Shown piece by piece: positions 1 to 64,000 of a stretch of 64,000 nt of DNA (position 1 is its first letter; every line of letters starts with the position of its first letter). A model generated the notes under the pieces. The model had not been told where the DNA came from. It ran no database searches and saw only the letters and a program-made list of their open reading frames with translations. A program made the translations under genes and the position numbers. The stretch comes from Methylocystis parvus OBBP (GTDB taxonomy: Bacteria > Pseudomonadota > Alphaproteobacteria > Rhizobiales > Beijerinckiaceae): the NCBI RefSeq assembly GCF_027571405.1, contig NZ_CP092968.1, forward strand, positions 372,001 to 436,000, written 5' to 3'.

Positions 1-162
1 ATCGATCGCAATGCCGGAAATGCCCAGCAGCGGCACAAGCGAGAGCGCGAAAATGATCCCGACATTGCCGCGCCGGTCGCCGGAAAATGCGCGAAGGAGC
101 TTTGAGGGAATAAACAAGATGATCTGCGTCCAAACGGAGCAGCGGGACAAGCTGCAATCCAT
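1..162 (-). CDS. TadG/TadE-like pilus assembly protein, N-terminus only (cut by window edge)
   Basis: The minus strand is open from the window edge. The proposed ATG at 160-162 is followed by a basic stretch and the segment RRGNVGIIFALSLVPLLGI, then SGIAID. This is the N-terminal signature of TadG/TadE-family Flp-pilus minor pilins: DRRGN, then one hydrophobic segment. Such proteins are secreted through the Tad system and act at the cell surface. The frame stays open upstream of this ATG and no good ribosome binding site is visible, so the start is uncertain; a TTG further in is possible. Only about 54 codons are visible. The family call rests on the N-terminal motif alone. Confidence 0.55.
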   Translation of the reverse strand, partial: MDCSLSRCSVWTQIILFIPSKLLRAFSGDRRGNVGIIFALSLVPLLGISGIAID

Positions 163-375
163 ACATAGAGACGAAATCTTGAGCGTTTGTGAGCGTTTCC
201 CGGCGTTAAGGGCGTTCGAGATAGAGATTCCGGTAACCCTGTGATCTTGTAACCCCGTGATCTTGGCCGCGACGCGCCGCCGCGCATTTGCGGCGCTCTT
301 TAATGAAGCGGGTAGGGATAGCTTACGAAAGCTTGGCTATAAACGCTCAGGGCGCAGTCGAAGGATTGGCTCGAG

Positions 376-419
376 AGGCGCCCCGGCGCATGGCCCCCAA
401 AACATGCGCCGGGGCGCCT
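376..419. terminator. 17-bp perfect inverted repeat beside tRNA-Thr
   Basis: The arms AGGCGCCCCGGCGCATG (376-392) and its exact complement (403-419) enclose a 10-nt loop. The repeat lies just downstream of the minus-strand tRNA-Thr. Only a short T run follows, on the plus side, so it may be a processing or termination hairpin rather than a classic intrinsic terminator. Confidence 0.5.
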
Positions 420-447
420 TTGGCGTCGAAGGGAACGTCGAATTGAT

Positions 448-523
448 TGGTGCCGGTTGAGGGATTCGAACCCCCGACCTACTGATTACAAATCAGTTGC
501 TCTACCAGCTGAGCTAAACCGGC
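448..523 (-). tRNA. tRNA-Thr (anticodon TGT)
   Basis: Read on the minus strand, the 5' arm GCCGGTT pairs with AACCGGC, followed by discriminator A and an encoded CCA (448-450). The D-loop TAGCTCAGCTGGTAGAGCA, the anticodon stem-loop with TGT and the T-loop GGTTCGAATCC are all present. It lies 40 nt downstream of the rlmB stop codon on the same strand. Confidence 0.95.
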
Positions 524-563
524 TATCCCACGATTCAACTAATCATCCAAGGCGCGCGCGAGG

Positions 564-1421
564 TCAATCCTTGGGCGCGCCGAGGCGTATTTGGACGGTG
601 GCGAGCGTCGCCGCGCAGGCGTTGGAGACGTTGAGGCTTTTGATCGGGCCGGGGAGGGCGAGGCGGGCGACGAGGTCGCAGCGCTCGCGCGTCAGGCGGC
701 GCAGGCCTTTGCCTTCCGCGCCGAGCACCAAGGCCAAAGGCTTTGAAAGCGGAATCGTTTCGATGGGCTCCGCGCCCTCGGAATCGAGGCCGACGACGCT
801 GTAGCCGCGCTCGCGCAGCTCGTCCAAAGCGCGGGAGAGATTGACGACCGACACAATCGTCACATGCTCCAGCGCGCCGGACGCGGCCTTGGCGAGGACG
901 CCTGTGAATTCCGGACTGTGGCGCTCGGTCACGATCAGCGCGTCCACGCCGAAGGCGCAGGCCGTGCGCAAAATGGCGCCGACATTATGCGGATCCGTGA
1001 CCTGATCGAGCGCGAGCACGAGGCCGCTCTTCGACTCGATGTCGGAGACGTCCGCCTCGGGGAGCGGACGCGCCTCCAGCAGAAGCCCCTGATGCACCGC
1101 CTCTTCGCCGAGATGGCGCGAGAGGTCGCGCGCGTCCGCCAGTTTCGGTTCGAGCCCGGCGGCCTGCGCCAGATCGGCGATGCGGGGCAGGGCGTTGTCG
1201 GTTGCATAGAGCGCCAGCAGCTTGCGGCGCCCGCCCTTCAGCGCCTCCCGCACCGCATGCGCGCCATAAAGCGTCACGACTTCGGGAGAAGGGCCGCGAA
1301 ACGGGCCTTTCGGCGGCTCGTTCCGGCTGCGCTCGCGCGGCTCCTGCGGGCGCCCTTTGGGGCGTTCGTCGCGCTTGCGCTTGTCGCCCGCTCGATCTTT
1401 TGGCGGCGGCCGGCGGCTCAT
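564..1421 (-). CDS. rlmB: 23S rRNA (guanosine-2'-O)-methyltransferase RlmB, SpoU/TrmH family
   Basis: This S-adenosylmethionine-dependent enzyme 2'-O-methylates a guanosine in 23S rRNA. A Lys/Arg/Pro-rich N-terminal extension of about 45 residues precedes the substrate-binding domain ([14 protein letters not shown]). The SpoU knot domain follows, with [27 protein letters not shown] and the terminal [11 protein letters not shown] motif. The ATG at 1421 was chosen because it overlaps the ispE stop (ATGA, 1418-1421), indicating translational coupling. A longer frame is open to 1448 but would run into ispE. RlmB is the best name; a related TrmH-type 2'-O-methyltransferase cannot be excluded. Confidence 0.88.
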
Positions 1422-2284
1422 CGCAGCGCCGCCGTCTTCACCCACCATTCGGGGCGCTGGAGACGAATCGCCCGCGCGGCCGTCGCGGCGGCGCGGGGCG
1501 TCGAGAAGATTGCGAAGCAGGTCGCGCCCGAGCCCGACATGCGGGCGAGCCGGCAGCCGCGCGCGCCGCGCAGCACCGCCAGGACGTCGACGATGACGGG
1601 GGCCTGCAGGCAGGCGGCGTCTTCGAGATCGTTGCGACCCTTGGCGACGTCGGCGAGAAACTCCACGGGCGGCGCGCCGCTTCCAATGTCGGGATGCTGC
1701 GGGCTCTCGACATTCTGTCCAGGCTGCAGGCCGAGCTTCTGGAAGATGAGCCGCGTCTCGACCGGGACGCCGGGATTGATCAGCACGGCCGGCAAGACGG
1801 GAAGGCGCAGCAGCGGGCCGAGCGATTCGCCGGCGCCGCGCATCATTCGCGCCCGTCCGGCGAGACAGACGGGAACGTCGGCGCCCGTTGCGCGCGCGGC
1901 TTCGTAAAGGCGCGCATCCTCCGGCGCCAGCCCATTGGCCTGAGCGAGCAGCCGCAGCGCGGCCGCGGCGTCGGACGATCCGCCGCCAATCCCCGCCGCG
2001 ACGGGCAGACGCTTCTCCAGACGAAAGGCGCCCAGCGTCAGCCCCTTGATTCGATCGGCGAGATCGCGCGACGCCCGCAGCACGAGATTGTCGTCTCCAT
2101 CGCCGGCCGCCGGCGCGGTCGGTCCGGAAATGTCGAGGGAAAGGACGGGACCGGGCGCGAGAGAGAGCGTATCGCCAGCGCCGGTGAAAACCACAAGGCT
2201 TTCGAGGGCGTGATAGCCGTCGGTCCGGCGACCGGTTATATGGAGCGTGAGATTGATCTTCGCGGGGGCGCGCGTAATCAGCAT
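1418..2284 (-). CDS. ispE: 4-diphosphocytidyl-2-C-methyl-D-erythritol kinase
   Basis: IspE phosphorylates CDP-methylerythritol in the MEP pathway of isoprenoid precursor synthesis, in the cytoplasm. The 288-residue protein has the GHMP-kinase layout. It opens with [20 protein letters not shown] and DGYHALESL, which hold the catalytic and substrate residues. The glycine-rich ATP loop [16 protein letters not shown] is near residue 95, and a C-terminal GHMP segment contains [12 protein letters not shown]. Length is normal. Its stop overlaps the rlmB start, so the two are probably co-transcribed. Confidence 0.95.
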
Positions 2285-2326
2285 CGAACCCCGACCTCCG
2301 CTTTGGGGTTATCGCGGAGCTTCATT

Positions 2327-2401
2327 TGGAGCGGGCGAAGGGATTCGAACCCTCGACCCCAACCTTGGCAAGGTTGTGCTCTACCCCTGAGCTACACCCG
2401 C
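2327..2401 (-). tRNA. tRNA-Gly (anticodon GCC)
   Basis: On the minus strand the acceptor GCGGGTG (2395-2401) pairs with CGCCCGC (2331-2337), followed by discriminator T and an encoded CCA (2327-2329). The D-loop, the GCC anticodon loop and GGTTCGAATCC are intact. It lies 43 nt upstream of ispE. Confidence 0.95.
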
Positions 2402-2517
2402 ATCCGTTATACGCTTCGGCGCTGCGCGTCGCGTCGCCGTCACGAGCGGTCTTATGCAACAATCGATCTGGCTTTGCAACTGGCTATGTCGTGAAATTCA
2501 CCAGCGTTGTGACTGAC

Positions 2518-2548
2518 GGCGTTCCGGGGGATCGGGTCCCGGAACGCC
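2518..2548 (-). terminator. Hairpin downstream of the small ORF at 2560-2727
   Basis: The 11-bp arms GGCGTTCCGGG (2518-2528) and CCCGGAACGCC (2538-2548) surround a 9-nt loop, placed 11 nt past the stop of the minus-strand small gene. No strong U-run follows. Confidence 0.5.
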
Positions 2549-2559
2549 GCGCGGCGCGC

Positions 2560-2727
2560 TTACTGAATCATGCGCGCGGTCGTGCCCGTATTGCCGGTGA
2601 TGTTGGCGCTGTCAGGCGAAATCCATTCGGGAACCCAGGTGAGCGCGACGATCACGAATCCGACAAAGCCGGCGATATAGAGCAGGATTTTCCCGATCTC
2701 GCCGCCGCCATGAACGTTAACAGCCAT
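2560..2727 (-). CDS. Small single-span membrane protein, function unknown
   Basis: A 55-residue protein. A short polar N-terminus (MAVNVHGGGEIGK) leads into one hydrophobic segment, ILLYIAGFVGFVIVALTWV (about residues 14-32), then a short soluble tail with Thr/Asn. The ATG at 2727 is preceded by a clear GGGAGG ribosome binding site seven bases upstream, which argues that it is real and excludes the longer frame to 2913. It stands alone between tRNA-Gly and the LOG gene and is followed by a hairpin. I do not recognise a family. Confidence 0.6.
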   Translation of the reverse strand: MAVNVHGGGEIGKILLYIAGFVGFVIVALTWVPEWISPDSANITGNTGTTARMIQ

Positions 2728-3074
2728 TTTTTCCTCCCATTGCCTTGTTCCGATCCGGTCCCCCGTCGCCGATGAGAGAGCGACGGCCAGGCCGACACGG
2801 CCTCGCGACCCGGCCATCGCTCGCCAACAAGGCAACAGGGGGAGCCGTCTCGTTGACGCAACGAAGTTGCGCGAGGATGGGCGCAAGCAAAAGGACCACT
2901 GACGCTGCGACAAATGGGCAGATTACTTGGTCCTACAAGATTTATGTTATGTGGACGCAGAAATAAGCGCGCCGGTGGTCGCGTCCTAGCCTCATTGGTC
3001 CCGCCGCGCTGGTCCCGTTGCGCCAGTCCCGTTGCGTCAGTCCCGTCGCGTCATGCGTCGCAAGGCGGCGACGG
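2728..3074. other. Intergenic region between small ORF and LOG gene
   Basis: About 350 bases without a convincing gene. The left part should hold the promoter of the small membrane protein. The right part (2996-3051) is the 14-bp tandem repeat listed separately. Confidence 0.5.
2996..3051. repeat. Four imperfect 14-bp tandem repeats
   Basis: Four consecutive units, TGGTCCCGCCGCGC, TGGTCCCGTTGCGC, CAGTCCCGTTGCGT and CAGTCCCGTCGCGT, differ by one to five bases. They end 23 bp past the 3' end of the LOG gene. Confidence 0.8.
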
Positions 3075-3671
3075 TCACATCCTTTCAGTCACCGCCGTCT
3101 CCGCGATCTCCGGAGTCCGCCGCGCGGTCGTCAGGATCATCGGCAGTATGTCCTCGACGCGCTCCGCCACCATGTAACGCACGTCATATCCTTCGCGGAT
3201 GAAACCCGAATTGTGCATATGGGCGAAGAGCGTCAGCAGCGGGCGCCAGAAGCCGGCGATATCCGCGATGACGAGCGGCTTCGTGTGGCGCCCGAGTTGA
3301 ACCCAGGTGAGCTGTTCGGTCAGCTCCTCCAACGTGCCGACGCCGCCGGGAAGCGCGACGAAGGCGTCGGACTTTTCGAACATGAGCCGCTTTCGCGTGT
3401 GCATGTCCTCGACGAGGATAAGATCCGTGATCCCCTGAAGGGCGATTTCGCGCTCATCGAGAAAGCTGGGAATGATGCCCGTCACGCGTCCGCCCGCATT
3501 GAGCGTCGAACGCGCCACGACCCCCATCAATCCGCAGGAGCCGCCGCCGAAGACGAGTCCAATATCCGCTCTGGCGAGCGCTTTTCCAAAACTCTCGGCG
3601 GCTGCGGCGTAGCGCGGGTCGTCTCCCTCGGCGGAGCCGCAGTAGACGCAAATGTTCTTGATTTTCTGCAT
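3075..3671 (-). CDS. LOG-family protein (cytokinin riboside 5'-monophosphate phosphoribohydrolase type)
   Basis: LOG proteins hydrolyse nucleoside 5'-monophosphates at the N-glycosidic bond, releasing base and ribose 5-phosphate; they were once annotated as lysine decarboxylases. The 198-residue protein starts with KNICVYCGSAEG, then FGGGSCGLMG (Rossmann loop). It carries the diagnostic PGGVGTLEEL motif (PGGxGTxxE) near residue 107. Length fits the TIGR00730 type. It is divergent from the Atm1-type exporter with a 127-bp gap. Its bacterial substrate cannot be read from sequence. Confidence 0.88.
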   Translation of the reverse strand: MQKIKNICVYCGSAEGDDPRYAAAAESFGKALARADIGLVFGGGSCGLMGVVARSTLNAGGRVTGIIPSFLDEREIALQGITDLILVEDMHTRKRLMFEKSDAFVALPGGVGTLEELTEQLTWVQLGRHTKPLVIADIAGFWRPLLTLFAHMHNSGFIREGYDVRYMVAERVEDILPMILTTARRTPEIAETAVTERM

Positions 3672-3798
3672 AAGTCTCTTCCGTCAACTGGCGCCCTTGG
3701 CTCTCCCGTCAAGCGGGGTGCGCATGAAAGCTAAAGGTCTTATATGACGCCTGAGGCCTCCTCGCCGAGGCGCCCTTTCAGTCATCGCCGGACCCCGA

Positions 3799-5679
3799 AT
3801 GCTCAGAATTGGCCAACGCGATCCGGGCTCTTCGCCCGGACCGCAAGACGCTTCCCTTTCCGAAGCCTCCCTCCTCGAGACGATTCGCCGTTTGTGGCCT
3901 TATATCTGGCCGCGCGGACGCGCCGATCTCGAGCGGCGGGTCGCCTTCGTCTTCGTGCTGCTGATCGTCAGCAAGCTCTTCAATGCGATGACGCCCTACG
4001 CCTTCAAATGGGCGACCGATGCGCTGGCGGAAAGCGGAGCAGGCGTCGCGACGGCCATCGGTTTCGGCGCAGTGGGCTTCACGCTGCTGATGGGCGCTAT
4101 CCGGATCACCTCCGTCATTCTCATGCAGGCGCGAGACGGCATTTTCGCGGCGGTGGCGATGCACGCCGTGCGGCGGCTCGCAACGGATCTCTTCGTGCAT
4201 ATGCATGAATTGTCGCTGCGCTTCCATATCAGCCGCAAGACCGGCGGGCTCACGCGCGTTCTGGAGCGCGGCCGCAACGCCATCGAGACGCTCGCGCGCC
4301 TCGTGATGTCCACCGGCGCGCCGACGGCGTTCGAAATGGCGCTCGTGCTGGGCGTCTTTCTTTATCAATTCGACTGGCGCTACGGCGTCGTCCTCATCCT
4401 GACTCTCGGCGCTTATTTCGCCTATACGACGCTCGCCACCAACTGGCGCATCGCGATCCGCCGCAAGATGAATGAAAGCGACACGGACGCGAACCAGAAG
4501 GCGATCGACAGTCTGCTCAATTACGAGACGGTGAAATATTTTTCCGCGGAGCGGCGCGAGTCGGAGCGTTACGACAAGTCGATGGCCTTCTACGAAATGG
4601 CGTCGACCCATTCCTATGTGTCGCTCGCCATTCTGAACGCCGGCCAGACCGTCATCTACATCATCGGCGTCACGATCATGATGGTGATGTGCGTCTATGG
4701 CGTTCGCGAAGGTCGAAATACGATCGGCGATTTCGTGCTCATCAACGCGATGATGATTCAGCTCGCGCAGCCTTTGAATTTCATGGGTACCTTCTATCGC
4801 GAGGTGCGGCAGGCGATCATCGACATCGAGACGATGTTCGGCATTCTTTCGCAGCACCCGGAGATTTCCGACAAGCCGGACGCCAAGCCGCTCGTCGTGC
4901 GCGAAGGGCGCATCGTCTTCGACGACGTGCGCTTCCATTACGACCCGGACCGCTCGATCCTGAAAGGCGTCAGTTTCCAAGCCGAGCCTGGCCAGACCAT
5001 CGCCATCGTTGGTCCGTCGGGGGCGGGCAAGTCCACCATTTCGCGACTGATGTTCCGCTTTTACGAGCCGCAGGGCGGGCGCATCACGATCGACGGGCAG
5101 AATATTCTCGACGTGACGCAGACGAGCCTGCGCGCCGCGATCGGCATGGTGCCGCAGGATACGGTGCTGTTCAACGATACGATCGGCTACAATATTCGTT
5201 ATGGCCGCTGGGACGCGACCGATGAAGAGGTGCGCGAGGCCGCGCGCTTAGCGCAGATCGACGGCTTCATCCGAAGCGTGCCGGGTGGCTACGAGGCGCA
5301 AGTCGGCGAACGCGGGTTGAAGCTGTCCGGCGGCGAGAAGCAGCGCGTCGCCATTGCGCGCACAATCCTGAAGGGGCCGCCGATCCTGATTCTGGACGAG
5401 GCGACATCGGCGCTGGACAGCTTCACGGAGCATGAAATCCAGGAAGCGCTGCGCCGCGTCGCCAAGGGGCGCACCACGCTCGTGATCGCGCATCGCTTGT
5501 CGACGGTGGTCGACGCCGACGAAATCCTCTTCCTCGACCATGGCCGAGTCGTCGAGCGCGGCCGCCACGCCGAGCTGCTCGCGCTTAAGGGTCACTATGC
5601 GGGCATGTGGAACCGCCAGCGCGAGGCGGCGGAAGCGCGGGCGAAGCTGCTGGAGGCGGAGCGGGAGGAGGCGGAGTAG
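3799..5679 (+). CDS. Atm1-type ABC exporter (fused permease and ATPase)
   Basis: This 626-residue ABCB-family half-transporter has an N-terminal membrane domain (roughly residues 30-340, six predicted spans) and a C-terminal nucleotide-binding domain. It has Walker A GPSGAGKST at 405-413, signature LSGGEKQR at 509-516, then ILDEATSALD and the switch histidine in VIAHRLSTV. The segment SLLNYETVKYFSAERRE is typical of the Atm1/ABCB7 group. That group exports glutathione-conjugated or persulfide sulfur species, and sometimes metal conjugates, across the inner membrane. The ATG at 3799 lacks a strong ribosome binding site, so the extreme N-terminus is uncertain. Monocistronic. Confidence 0.9.
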   Translation: MLRIGQRDPGSSPGPQDASLSEASLLETIRRLWPYIWPRGRADLERRVAFVFVLLIVSKLFNAMTPYAFKWATDALAESGAGVATAIGFGAVGFTLLMGAIRITSVILMQARDGIFAAVAMHAVRRLATDLFVHMHELSLRFHISRKTGGLTRVLERGRNAIETLARLVMSTGAPTAFEMALVLGVFLYQFDWRYGVVLILTLGAYFAYTTLATNWRIAIRRKMNESDTDANQKAIDSLLNYETVKYFSAERRESERYDKSMAFYEMASTHSYVSLAILNAGQTVIYIIGVTIMMVMCVYGVREGRNTIGDFVLINAMMIQLAQPLNFMGTFYREVRQAIIDIETMFGILSQHPEISDKPDAKPLVVREGRIVFDDVRFHYDPDRSILKGVSFQAEPGQTIAIVGPSGAGKSTISRLMFRFYEPQGGRITIDGQNILDVTQTSLRAAIGMVPQDTVLFNDTIGYNIRYGRWDATDEEVREAARLAQIDGFIRSVPGGYEAQVGERGLKLSGGEKQRVAIARTILKGPPILILDEATSALDSFTEHEIQEALRRVAKGRTTLVIAHRLSTVVDADEILFLDHGRVVERGRHAELLALKGHYAGMWNRQREAAEARAKLLEAEREEAE

Positions 5680-5710
5680 GGACGTGACGCCTTTCTCCAT
5701 GGGTCTGTCC

Positions 5711-5790
5711 GTCATTGCGAGCGAAGCGACGCAATCCAGAGCCTCATCACGGCCCTGGATTGCTTGTCGCTTTCGCTCCTCGCAATGATG
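5711..5790. repeat. Dispersed palindromic repeat element
   Basis: An imperfect palindrome runs from GTCATTGCGAGCGAAGCGAC (5711) to a complementary CCTCGCAATGATG end (5778-5790), with CAATCCAG/CTGGATTG as the inner arms. This is the widespread intergenic palindrome seen in many proteobacterial genomes. A shorter related copy lies near 52060. It reaches into the 3' end of the reductase gene. Confidence 0.75.
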
Positions 5791-6754
5791 GATAGGCGGG
5801 CTCGGACTTACCCGCTGGCGTAAACACGTCCGAGCGTATGGCCTTCATACTCGCGCCGCTCATGAAGAAATCGCGCTTCAGCCTTTTGACGAGCGCTTCC
5901 CCGCCGCAGAGAAAGAACGCTGAATGCGCCGCCCGCGATTTTTCGGCTTCGAGCGCCAGCGCGGCGATGTCGCCGCCCGAGTCGAGCGTCGCGGGAAGAT
6001 AGTCGACATTGTCGCGCGTCTTCGCCAGCGCGGCCAATTCATCCATCAGATAGAGCCCCTTGCGCTCGCGCGCGCCGTGATAAAGCCGGATCGGCCCGCG
6101 ATGCTCTTTTCGCAACGCGTCGCGCAGCACGCCGTAAAGCGGCGCCAGGCCGGTTCCGGCTCCGATCAGGATCAGCGGCTGATCCTTTTCGACTCCTTCA
6201 TAGAAGCATGTTCCGCGCGGTCCGGCGATTTGGAGTTTATGGCCGGGCGCGAGGATTTCCCGCACATGCCGGCTCATGCGGCCGCCGGCGTGCAGCCTGA
6301 TATGCAGTTCAAGAAACGGATCTTCCTCGGGATGGCTCGCGAGCGAATAATGGCGCTTGAGATCTTCCGCCGCGATCAGCTCGAGAAACTGCCCCGGCCG
6401 ATAGGCGAAATCCGAGGTCTCGATTCGCAGCCGAACGATATCGTGGGAGAGCGGCGCGATTTCCCTGACCGTCGCTTCGACCGCGGCGCCAGCGTCGTCC
6501 GGAGGCGCGATGGCGAGCGGGGCCTTCGGCGTGCAAATGCAGGGCAAGAAGAAACCGAGCGCCTTTTGCGCCTCAGTCAGGCCCCGTTGCGACTCCGCCG
6601 GGGGCGCGCCCTCGACAGCGCGGTGCAGGCAGGTCTGGCAATTGCCGGCGCGACAGGAATAGGGCGCCTCGACGCCCGCGCGCAGCAGGGCGTCGAGAAC
6701 GGTTTCGCCCGGCGCGATGTCGACCGGGCGATCCTTATAGATGAGCAGGCTCAA
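5747..6754 (-). CDS. Ferredoxin-NAD(P)H flavin reductase, probable haemoglobin partner
   Basis: A 335-residue electron-transfer protein. The N-terminal plant-type [2Fe-2S] domain has ligands C34, C39, C42 and C72 in CRAGNCQTC and FLPC. An FAD-binding barrel follows (RHYSLAS), then an NAD(P) domain (LILIGAGTGLAPLYG, FFLCGGEALV). It resembles the reductase components of oxygenases and CDP-glucoseen reductase. Its ATG overlaps the stop of the truncated haemoglobin gene (6751-6754), so the pair is translationally coupled. By analogy with flavohaemoglobin it probably re-reduces the haem; this is inference. The last dozen or so residues (SLRGAKATSNPGP) are encoded by the palindromic repeat at 5711-5790. 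Confidence 0.85.
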   Translation of the reverse strand: MSLLIYKDRPVDIAPGETVLDALLRAGVEAPYSCRAGNCQTCLHRAVEGAPPAESQRGLTEAQKALGFFLPCICTPKAPLAIAPPDDAGAAVEATVREIAPLSHDIVRLRIETSDFAYRPGQFLELIAAEDLKRHYSLASHPEEDPFLELHIRLHAGGRMSRHVREILAPGHKLQIAGPRGTCFYEGVEKDQPLILIGAGTGLAPLYGVLRDALRKEHRGPIRLYHGARERKGLYLMDELAALAKTRDNVDYLPATLDSGGDIAALALEAEKSRAAHSAFFLCGGEALVKRLKRDFFMSGASMKAIRSDVFTPAGKSEPAYPSLRGAKATSNPGP

Positions 6755-7116
6755 CGGTTCAGCACGTCGCCGCGGACGGAGTCGGCCAGCGCGAGCACTT
6801 CCTTGACCTCCGGTTCGCCGACGCCGAGCTGGTGCAGGGTGCGGCCGAGATTTTCGAGCACCGCATCAACATGCGAGTCGTTGAGCCCCTTCGCGACCAG
6901 CTTCTTGTGCGCGTTGCGCATGTCGAGGCCGGAATAATTGTTGGGGCCGCCGAAGGCCATGGTGAGGAAGGATTTCTGCTTGGCGATCTGGTCATCCATG
7001 TCCACGCCCTCAAAAAAGCGCGCGATCCGCCCGTCCGAAAGGACGTAACGATAGAACAGGTCAACCGCGGCGTTGACCGCGCCTTCGCCTCCAATACGTT
7101 CATACAGGTTCGCCAT
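6751..7116 (-). CDS. Group I truncated haemoglobin (trHbN type)
   Basis: A 121-residue haem protein with the 2-on-2 globin pattern: LYERIGGEGAV at the start, an FYRYVL B-helix with Tyr22 at the likely B10 position, FF at 34-35, and the proximal histidine H70 in LDMRNAHKKL. Group I members often turn over NO with O2 to nitrate. A GGGAGA ribosome binding site lies just upstream of the ATG at 7116. It leads a two-gene operon with the reductase and is divergent from an NsrR-like regulator. An NsrR-box-like palindrome lies 16-38 bp upstream of the start. Together these suggest NO detoxification; the function itself is inferred from context. Confidence 0.9.
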   Translation of the reverse strand: MANLYERIGGEGAVNAAVDLFYRYVLSDGRIARFFEGVDMDDQIAKQKSFLTMAFGGPNNYSGLDMRNAHKKLVAKGLNDSHVDAVLENLGRTLHQLGVGEPEVKEVLALADSVRGDVLNR

Positions 7117-7131
7117 GGCGTTTTCTCCCTA

Positions 7132-7154
7132 AAGAAGTATTTCTGATACTTCTT
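7132..7154. promoter_or_regulatory. NsrR-box-like palindrome
   Basis: The 10-bp arms AAAGAAGTAT (7131-7140) and ATACTTCTTT (7146-7155) are separated by 5 nt. The 23-bp core has the layout of the NsrR consensus, two 11-bp half-sites AAGATGCATTT in inverted order around one central base. The left half here is AAGAAGTATTT. It sits between the haemoglobin and Rrf2 genes, where it could repress both. Confidence 0.7.
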
Positions 7155-7189
7155 TATACGCCATCCTGAAACTTCGCATAGAGCCACAG

Positions 7190-7642
7190 ATGCGCTTGAC
7201 GACACATGCCGACCTTTGCTTCAGAACATTGATTTTCTTGGGAGTCGCTAAAAGCGATGGCGCCACGATCCCGCAAATCGCCGCCGCTTTCGGCGCTTCG
7301 GAGCACCATTTGCGGAAAGTGGTGCAGGAGATGGGGCGGCTGAATCTGGTGCGGGCCACCAGGGGCCGGAGCGGCGGATTGCGTCTCGCCGTTTCGCCGG
7401 CGGAGGTGACCATCGGCGGATTGTTGAGGCTCTTCGAGCCGGAATTCGCCGCGGCGCACTGCCTTGGGGCCGGACAGAACGGCTGTGTGATCTTCGGGGC
7501 CTGCGGCCTTCAGAACGTCTTTGACGAATCGCTGCGCGCGCTGTTCGTGGTGCTCGACCGTTACACGCTGGCGGATGTGCTCGACTCTTCCCGTGGCGTC
7601 GCGGCCAAACTCGGACTCTCGGCCGCGCCGCCGCCTGTTTGA
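7190..7642 (+). CDS. Rrf2-family regulator, NsrR-like
   Basis: A 150-residue Rrf2 protein. The N-terminal winged helix (MRLTTHADLCFRTLIFLG, then IPQIAAAFGASEHHLRKVV) is followed by the wing RGRSGGLRLA. A three-cysteine cluster, C91, C99 and C105 (CLGAGQNGC, VIFGAC), matches the iron-sulfur ligands of NsrR in order and place, although the first gap is three residues longer than in E. coli (C91, C96, C102). NsrR carries a NO-sensitive Fe-S cluster and represses NO-stress genes. Its divergent position from a truncated haemoglobin supports this role. An IscR- or RirA-like paralogue is less likely given the palindrome sequence. Confidence 0.85.
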   Translation: MRLTTHADLCFRTLIFLGVAKSDGATIPQIAAAFGASEHHLRKVVQEMGRLNLVRATRGRSGGLRLAVSPAEVTIGGLLRLFEPEFAAAHCLGAGQNGCVIFGACGLQNVFDESLRALFVVLDRYTLADVLDSSRGVAAKLGLSAAPPPV

Positions 7643-7658
7643 CGGCGCAGAGCGGAAA

Positions 7659-8030
7659 TTACCGGGCGAGGGCGACGCGGTCGATGCGCGTCACATTCAT
7701 CGCCTCGGCGCCGTAAAGGCAGGTGAAGCGGGACGATTTTCCGTCTGCGTCGTCGACATAGGCGGCGCGGCCGGGCTCGACCGTCATCTGCACGCGGGTC
7801 GGGGCGCCGCCTTTGGTCTCCATCTCCTGATCGGCGATCATCATCGTCAGGCGGCAGGCGCCGCCGATCTGCTGGAAGTAGCTCACGACATGGGCGGCGC
7901 CCGCGTCCAGACTCGTCGCCGCCAGCGGCTTCATCGTCGTTTCGGACCAGGAGTCTGCGGCCGACACGGGCGTCGCAGCCGCCAGGGCCAGGACGCCGCA
8001 AAGCGCCGTCGCGATATACCGTGTTTTCAT
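7659..8030 (-). CDS. Exported protein of unknown function
   Basis: A 123-residue protein with a clear signal peptide, MKTRYIATALCGVLALAAA, cut near ATPVSAA. The mature part of about 98 residues contains two cysteines (ACRLTMM and FTCLYG) about 51 residues apart that could form a disulfide in the periplasm. No domain is recognised. It lies 16 bp from the 3' end of the NsrR-like gene in convergent orientation, so it is unlikely to belong to that regulon. Confidence 0.7.
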   Translation of the reverse strand: MKTRYIATALCGVLALAAATPVSAADSWSETTMKPLAATSLDAGAAHVVSYFQQIGGACRLTMMIADQEMETKGGAPTRVQMTVEPGRAAYVDDADGKSSRFTCLYGAEAMNVTRIDRVALAR

Positions 8031-8487
8031 GGTCTATTCCTTTCTTCTATAAACGAGGCGGGCAGAGCGCCGGTGAAGCCGCTCAGGCAGCCGCCGGCCA
8101 CCAGGCCGAGAGCCGTTCCCGCTCGCTGAAGCAAAGGTAACATCGCACTGCAGCAAATCAATAGTGCGCTGCAAAACAAAATATGTATTGCTTTGATCTA
8201 TAACGTTATAATCTGGCGCTGACGGGCTTCAAGGGGTCGGCTTGCCGCGTCTCGGGATTTCATGTTCATGTTTTGATCAGAGAGAAGAAATCCGTGTCAG
8301 AACAACAGGCTCCAGGGAAAGATGATAGAAATATTCTATTAATCTGCTGAGAGAATAGGCGGCTCAGAGTCCATCAGACCGAACGCCTTCGGACTGTCGC
8401 GCTGTATTGTCGCAGGCCGCGATCCGTCCGCGCGGCCGCCGGCGAGCGGCGGCCGCGGAAGGCTATTTGGGGCTTCGATTGGAGATG
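8031..8487. other. Gene-free, relatively AT-rich region with a 12-bp palindrome
   Basis: No convincing ORF. It contains the perfect palindrome TATAACGTTATA at 8199-8210, overlapping a TATAAT hexamer at 8207-8212, and a small hairpin ATAGAA-ATA-TTCTAT near 8327-8341. It may hold the promoter of the exported protein and possibly a plus-strand small RNA; nothing firmer can be said. Confidence 0.4.
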
Positions 8488-9738
8488 TCAGCCCGAGGCG
8501 GACGCTTCGGCTGGCGAATTAACGGGCGCGTCGGCGCTCGCCGCGACAGGCGGTTCGGCGCGGATGGGCGCGCTGGCCGCTTGCGACTCGGCGTCATGCC
8601 AGTCGAAAGTGACGACCTTGCCGTTCTCTACCGCAAGGGCCAGCCGGCCGCGCTTCAGCTCCAGCGCCTTTTCTCCGAAGATGGCGCGCCGCCAACCCCT
8701 GAGGGCCGGCACGTCCGCGCGGTCGTCATTGGCGATGGCCTCGAGATCTTCGACGGTCGCGATCATCTTGGCGGCCACGCCGGACTGCTCCGTCACCTGA
8801 CGCAGCAGCACTTTGAGCAGTTCGACCGTCGCGCCGTTCGAACCGCGCCGCTCGCGCTCGATTTTCGGAATGCTCTCCGGATCGCGCGCGACTCCGCGCT
8901 CGACAGCCGCGATGATGTCGGCGCCGGCGCGCGAACGCTCCATGCCTTTGGGGAAGGACCGCAGATTGCCGAGCGCCTCGGGGCTGCGCGGGGCCGACTG
9001 CGCCACCTCGATGAGCACGTCGTCCTTGAGCACGCGCGAACGCGGCACGTCGCGGCTCTGCGCCTCGGCTTCGCGCCAGGCGGCGAGCTCCATCAGCACG
9101 GCGAGATCGCGCGGCTTGCGGGCGCGATGGCGGAGCCGCTCCCAGGCGTTTTCCGGGTGCTGCTCATAGGTGGCCGGCGACGTAAGCGTCTCCATCTCGT
9201 CCGCGAGCCAGTCGAGACGGTTGGACTTTTCCAGCCGGGCGCGGAGCGTCGCATAGATGTCCCGCAAATGGGTGACGTCCGCGATCGCATAGTCAATCTG
9301 CGCAGGAGAGAGGGGCCGGCGGGACCAGTCGGTGAACCGCGACGATTTGTCGAGATTCGCCCGCGTGATCGACTTGACGAGCTCCAGATAGGAGGCCTGC
9401 TCGCCGAAGCCGCAGACCATGGCCGCCACCTGAGTGTCGAACAGGGGGGCCGGGATCAGCCGCGCCAAACGCCAGATGATTTCGAGATCCTGCCGCGCGG
9501 CATGGAAAACCTTCACGACCTGAGGATCGGCCATCAGCTCGAAAAAAGGCGATAAATCAATATTGTCCGCGAGCGTGTCGATGGCCACCGCCTCCTGCGG
9601 CGAGGCGATCTGGATTACGCAGACTTTGGGCCAGAAGGTCGTCTCACGCAAAAATTCCGTATCGACGGTCACAAAGGGGTGACGCGAGAAGCGCTCGCAA
9701 ACGGCGGCCAGTTCGTCTGTTGTGGTCAAAAGGGTCAT
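8488..9738 (-). CDS. rnd: Ribonuclease D
   Basis: A 3'-5' exoribonuclease involved in tRNA 3' maturation. The DEDD nuclease domain is at the N-terminus: [13 protein letters not shown] (ExoI), [10 protein letters not shown] (ExoII) and [15 protein letters not shown] (ExoIII). HRDC-like helical regions follow ([20 protein letters not shown]). The C-terminus is an Ala/Pro-rich tail. The start at 9738 ([10 protein letters not shown]) gives 416 residues, close to the family. A further ATG at 9801 would add 21 residues and overlap the YbjQ gene, so it was not chosen. Confidence 0.88.
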
Positions 9739-9784
9739 CAGCGCCAGTTTAACGAGATTCCCTCGCGCAAAGAAGCCTTTTCGC

Positions 9785-10105
9785 TTAGTTGCGCTCGACA
9801 ATCACAGCCGTGCCGTAGGCCAGCACCTCGGTAACGCCGTCCATGATTTCATTGGCGTCGTAGCGCATGCCGACGATGGCGTTCGCCCCGCCCTCGGTCG
9901 CGTGCTCGCACATATGGTCGAAAGCTTCCTGGCGCGTGGCTTCGGCAAGATTGACGTAGACCGAGAGCTTGCCTCCGAAAATCGTCTGTATGCCGCCGAA
10001 GAAATTTCCGACGACGGAGCGTGAGCGGACGGTGATGCCGCGCACAAGTCCGAGGTGGCGGACAATGCGGTAGCCCGCGATTTCATTGGTGGTTGAAACG
10101 ATCAT
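9785..10105 (-). CDS. YbjQ/UPF0145 family protein
   Basis: A 106-residue protein beginning [20 protein letters not shown], with [13 protein letters not shown] in the middle, the conserved [11 protein letters not shown] motif, and ending [11 protein letters not shown]. This is the YbjQ (DUF74) fold, which forms pentamers and is sometimes called a heavy-metal-binding domain, though its biochemical role is unsettled. It is followed on the same strand by rnd with a gap of about 46 bp. Confidence 0.9.
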
Positions 10106-10250
10106 GGTCGGCCCTCCAGGCGAATCTCAAGCCCGCATAAGCGTATCCGCCGCGGGGATTTAAGCAAATGCAGCGCGATTGACGTTGCGAAAGTAGACCA
10201 AACGAGTAGGGTTGACGCGCCACTCTACCTTCACGGAGCCTCATCAGCAC

Positions 10251-11183
10251 ATGTCCTCCCATCTTCTCGGCGTCATCCGCGCGGCGGCGGCAATCGCGGC
10301 TTTCTCGATCATTCCGCCGGGCGCTCCGGCCTTTGCGGCCCATGAAGGGGACGTCAGTCCGAGCTGGAAGCTTTGCCGCTCCGCAAGTCCCGACGAACGC
10401 ATCGCCGGCTGCACGCAGGTGATCGCGGACGGGGCGAAGGAAACGAAGCATAATCTGCTCGCGGCCTATGTGAACCGCGCCGCCGCCTATCAGGCGAAGA
10501 GCGATTTTGGCCACGCGATCGAGGATTACGGCAAGGCGCTCGAGGTCGATCCGTCTTCCGCGGTCGTGTTGCTCGCGCGTGGCGCCGCCGAACACGCAAA
10601 GGGCGATCTCGACGCGGCGCTGGCCGATTACGGCAAGGTCATCGAGAAGGATAAAGCGAATGTCGCGGCCTTCATGGCCCGCGCCTCGATCTGGCGCGTA
10701 AAGGGCGAGGCGGAAAAAGCGCTGGCGGATATCGAATCGGCGGTGAAATACGAGCAGAAATCGCCCGCGCCTCTGGCCGCCCGCGCAAATTACTATCACT
10801 CGAAGGGCGACCATGACCGCGCCATCGCGGATTATTCGCTCGCGTTGAAGCGGGACCCGAAGCTCGTTCCGGCGCTGATCGGACGCGGCGGCTGCTATTA
10901 CGTCAAGGGCGATTTCGACAAGGCGCTCGCCGATTTCGACGCCGCCGCCAAGGCCGATCCGAAGAACGCCACAGCGCTTCTCGATCGCGCCAACGCCTGG
11001 CGCGGCAAGAAGGAATACGAAAAATCCAGGTCGGATTACGAGGCCGCGCTGGCTTTGAAGCCGGATCTCGCCGCGGCGAGGAAGGGCGTGGACGACGTCG
11101 CCAAGATCATCGCCAAAAAGGCGGCTGGCGGACCGGCCCCGGCGGATTCGGCGCCGGCCGAGGCGGCGCACGAACACAACTGA
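10251..11183 (+). CDS. Exported tetratricopeptide-repeat protein
   Basis: A 310-residue protein with an N-terminal signal peptide (GVIRAAAAIAAFSIIPPGAP, then AFAAHEGD). A Cys-containing start (WKLCRSASPDERIAGCTQVI) precedes about six TPR units, each with the A-Y/G-A-D-Y pattern, for example AIEDYGKALEVDPSSAVVLL and ALADYGKVIEKD. The C-terminus is Ala/Pro-rich. TPR arrays mediate protein-protein contacts; its partner is unknown, and it is probably periplasmic. The start at 10251 has a GGAG ribosome binding site and directly begins the signal peptide; a longer frame from 10212 lacks this. Confidence 0.8.
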   Translation: MSSHLLGVIRAAAAIAAFSIIPPGAPAFAAHEGDVSPSWKLCRSASPDERIAGCTQVIADGAKETKHNLLAAYVNRAAAYQAKSDFGHAIEDYGKALEVDPSSAVVLLARGAAEHAKGDLDAALADYGKVIEKDKANVAAFMARASIWRVKGEAEKALADIESAVKYEQKSPAPLAARANYYHSKGDHDRAIADYSLALKRDPKLVPALIGRGGCYYVKGDFDKALADFDAAAKADPKNATALLDRANAWRGKKEYEKSRSDYEAALALKPDLAAARKGVDDVAKIIAKKAAGGPAPADSAPAEAAHEHN

Positions 11184-11213
11184 CCGCCTCGCTCAAATGA
11201 CAAGTTGATATCC

Positions 11214-11262
11214 GGCTTCGAGCAAAGTTCGGCTCGCTTCGCTCGAAGCCAGATCTTTTTTT
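11214..11262 (+). terminator. Intrinsic terminator after the TPR gene
   Basis: The 10-bp arms GGCTTCGAGC (11214-11223) and GCTCGAAGCC (11241-11250) are followed by a seven-T run at 11255-11262. It lies between two convergent genes and could stop readthrough of the TPR transcript. Confidence 0.75.
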
Positions 11263-11299
11263 CCGCTCGCGAGGAGAGAGGAAGGAGGGTTTCGTCCGA

Positions 11300-11887
11300 T
11301 CAGAGCGCCTCCGCCGCCTTCAGCACTTCCTCGGCATGGCCGGGCACTTTCACCTTGCGCCAGACCTTCGCGATCTTGCCGTCGGCGCCGATGAGGAAGG
11401 TCGCGCGCTCCACCCCCATATATTTTCTGCCATACATGCTTTTCTCGACCCAGACGCCAAAGGCGGCGAGAGTCTCCTTCGTCTCGTCGGAGGCGAGCGG
11501 GAAGGCGAGTTCGTATTTCTCGCGGAACTTGTCGTGACTTTTCACCGAATCCGGCGACATGCCGACAATCGCCGTCTTCGCTTTGGCGAATTTGTCGCGC
11601 AAGGCGTTGAACTCGATCGCCTCCTTGGTGCAGCCCGAGGTGTCGTCCTTGGGGTAGAAATAGAGGACCAGCTTCTTGCCCGCGAGCCCTGAGAGAGACA
11701 GCGTCGCCCCGCCGGCGCCCGGGAGCGAAAAGGCGGGCGCGGGATCGCCTTCCGCGAGGACGACCGCGGGCGCGGCCGGCGCCGGCGCCTTCGCCGGAGC
11801 TGGTTTCTCGGCCTTCGCTTTAGGGGCGGGCTTTTTCTCTGTGGATTTGCTGGCGGAGGGTTTCGTTGTCGCCGCTTTCGTCGCCAT
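11300..11887 (-). CDS. Peroxiredoxin of the BCP/PrxQ type with a Lys/Ala/Pro-rich leader
   Basis: A thiol peroxidase that reduces hydrogen peroxide and organic peroxides. The 195-residue protein has about 42 residues of low-complexity Lys/Ala/Pro sequence before the AhpC/TSA fold. The peroxidatic cysteine is C86 in YPKDDTSGCTKEA. The BCP resolving cysteine, five residues on, is replaced by isoleucine (CTKEAI), and no other cysteine is present, so it should work as a 1-Cys enzyme needing an external thiol. The ATG at 11887 was preferred over one nine codons upstream because the latter lacks family similarity. Confidence 0.88.
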   Translation of the reverse strand: MATKAATTKPSASKSTEKKPAPKAKAEKPAPAKAPAPAAPAVVLAEGDPAPAFSLPGAGGATLSLSGLAGKKLVLYFYPKDDTSGCTKEAIEFNALRDKFAKAKTAIVGMSPDSVKSHDKFREKYELAFPLASDETKETLAAFGVWVEKSMYGRKYMGVERATFLIGADGKIAKVWRKVKVPGHAEEVLKAAEAL

Positions 11888-12116
11888 TACGCCTTCCTTT
11901 CGTCGCAACCGCATTTAGAATCCCGGCAAAGAATGCAGAGTCGGCGCCGAGGGGCAAGTGCGCTGCTCGACAGGATGCGCTAATTTTCGGCGCCTGACGT
12001 CTTACGGCCCGAAGCGAGGATTTTTGACCGACCAGAGTGGGCGCGACCTTCGCGACGACCGGCCGGCGGCGTCATTGCGTCCGCCGCGGCGGCGGCGTCG
12101 CGCCCGATCCCGGCGG

Positions 12117-15100
12117 ATGATTCGCGTCATGGGCTTTTTCAGCCTCGGCGCGCTGGCGCTCGCCTGCCTTGCGGTCGGCGGGTTCCTGCTGCTTCTCTCG
12201 CGGGGGCCGATCGACCTTACCTGGCTTGCGCCGCGGATCGTCTCGGCGCTGGACGAGCGCTTCGCCGGGCGCTTCGATTTCCATCTGGGCGGCGCATCGC
12301 TCGCCGACAGCGATCACGGTCCGACGCTCACCGTCGACCGGATCGTCGTCAAATCCGGCGGGCGCGCCGTATTGGCCGCGCCGCGCGCGGAACTTTCCCT
12401 CGACTTACCGTCCTTGCTCATCGGGCATGTTCAGCCGCGCCGGCTCGAAGTGCTCGATCTCGATTTGCGTCTCTCCCTGCAGGCCGACGGCTCCGTCGCT
12501 TTCTCCGCCGGCGCCGATCCGGTGGCCACCCCGAAAATCGAGCGGCCCACGCCCGATCCCGCGCCGTCGGCGGTCACGCCCGAGCGCGTCGCCTTGATGA
12601 AAACCGCCGCCGCCGGGCTGCGCGCCGTGATGGATCTTGCGACAAGCCCCGACAGTCCCGTCGGCGCGCTCGACAAGCTCGGCTTGCAGCATGGGCGTCT
12701 GACGATCGACGATCGCACCATCGACAGGACCATCGCCTACAAGGACGTTTCGCTCAGCCTGACGAAAGGCGACGGCGCGATGCGTTTCAGCTTTTCCGCG
12801 GCCGGCCCGTCGCGCCGCTGGAAGGCGACGGCGGCCGCGAAGGGCGCGCCCGGCCAGCAAAGGCAATTCGTCGCGCATGTCCGCGATCTCTCGATCGACG
12901 AGATATGTCTATTAGGCGGATTCCGGACGACCCAGTTCGACACGGATTCGCCGCTCGGCTTCGATCTGAGCTTCACCCTCGGCCCCGACGACAAAGTGCT
13001 TGAGGCCAAAGGCGGATTCGAGATTGGGAAGGGCTTTTTCCGGCTCGAGGATCCGGATCACGAGCCGGTGATGGTCGACCGCATCGCCGCGCAGGCGGCT
13101 TGGGACCGGCGCGGCCGCAAGCTCCTCATCGCGCCGGTGCAATTCAAGGCAGGCGGCTTCGACATGGCTCTTGCGGGAGAGGCCGACGCGCCGGCCGAGC
13201 TTCCCGCGGGCGCCGACCCCGGCGCCGACGCCTGGAAATTTTCGCTTCGCCTCGTGAAACCAACGGAAGCGGCTCCGGAGCGCGCCGGCGAGAAGATAGT
13301 GCGGATCGAGGAGGGCGGGCTGGATGCGCGCCTGATGCACGGTCAGGGACGGGTCCTTTTCGATCGCTTCGTTTTCTCGGGACCCGAGGTGCGCGTCGCG
13401 GCGAGCGGCGCGCTGAATTATCGCGGCGGAACCAACGTCTCCTACACGCTCGATGTCGACGACACGCAAATCCGCGCGCTCGGCAGGCTTTGGCCGACCC
13501 ATGTCGTCGCCCCGGTGCGCGCATGGTTTGTCGACCACGTCCCGGCCGGCGTCTTGAAGCACGCGCATTATTCGGGCTCGTTCGACGAAGCGGCGCTCAC
13601 GGCGATGCGCTATGGCCGCCCGCCGGCGGACGAGTCGCTGGAAGCTTTCGGCGAGGTCGTCAACGGGACTGTGGTCGGCGTGCTCGACGGCATGGGGCCG
13701 CTGACCGGCGTCTCCGGCCGTCTTCACATTACGGGTCGCACCGCCTCTTTCGACACGGCTACCGGCGCGCTGGAGACCGGGCCGGGGCGGCGTCTGACGA
13801 TTTCGGACGCGCGCTTCGTCGTCGCCGACAATGCGCTGCGGCCGACGCCCGCCGTGCTCGATATGCGCGTGGCCGGCAGCGTGGAGGCGGTCGCGGACCT
13901 TCTCTCGCTGCCGAGCGTGTCGTCCCACGCCTCGATACCGGTGGAGCCTGGGACGATCAGGGGACAGATCGACGGCAGGCTGAGAATCGATTTTGAAATC
14001 GGCGACAACGCGCGCGACGAGGCGACGACATTCTCCATCGACGCGACGGCGAGCAATCTCGTCATCGAAAAGCTGATCGGCAAGGAGCGGCTCGAGGGCG
14101 CGACATTGCGGGTCATCGCAGATCGCAGCGGGCTTCGGGTCTCCGGTTCGGGCCGCATCTACGGCGCGCCGGCGACGCTCGACGTGAAACGCGGCTTTGG
14201 CGACAAGGGACCCGCTCAGGCGCAACTGACTTTTACATTCGACGAGGCGGCGCGCCAGCGCGCGGGCTACGCCATTTCGGGGGTCGCCGGGCCTGTGGCG
14301 GCGATTATCCGAACCCCTCTGCCGGCCGAGGACATCAACACGCATATCGATCTGGATCTCACGCGCACGGGCTTCGACAATCCGCTTCCCGGCGTGTCCA
14401 AGCCGGCCGGCCGGCCGGCGAAAGCCTCCTTCATGCTCAATAAGCGCGGCGAAGGAATTGCGCTCGAGCAGTTCAATTTCGACGCGGGGTCCATGCAGGC
14501 GCAAGGAGTCATCGAATTCGGCAAGGACGGGGCCTTCCGCGCCGCGAGGCTCGCGCCAGTCCGACTTTCTCCCGGCGACGATATGCGGCTCGATGTCTCG
14601 CGTTCCGGCGAGGCGCTGAAGATTTCGGTGCGCGGGGCCAATTTCGACGCGCGGCCCATGCTCGGCTCGCTTCTCCGCTCGGGCGGGGGCGGCGGCGAGA
14701 AAGCCGGGGGCGGAAAAAGCGCCGGCGACGATGTGGACGTTGACTTCAAGGCGCCGATCGTCACCGGACACGGCAAGCAGATCCTGTCGAATGTGGACTT
14801 CAAATATGAGAGCCGGGGCGGACGCGCGCGGGCCGTCTCGCTCACCGGCAATTTCGGTCGTGAGCAGCTCGCCGTCGCGATGATGCGCGGGCAAAGCGGG
14901 GGGCAGCAGATCGAGATTTCGACTAATGACGCCGGTTCGCTTCTCGGCTTCGTCGACCTCTACCGGAAAATGGAAAATGGCGTGCTGAACGCCAATTTCA
15001 CCGTCGGGCAGGGCCGCGCCGACGGGGCGCTCAGCATTCGCGATTTCTACGTGAAGGGCGAGCCGACCATGCGCCAGCTCATGGCGCAGGGCGGCTCCTC

Positions 15101-15518
15101 GCGCGCCGACGACAGAGGCGTCATGCGCTTCGACCCCGACTCGGTGCGGGTCGGCCGGCTGCAATCCAATTTCACCTGGGCGGGCGGGCGGCTATCCGTG
15201 CGGGAAGGAGTCATGTCGGGTCCGGAGATCGGCCTGACTTTCGACGGCTATATTGATTTCCCGCGCGACCGGCTCGATCTCTCGGGCTCCTACGTGCCCG
15301 CCTATGCGCTGAACAGCCTGCTGTCGAATATTCCGGTCGTGGGACTCGTCATCACGGGCGGCCAGCATGAGGGAATTTTCGCGCTGAATTATCGGGTGAC
15401 GGGCTCTCTTGCGTCGCCTGTGGTCAACGTCAACCCGCTATCCGCCATCGCCCCGGGCCTGATGCGCAAGATCATGGGCGTGCTGGATGGGACGGCGCGG
15501 GCGCCGGATGGGCGGTAG
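12117..15518 (+). CDS. Large AsmA-like / DUF3971 envelope protein (YhdP type)
   Basis: A 1133-residue protein with one N-terminal membrane span (FFSLGALALACLAVGGFLLL) and a very long periplasmic body. It has DUF3971-like repeats around residues 300-650 and an AsmA-like C-terminal domain ending with DLSGSYVPAYALNSLLSNIP, VVGLVITGG and NYRVTGSLASPVVNVNPL. Such proteins are thought to form beta-groove bridges carrying phospholipids between inner and outer membranes. An arginine-rich stretch upstream of the chosen ATG is in frame and could extend the cytoplasmic N-terminus if a TTG near 12025 is used. Stands alone; length is usual for YhdP-like proteins of alphaproteobacteria. Confidence 0.82.
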   Translation: MIRVMGFFSLGALALACLAVGGFLLLLSRGPIDLTWLAPRIVSALDERFAGRFDFHLGGASLADSDHGPTLTVDRIVVKSGGRAVLAAPRAELSLDLPSLLIGHVQPRRLEVLDLDLRLSLQADGSVAFSAGADPVATPKIERPTPDPAPSAVTPERVALMKTAAAGLRAVMDLATSPDSPVGALDKLGLQHGRLTIDDRTIDRTIAYKDVSLSLTKGDGAMRFSFSAAGPSRRWKATAAAKGAPGQQRQFVAHVRDLSIDEICLLGGFRTTQFDTDSPLGFDLSFTLGPDDKVLEAKGGFEIGKGFFRLEDPDHEPVMVDRIAAQAAWDRRGRKLLIAPVQFKAGGFDMALAGEADAPAELPAGADPGADAWKFSLRLVKPTEAAPERAGEKIVRIEEGGLDARLMHGQGRVLFDRFVFSGPEVRVAASGALNYRGGTNVSYTLDVDDTQIRALGRLWPTHVVAPVRAWFVDHVPAGVLKHAHYSGSFDEAALTAMRYGRPPADESLEAFGEVVNGTVVGVLDGMGPLTGVSGRLHITGRTASFDTATGALETGPGRRLTISDARFVVADNALRPTPAVLDMRVAGSVEAVADLLSLPSVSSHASIPVEPGTIRGQIDGRLRIDFEIGDNARDEATTFSIDATASNLVIEKLIGKERLEGATLRVIADRSGLRVSGSGRIYGAPATLDVKRGFGDKGPAQAQLTFTFDEAARQRAGYAISGVAGPVAAIIRTPLPAEDINTHIDLDLTRTGFDNPLPGVSKPAGRPAKASFMLNKRGEGIALEQFNFDAGSMQAQGVIEFGKDGAFRAARLAPVRLSPGDDMRLDVSRSGEALKISVRGANFDARPMLGSLLRSGGGGGEKAGGGKSAGDDVDVDFKAPIVTGHGKQILSNVDFKYESRGGRARAVSLTGNFGREQLAVAMMRGQSGGQQIEISTNDAGSLLGFVDLYRKMENGVLNANFTVGQGRADGALSIRDFYVKGEPTMRQLMAQGGSSRADDRGVMRFDPDSVRVGRLQSNFTWAGGRLSVREGVMSGPEIGLTFDGYIDFPRDRLDLSGSYVPAYALNSLLSNIPVVGLVITGGQHEGIFALNYRVTGSLASPVVNVNPLSAIAPGLMRKIMGVLDGTARAPDGR

Positions 15519-15520
15519 GG

Positions 15521-15916
15521 CTATTCGGGGACGGAATTCCGACGAAGATAGGCGGTATAAGCGGCCTGATCGCTCAGGCCTGCGGCGAGCGTCAGGACGG
15601 CATCGGCGGCTGCTTCTTCCGTTGCGCTGAAAGCATAGCCGTTCAGTTCGAGGAAGAGCACGCCAACGAGGAAGCCCGTGCGTTTATTGCCATCGATAAA
15701 CGGATGGTTTTGCACAATTCCAGCTGTATAGGCGCCGGCCATATCTGCAATGTCGGCGTTTCCGTCATAAGCGAACATCTGTCTCGCGCGGGCCGTCGCG
15801 GATTTGAGCAGCCCTTCATCTCGTACGCCTGCGGCGCCGCCATGCAGGACAAGTAATCGGTCGTGAAGCACAAGAACGTCGCGATCGTCGATCCAGTTCG
15901 GCTCGGCGCCATTCAT
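15521..15916 (-). CDS. Doc-type toxin (Fic fold) of a toxin-antitoxin pair
   Basis: A 131-residue death-on-curing family protein. The Fic core motif is HPFIDGNKRT at residues 71-80 (HxFx[D/E]GNKR). Doc toxins phosphorylate elongation factor Tu and halt translation. The ATG overlaps the antitoxin stop codon (ATGA, 15913-15916), the usual coupled arrangement. The conserved motif is intact, so the toxin is likely active. It ends 3 bp from the 3' end of the convergent AsmA-like gene. Confidence 0.9.
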   Translation of the reverse strand: MNGAEPNWIDDRDVLVLHDRLLVLHGGAAGVRDEGLLKSATARARQMFAYDGNADIADMAGAYTAGIVQNHPFIDGNKRTGFLVGVLFLELNGYAFSATEEAAADAVLTLAAGLSDQAAYTAYLRRNSVPE

Positions 15917-16140
15917 TTGGCCAGCACATGCAGCGTATTGCGATATCGCCGCATGATGTCTTCCGCCCTATCCATTTTCCTGGCGAAAAGCGGGTCGTAA
16001 GGCGTCAGGCGATAACTGCCGTCGGGCGCCTCGGTAACGTATAGCAAGTCGCCCTTCTCGACCTTCATCCGCGCAAGCATTTCCTTGGGAATGATAACGC
16101 CGGTCGAGTCGCCAATCGAGGTCAGCTTAAGCGTGGTCAT
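15913..16140 (-). CDS. AbrB/MazE-type antitoxin
   Basis: A 75-residue SpoVT/AbrB swapped-hairpin DNA-binding protein: MTTLKLTSIGDSTGVIIPKE, then MLARMKVEKGDLLYVTE. The C-terminal segment should bind and neutralise the neighbouring Doc toxin. AbrB-Doc pairing is known beside the classical Phd-Doc pairing. The start at 16140 is favoured; alternatives at 16152 and 16191 are in frame, but the first lies in the proposed operator. It probably represses its own promoter together with Doc. Confidence 0.85.
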   Translation of the reverse strand: MTTLKLTSIGDSTGVIIPKEMLARMKVEKGDLLYVTEAPDGSYRLTPYDPLFARKMDRAEDIMRRYRNTLHVLAK

Positions 16141-16150
16141 AGCGTCTTTC

Positions 16151-16170
16151 ATTAGAATGTTTACTCTAAT
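16151..16170 (-). promoter_or_regulatory. Inverted repeat upstream of the toxin-antitoxin pair
   Basis: ATTAGA (16151-16156) and TCTAAT (16165-16170) with an 8-nt spacer lie 10 nt before the chosen antitoxin start. The position fits an autoregulatory operator. Confidence 0.45.
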
Positions 16171-16187
16171 ATCTGCTTTCCGCGACC

Positions 16188-17456
16188 TCAACCCCGCTCC
16201 AACAACACATGCCTCTTTTTCCCGAGCGACAGCTTGGCGACGCCGTCCGTTTCGAAGTCCTTCTCTGAGAGCGTCCCGCGCTCGTCCGTCACCGCCGCGT
16301 CATTGACTTTCAGCCCGCCGCCCTTGATCTGACGGCGCGCTTCGCCGGTCGAGGCGACGAGACCGGCCTTCACGAAAGCCGCCAGAACGCCGAGGCCGGC
16401 GGCGATTTCGTCCGCTGAAACCGTCACTTTCGGCAGGGACAGCGCCAGTGCGCCTTCCTCGAAGGTGCGGCGGGCGGTCTCGGCGGCCCGCTCGGCGGCC
16501 TCGCGGCCATGAATCAGCGCCGTCGCCTCGGTCGCGAGAGTCTTCTTGGCCTCGTTGATCTCAGCGCCCTCGAGCGCGGCAAGGCGAGCGACCTCGTCCA
16601 TTGACAGGAAGGTGAAGAGCTTGAGGAAGCGCGCCACGTCGGCGTCTTCGGTGTTGCGCCAATATTGCCAGTAGTCATAGGGCGACAGCATGTCGGCGTT
16701 GAGCCAGACGGCGCCCGCCGCCGTCTTGCCCATCTTGGCGCCGGAGGCCGTTGTGAGCAGCGGCGAGGTCAGCGCATAGAGCTGCGGCGTCCCCATACGG
16801 CGGCCGAGATCGAGGCCGGTGACGATATTGCCCCATTGGTCGGAGCCGCCCATTTGCAGCAGCGCGCCATGGCGGCGGTTGATCTCAACAAAGTCATAGG
16901 CCTGCAGGCACATGTAATTGAACTCGATGAAGGAAAGCTCGTGCTCGCGCTCGAGCCGCAGCTTCACCGAGTCCATGGTCAGCATGCGGTTGACCGAGAA
17001 ATGCCTGCCGACGTCGCGCAGGAAGTCGATGTAGTTCAGTCCCGCGAGCCAGTCGGCGTTGTCGAGCATCAGCGCGTCGGCCGGACCGTCGCCGAAAGTG
17101 AGAAAGCGCTCGAAGACGCGCTTGATCGAGGCCTTGTTCGAGTCGATCTGTTCGACGGTGAGCAGCCTGCGGCTCTCGTCCTTGCCGGACGGGTCGCCGA
17201 CCCGGGTCGTGCCGCCGCCCATGAGCGGCAGAGGCTTGCCGCCCGTGCGCTGGAGCCAGGCGAGCATCATGATCGGCAGGAGCGAGCCGACATGGAGCGA
17301 GGGCGCGGTGCAGTCGAAGCCGATATAGGCGGGAAGCCCCCCGGCCAGCGCCTTCTCGTCCAGCCCGGCGAAGTCCGAGCACTGATGCACGAAGCCGCGC
17401 GCGATCAGCGTGCGGAGAAACTCGGATTTTGGCGTGAAGTCGCTGGCGGAAGTCAT
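16188..17456 (-). CDS. tyrS: Tyrosyl-tRNA synthetase
   Basis: A class I aminoacyl-tRNA synthetase charging tRNA-Tyr, 422 residues, bacterial TyrRS of normal length. The HIGH-type motif is seen as [11 protein letters not shown], tyrosine-binding residues lie in [10 protein letters not shown] and YMCLQAYDF, and the KMSKS loop reads KMGKT. A C-terminal S4-like RNA-binding domain ends with [14 protein letters not shown]. Its first 25 or so codons and the adjacent upstream sequence are repeated in decayed form near 20784-20938 and again near 22170-22262. Confidence 0.97.
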
Positions 17457-17995
17457 GGGGGAGGGTGATAGGCGCTGCGCGCCAGCGGCGCAAGGCGGCG
17501 GCCAGGGCGGCCGTTATGAAAAAGGGAAGTGGCGTCCTGTCGCCATGGCTCCTCAAGGATGAGGAAGGCCTTCACTCGATCGCCCTGCGTATGGCGCATT
17601 TGAAGCCAATTTCGGCAAAGTTGGCTCCCTGTGTCCGACGGCGTCTCGGTTAAACCTTGGCGCCCAAGGCTCCTTCTGGACGGAGCCTGTGCGAGTGATT
17701 TGCCATGGAAACAAGCGTCAGGAGTAGGCGGCTTAACGGAGACGCCCTTTACGCCGCCGCCGTCTTGATCTGGATCGTCGCGATTTGGATCATCGCATTT
17801 TACGTTGCAAGCGCCGCCATAGCCGACGACAGCGCCGGCGTTGGCGGGAGCAGTTTCCTGCTTGGCGGCTCCTTGGCGACGGCCGGAGTCGTCACGATCT
17901 TCTCGGTCAGGGAATTTCTCGGGGCCTATAAATCGATGACGGCAAGTCGCTCCGTCGCCGCGCGCGGTTCGGATCAAGTCAGGAGGAAAACGGGA
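17457..17995. other. Region upstream of tyrS, with a possible in-frame membrane segment
   Basis: About 540 bases. The left 80 bases are the tyrS leader, which is repeated at 20868-20938. From ATG 17705 a frame encoding two hydrophobic segments (LYAAAVLIWIVAIWIIAFYV and FLLGGSLATAGVVTIFSV) runs without a stop into the ABM gene. It could be a separate membrane domain fused to ABM, or chance. No ribosome binding site is seen at 17705. Confidence 0.4.
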
Positions 17996-18304
17996 ATGAC
18001 TAAGCTGGGACTGCTTGTCACGCTTGAAGCCAAAGTTGGAAAAGAGCAGGAATTGGCTGGTTTTTTGAAAGACGCGCTGCCGCTCGTGGACGCAGAGCCG
18101 AACACGACTGCTTGGTTCGCGATCCAGATGAGCGCGTCGAAGTTTGGCATTTTCGATGCTTTTCCGGATGAGAACGGCCGGGAGGCTCATCTGTCGGGAG
18201 AAGTCGCGAAAGCTTTGATGGCGAACGCCGCTGATCTGTTGGTCGGGCCTCCATCAATTGAAAAGATTAGCGTCTTGGCGGACAAGCTTCCCAACCGTCA
18301 ATGA
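17996..18304 (+). CDS. Antibiotic biosynthesis monooxygenase (ABM) domain protein
   Basis: A 102-residue ferredoxin-like ABM-fold protein, beginning MTKLGLLVTLEAKVGKEQEL and continuing GFLKDALPLVDAEPNTTAWF, with IFDAFPDENGREAHLSG in the middle. Members act as small cofactor-free oxygenases or quinol/haem-handling proteins; the substrate here is unknown. The ATG at 17996 has a very strong ribosome binding site (AGGAGG) eight bases upstream, so I prefer it over the open frame from 17705. A GlxA-type regulator follows 92 bp downstream in the same direction. Confidence 0.85.
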   Translation: MTKLGLLVTLEAKVGKEQELAGFLKDALPLVDAEPNTTAWFAIQMSASKFGIFDAFPDENGREAHLSGEVAKALMANAADLLVGPPSIEKISVLADKLPNRQ

Positions 18305-18396
18305 CGGCCCGGTGAACGCTATTCTACGCTGCGCCAGCAAGCCGAGCGGATATTGGCGTTGGCCGCGGCGCATCTCTGATCCAGGCGGGCTCGACT

Positions 18397-19374
18397 ATGG
18401 AAATCGTCGTCCTCGGCTTCAACGGCTGTCTCGGCGCCGCATTTGTCGGTTCAGTGGACATGCTGAGGCTCAGCTCGGACATGATCAGCAAAGACGGCAA
18501 GCGTCAGCCTTTCCAGGTCTTGACGGCGACTTTTGACGGAAAGCCGTTTGACGATAGCGGCGGACGCCGTCTGAATGTCGACAAGAGCGTCGCGGCGATA
18601 GCGGGTTCAAGCGCGATCGTCGTTCCCGGCTATCTTTGCGAAAGCAACGCGGATTTTCTCTCATCGCCGCAGATAGGCGCATTATCGTCATGGCTACGGC
18701 GCCAACATGCATGGGGCGCGCTGATATGCGCCTCATGCAGCGGCGTGTTTATTCTCGGCGAAGCCGGGTTGCTCGATGGTCGACGTTGCACGACGACATG
18801 GTGGCGGCACGATGAGTTGCGAAGCCGCTATCCGCGAGCGGAGGCGATATGGGGCGCCCCGTTGATCGAGGATCGCCGGATCGTAACGTCGGGCGGGCCT
18901 CTATCGTGGATTGACTTGTGTCTTCATGTCGTTCGCTCGCTTTGCGGCGCCGAAGCCGCAAAGATCGCCGCGGATTTCGCGGTCGTCGATACGGCGCCGT
19001 CAACCGGCTCGGCTTATGTCCCGCTCAGTCATTTGGCTGTCGCGAACTCCTTTGTGCTGGAAGCGGAGCATGTGGTTCGCGGGGCCGGAGAGGATCCTGT
19101 AACGGGACAAGACCTTGCGCGCGCCCTCGGCGTTTCGGACAGAACATTGAGCCGGCGCCTGAAGGAGGCGATCGGCGAGACGCCAAAACAATTCATCGAT
19201 CGCGTCCGCTTCGAAACGGCGCGAATGCTGCTCGAGACGACGAGCTGCTCGGTAAAGCAGCTGGCGGCTAATTCCGGATATTCGGATGCAGCGAGCTTTC
19301 GCCGGGCCTTTTATCGATACTCCGGCATGACGCCCGCCGCCTATCGCAGCCGGACTCGCACTCGGCAGCCTTAA
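18397..19374 (+). CDS. GlxA-type transcriptional regulator (DJ-1/PfpI domain plus AraC helix-turn-helix)
   Basis: A 325-residue regulator. The N-terminal class I amidotransferase-like domain (about residues 1-170) has the nucleophile-elbow region CASCSGVFILGEAGLLDGR, typical of the GlxA subfamily. The C-terminal AraC double helix-turn-helix covers about residues 225-320: DLARALGVSDRTLSRRLKEA, then QLAANSGYSDAASFRRAFYR. It likely controls nearby or catabolic genes; the ABM gene upstream is a candidate. The effector is unknown. Confidence 0.88.
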   Translation: MEIVVLGFNGCLGAAFVGSVDMLRLSSDMISKDGKRQPFQVLTATFDGKPFDDSGGRRLNVDKSVAAIAGSSAIVVPGYLCESNADFLSSPQIGALSSWLRRQHAWGALICASCSGVFILGEAGLLDGRRCTTTWWRHDELRSRYPRAEAIWGAPLIEDRRIVTSGGPLSWIDLCLHVVRSLCGAEAAKIAADFAVVDTAPSTGSAYVPLSHLAVANSFVLEAEHVVRGAGEDPVTGQDLARALGVSDRTLSRRLKEAIGETPKQFIDRVRFETARMLLETTSCSVKQLAANSGYSDAASFRRAFYRYSGMTPAAYRSRTRTRQP

Positions 19375-19787
19375 CCGATGCCGAGCCATGGCGGCGGGAG
19401 AGGCATAGGCGCTCCGGCCGCAACGGGTCGCGGCGCGCCGATCTTTGAGCATGGCGAAAATCCGTTCGCCGCCGTCGCTCCCTCGCTGACCACAGTCCGT
19501 CGGCGGCCAATACGCTTCGCAATGACTACGTTCGAGCGCCCGCCAGGTTTCACGGGCGTCCGGAGGATTTCTCCTGAACATATCAAAAGCGTCAAGAGCC
19601 GCAGGCCTGACGCTGATCAAATAATCCGCCAGTCTCTTGGTTGGCGGAGTTTGTATCTAGTTCGGCAAATTCGCTGGCAAGGCCGGTATCATTATTGTCA
19701 AACAAGAATAGCTGTAAACGACCGTTAGTTGGAGGAAGGTTTCGTTACCGGAGGAACTTGCCAGCCGGATAAAACGGAGGAAGAATA
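19375..19787 (+). promoter_or_regulatory. Upstream region of orphan pmoC
   Basis: A gene-free stretch of 413 bases. It holds a 7-bp hairpin TCCGCCA/TGGCGGA (19625-19631, 19642-19648) that may end the GlxA transcript. An AT-richer part around 19690-19720 is where a promoter could lie. Three copies of GGAGGAA start at 19731, 19750 and 19776, the last being the ribosome binding site. I see no confident -35/-10 pair or sigma-54 site. Confidence 0.5.
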
Positions 19788-20561
19788 ATGAGCATATCTA
19801 CGCAGACCGCAGTCGGCGTGGCTGATGAAGCCAAGCCGATCGTCGACCTCAGGGGCCTTTGGATCGGGCTCGCGCTTCTCAACAGCTTCTATCTGCTCGT
19901 GCGCATTTACGAGCAGATCTATGGCTGGCGCGCGGGTCTCGACTCCTTCGCGCCGGAGTTCCAGACCTACTGGATATCGATTCTCTGGACCGAAATTCCT
20001 TTGGAGCTGGTGTCCGGCCTCGCCCTCGCCGGCTATCTGTGGAAGACGCGCATTCGCGACATGTCGACCGTCACGCCGCGCCAGGAAATGCGCGCCATCG
20101 TCGACAATGTGAAATGGCTCGTCGTCTATGCGGCGGCGATCTATTGGGGCGCGTCTTTCTTTACCGAGCAGGACGGCACCTGGCATATGACGGTGATCCG
20201 CGACACGGACTTCACGCCGTCGCACATCATCGAATTCTATATGAGCTACCCGATCTACTCGATCCTGGCGATCGGCTGCTTCTTCCATGCGAAGACGCGG
20301 ATTCCCTACTTCTCGAAGGGCTATTCGCTGGCCTATCTGATCGTCTCGATCGGGCCCTTCATGATCATCCCGAATGTCGGCCTCAATGAATGGGGCCACA
20401 CCTTCTGGTTCATGGAGGAACTCTTCGTCGCGCCGCTGCATTGGGGCTTCGTGTTCTTCGGCTGGATGGCCCTCGGCGTGTTCGGCGTCGTGCTGCAGCT
20501 TCTGTTGAACGTGCATCGCCTGCTCGGCAAGGAAGGCGTCGCTCTTCTTACCGGCGAGTAA
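19788..20561 (+). CDS. pmoC: Particulate methane monooxygenase subunit C, orphan copy
   Basis: A 257-residue integral membrane subunit of the copper enzyme that oxidises methane to methanol in intracytoplasmic membranes. Several hydrophobic spans are evident. All metal ligands known from type II PmoC structures are kept: D129, H133 and H146 (CuC site, in DGTWHM and DFTPSH), and N200, H204 and H218 (CuD site, in LNEWGH and APLHWG). The ribosome binding site GGAGGAA ends 5 bp before the ATG. No pmoA or pmoB follows; a terminator hairpin lies 82 bp downstream, so this is a monocistronic pmoC. Singleton pmoC copies are known in type II methanotrophs. Ammonia monooxygenase AmoC is much less likely. 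Confidence 0.95.
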   Translation: MSISTQTAVGVADEAKPIVDLRGLWIGLALLNSFYLLVRIYEQIYGWRAGLDSFAPEFQTYWISILWTEIPLELVSGLALAGYLWKTRIRDMSTVTPRQEMRAIVDNVKWLVVYAAAIYWGASFFTEQDGTWHMTVIRDTDFTPSHIIEFYMSYPIYSILAIGCFFHAKTRIPYFSKGYSLAYLIVSIGPFMIIPNVGLNEWGHTFWFMEELFVAPLHWGFVFFGWMALGVFGVVLQLLLNVHRLLGKEGVALLTGE

Positions 20562-20643
20562 TCGCCTCTCCCCGCGTCGGCAGACGGACCTCCTAACGCA
20601 TGTCGGCGCGGGAATGAGGTGTGTTGCTTCAGGGATTTATCTA

Positions 20644-20674
20644 CCTCTCTCGACGGCCCCTGCGTCGAGAGAGG
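20644..20674 (+). terminator. Hairpin downstream of pmoC
   Basis: The perfect 12-bp arms CCTCTCTCGACG (20644-20655) and CGTCGAGAGAGG (20663-20674) enclose a 7-nt loop, 83 bp after the pmoC stop. No strong T-run follows. Confidence 0.6.
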
Positions 20675-20680
20675 ACCCAA

Positions 20681-20940
20681 ATTACGGTGACATGAATATC
20701 AATTGCAGAAATTTCCTCCGCCGTGCAACAAGCGCCCCATGACGCACATCGCTTGCATCAACGTTCCCGGCGCGCGTCCCGCATCACGCGCGCTGATGCA
20801 CGAATCCGCGCTCGATGAGCACGCGCGGAAACACGGATTTTGGCGCGAAGGCGTTGGAAGTCGTGGGGCAGGGTGATAGGCGCTGCGCGCCAGCGGCGCA
20901 AGGCGGGTCAGGGCGGTCGTTATGAAAAAGGAAATTGGTA
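20681..20940 (-). pseudogene. Decayed duplicate of the tyrS 5' end and leader (copy A)
   Basis: On the minus strand, 20864 down to 20784 reads as 26 codons plus a stop that align with tyrS codons 1-26: FAPKSVFPRVLIERGFVHQ against [19 protein letters not shown]. The tyrS ATG is ACG here. The matching tyrS leader continues to about 20938, including the GCGCTGCGCGCCAGCGGCGC segment and GTTATGAAAAAGG. The part 20681-20713 is shared with copy B at 22119-22151 but not with tyrS. It is a non-functional remnant. Confidence 0.8.
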
Positions 20941-21004
20941 TTTTTTCATCATAATAACTATAATACATCCGTAATTCGATAAAATCCAGCGTCTGGATTA
21001 TGCC

Positions 21005-21481
21005 ATGCGAGAGTCGGCTGAGAATGATAGGATATTTAACTTATTCATCGTACTTGAGATAGTTTACATTATATATGTTCTTGTTTTAAGAAATTTTACA
21101 CATTCATTTCCAGAATTCAAAATTATGTATTTTGTTGCATGTATTTTTATATTTCATTTGCTTACAATCTGTTTTTTCTTAAAATATATAAGTGACAGGC
21201 ATAGGCAGTTTATGAGCTCTTACCAAATAATGAAACATGAGTTTCTTGGAGATGGTGTTTTATCGATTATTTTTGGCGCATTTGGCGTTCTCGTTACGGC
21301 TTCTAGCTATGTATTCCTGATGTTCGTAAACCCCCAGACCGTCCCCAAAGGTTTGGTATCAGGGTCATCTCTAGATGGATTGAAAGATATCGCCTTTTCG
21401 TATCTGTCTCTATTACTTTTCATTTTTGCATCTATGAGGCTGATGTTTAAAATAGCGCTATTAAATAAAAAGCCGCCATAG
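21005..21481 (+). CDS. AT-rich gene for a four-span membrane protein, function unknown
   Basis: A 158-residue protein with about four hydrophobic segments: IFNLFIVLEIVYIIYVLVL, IMYFVACIFIFHLLTICFFL, LSIIFGAFGVLVTASSYVFL and IAFSYLSLLLFIFASMRLMF. The base composition is strikingly AT-rich, with many AAA, TTT and ATA codons, unlike all neighbours. That suggests recent transfer from another genome. It lies between the two tyrS remnants, next to a GNAT gene. No obvious ribosome binding site precedes the ATG and no family is recognised, so coding status rests on the intact, coherent hydrophobic frame. Confidence 0.6.
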   Translation: MRESAENDRIFNLFIVLEIVYIIYVLVLRNFTHSFPEFKIMYFVACIFIFHLLTICFFLKYISDRHRQFMSSYQIMKHEFLGDGVLSIIFGAFGVLVTASSYVFLMFVNPQTVPKGLVSGSSLDGLKDIAFSYLSLLLFIFASMRLMFKIALLNKKPP

Positions 21482-21522
21482 CTCTGGCTTCAACTGTATC
21501 GCATCATCGTTCCCGGCCGTCT

Positions 21523-22062
21523 CTAACGGGCTAGCTTCCAAAATCGACAGCGTTCTCGCCGCGCCCGCGCGGACGCCCACACTTCGCGCTCTCCGTCTTC
21601 AGTCATCCCGAGCTTTTGTAGAAGCTTGTGGGAGGCCGCATTCGCTGTCTGCGCGCCAGCTGTCACCACTTCCGCTTTCAATCTGGAAAAGGCAAATCCG
21701 ATTGCCGCCTCTGCGACCTCGAGAGCGTAACCTTGCCGCTGGTGATCTTCGCCAATCCAGTACCCTAGTTCCGCGCGTCGCGTCACATTTTCCGTCACTT
21801 CAATTTTGAGCCATCCGACGAGTTCGCCGTGATGCCGATTCAAGATTACGGCAGGGAAAATGCTTCCTTTGGACGCGCCAGCGAGATTGGAGACGAGGAT
21901 ATTCCGACAAGTATCCAGCGACAATGGCGTTGGCCAGGCGGCGACCCATTTGCTGATTGCCGGCGTCATGAGCGCCTGGAGGGCCGGCGCGTCATTCAGC
22001 CTGCAAGAACGGATGGTGAGACGCCTCGTGTCAAAGGCTTCGTTGCTTAGATCCGTCCTCAT
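21523..22062 (-). CDS. GNAT acetyltransferase, RimJ/RimL type
   Basis: A 179-residue N-acetyltransferase with the RimJ-like start FDTRRLTIRSCRLNDAPALQ. The acetyl-CoA region is ELGYWIGEDHQRQGYALEVA (the Q-x-x-G-x-A pyrophosphate loop as RQGYAL). It ends with ANAASHKLLQKLGMTEDG, the usual family C-terminal motif. Substrates may be ribosomal protein N-termini, other proteins or small molecules; the sequence does not say. It is convergent with the AT-rich membrane gene, inside the accessory stretch flanked by tyrS remnants. Confidence 0.88.
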   Translation of the reverse strand: MRTDLSNEAFDTRRLTIRSCRLNDAPALQALMTPAISKWVAAWPTPLSLDTCRNILVSNLAGASKGSIFPAVILNRHHGELVGWLKIEVTENVTRRAELGYWIGEDHQRQGYALEVAEAAIGFAFSRLKAEVVTAGAQTANAASHKLLQKLGMTEDGEREVWASARARRERCRFWKLAR

Positions 22063-22118
22063 TTTCTGAACTCATGTCGTTTCCATCGTGCTTAGAATTA
22101 CGGAATTACGGTGGGAGT

Positions 22119-22263
22119 TACGATGACATGACGCCAATTGCAGAAATTCCCTCCCTTATGTCCCGCATCACAAGCGCTGATGCACGAATCCGCGCGATGA
22201 GCGCGCGCAAAAAGTCGGCTTTGGGGGAGAAACCGCCAGCCATGGGGCAGGGTGATAGGGGCA
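22119..22263 (-). pseudogene. Decayed duplicate of the tyrS 5' end (copy B)
   Basis: Minus-strand reading from the ATG at 22241 gives MAGGFSPKADFLRALIARI, matching tyr[21 protein letters not shown] before a small deletion shifts the frame (the tyrS-like GFVHQ continues out of frame). The flank 22119-22151 shares the TGACATGA...CAATTGCAGAAATT block with copy A. Without the rest of the synthetase it is non-functional. Confidence 0.78.
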
Positions 22264-22389
22264 AGGGGGAAGGGGCGCAAGACAGAGGGCCCGGCGGCAG
22301 GTTGGAGCAAGGGTTTCTCTTCGCGCCTCCGCCTGCTAGGAAGCCCTCGGCGGCGGAATGCCTCCAACACCACAAGCTTAAGGGCTGGA

Positions 22390-23895
22390 ATGCTTTTTTA
22401 CGAGCCGCTGTTCCTGTTTCTGTTCGCGCCGGCGGTCTATCTGCTTTACCTCTTCTTCGGCGCAGACCGTCATCGGCGGGCGATCATTCTGCTCCTCGCA
22501 AGCGTCGTGTTCTACGGCTGGAGCGAGCCGGCCTTCATCTTCGTGGTCTTCGCCTCCGTCGCGCTCGATCTTTATGTGGCGCAGCGGATCACCGGGCTGT
22601 CGGTTAGGAGCGTCGATCCCGTCACACGCGCAGAGCGGGCCGAAGGCGAGACGCTCGTCCGGGCGGATGTTCAAGGCGAGGCGGGGGGCGTGGAGGCGGA
22701 AGCGCGGCGCTGGCTCGCGCTTGGCGTCGCGGCCAATCTCGCCATTCTCGTTTATTACAAATATACGGGCTTTCTCGCGCTTAATTTCGACGCCTTGCTG
22801 CGCGCTTTCACGCTGCCGGGCGTTCATATCCCCGAGATTGCGCTGCCCATCGGCGTCAGCTTCGTCGTCTTCGAGAAGATCACCTATCTTGTCGACGTCT
22901 ATCGCGGCGTGACGGCGCCGGCGCGCGGGCCGTTGCTTTACGCGCTCTACGTCTTCTTCTTCCCTAAGCTCCTCGCCGGGCCCATCATCAAATATCACGA
23001 CATCGCCGGCCAGTTCGAAACCTGCCCGCATGCGCATGTCGACGACTTCGTCAACGGCTTCAGACGTTTCATGCTCGGCGTGGTGAAGAAGCTGCTCGTC
23101 GCCGATGTCATGGCGAGCGGCGCCGACATGATTTTTGCGCGCGATCCGGCGACCCTTGGCTTCGCGGAGGCCTGGGCGGGAACGATCTTCTTCACGCTGC
23201 AAATCTATTTCGACTTTTCGGGTTATTCCGACATGGCGATCGGGCTTGCGCGCATGTTCGGCTTCCGCCTGCTCGAAAACTTCAATATGCCCTATATCGC
23301 CACCAGCATCACCGAGTTCTGGCGGCGCTGGCACATGTCGTTGACGAGCTGGATCCGCGAATATCTCTATTTTCCGCTCGGCGGAAATCGCGTGGGCGAG
23401 GCGCGCACTTATTTCAATCTCTGGATCTGCTTCCTCGCCTCCGGCGTCTGGCACGGCGCCGCCTGGACCTATATTTTCTGGGGCGCCTATAACGGCGTCT
23501 TTCTCGTGCTCGACCGGCTGTTCCTTCTCGAGCGGCTGAACCGTCTTCCGGCCTGGGCCGCGAATATTGCGACGATGTTCATCGTCATGATCGGCTGGAC
23601 CTTGTTCCGCGCGAACTCGCTCGATCAGGCCGGAGCGCTGCTCTTCCGCATGGCGCAGCCTTGGGCGCAGGCGGGCGTCGCGGCCGCGGCGCCGTCGGAA
23701 TATGTCGTCATGGCTGCGATCGCGGTGGCGATCTGCGTCGCGCAGCGCGTCGGCGCGAGCTGCGCGATCGATTGGACGGCGCTCGCGCGGCGCCATGCCT
23801 TCGCCGTCAACGGCGCTTTGTCGATCCTTTTCGTCGCGGCGCTCGCCAAGGGTCTCGCCGACCCGTTCAAGCCTTTCATCTACTTCCGGTTCTGA
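22390..23895 (+). CDS. MBOAT O-acyltransferase, AlgI-like
   Basis: A 501-residue integral membrane acyltransferase, many spans, starting MLFYEPLFLFLFAPAVYLLY. It carries the AlgI/DltB core motifs TEFWRRWHMSLTSWIREYLY and FASGVWHGAAWTYIFWG; H355 in SGVWHG is the likely catalytic histidine. AlgI-type proteins pass acetyl groups across the inner membrane for O-acetylation of exopolysaccharide. An SGNH-type partner follows 55 bp downstream, the same pairing as AlgI-AlgJ. A hydrophilic, charged loop at about residues 60-115 is longer than usual. The glycan target is unknown; no polymerase genes lie beside it. Confidence 0.9.
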   Translation: MLFYEPLFLFLFAPAVYLLYLFFGADRHRRAIILLLASVVFYGWSEPAFIFVVFASVALDLYVAQRITGLSVRSVDPVTRAERAEGETLVRADVQGEAGGVEAEARRWLALGVAANLAILVYYKYTGFLALNFDALLRAFTLPGVHIPEIALPIGVSFVVFEKITYLVDVYRGVTAPARGPLLYALYVFFFPKLLAGPIIKYHDIAGQFETCPHAHVDDFVNGFRRFMLGVVKKLLVADVMASGADMIFARDPATLGFAEAWAGTIFFTLQIYFDFSGYSDMAIGLARMFGFRLLENFNMPYIATSITEFWRRWHMSLTSWIREYLYFPLGGNRVGEARTYFNLWICFLASGVWHGAAWTYIFWGAYNGVFLVLDRLFLLERLNRLPAWAANIATMFIVMIGWTLFRANSLDQAGALLFRMAQPWAQAGVAAAAPSEYVVMAAIAVAICVAQRVGASCAIDWTALARRHAFAVNGALSILFVAALAKGLADPFKPFIYFRF

Positions 23896-23950
23896 ACATG
23901 CGCGCAGCAACAGTCTTCATCGCCGGCGAAACGAAACGCGGAATGCGGCC

Positions 23951-25186
23951 ATGAAGCGCAATCTTGTCATCGTACGCCTGCCGATCTTCGCCTGCGCGGG
24001 TCTGATTCTCTCGCTCTTCGTCGTCAATCTATGGAATTTCGCGGTTGGACGCGACTGGCCGAAGCTGCGCATCCGCAGCGCCGAGCCGCTTTTCAACATG
24101 CCCGCGCCGAAGCCGGCTCCCTGGTCGCTCGACGCTTTTCTCGACGGCGAAACGCAGAAGGCATTTTCGGCCTCTCTCGGCCAGACGATGCCGGTCTTTC
24201 CGCTCGCCGTGCGCGCAAAGAACCAGTTTCTTTATTCGCTCTTCGATGCCTCAGGCGCGTCGAACCTCGTCATCGGCAAGGAAAAGCAGCTCTTCGAGCG
24301 TTTCTATGTTCGCGAATTCTGCGATCGAAGCGGCGTCTTCGATCAGAATGTAGTCGAGGCATGGGCGGATCGTATTAACGAGATCCGGAAATCGGTCGAG
24401 GCGAAAGGCAAGCGCTTCATTTATCTCATCACGCCGTCCAAGGCGGCGCGCTTCAGCCGCTATCTTCCCGCAAATCTCTATTGCGCGTCACTCGCGAACG
24501 GAACGACGGAGAAGCTTGCGCCTTTCCGCGCGGCTCTCGACCTGCGCGGCGTCGCCTATGTCGACGGCGCGTCGCTGATGACGAAGGCCGCAAGCGAATA
24601 TCCGATCGATCTATTCCCGCGCGGCGGCACGCATTGGAATTATCTTGGCGCGGCGATCGTATCCCGGGAACTGGCGCAGGCGCTCAACAAGGCGGGCGAG
24701 GCGTCGCCGTTCCCGATCTACGAATTCGAGTGGAAGCAGCGGGACGAAGCGCTGGGCACGGATCGCGATCTTCTAAATCTGCTCAATCTCATTTGGCCGG
24801 ACGTCAAATACCCCACGGCGGATGTTGCAGGACAGAGTTCCCGCAACTGCGCACGCACGCCCGAACTCTTCGCCGTAGGCGGGAGCTTCCTGGTCCAGAT
24901 CGTGACCAATCTTGCCGCGGCGCCTTGCGGGACGTCGATCGACTACTGGCACTATGTGCACTCGGTCAAGGAGCCGTTCGGCCGGTTTCGGGTCGAGAAA
25001 ATTGCTGGCGTCGCGCAATTTAGCGAAGAGCCGTCCAGAGGGACGGATGACTTTGCGAAGGATTTTGCAAAAGCGGAAATCGTGCTTCTCGAGGAGAACG
25101 AATCCGTCATCTCCGAGATGGCGCAAGTCGCCGACCTTCTCGCGGCCGCGTCGAATAATCACGCGCCGCCCGGCGGGTCCCAATAG
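23951..25186 (+). CDS. AlgJ/AlgX-like periplasmic acetyl-transfer protein
   Basis: A 411-residue protein with an N-terminal signal anchor (LPIFACAGLILSLFVVNLWN) and an SGNH-hydrolase-like domain. H228 lies in the family motif GGTHWNYLG and S312 in AVGGSFLVQ, matching the GDSF/GGSF nucleophile position. AlgJ and AlgX move acetyl groups from the membrane partner onto the polysaccharide in the periplasm. The gene follows the AlgI-like gene and should be co-transcribed. Its 3' end overlaps the convergent EcsC gene by 28 bp. The exact acceptor is not readable from sequence. Confidence 0.82.
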   Translation: MKRNLVIVRLPIFACAGLILSLFVVNLWNFAVGRDWPKLRIRSAEPLFNMPAPKPAPWSLDAFLDGETQKAFSASLGQTMPVFPLAVRAKNQFLYSLFDASGASNLVIGKEKQLFERFYVREFCDRSGVFDQNVVEAWADRINEIRKSVEAKGKRFIYLITPSKAARFSRYLPANLYCASLANGTTEKLAPFRAALDLRGVAYVDGASLMTKAASEYPIDLFPRGGTHWNYLGAAIVSRELAQALNKAGEASPFPIYEFEWKQRDEALGTDRDLLNLLNLIWPDVKYPTADVAGQSSRNCARTPELFAVGGSFLVQIVTNLAAAPCGTSIDYWHYVHSVKEPFGRFRVEKIAGVAQFSEEPSRGTDDFAKDFAKAEIVLLEENESVISEMAQVADLLAAASNNHAPPGGSQ

Positions 25187-26001
25187 CCTTCATCGCGCGC
25201 GATTCGCGCGTAATGCGCGCGGACCATTCCGGGATCGTAGACGCGCTCCAGCCGGCGTATCGTAAAATGTCCGCGCGCCAGGGTCTGGAAATGTTCCGTG
25301 AAAGCGAGATTGATCGCCGCGCCGCTGATCCCGCCAATGATCGGCACGGCCTGCGCGGCGATTTTCTGCGAGACGACGACGCCGAAACGCGTGGAGAACT
25401 GGCTGAGAAGGCGAATGATCACCGGCGCGTTTTGTTGCGTCAGACCGCGCGCGGCGACGAAGCGCGCGGCGTCGCTGACCGATTTGGCGAGGAGGCCGCG
25501 CATGGCGAGATAGCCTCCCTCCAGCACATTGTCCTCCATATGGCCGCCGAGCGCGAAGACTTCGAGACAGGCGAGCCCCGTCTCCGGCTCGCGTAGATTT
25601 TCTCCCTCATTGCGCGCGATGTCGGCGATCGAGCGCAGCATGATGGTGGTCGACAGCGGCAGTTCGAAGGGCAAGCTCGCAAGTCCGACCGCGCCGCCGA
25701 TCCCGCCGGCCAGAGCCGCAAGACGCTTGTGCTTGCGCGTGGAGTCCCCCTTGGGCGCGCCTTCCAGACTGGTCAAGGCGACGTTGAGCGCCGTTTCGAG
25801 GGCCTTTTGGGCGGCCGCCGTCGCCATGTCCTTGACTTGCGGCGGCAAAGGCTTGCTGACAAGCCCCACTTTCCGACCCGCGAGCCGGGCGATGCGCGCG
25901 GCGAAGCTCTGACGCTCCAGCGCCGCGACTGCCGCGCGCAGCGCCTCCCAATCGGAGCTGGAGAGCTGAGTCTCGTATAAGACAGGAAGATAGCTGCTCA
26001 T
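25159..26001 (-). CDS. EcsC-family protein (first of two in the window)
   Basis: A 280-residue EcsC-family protein, with the central hydrophobic Gly-rich stretch AALAGGIGGAVGLASLPFEL and the conserved LPLSTTIMLRSIADIARNEG, then ACLEVFALGG. EcsC itself is linked to the Bacillus Ecs ABC transporter, but the biochemical role is unknown. Its C-terminus, FTEHFQTLARGHFTIRRLER, matches the second EcsC protein of this window (49768-50637) closely. It stands alone, convergent with the AlgJ-like gene. Confidence 0.88.
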   Translation of the reverse strand: MSSYLPVLYETQLSSSDWEALRAAVAALERQSFAARIARLAGRKVGLVSKPLPPQVKDMATAAAQKALETALNVALTSLEGAPKGDSTRKHKRLAALAGGIGGAVGLASLPFELPLSTTIMLRSIADIARNEGENLREPETGLACLEVFALGGHMEDNVLEGGYLAMRGLLAKSVSDAARFVAARGLTQQNAPVIIRLLSQFSTRFGVVVSQKIAAQAVPIIGGISGAAINLAFTEHFQTLARGHFTIRRLERVYDPGMVRAHYARIARDEGYWDPPGGA

Positions 26002-26318
26002 TTGCTTGCTTCTGCCGCCGCGTCCTGGTGTCGCACAGGTAGCGCCGCATATGGAGCTTGCCTCAACATCGTTCGGGTGCCTGCAATTTGCAAGGCTTGT
26101 CTTTCCACGGCTTGCCGAAGCCGGGCGCGGTCGGACGCCACGGCGCTTGCGCTATGTGCGGCCGCGCACGCGGTTGTCGCCGCGCTTCTTATAGACACTG
26201 TAGCGATCCCGCTGGATGTCCTATAGTGCGGCTTATGCGTAGCAACTATATTGGGTTTGCAATCGCGGATAAGGGCTTGGAATGCCCGAAGGGAAAGAAG
26301 AAGAGGAGGAGTTTCCAA
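26002..26318. other. Intergenic region before the DUF992 gene
   Basis: About 317 bases between divergent genes. I see no gene, clear hairpin or recognisable operator. It presumably holds the promoters of both flanking genes. Confidence 0.4.
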
Positions 26319-26855
26319 ATGTCCATCCGTTTCAAAATGGGACGCATGCTGGCTGGCGCGGCCGTCCTGGCGCTCATGGCCCCGGCTGCGGCCTTCGCCG
26401 GCGATCGCGTCGGCACGCTTCAGTGCAGGCTGCTCGGCAATGATCTCAGCGTGATCGTGGAGAATCAGCAGCTTGACTGCGTCTATAATGACGACGCCGA
26501 AGGCGCGGGCCCTGTTCACTACACCGGCACGCTGACCAAGGTTGGTCCGAACGTCACGATCAACGGCAAGGGCGAGCTCGCCTGGGGCGTGATCGCGGCG
26601 ACGGGCAAGGTCGGCCCGGGCGCGCTGGCCGGCAACTATGTCGGTCCGGAAGTCGGCGCCAAGATCGGCGTGGGCGGCGGCGGCGCGATCCTCGTCGGCG
26701 GCTCCAACAACACCTTCTCGCTGCAGCCCTTCCAGATCGAGGCGGGCTCGGGCGTGGGTTGGACCGCGGGCGTCGAAAGCCTGACGCTCGCTTACGTTCC
26801 CCCGCCGCCGCCCCCTCCGCCGCCGGCGCATAAGAAGCACCGCCATCACCATTGA
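26319..26855 (+). CDS. DUF992-type exported protein with Pro-rich and His-rich tail
   Basis: A 178-residue protein with a signal peptide (GRMLAGAAVLALMAPAAAFA, then GDRVG). The DUF992 core follows: VGTLQCRLLG, QLDCVYNDD, VHYTGTLTKVGPNV and LAGNYVGPEVGAKIGVGGGG. The end is a run of nine prolines and the tail AHKKHRHHH, a possible metal-binding or cell-wall-interacting end. DUF992 proteins are common in alphaproteobacteria and have no settled function. The start follows a strong AGGAGG ribosome binding site. It is convergent with the SDR gene. Confidence 0.82.
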   Translation: MSIRFKMGRMLAGAAVLALMAPAAAFAGDRVGTLQCRLLGNDLSVIVENQQLDCVYNDDAEGAGPVHYTGTLTKVGPNVTINGKGELAWGVIAATGKVGPGALAGNYVGPEVGAKIGVGGGGAILVGGSNNTFSLQPFQIEAGSGVGWTAGVESLTLAYVPPPPPPPPPAHKKHRHHH

Positions 26856-26888
26856 CGAAGGCGGGCGCGGGGGCCGACCCCGCGCCGC

Positions 26889-27620
26889 TCACGACGGCGC
26901 GTGGAAATCCATCAGCCGGTCGGTGGGAAAGTCATAAAGCCTTCCGCTCTCTCGCCACTCCGGCGCGAAGAGCGGGAGGCATTTTTTTGCAAACTCCTCC
27001 GGCGTCGGAAGCGTTGTCGGATCTTCGCCGGGCATGGCCTGCGCCCGCATGCGCGTGCGCATGCGGCCGGGATTGGCGAGCATGACCGTCACGCCTTCAT
27101 TCTTCACCTCGGCGGCGTAGGTGCGGGCCAGCGCTTCGAGCGCGGCCTTGGAGACGGCGTAGGGACCCCAATAGGGCTGGGCTTTATTGGCCGCGCTCGA
27201 GGTGATGAAGGCGACTCGCCCGGCACCCGAGGCGCGCAGGAGCGGGTCCAGCGAGCGGATCAGCCGCCAATTGGCCGTGACGTTCACCGCCAAGACGCGC
27301 GTCCAATCCTTCGCGTCGACATGGGCGAGCGGCGAGAGCACGCCGAGCGTCCCGGCATTGCCGACGAAGACGTCGAGCTTTCCCCAGCGTTGGAACAGCG
27401 CCGCGCCGAGCCGGTCCAGCGCGTCGAAGTCCGCAATATCGCAAGGGACGAGCGTCGCTTCGCCGCCGAGCGCGCGGATCTCGTCGTCCAGTTCCTCAAG
27501 CGCGCCTTGCATGCGGGCGAGGGCGACGACATGCGCGCCGTCGCGCGCAAGTTCGAGAGCGATGGCGCGACCAATGCCGCGCGAGGCGCCGGTGACGAGA
27601 GCGATGCGGGGGGAGGTCAC
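26889..27620 (-). CDS. Short-chain dehydrogenase/reductase
   Basis: A 243-residue Rossmann-fold oxidoreductase. The cofactor motif is VTGASRGIGRAIA, then NAG in VFVGNAGTLG. The active-site serine is in FITSSAANKA and the YxxxK is YAVSKAALEALA. The lack of an acidic residue after the second strand (ALARMQG) hints at NADP(H), an inference. The substrate is unknown. It is the last gene of the run cvpA-purF-SDR, separated from purF by a decayed Uma2 fragment. Confidence 0.88.
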   Translation of the reverse strand: MTSPRIALVTGASRGIGRAIALELARDGAHVVALARMQGALEELDDEIRALGGEATLVPCDIADFDALDRLGAALFQRWGKLDVFVGNAGTLGVLSPLAHVDAKDWTRVLAVNVTANWRLIRSLDPLLRASGAGRVAFITSSAANKAQPYWGPYAVSKAALEALARTYAAEVKNEGVTVMLANPGRMRTRMRAQAMPGEDPTTLPTPEEFAKKCLPLFAPEWRESGRLYDFPTDRLMDFHAPS

Positions 27621-27633
27621 GTTACAAAGCCAC

Positions 27634-27828
27634 TCAGGGGAAGACCTCAGTTACTTCGATCGCGAGGCCAGGGGGATCGAGTTCGATCCATCCATGACTG
27701 TGCTTGGCCCGCTCGGGAGCCATCGAAACGATCTCGCCACGAAACAGTTCGAAGTTCCCCTTGGGCTGGGATTGGACCCAAGCGAGGAATTCTCCCGTGG
27801 TCATTCGCTTCGTTGCCGGCTCGGACAT
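27634..27828 (-). pseudogene. Internally deleted Uma2-family (DUF820) endonuclease remnant
   Basis: The 64-residue frame joins a Uma2 N-terminus (MTTGEFLAWVQSQPKGNFEL, then FRGEIVSMAPERAKHS) directly to the Uma2 C-terminal signature LDPPGLAIEVTEVFP. The normal family length is about 180-200 residues, so the catalytic core of about 120 residues is missing while the reading frame is kept. It is probably non-functional as a nuclease; residual expression is possible. Confidence 0.75.
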
Positions 27829-27873
27829 GGGACTTTTATAACATGATGTGAAACGCGCAGCCCGCCTTCGCCG

Positions 27874-29367
27874 TCAACTCGCTTCCGCCAGCAGCGACAA
27901 TTGCGCCCTGTTCTCCTCCACGAGGTCTGTGAGGGAAGTCGGATAGTCGCCGGTGAAGCAATGGTCGGTGAATTGCGGGCGGTCGTCGTCGCGGCTCGCA
28001 TAGCCCATGGCGCGATAGATGCCGTCGACCGACAGGAAGGAAAGGGAATCGCAGCCGACATAGGCGCGCATCTCTTCGAGCGTATGCGTCGCAGCCAGAA
28101 GCTTCTCCTTTTGCGGCGTGTCGATTCCGTAATAATCGGGATGCGTGATCGGCGGCGAGGAGATGAGGAAATGCACCTCCGTCGCGCCCGCGTCGCGCAT
28201 CATCTGCACGATTTTCACCGAAGTCGTGCCGCGGACGATCGAGTCGTCGATCAGGATGACGCGCTTTCCCTCGACGACGCAGCGATTGGCGCTGTGCTTC
28301 ATGCGCACGCCGATCTCGCGCACCGACTGCGTCGGCTGGATGAAGGTGCGGCCGATATAGTGGTTGCGGATGATCCCCAGCTCGAAGGGAATGCCGGATT
28401 GCTGCGAATATCCGAGCGCCGCCGGAACGCCCGAATCCGGCACCGGAACCACGACGTCGGCGTCGATGACGCGTTCGCGCGCAAGCTCGCGCCCCATCGC
28501 CTTGCGCACCTGGTAGACGGGGCGGCCATGCACGATGGAATCGGGGCGGGCGAAGTAGATATATTCGAAGATGCAGGGGCGGGGAGCCTGCGGGGTGAAG
28601 GGCATGATGCTCTCGAGCCCGTCCTTCGAGATGACGACGATCTCGCCATTTTCGACGTCGCGGACGAAGCGGGCTCCGATAATGTCGAGAGCGCAGGTCT
28701 CCGAGGCGATGATGTATTTGCCGTCGAGTTCGCCGAGCACCAGCGGGCGGATGCCCAAGGGGTCGCGCGCGCCGATGAGCAATTCGTCGGACAGGACGAC
28801 GAGCGAATAGGCGCCTTCGAGCCGGCGCAGCGCCTCGATGAAGCGGTCGACCACGCGGACGCGGCGGCTGCGGGCGACGAGATGGAGCAGCACTTCCGTG
28901 TCGGAGGTCGACTGGAAGATCGAGCCTTCCATGATCAACTCGCGGCGCAGCGCCTGGGCGTTGGTCAGATTGCCGTTATGCGCGACGGCGAAGCCGCCGG
29001 TATTGAGTTCCGCGAAAAGCGGCTGCACGTTGCGCAGCATCGTCTCGCCCGTGGTCGCGTAGCGAACATGGCCGATAGCCGCCGAACCCGGCAGACGCTT
29101 GATCGTGCTTTCTTTCGAGAAGTGATCGCCGACGAGCCCGAGACGGCGTTCGCCGTGAAAGCGCCCGGACTCGTAAGAGACGATGCCCGCCGCCTCCTGC
29201 CCGCGATGTTGAAGGGCGTGAAGGCCCAACGCGGTGATCGCCGCAGCGTCGGGAAGATCAAAAATGCCGAAAACGCCGCAATATTCGCGCAGCCGGTCGC
29301 CATCCAGATCATCGGTCGTCGCGATTGGGCCGGCAATGGATTGGTCGTTGAACGTCGACTCGGTCAT
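27874..29367 (-). CDS. purF: Amidophosphoribosyltransferase
   Basis: PurF makes phosphoribosylamine from PRPP and glutamine, the first committed step of purine synthesis. The 497-residue protein has a 29-residue propeptide before the catalytic C30 (YCGVFGIF). The Ntn glutaminase domain follows (LHALQHRGQEAAGI, NGNLTNA), then the type I phosphoribosyltransferase domain with VILIDDSIVRGTTSVKIVQ. Length is normal. It follows cvpA with a 111-bp gap, the common cvpA-purF order. Feedback control by purine nucleotides is a family property. Confidence 0.97.
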   Translation of the reverse strand: MTESTFNDQSIAGPIATTDDLDGDRLREYCGVFGIFDLPDAAAITALGLHALQHRGQEAAGIVSYESGRFHGERRLGLVGDHFSKESTIKRLPGSAAIGHVRYATTGETMLRNVQPLFAELNTGGFAVAHNGNLTNAQALRRELIMEGSIFQSTSDTEVLLHLVARSRRVRVVDRFIEALRRLEGAYSLVVLSDELLIGARDPLGIRPLVLGELDGKYIIASETCALDIIGARFVRDVENGEIVVISKDGLESIMPFTPQAPRPCIFEYIYFARPDSIVHGRPVYQVRKAMGRELARERVIDADVVVPVPDSGVPAALGYSQQSGIPFELGIIRNHYIGRTFIQPTQSVREIGVRMKHSANRCVVEGKRVILIDDSIVRGTTSVKIVQMMRDAGATEVHFLISSPPITHPDYYGIDTPQKEKLLAATHTLEEMRAYVGCDSLSFLSVDGIYRAMGYASRDDDRPQFTDHCFTGDYPTSLTDLVEENRAQLSLLAEAS

Positions 29368-29478
29368 TCCACTGTCTCCCGTGCCCGAGGCGCGCCAACC
29401 GGACTGCGCGCCGAAACCTTGACTTACCGGTCGGCGGGGGCGCCCGCAAGCACGCCCGCCTCGCGCTGAATATGGGCG

Positions 29479-30078
29479 TTACTGCTTCTCGGCGCCTTCG
29501 GCCGGCGCTTCCGACTTTTCCGGCACCGTCTCTGCGGGCGGGGTCTCTTCCGCCGGCTGAGCGGCTCCCTTCTTGGCTTTGATCTTGGCGACGATGTTGT
29601 CGATGTCGTCCGGCAGCAACTCCCGAAGCTTCTCGCCGCCGGCTTGCAAAAGCGGCTTGGCGCGGGCGTTGCGGACCCATTCCGGCTGATTGGGGTCCGG
29701 CACGAGCCAGCCGTAGAAAACGAAGGCGACGACGGCGAGCAGCGCGCCGCGCACGGCGCCGAAGACGAAGCCGAGCGAGCGGTCCAAAGCGCCGATCTTG
29801 GAGTCGAGAATGACGTCCGAAAGCTTCACGGTGATGAGCGACACCAAAACCAGAGCGATGAAGAACACCGCCGCGACGGCCGCCGCCAGAGCGATTTCAT
29901 CCTTCGCGATATAGGGTTTCACATAGGGCAGCGCCATCGGATAGAGGTAGTACGCCGCAGCGGCCGCCGCCACCCAGGAGAGGATCGCCAGAACTTCGCG
30001 GGTGAAGCCGCGCAGGAGGGCGAGCATGCCGGAGACCAGAACGATCGTAATCACTGCCAGATCAAGATATGACGGCAT
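29479..30078 (-). CDS. cvpA: CvpA-family membrane protein
   Basis: A 199-residue inner-membrane protein. The N-terminal CvpA domain has four hydrophobic segments, beginning DLAVITIVLVSGMLALLRGF, with the conserved GxxRGxxxEVLxxxxW pattern (RGFTREVLAILSW) and LDRSLGFVFGAVRGALL. The C-terminal 60 residues are Lys/Glu/Pro-rich. CvpA affects colicin V export and purF expression in E. coli; elsewhere it is tied to envelope stress. It sits between radA and purF. Confidence 0.9.
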   Translation of the reverse strand: MPSYLDLAVITIVLVSGMLALLRGFTREVLAILSWVAAAAAAYYLYPMALPYVKPYIAKDEIALAAAVAAVFFIALVLVSLITVKLSDVILDSKIGALDRSLGFVFGAVRGALLAVVAFVFYGWLVPDPNQPEWVRNARAKPLLQAGGEKLRELLPDDIDNIVAKIKAKKGAAQPAEETPPAETVPEKSEAPAEGAEKQ

Positions 30079-30294
30079 TGCAGTCCTCTTCGTTTCGACC
30101 TGACGCTCGGAAAGCCGGAAGAACGCTTTACAGCCGGCGCCACAAGCACCCTACGGCACGCGCCGGTCGCATTATTCTCATGGGAGCGCGTTGCTCCCCG
30201 GCCTGGAATGGCGGCAGGGCCGTCGCCCTGGCGATTTGCGACGGCCTTGCTTCTAGCGCAACTTCGCCGTCTGCGGAAAGCAGAAAGGTTAAAT

Positions 30295-31683
30295 TTAGCC
30301 GCCCCCCTTCGCGCGCGGAGCGCTTTGGGCGATCGTCGCGACGAGTTGCGCCACGTCGGCGCAGGGGCGCAGCGCCAGACCCGCGCGTCTTTCGTCTGCG
30401 CCGATTTGCTGGCCTTGCGCAAGCACCGCCTGATGGAATCCGAGCTTTTGCGCCTCCCGAAGGCGCATGCCGGCGTGGATGACCGGCCTCACCGCGCCCG
30501 ATAGTCCGATTTCGCCGAAAAACGCCTGATCCGCCGGCAGGACCGCCCCCGTCAGGGACGAAACGAGCGCGGCGGCGGCGGCGAGGTCGCCCGCCGGTTC
30601 GTCGGCGCGCATGCCGCCGGCGACGTTGAGATAGACGTCGTGCATGCCGAGCTTAAGTCCGCCATGGGCCTCGAGCACCGCGAGAATCATCGACAGGCGG
30701 TTTTGGTCGAAACCGACGACGGCGCGGCGCGGCGTGCCCAGCGAGGTGGGCGCGACGAGCGCCTGAATTTCGATCAGCATGGGGCGTTGCCCCTCCATGC
30801 CGGCGAAAACAGCGGCTCCGGGGGCGGACGCGTCGCGGCCGGCGAGGAAGATCGCCGATGGATTCGCCACCTCGGCGAGGCCGAGGCCGGTCATTTCGAA
30901 AACGCCGATTTCGCCGGTTGCGCCAAATCGATTCTTCGAGGCCCGCAACATGCGGAAATGATGCGCCGCATCGCCTTCGAAGGAAAGCACGGCGTCGACC
31001 ATGTGCTCGACGACGCGGGGGCCCGCGACCTGCCCATCCTTGGTGACATGGCCGACGAGGATGATGGTCGAACCGCTCGTCTTCGCATAGCGCAGAAGCG
31101 CTTGTGCGCTCGCCCGCACCTGAGTCACGGTTCCGGGAGCGGCGGGCGCGATCTCCGTATGCATCGTCTGGATTGAGTCGATGACGATCAAGGCGGCGCG
31201 TTCGCCGTTTGCGCAGGTCGCGAGAATATCTTCGACCTGAGTCGCGGAAGCGAGTTCGACAGGCGCGTCGGCGAGGCTGAGGCGCGCCGCGCGCAGGCGC
31301 ACCTGCGCCACCGCCTCTTCGCCCGAAATGTAGATGACGCGCGCGCCGCGACGCGCCAAAGCCGCGCAGGCCTGGATGAGCAGCGTCGATTTTCCGATGC
31401 CCGGCTCTCCGCCAAGGAGCAGCACGGAGCCCGCCACGAAGCCGCCGCCCGTCACGCGGTCGAACTCATCGATCCCCGTAACGATGCGCGCGGCGGGCTT
31501 GTCCGAGCCCGCGAGGCCTTCGAGTTCGAATGGCCGTCCGCGCGTCGTCCGAATGGCTGTCGGGCCGGGGTCGCTTTCTTCGACGATCGTATTCCAGTCG
31601 CCGCAGGATTCGCAGCGGCCCTGCCAGCGTGATGCGACCGCGCCGCAATTCTGGCAGATGAAAACCGGGCGAGATTTTGCCAT
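30295..31683 (-). CDS. radA: DNA repair protein RadA
   Basis: RadA is a RecA-related helicase that processes recombination intermediates. The 462-residue protein has a zinc finger with C10, C13, C24 and C27, Walker A GGEPGIGKST at 91-100, and the RadA-specific KNRFG (within ASKNRFGATGE). A C-terminal Lon/S16-like domain includes DVYLNVAGGMRADEPAGDLA. The start at 31683 begins directly with MAKSRPVFICQNCG. It precedes cvpA with a 216-bp gap that shows no gene. Confidence 0.96.
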   Translation of the reverse strand: MAKSRPVFICQNCGAVASRWQGRCESCGDWNTIVEESDPGPTAIRTTRGRPFELEGLAGSDKPAARIVTGIDEFDRVTGGGFVAGSVLLLGGEPGIGKSTLLIQACAALARRGARVIYISGEEAVAQVRLRAARLSLADAPVELASATQVEDILATCANGERAALIVIDSIQTMHTEIAPAAPGTVTQVRASAQALLRYAKTSGSTIILVGHVTKDGQVAGPRVVEHMVDAVLSFEGDAAHHFRMLRASKNRFGATGEIGVFEMTGLGLAEVANPSAIFLAGRDASAPGAAVFAGMEGQRPMLIEIQALVAPTSLGTPRRAVVGFDQNRLSMILAVLEAHGGLKLGMHDVYLNVAGGMRADEPAGDLAAAAALVSSLTGAVLPADQAFFGEIGLSGAVRPVIHAGMRLREAQKLGFHQAVLAQGQQIGADERRAGLALRPCADVAQLVATIAQSAPRAKGGG

Positions 31684-31752
31684 GAGCGGTTGGCGCATGC
31701 GCCGTCGGCTCTTGTCAAGAGCGCGAAATCGATCGGGAGGCGTCTGCGCGCC

Positions 31753-32166
31753 TCAGCGCGCCTTTCCCTGCTTTCCCGCGCCGGCCCGTTTCGATTTGCC
31801 GGCGTCCGTCGGCGACTCCGCCTCGTCTACGCCATTGATCCTGGCGCGCAGCACATTGGACGGTTTGAAAGACACAACGAGACGCGCCGTTATTTTTGCG
31901 CCTTCGCCGGTTTTCGGATTGCGTCCCTGCCGCTCTCTTTTCGCGCGGATGAGGAACGCGCCGAAAGACGAGAGTTTAACGTCCTCGCGGGCGGCGATCG
32001 TCTCGAAAATTTCGTCGAGAACCATCTCGACATATTTCGCGGATTCCGTCCGGCCCAAGCCGGTTTTATGGTGAACGGCCTCGGCCAGATCCGCACGCGT
32101 CGTCGTCTTGGAGTTCGCGTCGTCGGCTATGTCGCGCGCCGGCGACAAGAGATCCTCCTGTGTCAT
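31753..32166 (-). CDS. ihfA: Integration host factor, alpha subunit
   Basis: A DNA-bending HU/IHF-fold protein, 137 residues; the core [20 protein letters not shown] to [16 protein letters not shown] is typical, with [15 protein letters not shown] as the minor-groove arm. It has about 20 extra residues at the N-terminus and a basic Lys/Gly-rich tail, longer than the usual 100-110. IHF helps sigma-54 activators, phage integration and replication. The order plsX-fabH-ihfA is common in alphaproteobacteria, here with a 273-bp gap after fabH. Confidence 0.93.
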
Positions 32167-32439
32167 TTGCGACCTTGCTTATGAATTGTCATATCCAACG
32201 CAGTCATGTCGATGAGTTTGATCGTGTCGCCCGGTTTGGGGCCATTACGAACGCAATAAACTCAGAGCATCGACTTGCTGCTTAATTGGCTGGCCGACGC
32301 CCCGCCGTCGGGAAGTTACGACCTGAGCCATTATCGGAATTTTTCAGAATTACCCCCGAAAATCAAGTCGTAGTTGAAAAAAATGGGATTTTGTCACTTT
32401 CACGGTAACGAAATGGAAATAGCTAAATGGTCTGCCAAC

Positions 32440-33429
32440 TTACCAGCGGATCAGCGCAGAGCCCCAGGTAAAACCCCCGCCAACAGCCTCGAGCATTACC
32501 AGGTCGCCCTCTTTGATGCGGCCATCCGCCACAGCGACGGACAGCGCCAGCGGGACGCTCGCCGCTGAGGTGTTGCCGTGAAGATGGACCGTCGCAACGA
32601 CCTTTTCCGGCGCGATGCCGAGCTTCTGCGCCGACATGTCTATGATGCGGCGGTTCGCCTGATGCGGCACGAACCAGTTCAGTTGCTCCGGCGTGATCCC
32701 CGTCGCGGCGAAAGCGTCGTCGACGACATCCGTGACTTTCCCCACGGCGAATTTGAAAACCTCTTTCCCCTCCATGCGCAAATGGCCGACCGTCTGGGTC
32801 GCGGAGGGGCCGCCATCGACATGGAGTTTGGCGCGGTGACGGCCGTCGGAGCGTAAATGCGTCGTCAGAATGCCGCGCTCATCCATCGATCCGGTCGAAG
32901 GCCGGGCTTCGAGGATCATCGCGCCGGCGCCGTCGCCGAAAAGCACGCAGGTGGTGCGGTCTTCCCAGTCGATGATCCGGGAAAATGTCTCCGCGCCGAT
33001 CACCAATGCGCGCTTATGCGAGCCTGACCGCAGGAATTTCTCGGCGGTGGCCACCGCGTAGACGAAGCCCGAGCACACCGCTTGAAGATCGAAGGCCGCG
33101 CCATGGGCGATGTCCAGCGCCGCCTGGATCTGCGTCGCAGTCGAAGGGAAGGTCCAGTCCGGCGTCGAGGTTCCGACGATGATGAGGTCGATGTCGTCGG
33201 GAACGAGGCCCGCCGCCGCAAGCGCCGCCCGGGCGGCCTTTTCGCCCAGCATGGACGTCGTCTCGCCCTCGGCGGCGATATGGCGCTGCCTGATCCCCGT
33301 ACGCTGGAAAATCCAGTCGTCGCTGGTGTCGACGATTCTGGCGAGATCGTCATTGGTGAGCGTTTTGGCGGGCAGATAGGAGCCGACGCCCAGGACGACG
33401 GAGCGCAAAGGGGAATTCTGGATCGTCAC
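32440..33429 (-). CDS. fabH: 3-oxoacyl-[acyl-carrier-protein] synthase III
   Basis: KAS III condenses acetyl-CoA with malonyl-ACP to begin fatty-acid synthesis. The 329-residue protein has C119 in [11 protein letters not shown], the histidine in [11 protein letters not shown] and the asparagine in [10 protein letters not shown], the full Cys-His-Asn triad. The start is a GTG at 33427-33429 overlapping the plsX stop (GTGA, 33426-33429), indicating coupling; an ATG-initiated frame further upstream would run into plsX and was dismissed. Confidence 0.96.
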
Positions 33430-34496
33430 TGAGCGGCTTCCTGGGGGTTTGTCGGGTCGGCGGAGCCGCTTTCGAATTGGTGGGCGAGGGCGACCGTATC
33501 GCGGATGCGGTTGAGGAGATCGCTTTTGGCCATCTCGTAGCCGATCTCCACGGCGCGGGCGAAGCCGACCGAATCCGTGCCGCCATGGCTCTTGATGACG
33601 ACGCCTTCGAGGCCGAGAAACACGCCGCCATTGATCGAGCGCGTGTCCATCTTGCTCTTGAGATCCTCGAAAGCGCCCCGCGCCAGGAGATAACCGAGCT
33701 TCGCAAGCAGCGAGCCGCTCATCGCCGCCTTGAGATAGGCGGCGATCTGCTTGGCGGTGCCTTCTGCGGTCTTCAACACGATGTTGCCGGTGAAGCCTTC
33801 CGTGACGACGACGTCCGCGGCGCCCATGCCAATCCCGTCGCCCTCGACGAAGCCCGCATATTCGAAACCCGGCAGATTGGATTCCCGGAGAATGGCCGCG
33901 GCGGCTTTCACCTCCTCGACGCCCTTGATCTCCTCCTTGCCGACATTGAGCAGGCCGACAGTCGGACACTCGATGTTCAGAACGATGCGCGCCATAGCCG
34001 ATCCCATGATGGCGAGATCGACGAGATGGCTGGCGTTCGCGCCGATGGAGGCGCCGACGTCGAGCACGACGGAATGGCCGCGCAGCGTCGGCCAAAGCCC
34101 GGCAAGCGCCGGGCGCTCGACGCGGGCCATGGTGCGCAGGCAGATTTTCGCCATGGCCATTAGAGCGCCGGTATTGCCGGCGGAGACCGCGGCGTCCGCC
34201 TCGCCCTTTTTGACGGCTTCGATCGCCATCCACATCGAGGAGACGCGGCGCCCGTAGCGAAGCGCTTGGCTCGGCTTGTCGTCCATGCGGATGGCGACAT
34301 CGGAATGGCGCAGCTCGCTGCGCTCGGCGAGACGGGGAAACTTGTCGAGCTCGGCGCGAATCGCCTTCTCGTCGCCGACGAGGAGAAACCGCATCTCCGG
34401 CTGGCGGTCGAGGGCGAGGGCGCAGCCCGGGATCGTCACCGATGGGCCGAAATCGCCGCCCATCGCGTCGATCGCAATCCGAACAATCTGCGCCAT
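33426..34496 (-). CDS. plsX: Phosphate acyltransferase PlsX
   Basis: PlsX makes acyl-phosphate from acyl-ACP for phospholipid synthesis. The 356-residue protein starts [19 protein letters not shown], the family hallmark, with [13 protein letters not shown] and [20 protein letters not shown] further on. The ATG at 34496 follows an AAGCAAAAGAAA leader; a longer frame to 34583 has no family match. It is coupled to fabH by a 4-bp overlap, and yceD lies 196 bp upstream. The usual rpmF between yceD and plsX is absent. Confidence 0.95.
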
Positions 34497-34692
34497 TTTC
34501 TTTTGCTTCCCCCGAATGCCGGCCGCTTCTGGGTCGACCTTTTTACCGGCAAGCGTATGCGGGATTATGACCCCGGCGATCACGCCGAACCGGCCGCGCC
34601 TTCGCCGAGGCGGCGCGTTCTTTGCGGCTGATTGCCATTTGCCGCGCGCCCGCGCAAGTGCGAGTTCGGCCCCGCGCTTTCATCCGGTCCGG

Positions 34693-35274
34693 CTAAGCTT
34701 TGTCGCGCGCGGCGCGCAGCCGGGCGAATGGCGATGCGGGGTCCGTCGGCGCCTCGGGCGAGGGCTCGACGAATTCGGCCCCAGGTTTTCGCGGATAGGG
34801 ATCGAGCGCAAGGGTGAGAAATTCCGACACGATCTCGCCCAGATCCACCGCGCCGCCGATCAGCGGGTCGGGCGGATCGTCGCTCAAAATCTCGGCCTCG
34901 ACCGGTTCGGGCTCCGCGTCGCGCCGGCGGGAGCGGGGCCGCGGCGCCTCCTTTGGCGGGGCGAAGCGCAGTTCGATGGGCTCGGCGACGTCGATTTCGA
35001 AGTCCTCGAGCGTGAGCACGCAGGTTTGCCGGAGGCGCGCGCGCAACTCGCCCGTCACTTCGAGCCCGTCGCCGCGCCAGCGCTGCGCGCGCAGCGTCGC
35101 TGTGAGAGCGAGGAGGGCGGGAAAGTTGTTCAGCTCGGCGATGGCGTCGCGTTCGGCCTCCGTCGCGACGATCTCCACATCGAGTCCCTCCGGCGGAACC
35201 TCCGTCGCCATCAGCGGGCGCGACAGCGGCGCGGCTCCGGCAGGTCCCCCGCTTCCGGGCGTTTCATCGTTCAT
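34693..35274 (-). CDS. YceD/DUF177-family protein (23S rRNA accumulation)
   Basis: A 193-residue member of the YceD family, tied to 23S rRNA accumulation and, in plants, rRNA processing. The core signature is LRARLRQTCVLTLEDFEIDV (the C-V-L-T-L-E/P motif), with VDLGEIVSEFLTLALDPYPR near the end, and the C-terminus is the usual SPFARLRAARDKA. The start at 35274 (MNDETPG) is the likeliest; upstream sequence to 35466 has no similarity. It is divergent from bamE. Confidence 0.88.
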   Translation of the reverse strand: MNDETPGSGGPAGAAPLSRPLMATEVPPEGLDVEIVATEAERDAIAELNNFPALLALTATLRAQRWRGDGLEVTGELRARLRQTCVLTLEDFEIDVAEPIELRFAPPKEAPRPRSRRRDAEPEPVEAEILSDDPPDPLIGGAVDLGEIVSEFLTLALDPYPRKPGAEFVEPSPEAPTDPASPFARLRAARDKA

Positions 35275-35467
35275 CAGTCTTTCTCTTTCATGCTGGCGAC
35301 GCCGTTCATCACTAGATACGCGGCCGGCGTCCCCGGCGCCACTCTGGCGGCGCGGGCGCGAGCGGCTTGCTTTCGCTACAATTGAAGGATAGCGAAGCCG
35401 CATTGCAGTGCGAATTGTCCGGCGCGGCTCGCCGTGTCCGGCTGATAATCGGGGTTTGGAGATCAAG

Positions 35468-35938
35468 ATGGCGGGGCTGGCCTATCGCGGGGTTCTTAAA
35501 GGCTTCTTCGGTGCGACGACGGTAAGGGTCGCCGCGGCGTTCGGGGTCGCTTTATCGCTTTCGGGTTGCCTCGGCTATGACGGCGTCATCAATCGCGGCG
35601 CGGTGATCGACTCCCGAAAGGTCGCCCAGGTGAAGCCGGGCATGTTGGCTCCGCAGGTGATGCAGGCGCTCGGCACGCCCTCGACCACTTCCACCATCGG
35701 CGGCGACGCCTGGTATTATGTGAGCCAGAGACTCGAGCGCTCGGCTGCCTTTATGCCGGCGAACATCGTCGATCAGCACGTTCTCGCCGTTTATTTCGAT
35801 AAGTCGCGCAAGGTGACGCGCATCGCCGATTACGGGCTGGAGGACGGCAAGCCGGTCGACTTTCTGTCCCGGACGACTCCTGTCGCCGGTCCCGATTACC
35901 ACCTGATCCAGTCCCTCCTGTCCAAGGTTTCGCTCTGA
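35468..35938 (+). CDS. bamE: Outer membrane assembly lipoprotein BamE
   Basis: A 156-residue lipoprotein of the BAM complex. A signal segment with the lipobox LSGC (VALSLSGCLGYDG) precedes the SmpA/OmlA fold: VAQVKPGMLAPQVMQALGTP, then STIGGDAWYYVSQ and LAVYFDKSRKVTRIADYGLE. The start at 35468 lies just before the hydrophobic region; the ATG at 35408 would add 20 residues and was not chosen. A clear terminator follows. Confidence 0.92.
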   Translation: MAGLAYRGVLKGFFGATTVRVAAAFGVALSLSGCLGYDGVINRGAVIDSRKVAQVKPGMLAPQVMQALGTPSTTSTIGGDAWYYVSQRLERSAAFMPANIVDQHVLAVYFDKSRKVTRIADYGLEDGKPVDFLSRTTPVAGPDYHLIQSLLSKVSL

Positions 35939-35963
35939 CCGCGGCGCTCATGGCGTAAATAAG

Positions 35964-35993
35964 GCCGGGCGCCGGGCGCCCGGCTTAATTTTT
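35964..35993 (+). terminator. Intrinsic terminator of bamE
   Basis: GCCGGGCGC (35964-35972) and GCGCCCGGC (35976-35984) form a tight hairpin with a 3-nt loop, followed by TTAATTTTT. It lies 25 bp after the bamE stop. Confidence 0.85.
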
Positions 35994-36148
35994 CTTCATG
36001 ATTCTGGTTTTCAAAAGCTTTTATTGCGAATTAGCCGATGCGCGAATGTGGCGCGCCTGTGACGCTTCCTGTCGCTCTTTTGCCCTTGATTGCGGCTAAC
36101 CTCCTGAATGAGCCGCAATTTGCGGAGCTAGGGAGTTCAACGCGACGC

Positions 36149-37180
36149 ATGAGCGATCTGACGCTGTCCAACACTGAGTCCGCGCATCGATTGAGTTTGG
36201 GAGACCGGCTGGCGCTTATCTGCGCGGACCGTTCCTTCTACATCCTGCTCCGGACCTTCTGCGTTGGCGCGGTTCTGTCGGCGCTCGCGGCCCTGAGCTT
36301 AGCGGTCAAGCGCGACGAGATCCCCCATGAGCGTCTGAGCAGGATCGCGAAGGTCCGCACGCCCGCCACGCCCTTCATGCAGTTGACGAGCGGCGAGGAT
36401 GAATCGGCGCTCGACAGCGACTTTTCGCTGGAGCAGGCGGCCTTGACCTGGTCGCACCGCCTCGCCGAAGGCGACGAGGCCCCCGACGCGTCCGGCGTGA
36501 TGCGTTTTGGCCCGGTGAAAGTGCAGCAGTCGATTGTCGAGCGCGTCGTCCAGGCCGCCAATAAGACCGAGATGGACCCGGCGCTGCTCATGGCGATCGC
36601 CGACAAGGAATCCAACTTCTCGACGACGGCCAAGGCGCGCACCTCCTCGGCGAGCGGGCTCTTCCAGTTCGTCGAGAAGACCTGGTTGCAGGCGGTCAAG
36701 AGCTTCGGCCACCTCTATGGCCGGGGGGATGAGGCGAACGCCATCGCCGACGCCTCGGAAGCGATCGGCGCCGTCGCTCCGCAAAAAAAGGCGAAGATCC
36801 TCAGCCTGCGCAATGATCCCTATCTTTCCGCGGCGCTCGCGGCGGAGATGCTGAAAAAAGACGGGACGAAGATTTCCGAGAAGATCGGCCGTCCGTTGAC
36901 GGCCGGCGAGACCTACCTCATCCACTTCCTCGGGCCGGACGACACGGAACGCTTCATGACCGCGCTCGTCGCGACGCCGAACATGTCGGCGGCGGCGCTG
37001 CTGCCCAAGCCCGCCCGCGCCAACCGCCCGATCTTCTATGAGCCGGCGGGCCGCAAGATGCGCGAGAAGACGCTGGCCGAGGTCCACGAGGCCTTCGAGG
37101 CCATGATGGAAAAGCGCACGACGCGTTACGAGGACGTGGCGCAGAAACTGCCGGCGGGCGCGATGGCTTACACGGAATAG
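36149..37180 (+). CDS. Lytic transglycosylase-like (SLT domain) protein
   Basis: A 343-residue protein, probably anchored by one N-terminal span (LRTFCVGAVLSALAALSLAV). The SLT lysozyme-like fold is at about 125-275: MDPALLMAIADKESNFSTTA has the catalytic glutamate (E in KESNF), then SASGLFQFVEKTWLQAVKSF and GETYLIHFLGPDDTERFMTA. Such enzymes cleave peptidoglycan to allow insertion of envelope machines. The start at 36149 leaves a long spacer from the AGGGAG at 36129-36135; an alternative upstream start at 36038 is open. No secretion-system genes are adjacent. Confidence 0.82.
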   Translation: MSDLTLSNTESAHRLSLGDRLALICADRSFYILLRTFCVGAVLSALAALSLAVKRDEIPHERLSRIAKVRTPATPFMQLTSGEDESALDSDFSLEQAALTWSHRLAEGDEAPDASGVMRFGPVKVQQSIVERVVQAANKTEMDPALLMAIADKESNFSTTAKARTSSASGLFQFVEKTWLQAVKSFGHLYGRGDEANAIADASEAIGAVAPQKKAKILSLRNDPYLSAALAAEMLKKDGTKISEKIGRPLTAGETYLIHFLGPDDTERFMTALVATPNMSAAALLPKPARANRPIFYEPAGRKMREKTLAEVHEAFEAMMEKRTTRYEDVAQKLPAGAMAYTE

Positions 37181-37273
37181 GCTGCGGCGGCGCCCGATTT
37201 TCGCTCAGCTCCCTCCGCCGCGGCGTGACGGCCGGGGCGGCGGGGGCGCCTCGTCGCATCGAAACGCCGTCGC

Positions 37274-38188
37274 TCACGCGCCCGTCATCAAATCCAGATT
37301 CTGCACGGCCGCCCCCGACGCGCCCTTGCCGAGATTGTCGAGCCGCGCGACCAGCACCGTGTGACGCTGCGCTTCATTGGCGAAGACGAAGATCTCCATA
37401 TCGTCCGTGCCGTTCAGCGCGAGCGCGTCGAGGCGTCCGGTTTCGGGCGCCTCTACGACGCGCACATGCGGCGCGCCCGCGTAATGGCGGCGATAGGCGG
37501 CCTCGATGTCGGCGGCCTTCGGCTTGCCGGGCAGGGCGTCGAGCGCGAGCGGGATCGACACCAGCATGCCCTGCCGGAAATTGCCTACCGACGGGACAAA
37601 GAGCGGCCGCGCCGTCAATTTCGAATAGGCCATGATTTCGGGAATGTGCTTGTGTTCGAGTCCGAGCGCGTAGAGTTCGAAAGCGGGCGCTTCCCCCTTT
37701 TCGTACGCTTCGATCATCTGGCGCCCGCCGCCCGAATAGCCGGAGACGGCGTTGATCGTCAGCGGCTGGTCGGGCTGGATCAGGCCGGCGTCGACGAGCG
37801 GACGCAGCAGCGCAATCGAGCCCGTGGCGTAGCAGCCGACATTGGCGACGCGCTTCGCCGCGGCGACCGCCTCCGCCTGTCCGGCGCAAAGCTCGGGAAA
37901 TCCATAGACCCAGCCAGGCGCGACGCGATGCGCGGTCGAGGCGTCGAGCAGCCGCGGGGCCGCGTCGCCAAGCGCGGCGCAGAGCGCGACCGTCTCCTTG
38001 GCGGCGGCGTCGGGCAGGCAGAGAATGGCGACGTCGACGGAGGCGAGGATTGCGCGCTTGGCCTCGACATCCTTGCGCTTCTCGAAGGGGATGGCGACGA
38101 TCTCGATATCCGCGCGGGCCGCAAGACGCTCCCGGATTTCGAGCCCGGTCGTGCCGGCGTCGCCGTCGATGAAAACCTTGGTGGCCAT
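37274..38188 (-). CDS. argC: N-acetyl-gamma-glutamyl-phosphate reductase (short type)
   Basis: ArgC reduces N-acetylglutamyl phosphate in arginine synthesis. The 304-residue protein is the short alphaproteobacterial form. The nucleotide site is in [20 protein letters not shown], the catalytic C119 in [13 protein letters not shown], and the HK region in [11 protein letters not shown]. The start at 38188 (MATKVFIDG) fits; the frame continues to 38269 without support. In many relatives argC follows rpsI, but here rplM-rpsI lie about 8 kb away. Confidence 0.94.
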
Positions 38189-38265
38189 GGAGTGAACCTC
38201 GCGAGGGACGCGCTCTTTTGGGCGGCTTGGATGATGGCTGCGTGACAACTTGTCAACACGTTCCA

Positions 38266-40062
38266 TCACATGAGCGAGCGCGCCAGTGCGACGATTGACT
38301 CGACGGGCGCCTCGAATTCGAAATGATCGCCATGATAGGCGCGGCCCGGCGTCGCCGAAGCGTCGATCATCACCCTGTGCAGGCGATGTCCCGTAAGATG
38401 CGAGATATAGAGATATTCATTCGAGACATAGTTGCTCGTCGCGATTTCGACGACATTCGCGCCTTCCGGCATGAAGGGCGTGTTCCACAGCGCGGCGCCG
38501 AATTGTCCGATCGCGACTTTGGCGTTCGACATGAGCGCGATCTGCTCGCCGAGCGGCATTTCGTGCGGCCTAGCGACGTGAAATCCGGCGCGGCGCAAGG
38601 CTTCGGCGAGAGCCGTCTCATTCGTCATCCGACGCGCGGAGGGAAACCCCTGGCGGCTGAGAAACACATATTCCGGCCCCCCCGAAATCATGCGGGGCGC
38701 AAAGCGCCGTTTGACGAAGTCGAGAAACTCGGCGGCGCGCGCCGGCGGCTTGGTGTTGGCGAAGGTGCAGAGAGGCGACGGATATAGCAGGCGCTTGCCG
38801 CGCACATATCGCGCTTTCGTTTCGACGATCGCCTCGGGCGGCGCGCCCAGAGTGGCGAGGTCGCGCTTTTGGCGATCATCGAGCGGCGGGCAAAGCAGCT
38901 TCAGCCGGCCGTCGCGAACGGAGTCGAGCACGAGATAGACTGAAAATAGCGAGTTCATCAGCCAGTGGCCGTAATTGGCGCGGCTCGCCCAGCTCGTGCA
39001 AAGCATCAGCGCCGCGCCTGGCGGCGCCTCTTCCAGCAAGCTGGAGTCGCGCCGCCAGGCGTAGCGGTCTCCGAGCCGGAAGATATCCGGCGCGCGGCCT
39101 TCCGCTCCGGGCGAGAGGATTGTCGCGAAGGCGGAGTCGCCCCAGACCTTGCCGCCATCGAACGTCACGAGCCCGTTGACGACGTCGACGCAGGCGTCCT
39201 CGAAGGCGGCGATATAGAGCGGCGGCGCGGCCCAGGCGCATTGACCGAGCAGGCGAGAGAAATCCGGGCTGTCGCGCCCAAGCGAGGTCTCCAGCGAAAA
39301 GCTCGGCGTCGCATCGTGTTCTTCCGCTTGAGAGAGCGGCAGCAGGACGTAGGGAGCTTTTTGCGGCGTCGCAATTCGCTCGGCGGGTTCGAGTTCGCCG
39401 ACAGGGGCATTCGAATTCGGGTCGCGCACGAAGCGCAGCGGGTAAACCAGCGACGCGGCGTTGCGCTTCCCGTAGCGGCGCTGTAGGCGGCCTTCCGCCT
39501 GCCCATGCGCGCGCCAATGCTTGCGTCCGGACGCCGCTCCGCCTTGCGCGACGGCGGCGGCGACGTCGGGATTGGCCGCGAGATAGCCGGCTTCGTCGAA
39601 TGTCTCGTCCGTCGGCGTTTCGATCGCGCCGAGCGCCTGATCGAGCGCGCCCTCAATCTCGCGAAAGAGGAAATTCGCATTGAGAGCCTCGTCGACGCGC
39701 CGCTTCAGGTCGGGCGACCCGGATTGCGCGATGGCCTGCGACTTCTCGCGCAATCCCTTGTCGAAGGCCGCGGCGACGCGCCAATAATCCTCCGTGCTGA
39801 AGGCGCGGCGAAGAAAGCCGTTCAGCACGGGAACCGCGGCGATGTCGCGCGCTGCGCGCAGGCGCAACAGATTGAGAGCGAGAGCGGCGCGAGACAGGGA
39901 TGCGAGCGACGAGGCGCCGAGCGCGTTTTCTTCCGGAGAGAAAGAAGGCGGCGGCGCCGAAATGCGCAGCATAATGCGACTGACCAATTCGTCGGGCGCG
40001 AGAACGGCCGGAAGCGTTTGCGGCTTTTTTCGAAATATGTCCGTCAAAGTGGGTCTGCGCAT
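38266..40062 (-). CDS. GT61-family glycosyltransferase with a large N-terminal extension
   Basis: A 598-residue protein. The C-terminal 350 or so residues match the DUF563/GT61 family: [40 protein letters not shown] and [20 protein letters not shown]. The N-terminal 230 residues hold a helical stretch and the motif [12 protein letters not shown], ending in GQAEGRL, a short repeat type often attached to glycosyltransferases and methyltransferases. The enzyme may build part of a surface glycan. The start at 40062 has a GGGAGA ribosome binding site; the frame is open to 40239. It is divergent from the flavodoxin-like gene. Confidence 0.85.
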
Positions 40063-40237
40063 GCTGTCTCCCGGCCGCCGCAGGCTGGCGGACGCAGCAT
40101 AGGTTAGGTTGCCGCTGATCAGAAAGCCCCAGTTTTCGACATTTGATCCAGGGCGCTGGCGCGGTTTTTGTTGCGCCATAAATCTTCGAGAAAGCGCGGT
40201 TTCCCGCGCATCTGCTCCCTGCGCATAGGAGGGCGTC

Positions 40238-40408
40238 ATGGCCGTATTGGAAGCAGTGAGATATTACGGAGAAAAGCTCACGGATTCGCTTTATCAGCTC
40301 TCCGTCGCATCAGTCCTCGCCTTCAGCGGGGCGCTGCTCATGCTCGCCGTCGTCGCGGTCGCCGTGACGACGGGGGCGGTCGACGTGCCGGAGTTTCATC
40401 CCAAGTGA
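40238..40408 (+). CDS. 56-residue single-span membrane protein coupled to a flavodoxin-like gene
   Basis: Protein MAVLEAVRYYGEKLTDSLYQ is followed by a hydrophobic span (LSVASVLAFSGALLMLAVVA, VAVTT) and a short acidic end. The ribosome binding site AGGAGG lies just upstream of the ATG, with ideal spacing. Its stop overlaps the GTG of the next gene (GTGA, 40405-40408), strong evidence for expression as a pair. I do not recognise a family. One idea is a membrane tether or partner of the flavoprotein. Confidence 0.7.
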   Translation: MAVLEAVRYYGEKLTDSLYQLSVASVLAFSGALLMLAVVAVAVTTGAVDVPEFHPK

Positions 40409-40872
40409 CGCTTAAGCGCCTTCTCATCATATCGCATGCGCCGTCCGAAAATACGCGGCGCATGCGGGACGCGATGATCGAGGGGGCGCAGGCGCCGGAA
40501 ATTGAGGGCGTGACCGTTTGCGCGCGCGCCGCTTTCGACGCGCAGTCCTCCGACGTGCTCGACGCCGCAGGCGTCCTTCTGCTGACGCCCGAAAATCTCG
40601 GCTATATGAGCGGCGCGCTGAAGGATTTCTTCGACCGCTGCTACTATCCTTGCCTCGACCGCACGGAGGGCCTGCCTTACGCCCTTTGCATCCGCGCGGG
40701 CAGCGACGGAACCGGGACGCGGCGCGGCGTCGAAACGATCGTCGCCGGCCTGCGCTGGCGCGCCATACAGGAGCCGCTGATCTGCCGTGGCGACTGGCGG
40801 GAAAACTTCCTCGCCTCCAGCCGCGAACTTGGAATGCTGATGGCTGCGGGACTCGATGCGGGCGTATTCTGA
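40405..40872 (+). CDS. Flavodoxin-like / NAD(P)H-dependent FMN oxidoreductase family protein
   Basis: A 155-residue flavodoxin-fold protein. The first strand and phosphate loop are LLIISHAPSENTRRMRDAMI, a central LLTPENLGYMSGALKDFFDR is typical of NADPH-dependent FMN reductases and flavodoxins, and CIRAGSDGTGTRRGVETI follows. The GTG start overlaps the stop of the small membrane protein. Reaction and electron partner are unknown; a quinone or nitro-compound reductase is possible. Confidence 0.82.
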   Translation: MTLKRLLIISHAPSENTRRMRDAMIEGAQAPEIEGVTVCARAAFDAQSSDVLDAAGVLLLTPENLGYMSGALKDFFDRCYYPCLDRTEGLPYALCIRAGSDGTGTRRGVETIVAGLRWRAIQEPLICRGDWRENFLASSRELGMLMAAGLDAGVF

Positions 40873-41007
40873 CGCCGCCGCCCCAAGGGGAGAAAATTTC
40901 AGAAGAAATCCCTCATGCTCAGCGACGGCCAGGAAGCCGTCGCCAAGCAGAAGGGCGTTTCGATGACTGACTCGGTCATTGAGCCGGGCCGCGATCTGGC
41001 TTGAACG

Positions 41008-41802
41008 TCAATACTTCGCCAGCACCGGCGCTCCGCCGCTGAACAGGTTGAAGTGATAGTTCACGCCCGCGCGGACCGTGTGGAAGCGGGTGTGATTGTT
41101 GACGTTGTTGAGGCCGAAGCCGGGGTTGAACGCCCAGTTCTGGTTGTTGCCGGAAACGTCCGTGTAGAGATATTCGACCTTGGCGGACCAGTTCTGCATG
41201 AACAGCCATTCCGCGCCGCCGCCGACGGTCCAGCCCGTCTGAACGGCGCTGTTCTGGTTCCACCAGAAGTTACGCTGCACGTCGGCATAGGCGAAGCCGC
41301 CCGTGCCATAAAGCAGGATGCTCGAAAAGGACGGGAAGGTCAGGCCGAGACGGCCGCGAACCGTGCCGAACCAGTTGATGCGCGCAAGATTGCCGCCCCA
41401 GCCGCCGCCATTGTTGGAGCCAATGCTGGTTCCCTGGAAATCGGTCTCAACGCCGACGAGAAGCCATTGGCCGAATTGATAATTATAGCCGAGCTGGCCG
41501 CCGCCGACGACGCCGGCGGAGCCGCCGCCATTGGCGCCCCAGCCCCAACCCACGCCGGGGAAACCGCCCGGAACGGCGATGGCGCCCTGATTCAGCAGCG
41601 CCCAATTGTTCCAGACATTGGACGACGAGGCGTCCTGCCAGCCGCCGCCGATGTTCAAACCGCCATAGAAGCCGGTCCAGATCGGCGGCGGCGGGGGCGG
41701 CGGGGGAAGGACTGGCGCTTCCTTGCGAGAGGGGAGGTCGGCGGCGACCGCCGATCCGGCCGCGAGAAGCGACGCGGCGACGAGGAGAGAAAATTTCTTC
41801 AT
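41008..41802 (-). CDS. Outer membrane beta-barrel protein, Omp25/31 type
   Basis: A 264-residue porin-like protein. The signal peptide is MKKFSLLVAASLLAAGSAVA, followed by a proline run and WTGFYGGLNIGGGWQ, a family hallmark. It has alternating beta-strand patterns and ends GVNYHFNLFSGGAPVLAKY. It probably adds a barrel to the outer membrane, as do RopB/Omp25 proteins in alphaproteobacteria. The start at 41802 begins the signal peptide; an upstream frame to 41862 was ignored. Confidence 0.9.
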   Translation of the reverse strand: MKKFSLLVAASLLAAGSAVAADLPSRKEAPVLPPPPPPPPIWTGFYGGLNIGGGWQDASSSNVWNNWALLNQGAIAVPGGFPGVGWGWGANGGGSAGVVGGGQLGYNYQFGQWLLVGVETDFQGTSIGSNNGGGWGGNLARINWFGTVRGRLGLTFPSFSSILLYGTGGFAYADVQRNFWWNQNSAVQTGWTVGGGAEWLFMQNWSAKVEYLYTDVSGNNQNWAFNPGFGLNNVNNHTRFHTVRAGVNYHFNLFSGGAPVLAKY

Positions 41803-42161
41803 GTCATCTGCCCTTTTATTGAGAGCCCGCTGAAGTGCTTGGGACCAAGCTCTCGGGTGCAAATTTTTATTACCCTGATTTGCGCCGAAATAGCGCCGAT
41901 AAGTGGAGTATCGGAAAAGTAACGTGCAGTGTGTTGTACGATTGCGACAAAAATACTATAGCTATGCCATTAAAATGGCGCGTATCTAGGTATAACTGCT
42001 TATTCTAAGATTTATAACTTCAGTGATAAGCTTGCGCTGGCTCGGGCAATGCCAAGCTTCATGCAGGCGAATCATTCCCCGAAACTGGCTTCAGCCTTGC
42101 CGCTATCCACAAAGGCTTCTACCTTCTTGACCGAGCGCCGCGAACCGGAAATCTCAGACGC
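41803..42161. other. AT-rich divergent upstream region of the porin and POT genes
   Basis: 359 bases, AT-rich compared with flanking genes, with no ORF or convincing operator. It presumably carries the porin promoter and the promoter of the POT transporter. I could not single out a reliable -35/-10. Confidence 0.4.
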
Positions 42162-43496
42162 ATGATCAAGCCAGTCGGCTTTCTCGGCCATCCGCGCGGG
42201 CTCGCTTTCCTCTTCGGCTCGGAACTGTGGGAGCGATTTTCCTATTACGGCATGCGCGCGCTGCTCGTGCTCTATATGGTCGAGCATCTGCTGACGCCGG
42301 AGCGTTTGACCGGCGCGCTCGGCCTCGCGGAGCTGAAAAGGGCGCTGGAGGCTCTCTCCGGCCCGTTGCCGCCGCAACCTTTCGCGTCGCAGATCTACGG
42401 GCTCTATACCGGCCTCGTCTATCTTACGCCCGTTCTCGGCGGGGTCGTCGCCGATCGCCTGCTTGGCCGAACGCGCACCATCGCCATCGGGGCGGCGATG
42501 ATGGTCGCCGGGCACTTCATGATGGCGGACGAACGCTTGTTTCTGGTCGCTCTGCTCCTCATCGCCTTCGGGTGCGGAGCTTTCAAGCCGAACGTCTCCA
42601 CCCAAGTGGGCGAACTTTACGCGTCTGGCGACGGACGGCGCGACCGCGCCTATTCCATCTTTTATGTCGGCATCAATATCGGAGCCTTCCTCGCGCCGCT
42701 CGTTTGCGGCACGCTCGGCGAGAAATATGGCTGGCACTACGGTTTCGTCGCCGCCGGAATCGGCATGGGCGTCGGCCTCGCCACCTATCTTTCCGGGCGC
42801 GCTTTTCTGCCGCCCGACGCTCTCCCGCGAGGAGCCGCGGCGGCGGCGGCCGACCCGCGATTGAAGCGCGCGCTCTTTTGCATCGCTTTGCTCTTTCTCC
42901 CGTCGACGCTGTTCTGGGCCGCCTTTGAGCAGCAGGGCAATACGATCGCCCTTTGGGCGGCGACCTCGACGGATCGCGGCGTCGGGATTTCGGGATGGCG
43001 GGCCGAAATTCCAGTGACCTGGTTTCAGGCCTTCAATCCGCTGATGATCTTTCTCCTGACGCCGCCGCTCGTCGCCCTCTGGGCGCGGCTTGCAGCGCAG
43101 GGGCGCGAGCCCTCGACGCTGCGCAAGCTTTCGATCGGCTGCATCGGCGTCGCCATGAGCTACGGCGTGATGGCGCTCGCCGCCTATTGGAGCGCGGGCG
43201 CCAGGGCGAGCTGGCTATGGCTGCTCGCCTATTTCGTCGTCATCACGCTTGCGGAACTGCATTTCTCGCCGATCGCCCTTTCGCTCGTCTCCCGCCTCGC
43301 TCCGGAGGGCGCCCGCGCGGCGTTGATGGGCGCATGGTTCGGGTCGATGTTTCTCGGCAATCTCGCCGCCGGATGGCTCGGCGGCTTCTGGTCGAGCATG
43401 CCGACCCAGCAGTTTTTTCTGCTGATGGCGGCGCTCGGAATTGTCGGCGCTGCAATCCTTGAAGCGGCGAGACGTCCGCTCGCCTTTCTCACTTAG
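42162..43496 (+). CDS. POT/PTR-family proton-coupled peptide transporter
   Basis: A 444-residue major-facilitator protein with about 12 spans. The family motif ExxER is seen as GSELWERFSYYGMRALLVLY near the N-terminus, and the second PTR signature as AYSIFYVGINIGAFLAPLVC. It takes up di- and tripeptides with protons across the inner membrane. The gene stops 8 bp inside the 3' end of a convergent DMT gene. Confidence 0.92.
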   Translation: MIKPVGFLGHPRGLAFLFGSELWERFSYYGMRALLVLYMVEHLLTPERLTGALGLAELKRALEALSGPLPPQPFASQIYGLYTGLVYLTPVLGGVVADRLLGRTRTIAIGAAMMVAGHFMMADERLFLVALLLIAFGCGAFKPNVSTQVGELYASGDGRRDRAYSIFYVGINIGAFLAPLVCGTLGEKYGWHYGFVAAGIGMGVGLATYLSGRAFLPPDALPRGAAAAAADPRLKRALFCIALLFLPSTLFWAAFEQQGNTIALWAATSTDRGVGISGWRAEIPVTWFQAFNPLMIFLLTPPLVALWARLAAQGREPSTLRKLSIGCIGVAMSYGVMALAAYWSAGARASWLWLLAYFVVITLAELHFSPIALSLVSRLAPEGARAALMGAWFGSMFLGNLAAGWLGGFWSSMPTQQFFLLMAALGIVGAAILEAARRPLAFLT

Positions 43497-43854
43497 TCTC
43501 GAAAACGAAAAACGCCCCGGCGGCGATCAGGCTGAAGCCAAGCATCGTCCGCCAGGTCGGCGCTTCGCCGAGGACAAGAAATGAGAAGACGGTGAATATC
43601 ACCAGGGTGACGACTTCCTGAATCGTCTTCAGTTGCGCGGCGGAATAGACGCCGTAGCCGATGCGGTTCGCGGGGACGGCCAGGCAATATTCGAAGAGCG
43701 CGATGATCCAGCCCATCATGATCGCTTGCGGCAGCGAGAGGCGCGGGAACTTCAGATGCCCGTACCAGGCGGCGGTCATGAAGAAGTTGGACACGCAGAG
43801 CAGAATGATCGGCGCGACCGCGGGCGAACGTAGGAAGGCGAGCATCGGCTCCAC
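43489..43854 (-). CDS. DUF486/DMT-type membrane protein
   Basis: A 121-residue protein with four hydrophobic spans. It has VAPIILLCVSNFFMTAAWYG, the FEYCLAVPANRIGYGVYSAAQ segment (with E, N and R in the membrane) and LKTIQEVVTLVIFTVFSFLV, matching the DMT/DUF486 family. Substrates are not known. The gene ends inside the tail of the POT gene, 8 bp overlap, convergent. It may form a transcription unit with the cupin gene, whose start is upstream on the other side of a short gap. Confidence 0.85.
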   Translation of the reverse strand: MEPMLAFLRSPAVAPIILLCVSNFFMTAAWYGHLKFPRLSLPQAIMMGWIIALFEYCLAVPANRIGYGVYSAAQLKTIQEVVTLVIFTVFSFLVLGEAPTWRTMLGFSLIAAGAFFVFETK

Positions 43855-43867
43855 TCTTTGGCCGTTT

Positions 43868-44341
43868 CTACTTTTTCGGCAGCAGGATCACATGCTCCTG
43901 CTCGTCGCCGTCATTGCGGGCGACAATGGCGATCGCCGGCTCCGTCTTGCTGAGATTGGTCGGCTGATGCGGCACGTCGGCGGGGATATAAATGAAATCG
44001 CCGGCGACGTTGACGACGCTCTTTTCGAGATGCTCGCCATATTTTGTCTCGACCGAGCCTTGCAGCAAATAGATCGCCGACTCGTAGCCTTTATGGACAT
44101 GCGCCTGCGCCGAAGCGCCGGGCGGGATGACGACCTTCAGCAGGGAGAGGTTCTTGGCTCCGGCGTTCTTGTTCGAAACGCCGGGGAAGAAGGGCAGCGA
44201 CTGCTTTGAGGTCGAGGCGTCCGGCACGCGCACGGTGACGACGTCCTTGCCATTCTTCTCGCCGATAATCTGGGGGTCGCCGGCAAGAGCCGGCGTCGCG
44301 GCCGCGAGGATGGCGAGGACGTTGACGACGTAGGCGCGCAT
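43868..44341 (-). CDS. Exported cupin-domain protein
   Basis: A 157-residue protein with a signal peptide (MRAYVVNVLAILAAATPALA, then GDPQ) and a single cupin barrel: PPGASAQAHVHKGYESAIYL (H-x-H and E) with GDFIYIPADVPHQPTN (second histidine). These residues normally hold a divalent metal. It ends KTEPAIAIVARNDGDEQEHV. The reaction is unknown; periplasmic location is likely. The start at 44341 starts the signal peptide. Confidence 0.85.
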   Translation of the reverse strand: MRAYVVNVLAILAAATPALAGDPQIIGEKNGKDVVTVRVPDASTSKQSLPFFPGVSNKNAGAKNLSLLKVVIPPGASAQAHVHKGYESAIYLLQGSVETKYGEHLEKSVVNVAGDFIYIPADVPHQPTNLSKTEPAIAIVARNDGDEQEHVILLPKK

Positions 44342-44492
44342 GCCGGGCTCCTTCTTGAAACCAACCTGGGACGATCGGGAATCTAGCGCATGCAACAGGC
44401 GTAACCAGAGCCGTCATCAAACGGTCGTGAAATCGCCAATACACAAGCCCCGGGTCAGCGCGGCGCTCATCGCCGCCGGGGGAGGGAATTTG

Positions 44493-44756
44493 ATGAAATA
44501 CGCTATGACGATGTTTTGCGCCATCCTGTTCAGCGGCGCGATGGCCTGCGTCCCGGCGAAGGCCCACCATACCGGAGAAACGGGCGACGTCGTCCGCGAA
44601 GGCGGTCATCACCGCAACCCGCAACATCGCCAGATGAAGAGCCATATCGTGCGCGAAGGCGGATATGGTCACCATTACCATCACCCCAAGCCGTATCACG
44701 GCCCGCATTGGGGTAAGCATCACCATCACGGCGTGCATCTCGAAGGCGGCCACTAA
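44493..44756 (+). CDS. Small His-rich exported protein
   Basis: An 87-residue protein with a signal peptide (MKYAMTMFCAILFSGAMA, then CVPAKAHH). The mature part is dominated by His, Gly and Lys, with runs HHYHHPKPYHGPHWGKHHHH. The repeated VREGG(Y/H) unit appears twice. Such His-rich secreted proteins can bind copper, zinc or nickel in the periplasm, an appealing role in a copper-dependent methanotroph, but this is inference. The GGGGGAGGGA ribosome binding site precedes the ATG at 44493; C19 could also be a lipid-attachment site. Confidence 0.68.
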   Translation: MKYAMTMFCAILFSGAMACVPAKAHHTGETGDVVREGGHHRNPQHRQMKSHIVREGGYGHHYHHPKPYHGPHWGKHHHHGVHLEGGH

Positions 44757-44797
44757 AAAGTCCCGCGAGCTTGAGCTTGCGGTAGAGATTGCCTCGA

Positions 44798-44833
44798 CCA
44801 GCTCGGGCGACCGATTGCGGTCGCCCGAGCTGG
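44798..44833. terminator. 16-bp perfect hairpin between convergent genes
   Basis: CCAGCTCGGGCGACCG (44798-44813), a 4-nt loop and the exact complement (44818-44833) separate the His-rich gene from the small membrane gene. It can serve as a bidirectional terminator. Confidence 0.75.
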
Positions 44834-44846
44834 CGTGCGGCGGAAT

Positions 44847-45077
44847 TCAATTTTGAATATCCTGATGCGTGAGCATATGGCGCAGCAGATAGCCGACGGA
44901 ATAGGAAAAAGCCGCGCCAAACAGGCCGAGGAAGGTCGAGCTGACATATTTGGCCTCCATCCCCTCCGTGAACATCCGCATGATCGACGCGCCGATGAGC
45001 AGGATGAAGGGCAGGGCGATGAGGACTCCGATCCAATAGAGAATCGTCGCGACCTTCTTCGACATTTCCGGGCTCAT
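44847..45077 (-). CDS. Two-span membrane protein of unknown function
   Basis: A 76-residue protein with two hydrophobic segments (ATILYWIGVLIALPFILLIG and VSSTFLGLFGAAFSYSVGYL) joined by a short charged loop. The ribosome binding site GGAGGGGG lies a few bases before the ATG at 45077, supporting this start over the longer frame to 45308. I do not recognise the family. It lies downstream of rpsI but a terminator separates them. Confidence 0.65.
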   Translation of the reverse strand: MSPEMSKKVATILYWIGVLIALPFILLIGASIMRMFTEGMEAKYVSSTFLGLFGAAFSYSVGYLLRHMLTHQDIQN

Positions 45078-45208
45078 ATTCCCCCTCCTTTGAATTGCTT
45101 TTTCGAAATTTCGAAATGGATGCGCATGCGGGGAATTGCCAGATCGAGCGGGCGGTCCGGCCGGATATCCTTGGCGATTGGCGAAATCCGGCGGCGTCCA
45201 TGAAAGAA

Positions 45209-45233
45209 AAAGCCGGGCGCAGGGCCCGGCTTT
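45209..45233 (-). terminator. Intrinsic terminator of rplM-rpsI
   Basis: AAAGCCGGG (45209-45217) and CCCGGCTTT (45225-45233) form a GC-rich hairpin; read on the minus strand it is followed by TTTTCTTTC, a U-rich tail. It lies 29 bp past the rpsI stop. Confidence 0.85.
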
Positions 45234-45261
45234 CGACGTGAAAATTCCGCGAAGACGCCGA

Positions 45262-45744
45262 TCAGCGCTTCGAGAACTGGAAGCTGCGGCGAGCTTTGCG
45301 CTTGCCATATTTCTTGCGCTCGACCACGCGGCTGTCGCGGGTGAGGAAGCCTTCCTTCTTGAGCGGGGAGCGCAGCTCCGGCTCGTAATGGGTCAGGGCC
45401 TTGGCGAGGCCGTGGCGCACGGCGCCGGCCTGACCGGAGAGGCCGCCGCCGGCGACCGACACCATGACGTCGTACTGGCCGACGCGCTTGGTGACGCCCA
45501 GCGGCTGCTGAAGGATCATGCGCAGCACGGGGCGCGCGAAATAAACCTCGATGTCGCGGCCGTTGACGGTGATCTTGCCGGAGCCCGGCTTGATCCACAC
45601 GCGGGCGACGGCGTTCTTGCGCTTGCCGGTGGCGTAGGCGCGGCCATACTTATCGAGCTTCTGCTCATATTTCGGCGCGTCGATCGCGGCGGCGACAGCG
45701 GCCTGATTGAGGTCGGCGAGCGAGGAAAGGGTAGTCTCGGCCAT
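45262..45744 (-). CDS. rpsI: 30S ribosomal protein S9
   Basis: A 160-residue S9, with [20 protein letters not shown] and the C-terminal basic tail [16 protein letters not shown] reaching the P-site. A short acidic N-terminal extension ([20 protein letters not shown]) precedes the core, as in other alphaproteobacteria. It follows rplM by 2 bp, and the pair is a conserved operon ended by the hairpin at 45209-45233. Confidence 0.97.
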
Positions 45745-45746
45745 GA

Positions 45747-46217
45747 TCAGGCGCTCCGGACGTTCTTGGCGTTCATGGCGGCGACGTTGAGAGTCACCGG
45801 GCTCTGCGCTTCGTGCGGATGCTCCGCGCCCTTATAGACGCGCAGATTGCCGAACTGCTGGCGGCCGAGCGGACCGCGCGGCAGCATGCGCTGCACGGCC
45901 TTTTCGAGGACGCGCTCCGGGAAGCGGCCGTCGAGGATGAACTTGGCCGAACGCTCCTTGATGCCGCCCGGGAAGCCGGTGTGATAGTGATAGACCTTCT
46001 GGTCGCGCTTGCGGCCGGTCAGCACCACCTTGTCGGCGTTGATGACGATGATGTTGTCGCCATCGTCCATATGAGGCGTGAAGGTCGCCTTGTGCTTGCC
46101 GCGCAGGCGCAGCGCGATGATCGTGGCGAGGCGGCCGACGACGAGCCCGGAGGCGTCGATCAGCACCCATTTCTTTTCGATATCGGCGGGCTTCGCCGAA
46201 TAGGTTTTGCCGTACAT
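45747..46217 (-). CDS. rplM: 50S ribosomal protein L13
   Basis: A 156-residue L13. [20 protein letters not shown] and [18 protein letters not shown] are typical core motifs, with the [20 protein letters not shown] block. It leads the rplM-rpsI operon. The upstream intergenic region is shared with the divergent metal ATPase operon. Confidence 0.97.
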
Positions 46218-46314
46218 GTCGGGAATTTCCGTTTGCGGGATGGGCGGTGGATAGGGTGAAAGCCGCCCTGTGTCAACGATAAATTTGAGTGTGACGCATA
46301 TCCATCTGTTTATA

Positions 46315-46327
46315 AATGATTTTCATT
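46315..46327. promoter_or_regulatory. Fur-box-like inverted repeat upstream of the metal ATPase operon
   Basis: AATGATTTTCATT matches the core of the Fur consensus AATGATAATCATT at 12 of 13 bases. It lies 105 bp before the DUF5132-like gene and 98 bp before rplM. A Fur/Mur/Zur-type repressor could bind here, but the outer flanks of the consensus are weak. Confidence 0.5.
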
Positions 46328-46431
46328 AAATGGTGCGATAATACCGCATGGATTCCCGTCTGGCCGACGGTCGTTACAAACGTGTCGCACGGCGAAGCTA
46401 CGGTCATCCGGTCATTTAAGGAGCTAACCAT

Positions 46432-46842
46432 ATGAGCGGCGCGGAGCATCGCAGCGATTCCCAAGGGCAGGAGCACGACCACGAGATCGAGGCTCATGCG
46501 GACCACGGCGACGAAGAGTTTACTCTGGACGACGAGGACAAGACCCTCCTCGGCACCGTCGCGACCGTTGGCGCCGTCGGCGTCGGCGTGGCTCTGTTCG
46601 AAGCGGCCTTGCTTCCTGGCGTCGTCCTCGGCGTTGCGGCCATGGCCGCGCCGAAAGTGCTCCCGCGCTTTGGCGCCGCTCTAACGCCGCTGTTCAAAAC
46701 CACGGTGCGCGGCGTCTACAAGCTTGGCCAGAAGACCAAGGAAGTCGTCGCGGAGACCCAGGAGCAGTTCCAGGACATTGTCGCCGAGGTCGATTCCGAA
46801 GGGAAGGGGAAGGCGGCGCAGCAGCCGACGCCTAAAGCCTGA
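46432..46842 (+). CDS. DUF5132-like membrane protein with metal-ligand-rich N-terminus
   Basis: A 136-residue protein. The N-terminal 38 residues are rich in His, Asp and Glu (SDSQGQEHDHEIEAHADHGD) and could bind metal. A hydrophobic segment (VATVGAVGVGVALFEAALLP, GVVLGVAAMAAP) follows, then an amphipathic helix (VYKLGQKTKEVVAETQEQFQ) with an acidic end. The plan resembles mycobacterial PacL-type chaperones of P1B ATPases (anchor, helix, metal motif), although sequence identity is not obvious; this is my inference. It is the first gene of the operon; an AAGGAG ribosome binding site precedes the ATG. Confidence 0.72.
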   Translation: MSGAEHRSDSQGQEHDHEIEAHADHGDEEFTLDDEDKTLLGTVATVGAVGVGVALFEAALLPGVVLGVAAMAAPKVLPRFGAALTPLFKTTVRGVYKLGQKTKEVVAETQEQFQDIVAEVDSEGKGKAAQQPTPKA

Positions 46843-47594
46843 TGTCGGCGCTCAATGGGTCTGAGACGGGCAAGGCGTCCCTCGCGGCTGCCCGCCCGGG
46901 AGCGGCGGAAGCGGGGGCCCCGCAAGGCGCAGAAGCGCAAACAGGCCCGCATGTGGTTGCGAATGACGCGGCGGACGCCGGAGAAGCGACTGGCCACAAG
47001 CACAAAAGCAAGAAGAAAAGACATAAGCATAAGCTCCACGTCGCCCATCACACGCCGGGACGCGTGCGCATGAAGATTCCGTCCGCCAAGGGCGATCTTG
47101 AGGCATTGCGTCAGATGGGAGAGGCCTTCGGCGTCCTGCCGGGGGTTGAGCGCGTCACCATCAACGCGGACACTGGCAGCATCGTTCTCCACTATGACCA
47201 TGAAGACGACCGATTCCACGACCATCTTCATCGCAGCGTTCACGGCGTAAACGGGTCCCGCCCGCCAGAGACCGAACTGGATCAACTCGTCCATAAAATA
47301 GAGGATGAAGCGAAGTTCCTCGCGGAGCATTCGCATACGGCGCGGTTGATCGTGGGACTGTTTTCGGATCTCGACCGCGAGATAAGGAAATCGACGAACA
47401 ACAACGCGGATTTGAAGCTCGCGCTCGCCGCCAGCGTCGTCGGCGTCACCGTTCTCGAGATTGGCATGACGGCGGCGACGCCGGTTTGGCTCACGCTGAG
47501 CGTATTCACCTTGAATCATTTCGTCGAGCTGCACCAGCCGCGCCGCCAGCCGGCTTCGGCGCGCGCGCCGATGGCGTTCAAAAAGGCCCGCTGA
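46842..47594 (+). CDS. HMA_2-like domain membrane protein
   Basis: A 250-residue protein starting with an ATG that shares its A with the upstream TGA (TGATG). A His/Lys-rich linker (HKHKSKKKRHKHKLHVAHH) at 52-70 leads into the HMA_2 fold: HHTPGRVRMKIPSAKGDLEA to NADTGSIVLHYDHEDDRFHD. Then comes a helical region and hydrophobic segments at about 193-228 (LKLALAASVVGVTVLEIGMT). The fold is that of metallochaperone domains, but the usual CxxC ligands are absent. Residues resemble the N-terminus of the following ATPase (HHMPGRVRVRIP), suggesting a shared origin. Confidence 0.8.
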   Translation: MSALNGSETGKASLAAARPGAAEAGAPQGAEAQTGPHVVANDAADAGEATGHKHKSKKKRHKHKLHVAHHTPGRVRMKIPSAKGDLEALRQMGEAFGVLPGVERVTINADTGSIVLHYDHEDDRFHDHLHRSVHGVNGSRPPETELDQLVHKIEDEAKFLAEHSHTARLIVGLFSDLDREIRKSTNNNADLKLALAASVVGVTVLEIGMTAATPVWLTLSVFTLNHFVELHQPRRQPASARAPMAFKKAR

Positions 47595-47635
47595 CTCCCC
47601 AGCGCGGGCGCGCCTCGAATCTTCAGGTGCCAGTA

Positions 47636-49771
47636 ATGCAAATCGAGATCCGCCATCACATGCCCGGCCGCGTGCGTGTGCGCATCCCCTCATTGCGTCG
47701 CGATCGCGCGCTTTCCGAGGGGGTTCTCGCTTGGGTGCGGGGCAAGAAAGGCGTTCGCAGCGCGCGGATCAATTATGACTGCGCAAGTCTTGTCGTCGAA
47801 TATGAGCGCGCGCAGGAGCCGGTCTTCCGTCTGGCGCTCGGTCAACTGCGGCTCATGACGCTCGAAGGCCTGCGCGCATTGACGGCGGGCGACGGCGCTG
47901 GCGACATCGGCCGTCATGAGGCGAAAGAGCTTCTCGCCAGGCAGCAGGTCGAGTCGAGACGCTTCCCATTGCTGGCGCCGACGATCTCGCTCGCGCTGGC
48001 TTTCGCGCCCCATCCCGCGGTCCGGCTCGTCAACGGGCCGCTGATGTTGTGGAACGCCTATCCGATTGCGCTGCGCGCCTATAAGGTCTGGCGCAACGAG
48101 GGTCGCCTCAACGTCGATTTCCTCGATGCTCTCGCGATCGGCGCTTCGCTCATTCAGGGCAATTATGTCGCGGGCGCGCTCATAACCTGGCTAATCAAGC
48201 TTGGCGACTGGATTCGCGATCTCACTGCGGCGGGCTCAAAGCGCGCGATCGGCGATCTCCTCGATTTCCGTGGGAAAACCGCATGGATCCTGCGGGACGG
48301 CTCCGTCGTTTCGGTTTCGTCCGAGGACATTTGCGTCGGAGACGAAGTGGTCGTTTACCCCGGCGAAATGATCCCGGTCGACGGAGAGATCATCGACGGC
48401 GCCGCCCTGATCGATCAGAAGACAATCACGGGCGAAGGATTGCCGGTGACGCGCGGAATCGGAGAGGCGGCCTTCGCCGCGACCGTCATCCGCGAAGGAC
48501 AGATCACTATCAGGGCCCAGAGCGTCGGCGGGGACACCACGGCGGGGCAGATTGTGCGGCTGATCGACAGCGCGCCAGTGGGCGACACCCGCATGCAAAA
48601 TCACGCCGAGCGTCTGGCCGACCGTCTTGTCGTCCCGACGCTCGGCGTCGCCATGGGGGCTTCGGCGCTCTCCGGCGACTTCTCTCGCTTCCTGTCGCTG
48701 GTCATCGTCGATTACGGCACGGGCATCCGCGTCGCCGCGCCGACCGCCGTGCTGTCGTCGATGACGCGCGCGGCGCGCGAGGGAATCATCATCAAGAGCG
48801 GGCGCCATATGGAGAAGCTCGCTGAAGTCGACACGGTCGTTTTCGACAAGACTGGAACGCTGACGCGCGGCAATCCCGAAGTGATCGACATTATCGGATA
48901 CCAGCGGCACATTCCCGGCGATCGCCTCCTGGGTCTCGCCGCGGCGGCGGAAAGCCGGTTGCAACATCCGGTGGCGGAAGCGCTGCGCCGAAAGGCCGCC
49001 GCCCTCGACGTGACGATCCCGCCATGCGACGAAATGAAATTCTCGGTTGGCCTCGGCGTCGAGGGGCAGATTGAAGGGCATTATCTGCATGTCGGCAATG
49101 AACGATTCATGCGCGAGAGCGGAATACGCACTGACGCGGCGGCGGGCGACCGCGCCGGCATCGATGAGCAGGGATATTCCTGCCTGTATGTCGCAATGGA
49201 CGGTCAGCTCGCCGGCCTCGCGCCTTACGCTGATGAGATTCGCAAGGAAAGCAGCGAAGTTATTTCGCGCTTGCATTCCATGGGCGTCAAAAACACGGTG
49301 TTGCTCACCGGGGACAACGCCGTTGTCGCCAAGGCCGTGGGACGCCGCCTGGGGCTGACGCGCCAATACGCCAATATGCTGCCGACCGACAAGGCGGACG
49401 TGATTCAGGAGCTGCAACGCGACGGCCGCATCGTGGCGATGGTCGGCGACGGCATCAACGATTCGCCTGCTCTGAGCTTCGCCGACGTCGGCGTCGCGAT
49501 GAAGCACGGCGCCGAAGTGACCCATGAGTCCGCCGACGTCGTCCTCATGGAGGATTCGCTCTACAAGCTCGTCGAAGCTTTTGAGATATCGCGGGGCGCC
49601 GTAAGCCTTATCAAGCAGAATTACGGAATCGTCGTCGTCATGAACACTTTGGCTCTCGGCCTCGCCTTGCCGGGCGGGCTGATCAGCCCTTCCGTGACCG
49701 CGGTGCTCAGCAACGGCTCGGCGATCCTTGCGAGCCTCAACGCGGTGCGCCCGATCCTGCGCTATCGATGA
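47636..49771 (+). CDS. P1B-type metal ATPase with atypical transmembrane metal site
   Basis: A 711-residue heavy-metal-transporting P-type ATPase. The N-terminal HMA_2-like domain (RHHMPGRVRVRIPSL) precedes the actuator TGE at T265 (TGEGLPVT), the phosphorylated D404 in DKTGTLTRG, the P1B HP dipeptide H444-P445 and GDGINDSPA at 604-612. In the sixth membrane helix, where P1B pumps have CPC/CPx, residues 359-369 read DYGTGIRVAAP, with no cysteine. Transported ion unknown. The start at 47636 begins the HMA domain; upstream frame overlaps the previous gene and was not used. Its stop overlaps the EcsC start (ATGA). Confidence 0.9.
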   Translation: MQIEIRHHMPGRVRVRIPSLRRDRALSEGVLAWVRGKKGVRSARINYDCASLVVEYERAQEPVFRLALGQLRLMTLEGLRALTAGDGAGDIGRHEAKELLARQQVESRRFPLLAPTISLALAFAPHPAVRLVNGPLMLWNAYPIALRAYKVWRNEGRLNVDFLDALAIGASLIQGNYVAGALITWLIKLGDWIRDLTAAGSKRAIGDLLDFRGKTAWILRDGSVVSVSSEDICVGDEVVVYPGEMIPVDGEIIDGAALIDQKTITGEGLPVTRGIGEAAFAATVIREGQITIRAQSVGGDTTAGQIVRLIDSAPVGDTRMQNHAERLADRLVVPTLGVAMGASALSGDFSRFLSLVIVDYGTGIRVAAPTAVLSSMTRAAREGIIIKSGRHMEKLAEVDTVVFDKTGTLTRGNPEVIDIIGYQRHIPGDRLLGLAAAAESRLQHPVAEALRRKAAALDVTIPPCDEMKFSVGLGVEGQIEGHYLHVGNERFMRESGIRTDAAAGDRAGIDEQGYSCLYVAMDGQLAGLAPYADEIRKESSEVISRLHSMGVKNTVLLTGDNAVVAKAVGRRLGLTRQYANMLPTDKADVIQELQRDGRIVAMVGDGINDSPALSFADVGVAMKHGAEVTHESADVVLMEDSLYKLVEAFEISRGAVSLIKQNYGIVVVMNTLALGLALPGGLISPSVTAVLSNGSAILASLNAVRPILRYR

Positions 49772-50637
49772 GCCTGATCGACCCGCGCTCGACGCCGCTC
49801 ACGGCGGAGCATCGTAAGATGCTGGCGCGCGCGGTCGCGATGCTGGAACGCGAGTCGCTGGCGCAACAGCTTTCCGATTATGCGAGCCAGCCGATCACCC
49901 AGGCGTTGCAGAAGATGCCCAAGCCGTTCAGCGCCAGCGTCAATCGCGCAGCGCAAAAGGCTGTTTTGCGCTGCTTGACCATCGCCCTGAACTCGCTCGA
50001 GCCGAAAGCCATCGGCCCGCCCCGCGCCAGGAGCGCCGTCATGCTGGCGGCCGCCAGCGGCGGCGTCGGCGGTTTGTTCGGCGCTGCGAGCCTCGCAATA
50101 GAGCTTCCGGTCACGACGATCCTGATGCTGCGCTCGATCGCCGAGATCGCGCGCCATTCGGGAGAGGATCTGACGACGCTCGAGGCGCGCCTCGCCTGCG
50201 TCGAGGTCTTCGCGCTCAGCGCGCAGCCGGGCAAAAACCGGACCGACTTGAGCTATTACGCGTCGCGCGCAGTGCTGAACCGCCTCTCGCGCGACATGGC
50301 GGGTTTCGTCGTGGAGAGCGGCGTCGCGGGGGCCGCGACATCCGCCGGCGGCCGCTTTGTAACGGAAATCGCCGCGCGGCTCGGCGTGGCGATTTCGGAG
50401 CGCGCGGCGGCGAGCGCCGTGCCGATCCTCGGCGCGCTGGGCGGCGCGACGGTGAATGTGATTTTCATGAATCATTATCAAAAAATAGCGCGCAGTCATT
50501 TTCTGGTGCGACGCCTGGAGCGACTTTACGGCGCTGACGTCGTGCGCCGCGAATATATGATTCTGTCAAAAGCGCTCGAGGCGTCTCGAACGGCGGAGCA
50601 AGGCGCGCGCATTCGTCCTTCGCGCGCGGAGAACTAA
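49768..50637 (+). CDS. EcsC-family protein in the metal ATPase operon
   Basis: A 289-residue EcsC-family protein. The family core is AAASGGVGGLFGAASLAIEL, then LPVTTILMLRSIAEIARHSG and LACVEVFALS; the end FMNHYQKIARSHFLVRRLER matches the other EcsC at 25159-26001. Its ATG overlaps the stop of the P-type ATPase (49768-49771), so it is translated with it. Its role in metal transport is unknown; it may regulate or partner the pump. Confidence 0.9.
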   Translation: MSLIDPRSTPLTAEHRKMLARAVAMLERESLAQQLSDYASQPITQALQKMPKPFSASVNRAAQKAVLRCLTIALNSLEPKAIGPPRARSAVMLAAASGGVGGLFGAASLAIELPVTTILMLRSIAEIARHSGEDLTTLEARLACVEVFALSAQPGKNRTDLSYYASRAVLNRLSRDMAGFVVESGVAGAATSAGGRFVTEIAARLGVAISERAAASAVPILGALGGATVNVIFMNHYQKIARSHFLVRRLERLYGADVVRREYMILSKALEASRTAEQGARIRPSRAEN

Positions 50638-50692
50638 AAGACTCTCCCTCCGGTCTTCCGGAAAGGGGGGCCCGCCGCCGGCGAGGAGCCGC

Positions 50693-51994
50693 CTATTGGT
50701 GCAGCGCCTCGCCATGCAGCGCGATGTCCAGACCCTCGCGCTCGTCGTCGCCGGCGACGCGCAGGCTCGTGAACGCGGACACGATCTTCAGCGAGATCAG
50801 CGTCCCGACCGCGCACCAGACGATCGTCACGCCGACGCCGATCGCCTGCACGACGAACTGATGCATGTCGCCCTCCAGCAGGCCCGCGACGCCGGGGTCG
50901 CCCCCGGAGGCGGTGATTGTCCGCGTTGCGAAGACGCCCGCGAGCAGCGTGCCCATGATGCCGCCGACGCCATGGACGCCGAAGACGTCGAGCGTGTCGT
51001 CATAATGGAGCTTGTGCTTTGCGACCGTGCACATCCAATAGCAGACCACGCCCGCGATCAGGCCGATGACGACGCCATGCCAGGGCAGGATGTAGCCGGA
51101 GGCCGGCGTGATGGTTCCGAGGCCCGCGACCGCGCCGGAGATGACGCCGAGCACGGAGGGCTTGCCGCGTTCGAGCCATTCCAGTCCGCTCCACACGATC
51201 GCGCCCGAGCAGGCGGCGAGATGCGTCGCCACAATGGCGAAGACCGCGCGCGAATTGGCGCCGAGCGCCGAGCCGCCATTGAAGCCGAACCAGCCGACCC
51301 AGAGGAGTCCCGTGCCGACGACGGCGAGCGAGAGGTCGAAGGGCGAAAGATTCTCGCGGCCGAAGCCGACGCGATTGCCCATGACCAGGGCGCAAACCAG
51401 CCCCGCAACGCCCGCGTTGATATGCACCACCGTGCCGCCGGCGAAGTCGAGCAGGCCCATTTTTTGGAGGAAGCCGCCGCCCCACACCCAATGAGCCGAA
51501 GGCGCATAGACGATGAAGAGCCAGACGACGCAGAAGAGGATGAAGGCGGAGAATTTCATGCGCTCGGCGACCGAACCGCCGATCAGCGCGCAGGTGATGA
51601 TCGAGAAGGTCATCTGATAGGCCATGAAGAGGATTTCGGGAATGGTCTTGGCGAGCGGGCTCACCGTGTCGATCCCGACGCCCGTGAGCATCATGCGCGC
51701 CGCGTCTCCGATAAAGGCGCCGTCGCCCGAAAATGTCAGGCTGTAGACGATCGCGATCCAGAGCAGCGACACGACCGCCGTCGCGATGAGGCTCTGCGCC
51801 ATCGTGGCGAGCACGTTCTTCTTGCGCACCATGCCGCTGTAGAAAAGCGCGAGGCCGGGCAGCGTCATCATCAGCACCAGCGCCGTCGCGACGATCACGA
51901 AGGCGGTGTCCGCGCCGTCGATCCTGGGCGCATCCTGCGCGAGCGCAGGGGTGGCGAGAAGGGCGCAGGCGAGCGCCGCGAACATCTTTCGCAT
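50693..51994 (-). CDS. amtB: Ammonium transporter
   Basis: A 433-residue Amt protein, 11 spans after a cleavable signal (MRKMFAALACALLATPALA). Conserved stretches are PGLALFYSGMVRKKNVLATM, the central histidine-bearing DFAGGTVVHINAGVAGLVCA, and FGVHGVGGIMGTLLAGVFAT. It conducts ammonium through the inner membrane and is blocked by GlnK when nitrogen is ample. It follows glnK by 131 bp, with a palindromic repeat in the gap. The start at 51994 begins the signal; the longer frame to 52075 falls into that repeat. Confidence 0.95.
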   Translation of the reverse strand: MRKMFAALACALLATPALAQDAPRIDGADTAFVIVATALVLMMTLPGLALFYSGMVRKKNVLATMAQSLIATAVVSLLWIAIVYSLTFSGDGAFIGDAARMMLTGVGIDTVSPLAKTIPEILFMAYQMTFSIITCALIGGSVAERMKFSAFILFCVVWLFIVYAPSAHWVWGGGFLQKMGLLDFAGGTVVHINAGVAGLVCALVMGNRVGFGRENLSPFDLSLAVVGTGLLWVGWFGFNGGSALGANSRAVFAIVATHLAACSGAIVWSGLEWLERGKPSVLGVISGAVAGLGTITPASGYILPWHGVVIGLIAGVVCYWMCTVAKHKLHYDDTLDVFGVHGVGGIMGTLLAGVFATRTITASGGDPGVAGLLEGDMHQFVVQAIGVGVTIVWCAVGTLISLKIVSAFTSLRVAGDDEREGLDIALHGEALHQ

Positions 51995-52054
51995 GAGAGG
52001 CCGTTCCGGTTTTATGTGGATTGTCTTGTGGCGGCGTCGCGGGGCGCATCGACC

Positions 52055-52122
52055 TCGTCGCGAGGAGCGAAGCAATCCGGCAAAGCGTCGAGGCTCTGGG
52101 GTCGCTTCGCTTCAATGATGGG
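52055..52122. repeat. Degenerate dispersed palindrome in the glnK-amtB gap
   Basis: Related to the element at 5711-5790: GTCGCGAGGAGCGAAGCAAT on the left and GGTCGCTTCGCTTCAATGAT on the right, with a decayed centre. It occupies most of the intergenic space between glnK and amtB. Confidence 0.6.
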
Positions 52123-52125
52123 GCG

Positions 52126-52464
<339 letters not shown>

Positions 52465-52740
52465 TTAGGCAGCTATGCTTTGTGCTAGGGCAGTGTGGGG
52501 GTTTCGTTTGCAACGCCCATGCCAAGCTGCGCAATATCTATACGAAACGACCTTTATAAGGGCGCCAGCTGTCTTATTGGTCGCCAATCGGGCGCCTGAC
52601 GCCTAAAAAACTTACAAACTGTCCAAAGAAAGGGCGAGACGTCTTCGTTGTCGCGCCATGCGCCGCCGCGCAAGGGGCCCTCGGCCGCCGAGCGGCGCCT
52701 CGCTTCGGTTGTCGGAGAGTCGGCCTATGGTGCGGAAAGC
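52465..52740. other. glnK upstream region
   Basis: Apart from the sigma-54 promoter, about 215 bases between that promoter and the TadD-like gene's 3' end hold no ORF. NtrC sites are expected but I could not pick them by eye. Confidence 0.4.
52508..52524 (-). promoter_or_regulatory. Sigma-54 (-24/-12) promoter of glnK-amtB
   Basis: On the minus strand TGGCATGGGCGTTGCA matches the sigma-54 consensus TGGCAC-N5-TTGCA at all but one base, with correct GG-GC spacing. The start site is expected about 30 bp before the glnK ATG. It implies NtrC-dependent nitrogen control. Confidence 0.85.
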
Positions 52741-53556
52741 TTAGCGAGAAGCGCTGCGCTTCGCCGGCGTCGTTTGAATGTCGCGCCAGGTGTCCGACTG
52801 CGAGATCATCTGGCGGATGGAGGCGACGTTCTGCGCGGCGTCGATCGGCGCGAGATCGCGGCGGGACCATTCCTCCGCCTCGGGGAATTTGCCCTGCAAG
52901 GCGAGCACGAGCGCCAAATTCTGGCGCACGCGCATATCGGCGGTCGGCTGGTTCGCAGCGAGGCGAAGCGTCTCTTCCGCGCGCGGCAGGTTCTTGGCGA
53001 GCGCGTATGAGAGGCCGAGATTCGAGAGCACCGTGGGCTCGTTGGGGCGGATTTTGAGCGCCTGCTCATAATAGCCGCGTGCGGCGTCGTGGTCGCCGAG
53101 GCGGTCGGCGAGCGAGCCCTGCGTCGAGAGAATCGACCAATCCGGGCGCTCGGGCGTATGCGCCTTGCGCAGCACCTCCGCGGCCTGCATCACGTTGCCG
53201 CCATCGGCCAGCGCCTTGCCATAGGCGCCGAGGACCTTCATATCCTCGGGATAACTGATCGCGAGTCCCTGCAGCACGGCGACCGCCTGCTGATTCTGGT
53301 CGAGCGCTTGCAAAGCTTTGGCGTAGGTCAGAGCGGTGGCCTTGTCCTTCGGGTTGCGGTCATAGCGCTGGCCCCAATCCTCGGCGAAGCGGCGCAACTG
53401 GCCTTCATCCGTCGGCAAGGCCGTCGAAGAACCGCCGAACGAAGCGGTAAAATCGGTTATTGCGGGTTTGCTGTTGCAGCCCGAAAGGCCCGTCAGCACG
53501 GTCAACGCAATCGCGAGGAGGGGCTGTTTGGGGAGGGAAGGGAGCGCCCTGGTCAC
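52741..53556 (-). CDS. TadD-like TPR lipoprotein
   Basis: A 271-residue lipoprotein: signal and lipobox LSGC (C27), then a region with TPR repeats (AVAVLQGLAISYPEDMKVLG, DHDAARGYYEQALKIRPNEP, LSYALAKNLPRAEETLRLAA). TadD proteins of this size assist Flp pilus assembly, mainly secretin assembly in the outer membrane. It is encoded alone, far from other tad genes visible here except the fragment at the left edge. Confidence 0.8.
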   Translation of the reverse strand: MTRALPSLPKQPLLAIALTVLTGLSGCNSKPAITDFTASFGGSSTALPTDEGQLRRFAEDWGQRYDRNPKDKATALTYAKALQALDQNQQAVAVLQGLAISYPEDMKVLGAYGKALADGGNVMQAAEVLRKAHTPERPDWSILSTQGSLADRLGDHDAARGYYEQALKIRPNEPTVLSNLGLSYALAKNLPRAEETLRLAANQPTADMRVRQNLALVLALQGKFPEAEEWSRRDLAPIDAAQNVASIRQMISQSDTWRDIQTTPAKRSASR

Positions 53557-53648
53557 AGCGAATCTGTTCCGATCTGGGTGAAATGACTTCAGAGCCGAGC
53601 AATAAAGCGTTAACCCTAATGGATGCTTAACAAAGGCTAAAAGCGCCG

Positions 53649-55037
53649 ATGACGATGAAGCTCGAGGATTGGTCCGCGGAGGCGACTGCGATTGATTTCG
53701 TGGATAAGGGCCGTTGGCCGCAGGTGAAGGAAAGTCTGCCCGCGGTCGCGGCCGCTCTCGCCGAGGCCACTGGCTTCGAGGGCAAGCCGGGCAGCCAGCT
53801 TATCGTCCCGGCGCTCGACGGCGCCCCGCCGCGCGTCTTTTTCGGCGTCGAAGAGCCCGACGCCAAGAAACGCGACCGTTTTCTCGCCGGGAAACTGGCG
53901 TCCTTGCCGCCGGGGCTCTATCGCTTCGGCGACGGCGTCGCGGATCCCACGACGTCGGCGCTCGCTTTCCTGCTCGCGAGCTACTCCTTCTCCCGCTACG
54001 CCGCGCCAAAGAGTGAGAAGCCCCGTCTTTGCGCGCCGCAGGAAATAGATCGCGCCCGCGTCGAGCGCATCGCCGCCGCCGTCGCCCTGGGGCGCGATCT
54101 CGTCAACACGCCGGCGAATGATATGGGGCCGGAGGCTTTGGCCGAAGCGGCTCTGGCGCTCGCCGCGAAACATGGCGCGCAGTCGCGCGTGATTGTCGGC
54201 GACGCCCTGCTCGCCGAGAATTTCCCGCTGATTCACGCCGTTGGCCGCGCCTCCGCGCAGGCGCCCCGGCTCGTGGAGTTCACGCACGGCCCCGAGGACG
54301 GGCTGAAGGTGACGTTGGTCGGCAAGGGCGTCTGCTACGACACGGGCGGTCTCGATATCAAACCGTCCTCCGCCATGGCGCTCATGAAGAAGGATATGGG
54401 CGGCGCGGCGACGACTCTCGCGCTCGCCGCCATGCTGATGGATGGCCGCGTTCCCGTGCGGCTGCGCGTATTGCTGCCGATCGTCGAAAATTCGATTTCG
54501 TCGAACGCGTTCCGCACCGGCGACATTTATCGCAGCCGTAAGGGGTTGACGGTCGAGATCGGCAATACCGATGCGGAAGGGCGCCTGATCCTCGCCGACG
54601 CGCTTGCCTATGCGAGCGAGGATCAGCCCGATCTCCTGTTCAACTTCGCGACGCTGACCGGCGCCGCGCGCGTGGCGCTCGGGCCGGAGTTGCCGCCCTT
54701 TTTTACGGGCGATGACGCGCTCGCCGAGGAGATCGCCGCGCATGGCCGCGCCGTGAACGATCCCGTCTGGCGCCTGCCGCTCTGGGACAATTACGACAAC
54801 GGGCTCGACGGCAAGATTTCCGATCTCGTCAGCGTCACGAGCGGCGGTTTTTCGGGCTCCATCGTCGCCGCGCTCTTTCTGCGCCGGTTCGTGAGCGATC
54901 CGACGCGCTGGGCGCATTTCGACGTCTATTGCTGGAACCCCTCGACCAGGCCTGGGCGGCCCGAGGGCGGCGAGGTGCAGAGCGCGCGTCTGCTTTATCA
55001 ACTCATCGAAGATCGCGCGCTGCGCGGGAAGGCTTAA
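53649..55037 (+). CDS. M17 leucyl aminopeptidase
   Basis: A 462-residue cytosolic aminopeptidase. The metal and catalytic residues lie in GKGVCYDTGGLDIKPSSAMA (lysine ligand/active lysine), KKDMGGAATTLALA, and the M17 hallmark NTDAEGRLILADAL. The N-terminal 150 residues are the regulatory domain. It likely trims peptides from protein turnover. It is the first gene of a run with the NlpC/P60 gene (5 bp gap) and the MaoC gene, all co-directional. Confidence 0.95.
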   Translation: MTMKLEDWSAEATAIDFVDKGRWPQVKESLPAVAAALAEATGFEGKPGSQLIVPALDGAPPRVFFGVEEPDAKKRDRFLAGKLASLPPGLYRFGDGVADPTTSALAFLLASYSFSRYAAPKSEKPRLCAPQEIDRARVERIAAAVALGRDLVNTPANDMGPEALAEAALALAAKHGAQSRVIVGDALLAENFPLIHAVGRASAQAPRLVEFTHGPEDGLKVTLVGKGVCYDTGGLDIKPSSAMALMKKDMGGAATTLALAAMLMDGRVPVRLRVLLPIVENSISSNAFRTGDIYRSRKGLTVEIGNTDAEGRLILADALAYASEDQPDLLFNFATLTGAARVALGPELPPFFTGDDALAEEIAAHGRAVNDPVWRLPLWDNYDNGLDGKISDLVSVTSGGFSGSIVAALFLRRFVSDPTRWAHFDVYCWNPSTRPGRPEGGEVQSARLLYQLIEDRALRGKA

Positions 55038-55041
55038 AAGA

Positions 55042-55893
55042 TTGAGCGAGACATTCGACCGGCGGCTCACGCCCGCGCGGCCCGACCTTGCGGCCGCTTA
55101 TCTGAAAGGCCGCGTCGCGGCCGATCAATATGTCGAAGGCGCGGTGATGGAGGTGAAAGACGGCGTGATCGACATGCGTCGCGAACCCCGTCCCGATTGC
55201 CCGATCGACACGCAGGCTCTCTATGGCGAGCGCGTGACGGTCTATGACGAGATCGAAGGCTGGGCCTGGTCGCAACTCGGCCGCGACGGCTATGTCGGCT
55301 GGATTGCGGCCAACGCCCTGTGGAGCGAATTGCGTTCGCCGACGCATCGCGTCTGCGTGCCGCGCACTTTCGTCTATCCCGCGGCGAGCATCAAACAGCC
55401 GCCCCTGCTTGCGCTGCCGCTCAGCGCGGAAGTGGAGATCGTCGAGGAGCGCGACAACTTCTTCGTCATGCGCGATCTCGGTTTTGTCTGGCGCCCCCAT
55501 CTCGCGCCGCTCGACAAGCCGGCGAGCGACTTCGTCGCCGTCGCCGAGACGCTGATCGGCGCGCCTTATTTATGGGGCGGCAAATCCTGGATCGGCGTCG
55601 ATTGTTCCGGGCTGGTGCAGATTTCGCTGGCTTCGACTGGCGCCGAGGCGCCGCGCGACAGCGACATGCAGGAGGCGCAACTCGGCCGGCGCGTCGAGCT
55701 GAGCGCCCCGCTTCAGCGAGGCGATCTGATCTTCTGGAAAGGTCATGTGGGAATCATGCGCGACGCAACCACGCTGCTGCACGCAAACGGCGCGCATATG
55801 CTCGTCTCCAGCGAGCCGCTGGAGCTCGTTCGGGCGCGCAATTTGTCGGCGGGCGCGGGCGACATCACCTCGGTGAAGCGCTTGGAAGGCTGA
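55042..55893 (+). CDS. NlpC/P60 peptidase with SH3-like domains
   Basis: A 283-residue cysteine peptidase. SH3-like segments at about 30-155 (YGERVTVYDEIEGWAWSQLG, RDGYVGWI) precede the catalytic domain with C188 (DCSGLVQ), H235 (KGHVGIM) and a polar H247 (LLHANGAH). Such enzymes cleave peptidoglycan stem peptides, often recycled wall peptides. It has no signal peptide, so a cytosolic role is likely. It starts with TTG at 55042, 5 bp after the aminopeptidase stop, in line with wall-peptide degradation by the two enzymes. Confidence 0.9.
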   Translation: MSETFDRRLTPARPDLAAAYLKGRVAADQYVEGAVMEVKDGVIDMRREPRPDCPIDTQALYGERVTVYDEIEGWAWSQLGRDGYVGWIAANALWSELRSPTHRVCVPRTFVYPAASIKQPPLLALPLSAEVEIVEERDNFFVMRDLGFVWRPHLAPLDKPASDFVAVAETLIGAPYLWGGKSWIGVDCSGLVQISLASTGAEAPRDSDMQEAQLGRRVELSAPLQRGDLIFWKGHVGIMRDATTLLHANGAHMLVSSEPLELVRARNLSAGAGDITSVKRLEG

Positions 55894-55901
55894 ACGGCGC
55901 G

Positions 55902-56375
55902 ATGTCGAGGACCGTCTATTTCGAAGACCTTCACACAGGCCTGCGTTTCAAGTCGGAGCCATTCGACATGACCGAAGAGGGCCTGATCCGCTTTTCGCGC
56001 GACAACGACCCTCAGTTTTTTCACGTCGACCCGGAGGCCGCGAAAGAAAGCATTTTCGGCGGCCTGATCGCGAGCGGATGGCAAACTGGCGCCCTGACGC
56101 TGCGCGCCTTGTTGGAAGGCTGCGGCATGACATTCGCTGGCGGCGTCGTCGGCATGGACGCGCATCTTTCCTGGAAGCGTCCGGTGCGGCCGGGAGATCG
56201 CCTGCACATCGAGGGCGAGATCACGAAACTGCGCGCTTCGCGCTCACAACCGGATCGCGGCTTCGTCACTTTCAAAGCGGCGACGTTGAACGGCGCAGGC
56301 GAAATCGTGCAGACGATCGAGGCGACGATGCTCGCCTTCCGCGATCCGGCGCGCGAGGCGAACCGCGAGCGTTGA
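55902..56375 (+). CDS. MaoC-family (hotdog-fold) dehydratase
   Basis: A 157-residue single-hotdog protein. YFEDLHTGLRFKSEPFDMTE and the active-site region FSRDNDPQFFHVDPEAAKES, with D and H in the hydratase-2 motif, are followed by FGGLIASGWQTGAL. Members hydrate enoyl-CoA thioesters; the substrate here is unknown. The start ATG at 55902 lies 8 bp after the NlpC/P60 stop. It is probably co-transcribed, but it has no evident tie to peptide metabolism. Confidence 0.88.
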   Translation: MSRTVYFEDLHTGLRFKSEPFDMTEEGLIRFSRDNDPQFFHVDPEAAKESIFGGLIASGWQTGALTLRALLEGCGMTFAGGVVGMDAHLSWKRPVRPGDRLHIEGEITKLRASRSQPDRGFVTFKAATLNGAGEIVQTIEATMLAFRDPAREANRER

Positions 56376-56381
56376 TCGGAC

Positions 56382-57188
56382 TCAGCGTATTTTGACGAAG
56401 GACCGCAGAAGCCGTTTCGTGGCGACGATGCCCGCGACGGCGGAGCCGCGCGTCAAATCGGCGCTCGGATTGCCGTTTGAAAAGCCGGCGCCGAAATCGG
56501 TGACGACGGCGATGCCCGAGAAAAGCAGGCCGTAACGACGCGCAAGGATGGCTTCGGGGATGATCGTCCAGCCGAGAATGTCGGCGCCAAGTTGCCGCGC
56601 AACCTTTGCTTCTGCCGGCGTCTCGAAGCTCGGGCCGGAGAACCACATCATCACGCCTTCGTGAACCGCGACGCCAGCCGTCGCAGCGGCGGTTTTGATG
56701 CGTCGCAGAAGCCGTTTGTCATAGGCCTCGTTCATGTTGATCATCGCCTTGCCGCCGGCCGGCGCGCCGATGAGGGGGTTGAGGCCCGTAAAATTGATGT
56801 GATCCGTCACGAGGACGATGCTGCTCGGCACGAGATCCGCTTGCACGGAGAGAACGAGGCCGGTGCACAGGACATAGCGAACGCCGAGCAGGGTGAGAGT
56901 CTCGAGCGCCGAGGCCATCAGGCTCGGGTCGCCCGTTTCATGGAACGTCGAACTTCCCTTGAGGATGACCGTGGGCAAACCGTCGATCATCGAAACGATG
57001 AGCTCGCCGTCCTCCACGCCCGATCCGACCGGGAAACCCGGCAATTCGGCATATGGGATCGTCGCGACGCGTTCACCGAGATCGGCGACGCCGAAAAACA
57101 CTCTGCCGAGAATGAATGCCGTATCGATCGCGCCGATCTCGCAACGCGACTGGATGATAGCGGCTGCTTCCTCGGCGGGCGTTGTCAT
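56382..57188 (-). CDS. Divergent PNP/MTAP-family nucleoside phosphorylase
   Basis: A 268-residue protein with the PNP family-2 pattern: VTDHINFTGLNPLIG and GPSFETPAEAKVARQLGADI are clear. Several canonical residues differ. The TNAAGG motif reads CTGLVLSVQ, the phosphate-site GRFHxYEG reads GSSTFHETG, and the base-binding Asn of PNP (ITN) is D231 (VVTDFGAG), as in MTAP-type enzymes that prefer adenine nucleosides. The acceptor may thus be MTA-like or the protein may not be a phosphorylase at all. The end of the gene faces the MaoC gene, convergent. Confidence 0.72.
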   Translation of the reverse strand: MTTPAEEAAAIIQSRCEIGAIDTAFILGRVFFGVADLGERVATIPYAELPGFPVGSGVEDGELIVSMIDGLPTVILKGSSTFHETGDPSLMASALETLTLLGVRYVLCTGLVLSVQADLVPSSIVLVTDHINFTGLNPLIGAPAGGKAMINMNEAYDKRLLRRIKTAAATAGVAVHEGVMMWFSGPSFETPAEAKVARQLGADILGWTIIPEAILARRYGLLFSGIAVVTDFGAGFSNGNPSADLTRGSAVAGIVATKRLLRSFVKIR

Positions 57189-57274
57189 TTCATCCTCTGA
57201 AGATCGGGCGAATCATGCTGGGAAATTTCCCAAACCTTGCAGCCACTATAGCTGCGATCAAGCGTGCATAATGT

Positions 57275-58915
57275 CTAAACCATTTTGCCGACACGCGAAT
57301 TTTCTTCAGTCAATTCTGATTGATTCCGAAAAGCGGCGGCAAAAAGCGCTTTCGTATAGTCATTTTCAGGCTGAGAGAAAACTTTTGCCGCAGGGCCAGT
57401 CTCTACTACTTTTCCGTGCCGCATGACAATAAGCTCGCCCGCCAAGGCTTTGACCACGCGTAAGTCGTGGCTAATGAAGAGATAAGCCAAAGCGCGCCGC
57501 CGCTGGAGGTCGCGCAGCAGGTCGATGATCTGCGCCTGCACCGACATGTCGAGCGCCGATGTCGGCTCGTCCAGCACGACGAATTTCGGTTCGAGCACCA
57601 TTGCGCGGGCGATGGCGATGCGCTGACGCTGGCCGCCCGAGAATTCATGCGGATAGCGATCCATCGTCGCCGGATCGAGCCCCGTCTCCTTCAATGCGCG
57701 CGCGACGATCTCGCGCTGCTCGTCGAGACCGAGTTCCGGACGCTGTACGGTGAGGCCTTCGGCGACGATCTCGGCCACGGACATTCGCGGCGAAAGCGAA
57801 CCATAGGGGTCCTGAAACACAATTTGCATGTCGCGCCGAAGCGGACGCATCTGAGCGACGCTCTTGCCGTCGATGCGCGAACCGAGAAAGACGATGGGGC
57901 CGTCCGAACGGATCATGCGCAACATGGCGAGGGCGAGCGTCGTCTTGCCCGAGCCGGATTCCCCGACGACGCCGACCGTCCCGCCGGCGCGGACGGTGAC
58001 GCTGACGCCATCGACGGCTTTGATATAGTCGACGGTGCGTCGCATGAAGCCGCGCTTGATGGGGAACCACACGCGAAGATCGTCCGCCGAAATGACGACA
58101 GGCGCATCCGCCTCCTCGACGACGGGCGCGCCCTTGGGCTCAGCGGTGAGAAGCGCCTTCGTATAGGGGTGGCTCGGCGCGGTGAAGACGGTCTGCACTT
58201 CTCCGCTCTCCACCACGCGTCCCTTCTGCATCACGCAGACAGTGTCGGCGAAACGGCGCACGAGATTGAGGTCATGCGTGATGAACAGGATTGCCATGCC
58301 GTAGGTCTGCTGGAGCCGCTCCAGCAGCGCGATAATTTGCGCCTGCACGGTGACGTCGAGCGCCGTAGTCGGCTCGTCGGCGATCAGCAAATCGGGCTTG
58401 TTGGCGAGCGACATGGCGATCATGACGCGCTGACGCTGGCCGCCGGAGAGCTGGTGCGGATAGGCGCCGAGACGCGCCTCCGGGTTCGGTATGCCGACTT
58501 CGGTGAGGAGTTCGACAACGCGCTTGCGCGTCGCCTCCTGGCCGCGCATGCCGTGAAGCTCGAGGATCTCCGCGATCTGCCGCTCGATCGTGTGCAACGG
58601 ATTGAGGGAGGTCATGGGCTCCTGAAAGACCATGGTGATGCGCGCGCCGCGAATGGCGCGCAGCTCGCTCTCGCTCACCTTCAACATGTCCTGGCCGCCA
58701 AAGAGCGCCTGGCCAGTCGCTATGGCGCCCGGCGGCAGCAGGCGGACGATCGAGAGCGCGCTGATCGATTTGCCGGAGCCGGATTCGCCGACGAGGGCGA
58801 GCGTCTTGCCGCGCTCGACGGAGAAGGAAACGCGATCGACGGCGACGGTCTCCCGCCCGCCCTGCAGGAAGGAGACGGAAAGGTCGCGGACGTCGAGGAG
58901 GGGGGAGGAGGTCAT
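57275..58915 (-). CDS. yejF: Oligopeptide ABC transporter, dual ATPase subunit YejF type
   Basis: A 546-residue protein with two ABC ATPase domains. The first has [17 protein letters not shown] and [13 protein letters not shown], the second [15 protein letters not shown] and [13 protein letters not shown], each with [11 protein letters not shown] or [10 protein letters not shown]. This is the fused DppD/DppF-like arrangement of Yej systems, which energises uptake of oligopeptides and microcin C. Its ATG shares an A with the TAA of the small upstream gene (TAATG), so translation is coupled. Confidence 0.93.
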
Positions 58916-59109
58916 TATCCCTCTCGATCATTCGATTTCGTGGCCGGGACGGAGCCCGGCCTTTCCGGCGCCGTCGCGGAAGCGCCTTCCTTCCGTTCGA
59001 TCGTGATCATGACCAATGAATTCAAGGGGATGCCTTCGCGCAGATCTTCCGGCGGCCTCGCCGCCGGATAGTGCTTGTAAACGATGCGCCTGGTTCGTGC
59101 GTTCGTCAC
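58915..59109 (-). CDS. Small conserved-looking ORF between yejE and yejF
   Basis: A 64-residue protein, MTNARTRRIVYKHYPAARPP then EDLREGIPLNSLVMITIERK, with a Pro/Ala-rich tail. It starts with an ATG overlapping the yejE stop (59106-59109) and its TAA overlaps the yejF ATG (58915). Both joints look like translational coupling, so it is likely expressed. The start resembles small antitoxin-like or DUF proteins with a YPAA-P-E-LR segment, but I cannot name the family. A regulator or assembly factor of the transporter is possible. Confidence 0.65.
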   Translation of the reverse strand: MTNARTRRIVYKHYPAARPPEDLREGIPLNSLVMITIERKEGASATAPERPGSVPATKSNDREG

Positions 59110-60272
59110 CGGAAATTCTTTCTCGGATCGAAGGCGTCGCGCACGGCCTCGCCGATGAAGACGAGCAGCGACAGCATGAGCGCGATGATGGCGAAGCCGG
59201 CGAGGCCCAGCCAGGGAGCCTGGAGATTGGATTTGCCCTGAAGAAGCAGTTCGCCGAGCGAGGGCGAGCCGGGCGGCAGGCCGAAGCCCAGAAAGTCCAG
59301 GGCGGTCAGGGTCGTGATCGACGAGTTCAGGATAAAGGGCAGGAAAGTCAGGGTCGCCACCGTCGCATTGGGCAGCAAATGCTTCCAGATGATGCGGAAA
59401 TTGGTGAGGCCCAGGGCGCGGGCCGCGTTGACGTATTCGAAGTTGCGCGCGCGCAGGAACTCCGCGCGCACGACGTGAACGAGCGACACCCAGGAGAAGA
59501 GCAGCAGGATGCCGAGTAGCACGAAGAAGCCGGGCGTCAGGAATGACGAGATGATGATGAGCAGGTAAAGCTGCGGGAGAGACGACCAGACTTCGATGAA
59601 GCGCTGAAAGACAAGGTCGACCCGCCCGCCGAAATAGCCCTGTATCGCGCCTGCGGCGACGCCGACGATGGAGGAGACGGTCGCGAGGATGAGGCCGAAC
59701 AGCACCGATATGCGAAATCCATAGAGCAGGCGCGCGACGACGTCGCGGCCCTGATCGTCCGTGCCGAGCCAGTTATACTCCAGCGCCGCGCAGCCGCGAT
59801 TGGACTCGCCGGGACGCAGCCCCTTGGCGGCGGCGATCGCGCATTGCTTCTGCGTCAGCATCCAGGTGGGCGGCGAGGGCGCGGGTGTCGGCAGTTCGAG
59901 ATTATGAGTATCGTAGGAATAGCGGATAGGCGGCCAGAGCATCCAGCCATGCGCCGCGATCTCGTTCGCGATCACCGGATCGCGATAGTCGGTGCGGGCG
60001 AGGAAGCCGCCGAATTTCTCTTCCGGATATGTCACGAAGACCGGAAAGAGAAGCTGGCCCTTGTACCAGGCGAGGATCGGCTTGTCGTTCGCCAGTATGT
60101 TGGACAGGAGCGACATGACGAAGAGGGTCATGAAGATCCAGAAGGACCAGTAGCCGCGTTTGTTCGCTTTGAAATTGGCGAGGCGTCGCTGGTCGAGGGG
60201 CGAAAGGCGCAGCAGTCCGTCGCGGATAACGGGCGGCGCCAGACGCGTCTCGCTGTCGGTCGTTGCGCTCAT
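59106..60272 (-). CDS. yejE: Oligopeptide ABC transporter permease YejE type
   Basis: A 388-residue inner-membrane permease. A cytoplasmic start and one span (WSFWIFMTLFVMSLLSNIL) are followed by a long periplasmic loop, then the binding-protein-dependent transport domain with IQGYFGGRVDLVFQRFIEVW and EAA-type loop YVNAARALGLTNFRIIWKHL. It pairs with YejB. The gene starts one base after the yejB stop and ends by overlapping the 64-residue ORF. Confidence 0.93.
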   Translation of the reverse strand: MSATTDSETRLAPPVIRDGLLRLSPLDQRRLANFKANKRGYWSFWIFMTLFVMSLLSNILANDKPILAWYKGQLLFPVFVTYPEEKFGGFLARTDYRDPVIANEIAAHGWMLWPPIRYSYDTHNLELPTPAPSPPTWMLTQKQCAIAAAKGLRPGESNRGCAALEYNWLGTDDQGRDVVARLLYGFRISVLFGLILATVSSIVGVAAGAIQGYFGGRVDLVFQRFIEVWSSLPQLYLLIIISSFLTPGFFVLLGILLLFSWVSLVHVVRAEFLRARNFEYVNAARALGLTNFRIIWKHLLPNATVATLTFLPFILNSSITTLTALDFLGFGLPPGSPSLGELLLQGKSNLQAPWLGLAGFAIIALMLSLLVFIGEAVRDAFDPRKNFR

Positions 60273-60273
60273 G

Positions 60274-61386
60274 TCAGACCTCGCGCGTCTCGAAATCGAT
60301 CCGCGGATCGATCCATGTGTATGTGAGGTCGGAGATCAAATTCACCACCAGGCCCAAAAGCGCGAAAATATAGAGATTCGCGAAGACCACCGGATAATCG
60401 CGATTGACGATGCTCTCGAAAGAGAGATAGCCGAGGCCGTCCAGCGAGAAAATGGTCTCGATCAGCACCGATCCGGTCAGGAAGGCGTGGACGAAGGCGC
60501 CTGGAAAGCCGGCGATGACGATGAGCATCGCATTTCGGAAGACATGGCCGTAGAGAACGCGGTTCTCGGTAAGCCCCTTCATCCGCGCCGTCTGCACATA
60601 TTGCTTGCGGATTTCGTCCAGGAAGGAATTCTTTGTCAGGAAGGTCTGTGTTGCGAAGGCGCCGAGCGTCATGGCGCTCACCGGCAGCACGATGTGCCAA
60701 AGATAGTCCTTCATTTTGCCGAACAGCGTGAGTCGGTCGAAATCGTCCGAGGTCAGGCCGCGAAGCGGGAAGATCTGCCAGAAGGAGCCGCCGGCGAAGA
60801 GCACGATCAGCAGCATCGCGAAGAGGAAGCTTGGAATCGCATAGCCGACGATGATGAGATTAGACGTCCATGTGTCGAATCTCGTTCCGTCGCGCACGGC
60901 CTTTGCGATGCCGAGGGGGATGGAAATCGAATAGGAGAGCAGCGTCATCCATAGGCCGAGCGACATGGAGACGGGAAGTTTTTCGCCGATGAGCTTGATG
61001 ACGCTTTCGTCGCGGAAATAGCTGCGGCCAAAATCGAACATCGCGTAATTCTTCACCATCAGAAGAAAACGCTCCCACGCCGGCTTGTCGAAACCGAACT
61101 GCTTTTCGAGCTCCGCAATGAATTTCGGATCGAGGCCCTGGGCGCCGCGATATTTGGAGGCGCTCTCCGCCGCCATCGGACCCGCCTGCGAGGCGCCGCC
61201 CTGGCCGACATCGCCGCCGCCGCCCGAAAAACGTCCGGTCGCGCCGACGTCGAAGCCCTGAAGCTGAGCGATGATGCGTTCGACAGGGCCGCCCGGCGCG
61301 AACTGCACGATGACGAAGGAGATGAGCATGATGCCGAGGATCGTCGGAATCATCAGCAGCACGCGGCGTGCGATATAGGCGCCCAT
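60274..61386 (-). CDS. yejB: Oligopeptide ABC transporter permease YejB type
   Basis: A 370-residue permease, first span YIARRVLLMIPTILGIMLIS at the N-terminus. The DppB-like EAA loop reads YVQTARMKGLTENRVLYGHV, then FRNAMLIVIAGFPG and ETIFSLDGLGYLSFESIVNR. With YejE it makes the inner-membrane channel. A glycine-rich loop after residue 55 (GRFSGGGGDVGQGG) is longer than usual. The gap to yejA is about 139 bp and contains a palindromic repeat. Confidence 0.93.
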   Translation of the reverse strand: MGAYIARRVLLMIPTILGIMLISFVIVQFAPGGPVERIIAQLQGFDVGATGRFSGGGGDVGQGGASQAGPMAAESASKYRGAQGLDPKFIAELEKQFGFDKPAWERFLLMVKNYAMFDFGRSYFRDESVIKLIGEKLPVSMSLGLWMTLLSYSISIPLGIAKAVRDGTRFDTWTSNLIIVGYAIPSFLFAMLLIVLFAGGSFWQIFPLRGLTSDDFDRLTLFGKMKDYLWHIVLPVSAMTLGAFATQTFLTKNSFLDEIRKQYVQTARMKGLTENRVLYGHVFRNAMLIVIAGFPGAFVHAFLTGSVLIETIFSLDGLGYLSFESIVNRDYPVVFANLYIFALLGLVVNLISDLTYTWIDPRIDFETREV

Positions 61387-61397
61387 TCACTCCTCTC

Positions 61398-61503
61398 CAG
61401 ACATCATTCCTGGCGGTCCGAAGGTCGGACCGGGAATCCAGGGGCGGCGACCGCGGCCTTTGCGATGGCGCTGGATTTCCGCTTTTGCGGGAATGACAGC
61501 CGT
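61398..61503. repeat. Dispersed palindromic repeat between yejA and yejB
   Basis: The left part has TCATTCCTGGCGGTCCG, a hairpin GGTCCGAAGGTCGGACC and GGGAATCCAG. The right part has CTGGATTTCCGC and TTTGCGGGAATGACAG. This is the common alphaproteobacterial ATTCC-TGG-CCA-GGAAT palindrome family; it lies inside the operon gap. Confidence 0.65.
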
Positions 61504-61525
61504 CGGGACGCGCCGAAAGACCATG

Positions 61526-63427
61526 TCAGCGTCCCGTGAAGTTGATTTTCTTCGCCTTCTCTTCGTTCCACCACCAGGTCGAAAGCACGCCGGGGTCGAA
61601 TTTCGGCGCGCGTTCCGGCTTGTCGAAGAGATCCCAATAGGCGAGGCGGTGCACCGGATTGTACCAATGTGGAATCCAGTAGCGCTGCGAGCGCAGGGCG
61701 CGGTCGAGCGCGCGGCAGCAGGCGACCAGCTCCTCGCGGGTCTCCGCCTGTTGCGCCTTGTCGACGAGCGCGTCGACAGCCGGATTCGATACGCCGGCGA
61801 GATTGCGCGCGCCGTTCACATTGGCGGTTTTGGAGCTGAAATAAGCGCGCAGCTCTTCGCCGGGATTCCACGACATCAGCATGACGTCGTGAACGATGTC
61901 GAAGTCGAAATCCTCGAGCCGCTTCTTGTATTGCGCAGCGTCGACGATGCGGATCTTCGCGGTGACGCCGAGCAGTTTCAGGTTCTTGATGAAGGGCTGC
62001 GTGTGGCGTTCGAAGACGTTGGAGTTGTCGAGGAATTCGAATTCCAGCGGCGTTCCGTCCGGCGACAGCAGCACGCCGTCCTTGCGCGTGCAGCCGGCGG
62101 CGGCGAAGAGTTCGGCCGCCTTTTTGAGCAAAGCGCGATCCTGTCCCGAGCCGTCGGAAACCGGCGACATGAAGGGCTCGCCAAAGACTTCCGCCGGCAA
62201 CTTGTCGCGGAAGGGCTCGAGCAGCGCCTTCTCGGCGTCGCTTGGCAGGCCCGTCGCCGCGAGCTCGGAATTTTCGAAATAGGACGAGATCCGCTTATAG
62301 GCGTCATACATCAGATTACGGCTCGTCCACTCGTAATCGAAGGCGTAGCCGATCGCCTCGCGCATGCGGGGGTCGGCGAATTTCTTGCGGCGCGTATTGA
62401 ACATCCAGCCTTGAATGTTCGGGATGCTGTTATTGGGAACCGTCGTGCGCTTCACACGCCCGTCTTTGAAGGCGGGGAAGTCGTAGCCGGTCGACCAGAC
62501 GCGCGCGATGTTTTCCTCGCGCTCCGTGAAAGCGCCCGCTTTGAAAGCCTCGAACGCCACCTGGCTGTCGCCGAAATATTCGAAGCGCACGACGTCGAAA
62601 TTGTTCTGGCCTTTCGCGACGGGCAGGTCCTTCGCCCAATAGTCCGGCACGCGGTTGAAGGCGGTGAAGCGGCCCTGTTCGAATTGGCCGACCTTGTAGG
62701 CGCCCGAGCCCAGCGGCGGCTCCAGCGTCGTCGCTTCGAAATCGCGGTCCTTGTAATAGGCCCTGGAGAAGATCGGCTGGTTCGCGACATTGAGCGGCAG
62801 ATCGCGCGTGCGGCCGGCGGCGAATTTCACGACGAGAACGTCGTCGCCTTCGGCCGTCGCGCTCACCACGTCGCGCAGCATCTGGCTGATGACGGGATGG
62901 CCCTTGTCTTTGAGAATATTCAGCGAAAAGGCCGCGTCCTGCGCCGTGAGCGGCGTCCCGTCGTGGAAGCGCGCTTCCTTTCTCAGCAGGAACGCGTAGG
63001 TCAGCTTGTCGGGCGAAATGCGCACCTTCCTGGCCACAAGCCCATAATAGGCGTCGCGCTCGTCCAGGCTCTGCGTCATCAGCGAGTCGAAGACCAGGGA
63101 CATGCCGGTCGCCGGATTTCCACGCAGCACATAGGCGTTGAAAGTGTCGTAGGTCGGGCTGGCGGGCGACAGCGCCAGCGTTCCGCCCTTCGGCGCGTTC
63201 GGGTTCACATAGCCGAAATATTTGAAGTCTGCGGACTCCGCGAGATCGCCGAAGGTCGAAAGTCCGTGGCTCTCAATCTCGCCGGGAGCGGGCGCGGCTT
63301 CGGCGGCGGAGGTCTTCGGGTTTCCTTTGGCGAAGGCGCGCGGCGGGAAAGCCGCGGCCGCGCCGAGCGCGCCGGCGCGGAGCAATTTGCGGCGGGACAG
63401 CGGGTAGGCGAATGGAAAATCAGCCAA
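61526..63427 (-). CDS. yejA: Oligopeptide-binding protein YejA type
   Basis: A 633-residue periplasmic solute-binding protein (SBP_bac_5). A Tat signal (SRRKLLRAGALGAAAAFPPR) is near the N-terminus, then FKYFGYVNPNAPKGGTLALS, AQDAAFSLNILKDKGHPVIS and the binding-protein core. It captures oligopeptides and delivers them to YejB/E. The gene leads the yejABEF-type operon; the twin-arginine start suggests export in folded form. Confidence 0.94.
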   Translation of the reverse strand: MADFPFAYPLSRRKLLRAGALGAAAAFPPRAFAKGNPKTSAAEAAPAPGEIESHGLSTFGDLAESADFKYFGYVNPNAPKGGTLALSPASPTYDTFNAYVLRGNPATGMSLVFDSLMTQSLDERDAYYGLVARKVRISPDKLTYAFLLRKEARFHDGTPLTAQDAAFSLNILKDKGHPVISQMLRDVVSATAEGDDVLVVKFAAGRTRDLPLNVANQPIFSRAYYKDRDFEATTLEPPLGSGAYKVGQFEQGRFTAFNRVPDYWAKDLPVAKGQNNFDVVRFEYFGDSQVAFEAFKAGAFTEREENIARVWSTGYDFPAFKDGRVKRTTVPNNSIPNIQGWMFNTRRKKFADPRMREAIGYAFDYEWTSRNLMYDAYKRISSYFENSELAATGLPSDAEKALLEPFRDKLPAEVFGEPFMSPVSDGSGQDRALLKKAAELFAAAGCTRKDGVLLSPDGTPLEFEFLDNSNVFERHTQPFIKNLKLLGVTAKIRIVDAAQYKKRLEDFDFDIVHDVMLMSWNPGEELRAYFSSKTANVNGARNLAGVSNPAVDALVDKAQQAETREELVACCRALDRALRSQRYWIPHWYNPVHRLAYWDLFDKPERAPKFDPGVLSTWWWNEEKAKKINFTGR

Positions 63428-63584
63428 ATCGACCTCGGGCAGGGGAGGGAGACGGCGCGTCGCGCGGCCTTTGATTCTACCTGAATTATGTCGGATTTTG
63501 GCGAGGCCGCCAGTGGGTTGTGCGCGAGTCCTTCCGGCCGCCCCCTTTGCGCGAAGCCCCGGCTTCCGCCCGGTCCGGCCGCGC

Positions 63585-64000
63585 TCAGGCGGCGATCGAC
63601 AGGGCGGTCATCTGTTCGGATTGCTCGGGGTCGTAAAGGCGCAGCTTTGCGGCGTCGGCCTTGTTGTACAAAATGGCGGCGTCGTTCAGATCGAGGCGGT
63701 CCAGCGCGGCGTTCGCGTCATCGGCGCTCGTCTTGTCCCATTCCACGAGAAACACCGTATGGTCCGCCTGCGCCGCGAGGAAGCGCGCCTGGGGCGCGTG
63801 AAGGGCGGGCGGGCCGTCAATGACGATGACGTCGAACCATTTGCGCGCCAGCTTCAGCGTGGCGCGAAGCGTCATGCCGCTCATGAGGCCGCCAATTGAG
63901 CTGTGGCGCGTGAGAGTCTGACCGCCATAGGGCAGCAGCGTATAGCCGTCCGCCGCCTGCTCGATGAGAGCGCTTGTGAGATCTTCGCCGCTTTCGAGCA
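63585..64000 (-). CDS. CpsD/BY-kinase-like protein, C-terminal part (cut by window edge)
   Basis: The frame runs open to the window edge on the minus strand: LESGEDLTSALIEQAADGYT, then LLPYGGQTLTR, the second Walker region FDVIVIDGPPAL and ADHTVFLVEWDKT. This is the cytoplasmic ATPase domain of exopolysaccharide chain-length proteins or tyrosine kinases (Wzc/ExoP/CpsD type). It ends without the tyrosine cluster of true BY-kinases, having only LRLYDPEQSEQM. The N-terminal half is outside the window. Confidence 0.78.
   Translation of the reverse strand, partial: LESGEDLTSALIEQAADGYTLLPYGGQTLTRHSSIGGLMSGMTLRATLKLARKWFDVIVIDGPPALHAPQARFLAAQADHTVFLVEWDKTSADDANAALDRLDLNDAAILYNKADAAKLRLYDPEQSEQMTALSIAA

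Follow-up and report, generated by a model that had tools for sequence, protein, structure and literature searches.

The window, a 64,000-nucleotide stretch of Methylocystis parvus OBBP DNA, carries a conserved operon of four genes at 46432..50637. These encode a DUF5132-type small membrane protein (D), an HMA_2 protein (H), a P1B-like P-type ATPase (A) and an EcsC-family protein (E). Judged from sequence, the best-supported kinship of the operon is with the fez (ferrosome) operons rather than with CtpC/PacL. The Cys and His residues that are thought to hold iron in the related pumps have been lost from the ATPase, so it probably handles something else. We give slightly less than an even chance to our preferred reading, that the operon is a scaffolded membrane P-type ATPase module of fez ancestry, re-tooled for another substrate, a hard cation, and partnered in the membrane by EcsC and DUF445 proteins. 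A hard cation is an idea suggested by the absence of these ligands.

Organization of the operon

All four genes are on the + strand, and the coordinates of the set in the initial annotation were confirmed. An AAGGAG Shine-Dalgarno-like site (46418..46423, + strand) is located 5' of the first gene. The D gene (46432..46842, 136 aa) is followed by those for H (46842..47594, 250 aa), the ATPase (47636..49771, 711 aa) and E (49768..50637, 289 aa). The junction between D and H is TGATG. The last junction is ATGA, with the EcsC ATG overlapping the ATPase stop. These features, which had been pointed out before, are seen directly in the sequence. The accompanying claim of translational linkage stands for the first and last junctions and fails for the middle one, because a 41 nt gap (47595-47635) separates the H stop from the ATPase ATG and there is no overlap. 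The ATPase open frame runs from a TTG at 47486, upstream of the start used by homologues; the ATG at 47636 is taken as the start, and 12 of 13 aligned homologues have Met there too. The ATPase/EcsC overlap was also considered in relatives, where 39 of 43 ATPase frames end in NTGA (N being A, G or T). This count is near chance and includes loci without EcsC, so it was not used as evidence.

Conservation and distribution

The four-gene operon is a real, conserved unit. The order D-H-A-E is kept in 37 of the 45 loci found through the ATPase in named genomes, which is more than chance would produce. Among the other eight, five are cut by a contig end, two are without EcsC and one has EcsC in front. 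EcsC was called in the relatives with a profile from a clean eight-sequence set. After the ATPases were merged at 80% identity (single linkage), D-H-A-E is present in 13 of 18 clusters. The predicted co-occurrence of the four families in this order was thus borne out, as was the membership of EcsC in the unit. The small membrane protein and the HMA_2 protein lacking CxxC are constant partners of the ATPase across the related loci, again as proposed.

The operon is absent from the host's congener, in which the same flanking genes are found. Orthologues are rare in the order, which counts against our preferred explanation: among 249 genomes, only the host and one other exceed 900 bits, and nine further genomes contain ATPase matches of 34-37% at 343-389 bits. 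At the level of the phylum, the host alone passes E 1e-110 among 398 genomes. DUF5132 is mentioned nowhere in the literature searched, and no paper in it combines two of HMA2 domain-containing, DUF5132, EcsC, cation-translocating P-type ATPase and DUF6110. This agrees with the view of the initial annotation that no characterized system is known to have this set, although a nearer relative, the fez operon, had not been considered there.

The small proteins are related to those of fez operons

Fez operons are linked to ferrosome formation (Grant et al., 2022, as summarized in passages of the citing papers PMC12016538 and PMC10979944). A fez-like cluster used for comparison, L129, comprises six adjacent genes, limits that are our own reading. 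Its FezB-type ATPase is 73% identical to R. palustris protein P0223. The rest of the set is two HMA_2-like proteins (HMM matches) and three small membrane proteins, and the small protein before the ATPase is DUF5132-like.

D was assigned from Pfam (DUF5132, PF17195, 27.4 bits against a cut-off of 25), hhalign and hydropathy. Its His/Asp/Glu-rich N-terminal tail is followed by a hydrophobic stretch rich in Gly, and its C-terminal part is a homologue of the fez-like small protein. The tail described earlier is present in the window protein and is not constant in the family: of 23 proteins examined, 11 have at least three His in it. Comparison of D with the small protein directly upstream of FezB-type ATPases gave hhalign scores of 33-41, against a maximum of 20.2 in 40 column shuffles. 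The probability was 80.8% for the window type and 93.5% for a set of four further DUF5132 proteins, far above both the reversed and the shuffled controls. At about 21% identity across about 61 columns this is a distant relationship, a point against the explanation we prefer. The Pfam DUF5132 model does not detect the fez small protein of L129 at E 0.1 and reaches its Cereibacter counterpart only at E 0.03. DUF5132 and HMA_2-like genes are also located near P2-type ATPases in the host genome, so the module may serve P-type pumps more generally as an accessory.

H is supported by Pfam (HMA_2, PF19991, 47.9 bits against a cut-off of 30), alignment, hhalign and an AlphaFold2 model of only moderate confidence (pLDDT 69). 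A ferredoxin-like domain, in which an R-rich motif, HHTPGRVRMKIP, takes the place of CxxC, is followed by a C-terminal hydrophobic stretch. None of the 23 partner proteins examined has CxxC, as the initial annotation had noted for H. The hhalign probability between H and the fez HMA_2 protein is 98.8%.

The operon shares with fez a separate HMA_2 protein, a P1B-like ATPase with an R-rich HMA_2-type N-terminal domain, and a DUF5132-like small membrane protein, which directly precedes the ATPase in the FezB-type loci seen here (the comparison is with these loci, not with a published definition). Unlike fez, its pump has neither the TM6 HN nor the TM4 Cys, and the other Gly-rich small proteins, of which s1 and s2 were compared with D, have no recognized counterpart. 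The operon has four genes, compared to six in L129. It adds EcsC and usually DUF445, and no iron context was found. For the FezC-like cytochrome of D. magneticus (DUF4405) there is no match at E 1 or better among the four operon proteins. None of the six L129 proteins matches DUF4405 at E 0.1 either, so this cytochrome is no constant fez feature.

The ATPase lacks the expected metal ligands

The ATPase matches Pfam E1-E2_ATPase (120 bits) and Hydrolase (105 bits) and NCBIfam TIGR01525 (510 bits). Its N-terminal HMA_2 match, at 29.8 bits, is just below the cut-off of 30. This R-rich domain without CxxC is present as in the FezB type, and is a mark of the P1B-6 family.

We compared the window's ATPase and its 119 nearest relatives, 120 proteins in all, with the best 120 FezB-type matches. 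The DKTGT phosphorylation motif (48845..48859, + strand) is intact in 120 of 120. The TM4 motif DYGTGIRVAAP (48710..48742, + strand), which contains neither Cys nor His, is identical in the window protein and the 119 others. The TM6 motif is LSNGSAI (49706..49726, + strand) in the window and (I/L/V)SNGSAI throughout the 120. In the FezB type, TM4 reads DY(S/A/T)C with a Lys further on (DYSC..K), and HN is found in TM6 where the window has SN. The TM4 Cys and the TM6 His-Asn are present in all of the best 120 FezB-type matches and absent from all 120 proteins of the operon type. The Cys as a FezB mark comes from the comparison made here. The TM4 segment of all 120 has no Cys at 345-380 and no His at 345-376; beyond the motif, at 377-380, 80 of the 120 homologues carry a His that the window protein lacks. 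Asp359, Thr362, Ser692 and Asn693 are invariant in the 120, and Asn670 is not; the His at 377-380 and the variable Asn670 weigh against a hard cation.

HN in TM6 is a P1B-6 hallmark and DUF6110 small proteins are encoded with P1B6 ATPases (PMC9374683), and the P1B-6 substrate is tabulated as Fe(II) (PMC7558416). By its motifs, the operon's ATPase is not P1B-6. It resembles the FezB type in a TM4 Asp with a basic residue (D359...R365 and D...K, respectively), the R-rich N-terminal domain and the overall fold. In contrast, Thr and Ser replace the Cys and His ligands in the window protein and its 119 nearest. The operon's ATPase falls in a clade separate from FezB, CtpC-like and Cu-type ATPases (99/98). 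The nearest clade outside it contains the plasmid ATPases of Deinococcus peraridilitoris (L032) and Gloeothece verrucosa (L033) (87/73). Their TM4, D(F)(A/G)(S/T)GIRV, is similar, and DUF5132 and HMA2 genes are nearby in the Gloeothece locus. They differ in ATPase identity (about 39%), gene order and the lack of a match to the operon's EcsC HMM, and the Deinococcus ATPase has a TM6 His (SHGTTI). The earlier assignment as a transition-metal pump is doubtful, because Cys and His are missing from the TM4 segment of all 120.

EcsC and DUF445

E matches Pfam EcsC (PF12787) with 98.4 bits against a cut-off of 30.4, and is all-helical in its AlphaFold2 model (pLDDT 77). Among the 42 relatives with EcsC, 32 have a fifth gene, DUF445, after it on the same strand; Bradyrhizobium sp. 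BTAi1 is an example of a strain with this five-gene version. DUF445 is absent from the window, with 0 matches in the host, so it is not essential. At E 0.001, HMMs of the operon's EcsC and DUF445 found no match in 27 other loci with P-type ATPases, an imperfect control set in which seven loci span just 1.5 kb per side, two of these inside L035. L035 itself holds a distant EcsC that is seen by Pfam and missed by the operon's EcsC HMM. Both families are widespread, and we know of no established function for either.

Flanking genes and regulation

Flanking genes were predicted with a simple codon-score gene caller and grouped into clusters of at least 4 loci; most were judged from 60 residues, and several are shadow frames. 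DUF445 is the sole cluster found in more than 4 loci outside Bradyrhizobium (13). Weaker flanks are a carbonic anhydrase and an ABC ATPase (4 loci each, none Bradyrhizobium), polyphosphate kinase 2 (6 loci, 3 outside Bradyrhizobium), a SnoaL-like protein (11 loci, 1 outside), a cupredoxin-type protein (5 loci, all Bradyrhizobium) and a 16-locus cluster (3 outside Bradyrhizobium) whose example has no Pfam match. No iron gene was recognized among the recurrent clusters, and no recurrent metal-sensor gene was recognized by eye near the operon loci.

A candidate Fur box, AATGATTTTCATT at 46315-46327, has the look of a Fur core. It was rejected: the best match in the window agrees with the consensus at 12/19, which about 0.17 of Markov-resampled sequences equal. 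A crude consensus scan of 44 upstream regions (the window included, one region just 42 nt) found no shared Fur-like site, with a lowest resampled fraction of 0.13. With no recurrent iron gene and no shared Fur-like box, the substrate is left unconstrained by context.

Possible mechanism and alternatives

The sequence itself shows the operon and how well it is conserved, its kinship with fez, the lost Cys and His ligands and catalytic motifs that are intact; from these we infer that the pump clusters, which class of substrate it moves, and how EcsC and DUF445 contribute. D would insert into the membrane by its Gly-rich stretch and cluster the pump, and its acidic, often His-rich tail may concentrate the cation. 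H and the pump's own HMA_2-like N-terminal domain carry an R-rich hairpin instead of CxxC, which suggests a role in lipid or protein binding, or in gating of the pump, rather than in carrying a thiophilic metal. The ATPase would hydrolyze ATP via an intact DKTGT/TGE/GDGxND cycle. The ion moved may be a hard cation such as Mn2+, Mg2+ or one like them, and its TM4-TM6 site is predicted to consist of Asp359, Thr362, Ser692, Asn693 and probably Asn670, because the relatives' Cys and His are missing. EcsC, with DUF445 in the loci that have it, may act as a membrane-associated partner, shaping the membrane domain or holding it.

A bolder version, which we regard as possible but rather unlikely, makes the operon a cousin of the ferrosome. 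Around an ATPase of a ligand-switched P1B clade (DYGTGIR/SNGSAI), which fits none of the classes described in the sources consulted, DUF5132, HMA_2, EcsC and DUF445 would assemble a platform or compartment of membrane. The pump would concentrate a hard cation and not iron, and the cassette would have spread among Alphaproteobacteria, Burkholderiales and Acidobacteria.

Somewhat less probable is that the operon encodes a conventional pump for the efflux of transition metals (Mn/Zn/Cu), scaffolded by a PacL-like protein. The ATPase falls into heavy-metal P-type families of NCBIfam, and homologues are labeled 'manganese/zinc-transporting P-type ATPase C' or 'Cu2+-exporting ATPase' in their source records. 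The His-rich tails of some D proteins and the cupredoxin-type gene of the Bradyrhizobium loci are also consistent with it. PacL1 scaffolds CtpC, and DUF1490 proteins with P1B6-like ATPases form a metal efflux platform (PMC9374683). PacL1-CtpC and the operon are alike in that a small membrane protein with a metal-binding-like tail is encoded beside a P1B ATPase. However, the operon has DUF5132 instead of DUF1490 and additional HMA_2, EcsC and DUF445 proteins. D has no Pfam match to DUF1490, and hhalign gives 4% to a Rhodococcus DUF1490 protein. The DUF1490-linked Rhodococcus ATPase contains a CPC motif, which the operon's ATPase does not. The comparison with CtpC/PacL made in the initial annotation does not hold, and membership in that system was rejected on the absent DUF1490 and TM4 CPC. 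In TM4, YGT stands in place of the CPC or YSC of relatives, TM6 has SN instead of HN, and neither the CxxC-less HMA_2 proteins nor the lack of a recognized recurrent sensor gene fits ordinary efflux.

A true ferrosome operon, storing iron in membrane-bound granules with altered TM sites that still carry Fe2+, is decidedly unlikely. It would account for the common DUF5132-like and HMA_2 partners and the R-rich N-terminal motif, and fez-like clusters elsewhere are beside FeoA/FeoB (L041, L042) or FeoA and TonB receptors (L102). Against it, none of the 120 proteins retains the P1B-6 ligands, and the operon loci show no recognized recurrent iron gene or conserved Fur-like box. The fez small proteins s1 and s2 have no direct match to D (hhalign 7.6% and 0.2%), though s1 resembles s3 (94% over 36 columns). 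A non-metal P-type ATPase (membrane-energizing, lipid-moving or purely mechanical) that remodels the membrane with EcsC and DUF445 is more improbable still, since the four invariant residues are as expected for a hard-cation site and the closest clades are cation ATPases; a resemblance to dynamin was inconclusive.

The module of fez ancestry that we prefer would mean that ferrosome-type gene modules are not confined to pumps of the iron type. For DUF5132 it offers a role that can be tested, as a small membrane partner recurring with HMA_2-type P-type ATPases, and it gives EcsC and DUF445 a concrete partner and an operon for testing. It also defines a P1B clade whose members, in all 120 proteins examined, lack the metal ligands from which substrate is predicted.

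A conserved four-gene operon

The operon comprises four genes on the + strand, each identified by its Pfam match. They encode a DUF5132 small membrane protein (D, 46432-46842), an HMA_2 protein (H, 46842-47594), a P-type ATPase with an N-terminal HMA_2 match just under the cut-off (A, 47636-49771) and an EcsC protein (E, 49768-50637). The TGATG (D/H) and ATGA (A/E) junctions described in the initial annotation are seen in the sequence. Translational linkage, which it had proposed for all four genes, is consistent with these overlapping first and last junctions; H and A are separated by a 41-nt gap. The upstream neighbors are divergent and, judging from their sequences, look like rplM and rpsI. 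The ammonium transporter gene amtB and a PII gene, here labeled glnK, are located downstream on the - strand. A perfect-arm, Fur-like palindrome, AATGATTTTCATT (46315-46327), lies upstream of the operon and is not common to its relatives. Past the rplM-rpsI pair, 1.7 kb before the operon, 44493-44756 (+) encodes an 87-aa very His-rich, signal-peptide-like protein. A second EcsC-family gene (25159-26001, -; 102 bits) is found about 20 kb from the operon. Its product is 37% identical to the operon EcsC, and the ATPase search of the host genome placed no P-type ATPase near it.

A profile built from 13 ATPases (alignment A1) recovered 45 loci in named genomes, including Methylocapsa, Bradyrhizobium, Enhydrobacter, Burkholderia/Paraburkholderia, Acidisphaera, Rhodopila, Sphingomonas and an Acidobacteriaceae MAG. 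D-H-A-E are consecutive on one strand in 37 of them; the operon is thus real, and co-occurrence of the four families in this order, set as a test in the initial annotation, is borne out. Contig ends cut five loci (L065, L073, L079, L084 and L088), EcsC is placed upstream of D in L080, and L075 and L087 contain D-H-A with no EcsC match anywhere in the locus (about 7 kb downstream covered). The same genes occur in genome G085 (locus L036), besides the 45. Many loci are closely related: grouping 43 of the ATPases gave 32 clusters at 95% identity and 18 at 80%, of which 26 and 13, respectively, contain the full locus. Among 27 other P-type-ATPase loci (seven with 1.5-kb flanks only, two of those inside host locus L035), the operon EcsC and DUF445 HMMs matched none at E 0.001, the D HMM two and the HMA_2 HMM 20. 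A distant EcsC in L035 was found by Pfam and missed by the operon EcsC HMM. Four non-Bradyrhizobium loci (L057, the example scanned, L058, L073 and L087) have a carbonic anhydrase gene close to the operon.

When flanking genes were clustered, one further widely recurrent neighbor emerged; it encodes a protein that matches DUF445 in Pfam (319 bits for the L036 copy). Of the 42 relatives having EcsC, 32 have this gene after EcsC in the same orientation, and at least three of the other ten end within 0.6 kb. The EcsC and DUF445 frames mostly abut or overlap; one DUF445 match begins 396 nt on. DUF445 is absent from the window and has no match in the host genome.

The operon ATPase orthologue is rare in the order: matches above 900 bits were found in two of 249 genomes, the host and, at 65% identity, G085. 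Weaker ATPase matches (34-37% identity, 343-389 bits) came from nine more. In a congener (G238, L120), rpsI-rplM (about 92%) and amtB-glnK-TPR (82-88%) are kept and the operon is absent. This makes the operon a present/absent cassette at the rplM-amtB site. In the congener a single gene stands between rplM and amtB; its 158-aa product matched no Pfam family at E 0.1 and none of the window proteins against which it was compared.

The pump and its partners

The catalytic motifs examined are intact in the ATPase. DKTGT is present in all 120 proteins of a set made up of the window ATPase and the 119 proteins nearest to it. TGE, with Gly after it, is also kept, and the window ATPase contains GDGINDSPAL. 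This set and 120 FezB-type (P1B-6) ATPases are the best 120 of 6911 and of 5636 matches, and describe close clades rather than all P1B ATPases. The operon set carries DYGTGIRVAAP in TM4 and (I/L/V)SNGSAI in TM6, with no Cys at 345-380 and no His at 345-376. His occurs at 377-380 in 80/120, the window protein having none there, and within 655-709 in one. All 120 proteins of the FezB-type set have DY(S/A/T)C (TM4) and HN (TM6). Thr362 and Ser692 occupy the positions of Cys (CPC or YSC) and of TM6 Met or His elsewhere. Asp359, Thr362, Arg365, Ser692 and Asn693 are invariant (120/120), and Asn670 varies. Judging from these residues, Asp359, Thr362, Ser692 and Asn693 may form a hard-cation site. 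The metal-efflux reading of the initial annotation is weakened by the lack of Cys/His ligands in TM4 and TM6 of the close clade.

In a 31-row IQ-TREE phylogeny, whose root is arbitrary and some of whose branches are long, the operon ATPases group together (100/100). Plasmid ATPases of Deinococcus and Gloeothece join them first (87/73); a Methylobacterium plasmid ATPase, a host paralogue and the degenerate neighbor of that paralogue attach next (99/98). All of these are separated (99/98) from the FezB-type, CtpC-like, Cu-type and remaining host rows.

The H proteins contain CxxC in 0/23 and some Cys in 11/23. Across 17 alignment rows their H..GR.R core is invariant, and a hydrophobic stretch at the C-terminus is conserved. 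The H model has a beta-beta-alpha-beta-beta-alpha domain at residues 66-135 plus four helices, and sequence searches weakly matched HMA domains (best E 0.0013). The D tails, whose limits and some start positions are rough, contain on average 7.9% His and 19% Asp+Glu; 11/23 have at least three His. The EcsC model is all-helical; structural search gave no clear relative, nor did sequence search of the PDB (best E 0.21).

Kinship with ferrosome operons

The initial annotation did not propose kinship with ferrosome (fez) operons. Searches within the order and a profile search both yielded FezB-type ATPases. One, P0223, named Rhodopseudomonas palustris, contains DYSCAVKF and LHNGTT; R. palustris enters the fez comparison through a statement in PMC12016538. 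A protein 73% identical to P0223 is encoded in locus L129, where six adjacent genes encode, in order, an HMA_2-like protein (128 aa; only 15 bits in Pfam), proteins of 81, 129 and 210 aa, the ATPase (693 aa) and an HMA_2 protein (123 aa). Such clusters are named fez by similarity and gene count, not from the R. palustris locus itself.

In hhalign, the small protein encoded immediately before the ATPase (s3) matches DUF5132, at 74% against window-type D and 94% against four other DUF5132 proteins. Unrelated proteins, EcsC and HMA_2 families gave at most 0.5% with the D query and 1.7% with s3. Adding two s3 sequences gave 80.8%, 88.7% (D sets merged) and 93.5%, with scores of 33.2, 36.6 and 40.5; reversed controls scored 11-14 and 40 local column shuffles at most 17.5-20.2. 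The Pfam DUF5132 model did not match L129 s3 at E 0.1 and reached only E 0.03 with Cereibacter s3. Neither of the two remaining small proteins gave a match to D (7.6% and 0.2%), though one of them, s1, aligned with s3 at 94% over 36 columns. DUF1490, the small protein of the CtpC/PacL system, gave 4.2% against D. Among the papers searched, none mentions DUF5132 and none pairs two of the family names sought; the primary ferrosome papers, outside that set, may already cover some of these points.

DUF5132 and HMA_2 beside other ATPases

The host contains three further HMA_2/P-type loci. In L035 (8994-14691; host contig C1:2399-2404.7k), two P1B-like ATPases are divergently encoded; in the second, DDSAG replaces DKTGT, which gives it the look of a pseudo-ATPase partner. 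Genes for ExoD, an EcsC-family protein and a small membrane protein are found near the pair. In L101, a related locus on a Methylobacterium plasmid, the ATPase gene likewise adjoins one for exopolysaccharide biosynthesis. On a Gloeothece verrucosa plasmid (L033, 8807-10375), a 522-aa HMA2 protein has a C-terminus similar to the final membrane helix of the neighboring ATPase. This protein has no ATPase domain in Pfam at E 0.1, and is possibly a pump remnant serving as partner.

The other two host loci, L020 (9815-13948; C1:1835.8-1839.9k) and L021 (4193-9245; C1:1987.2-1992.2k), encode P2-type ATPases (PEGLP in TM4; Cation_ATPase_N/C) whose N-terminus gives an HMA_2-like match slightly below the cut-off. 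DUF5132 and HMA_2-like small proteins are encoded beside or near both ATPases; in L021 an S-adenosylmethionine synthetase gene comes between the ATPase and the two small genes, which run on the other strand. DUF5132 and HMA_2-like genes accompany both P2-type and operon ATPases, and therefore may together be a general P-type-ATPase accessory.
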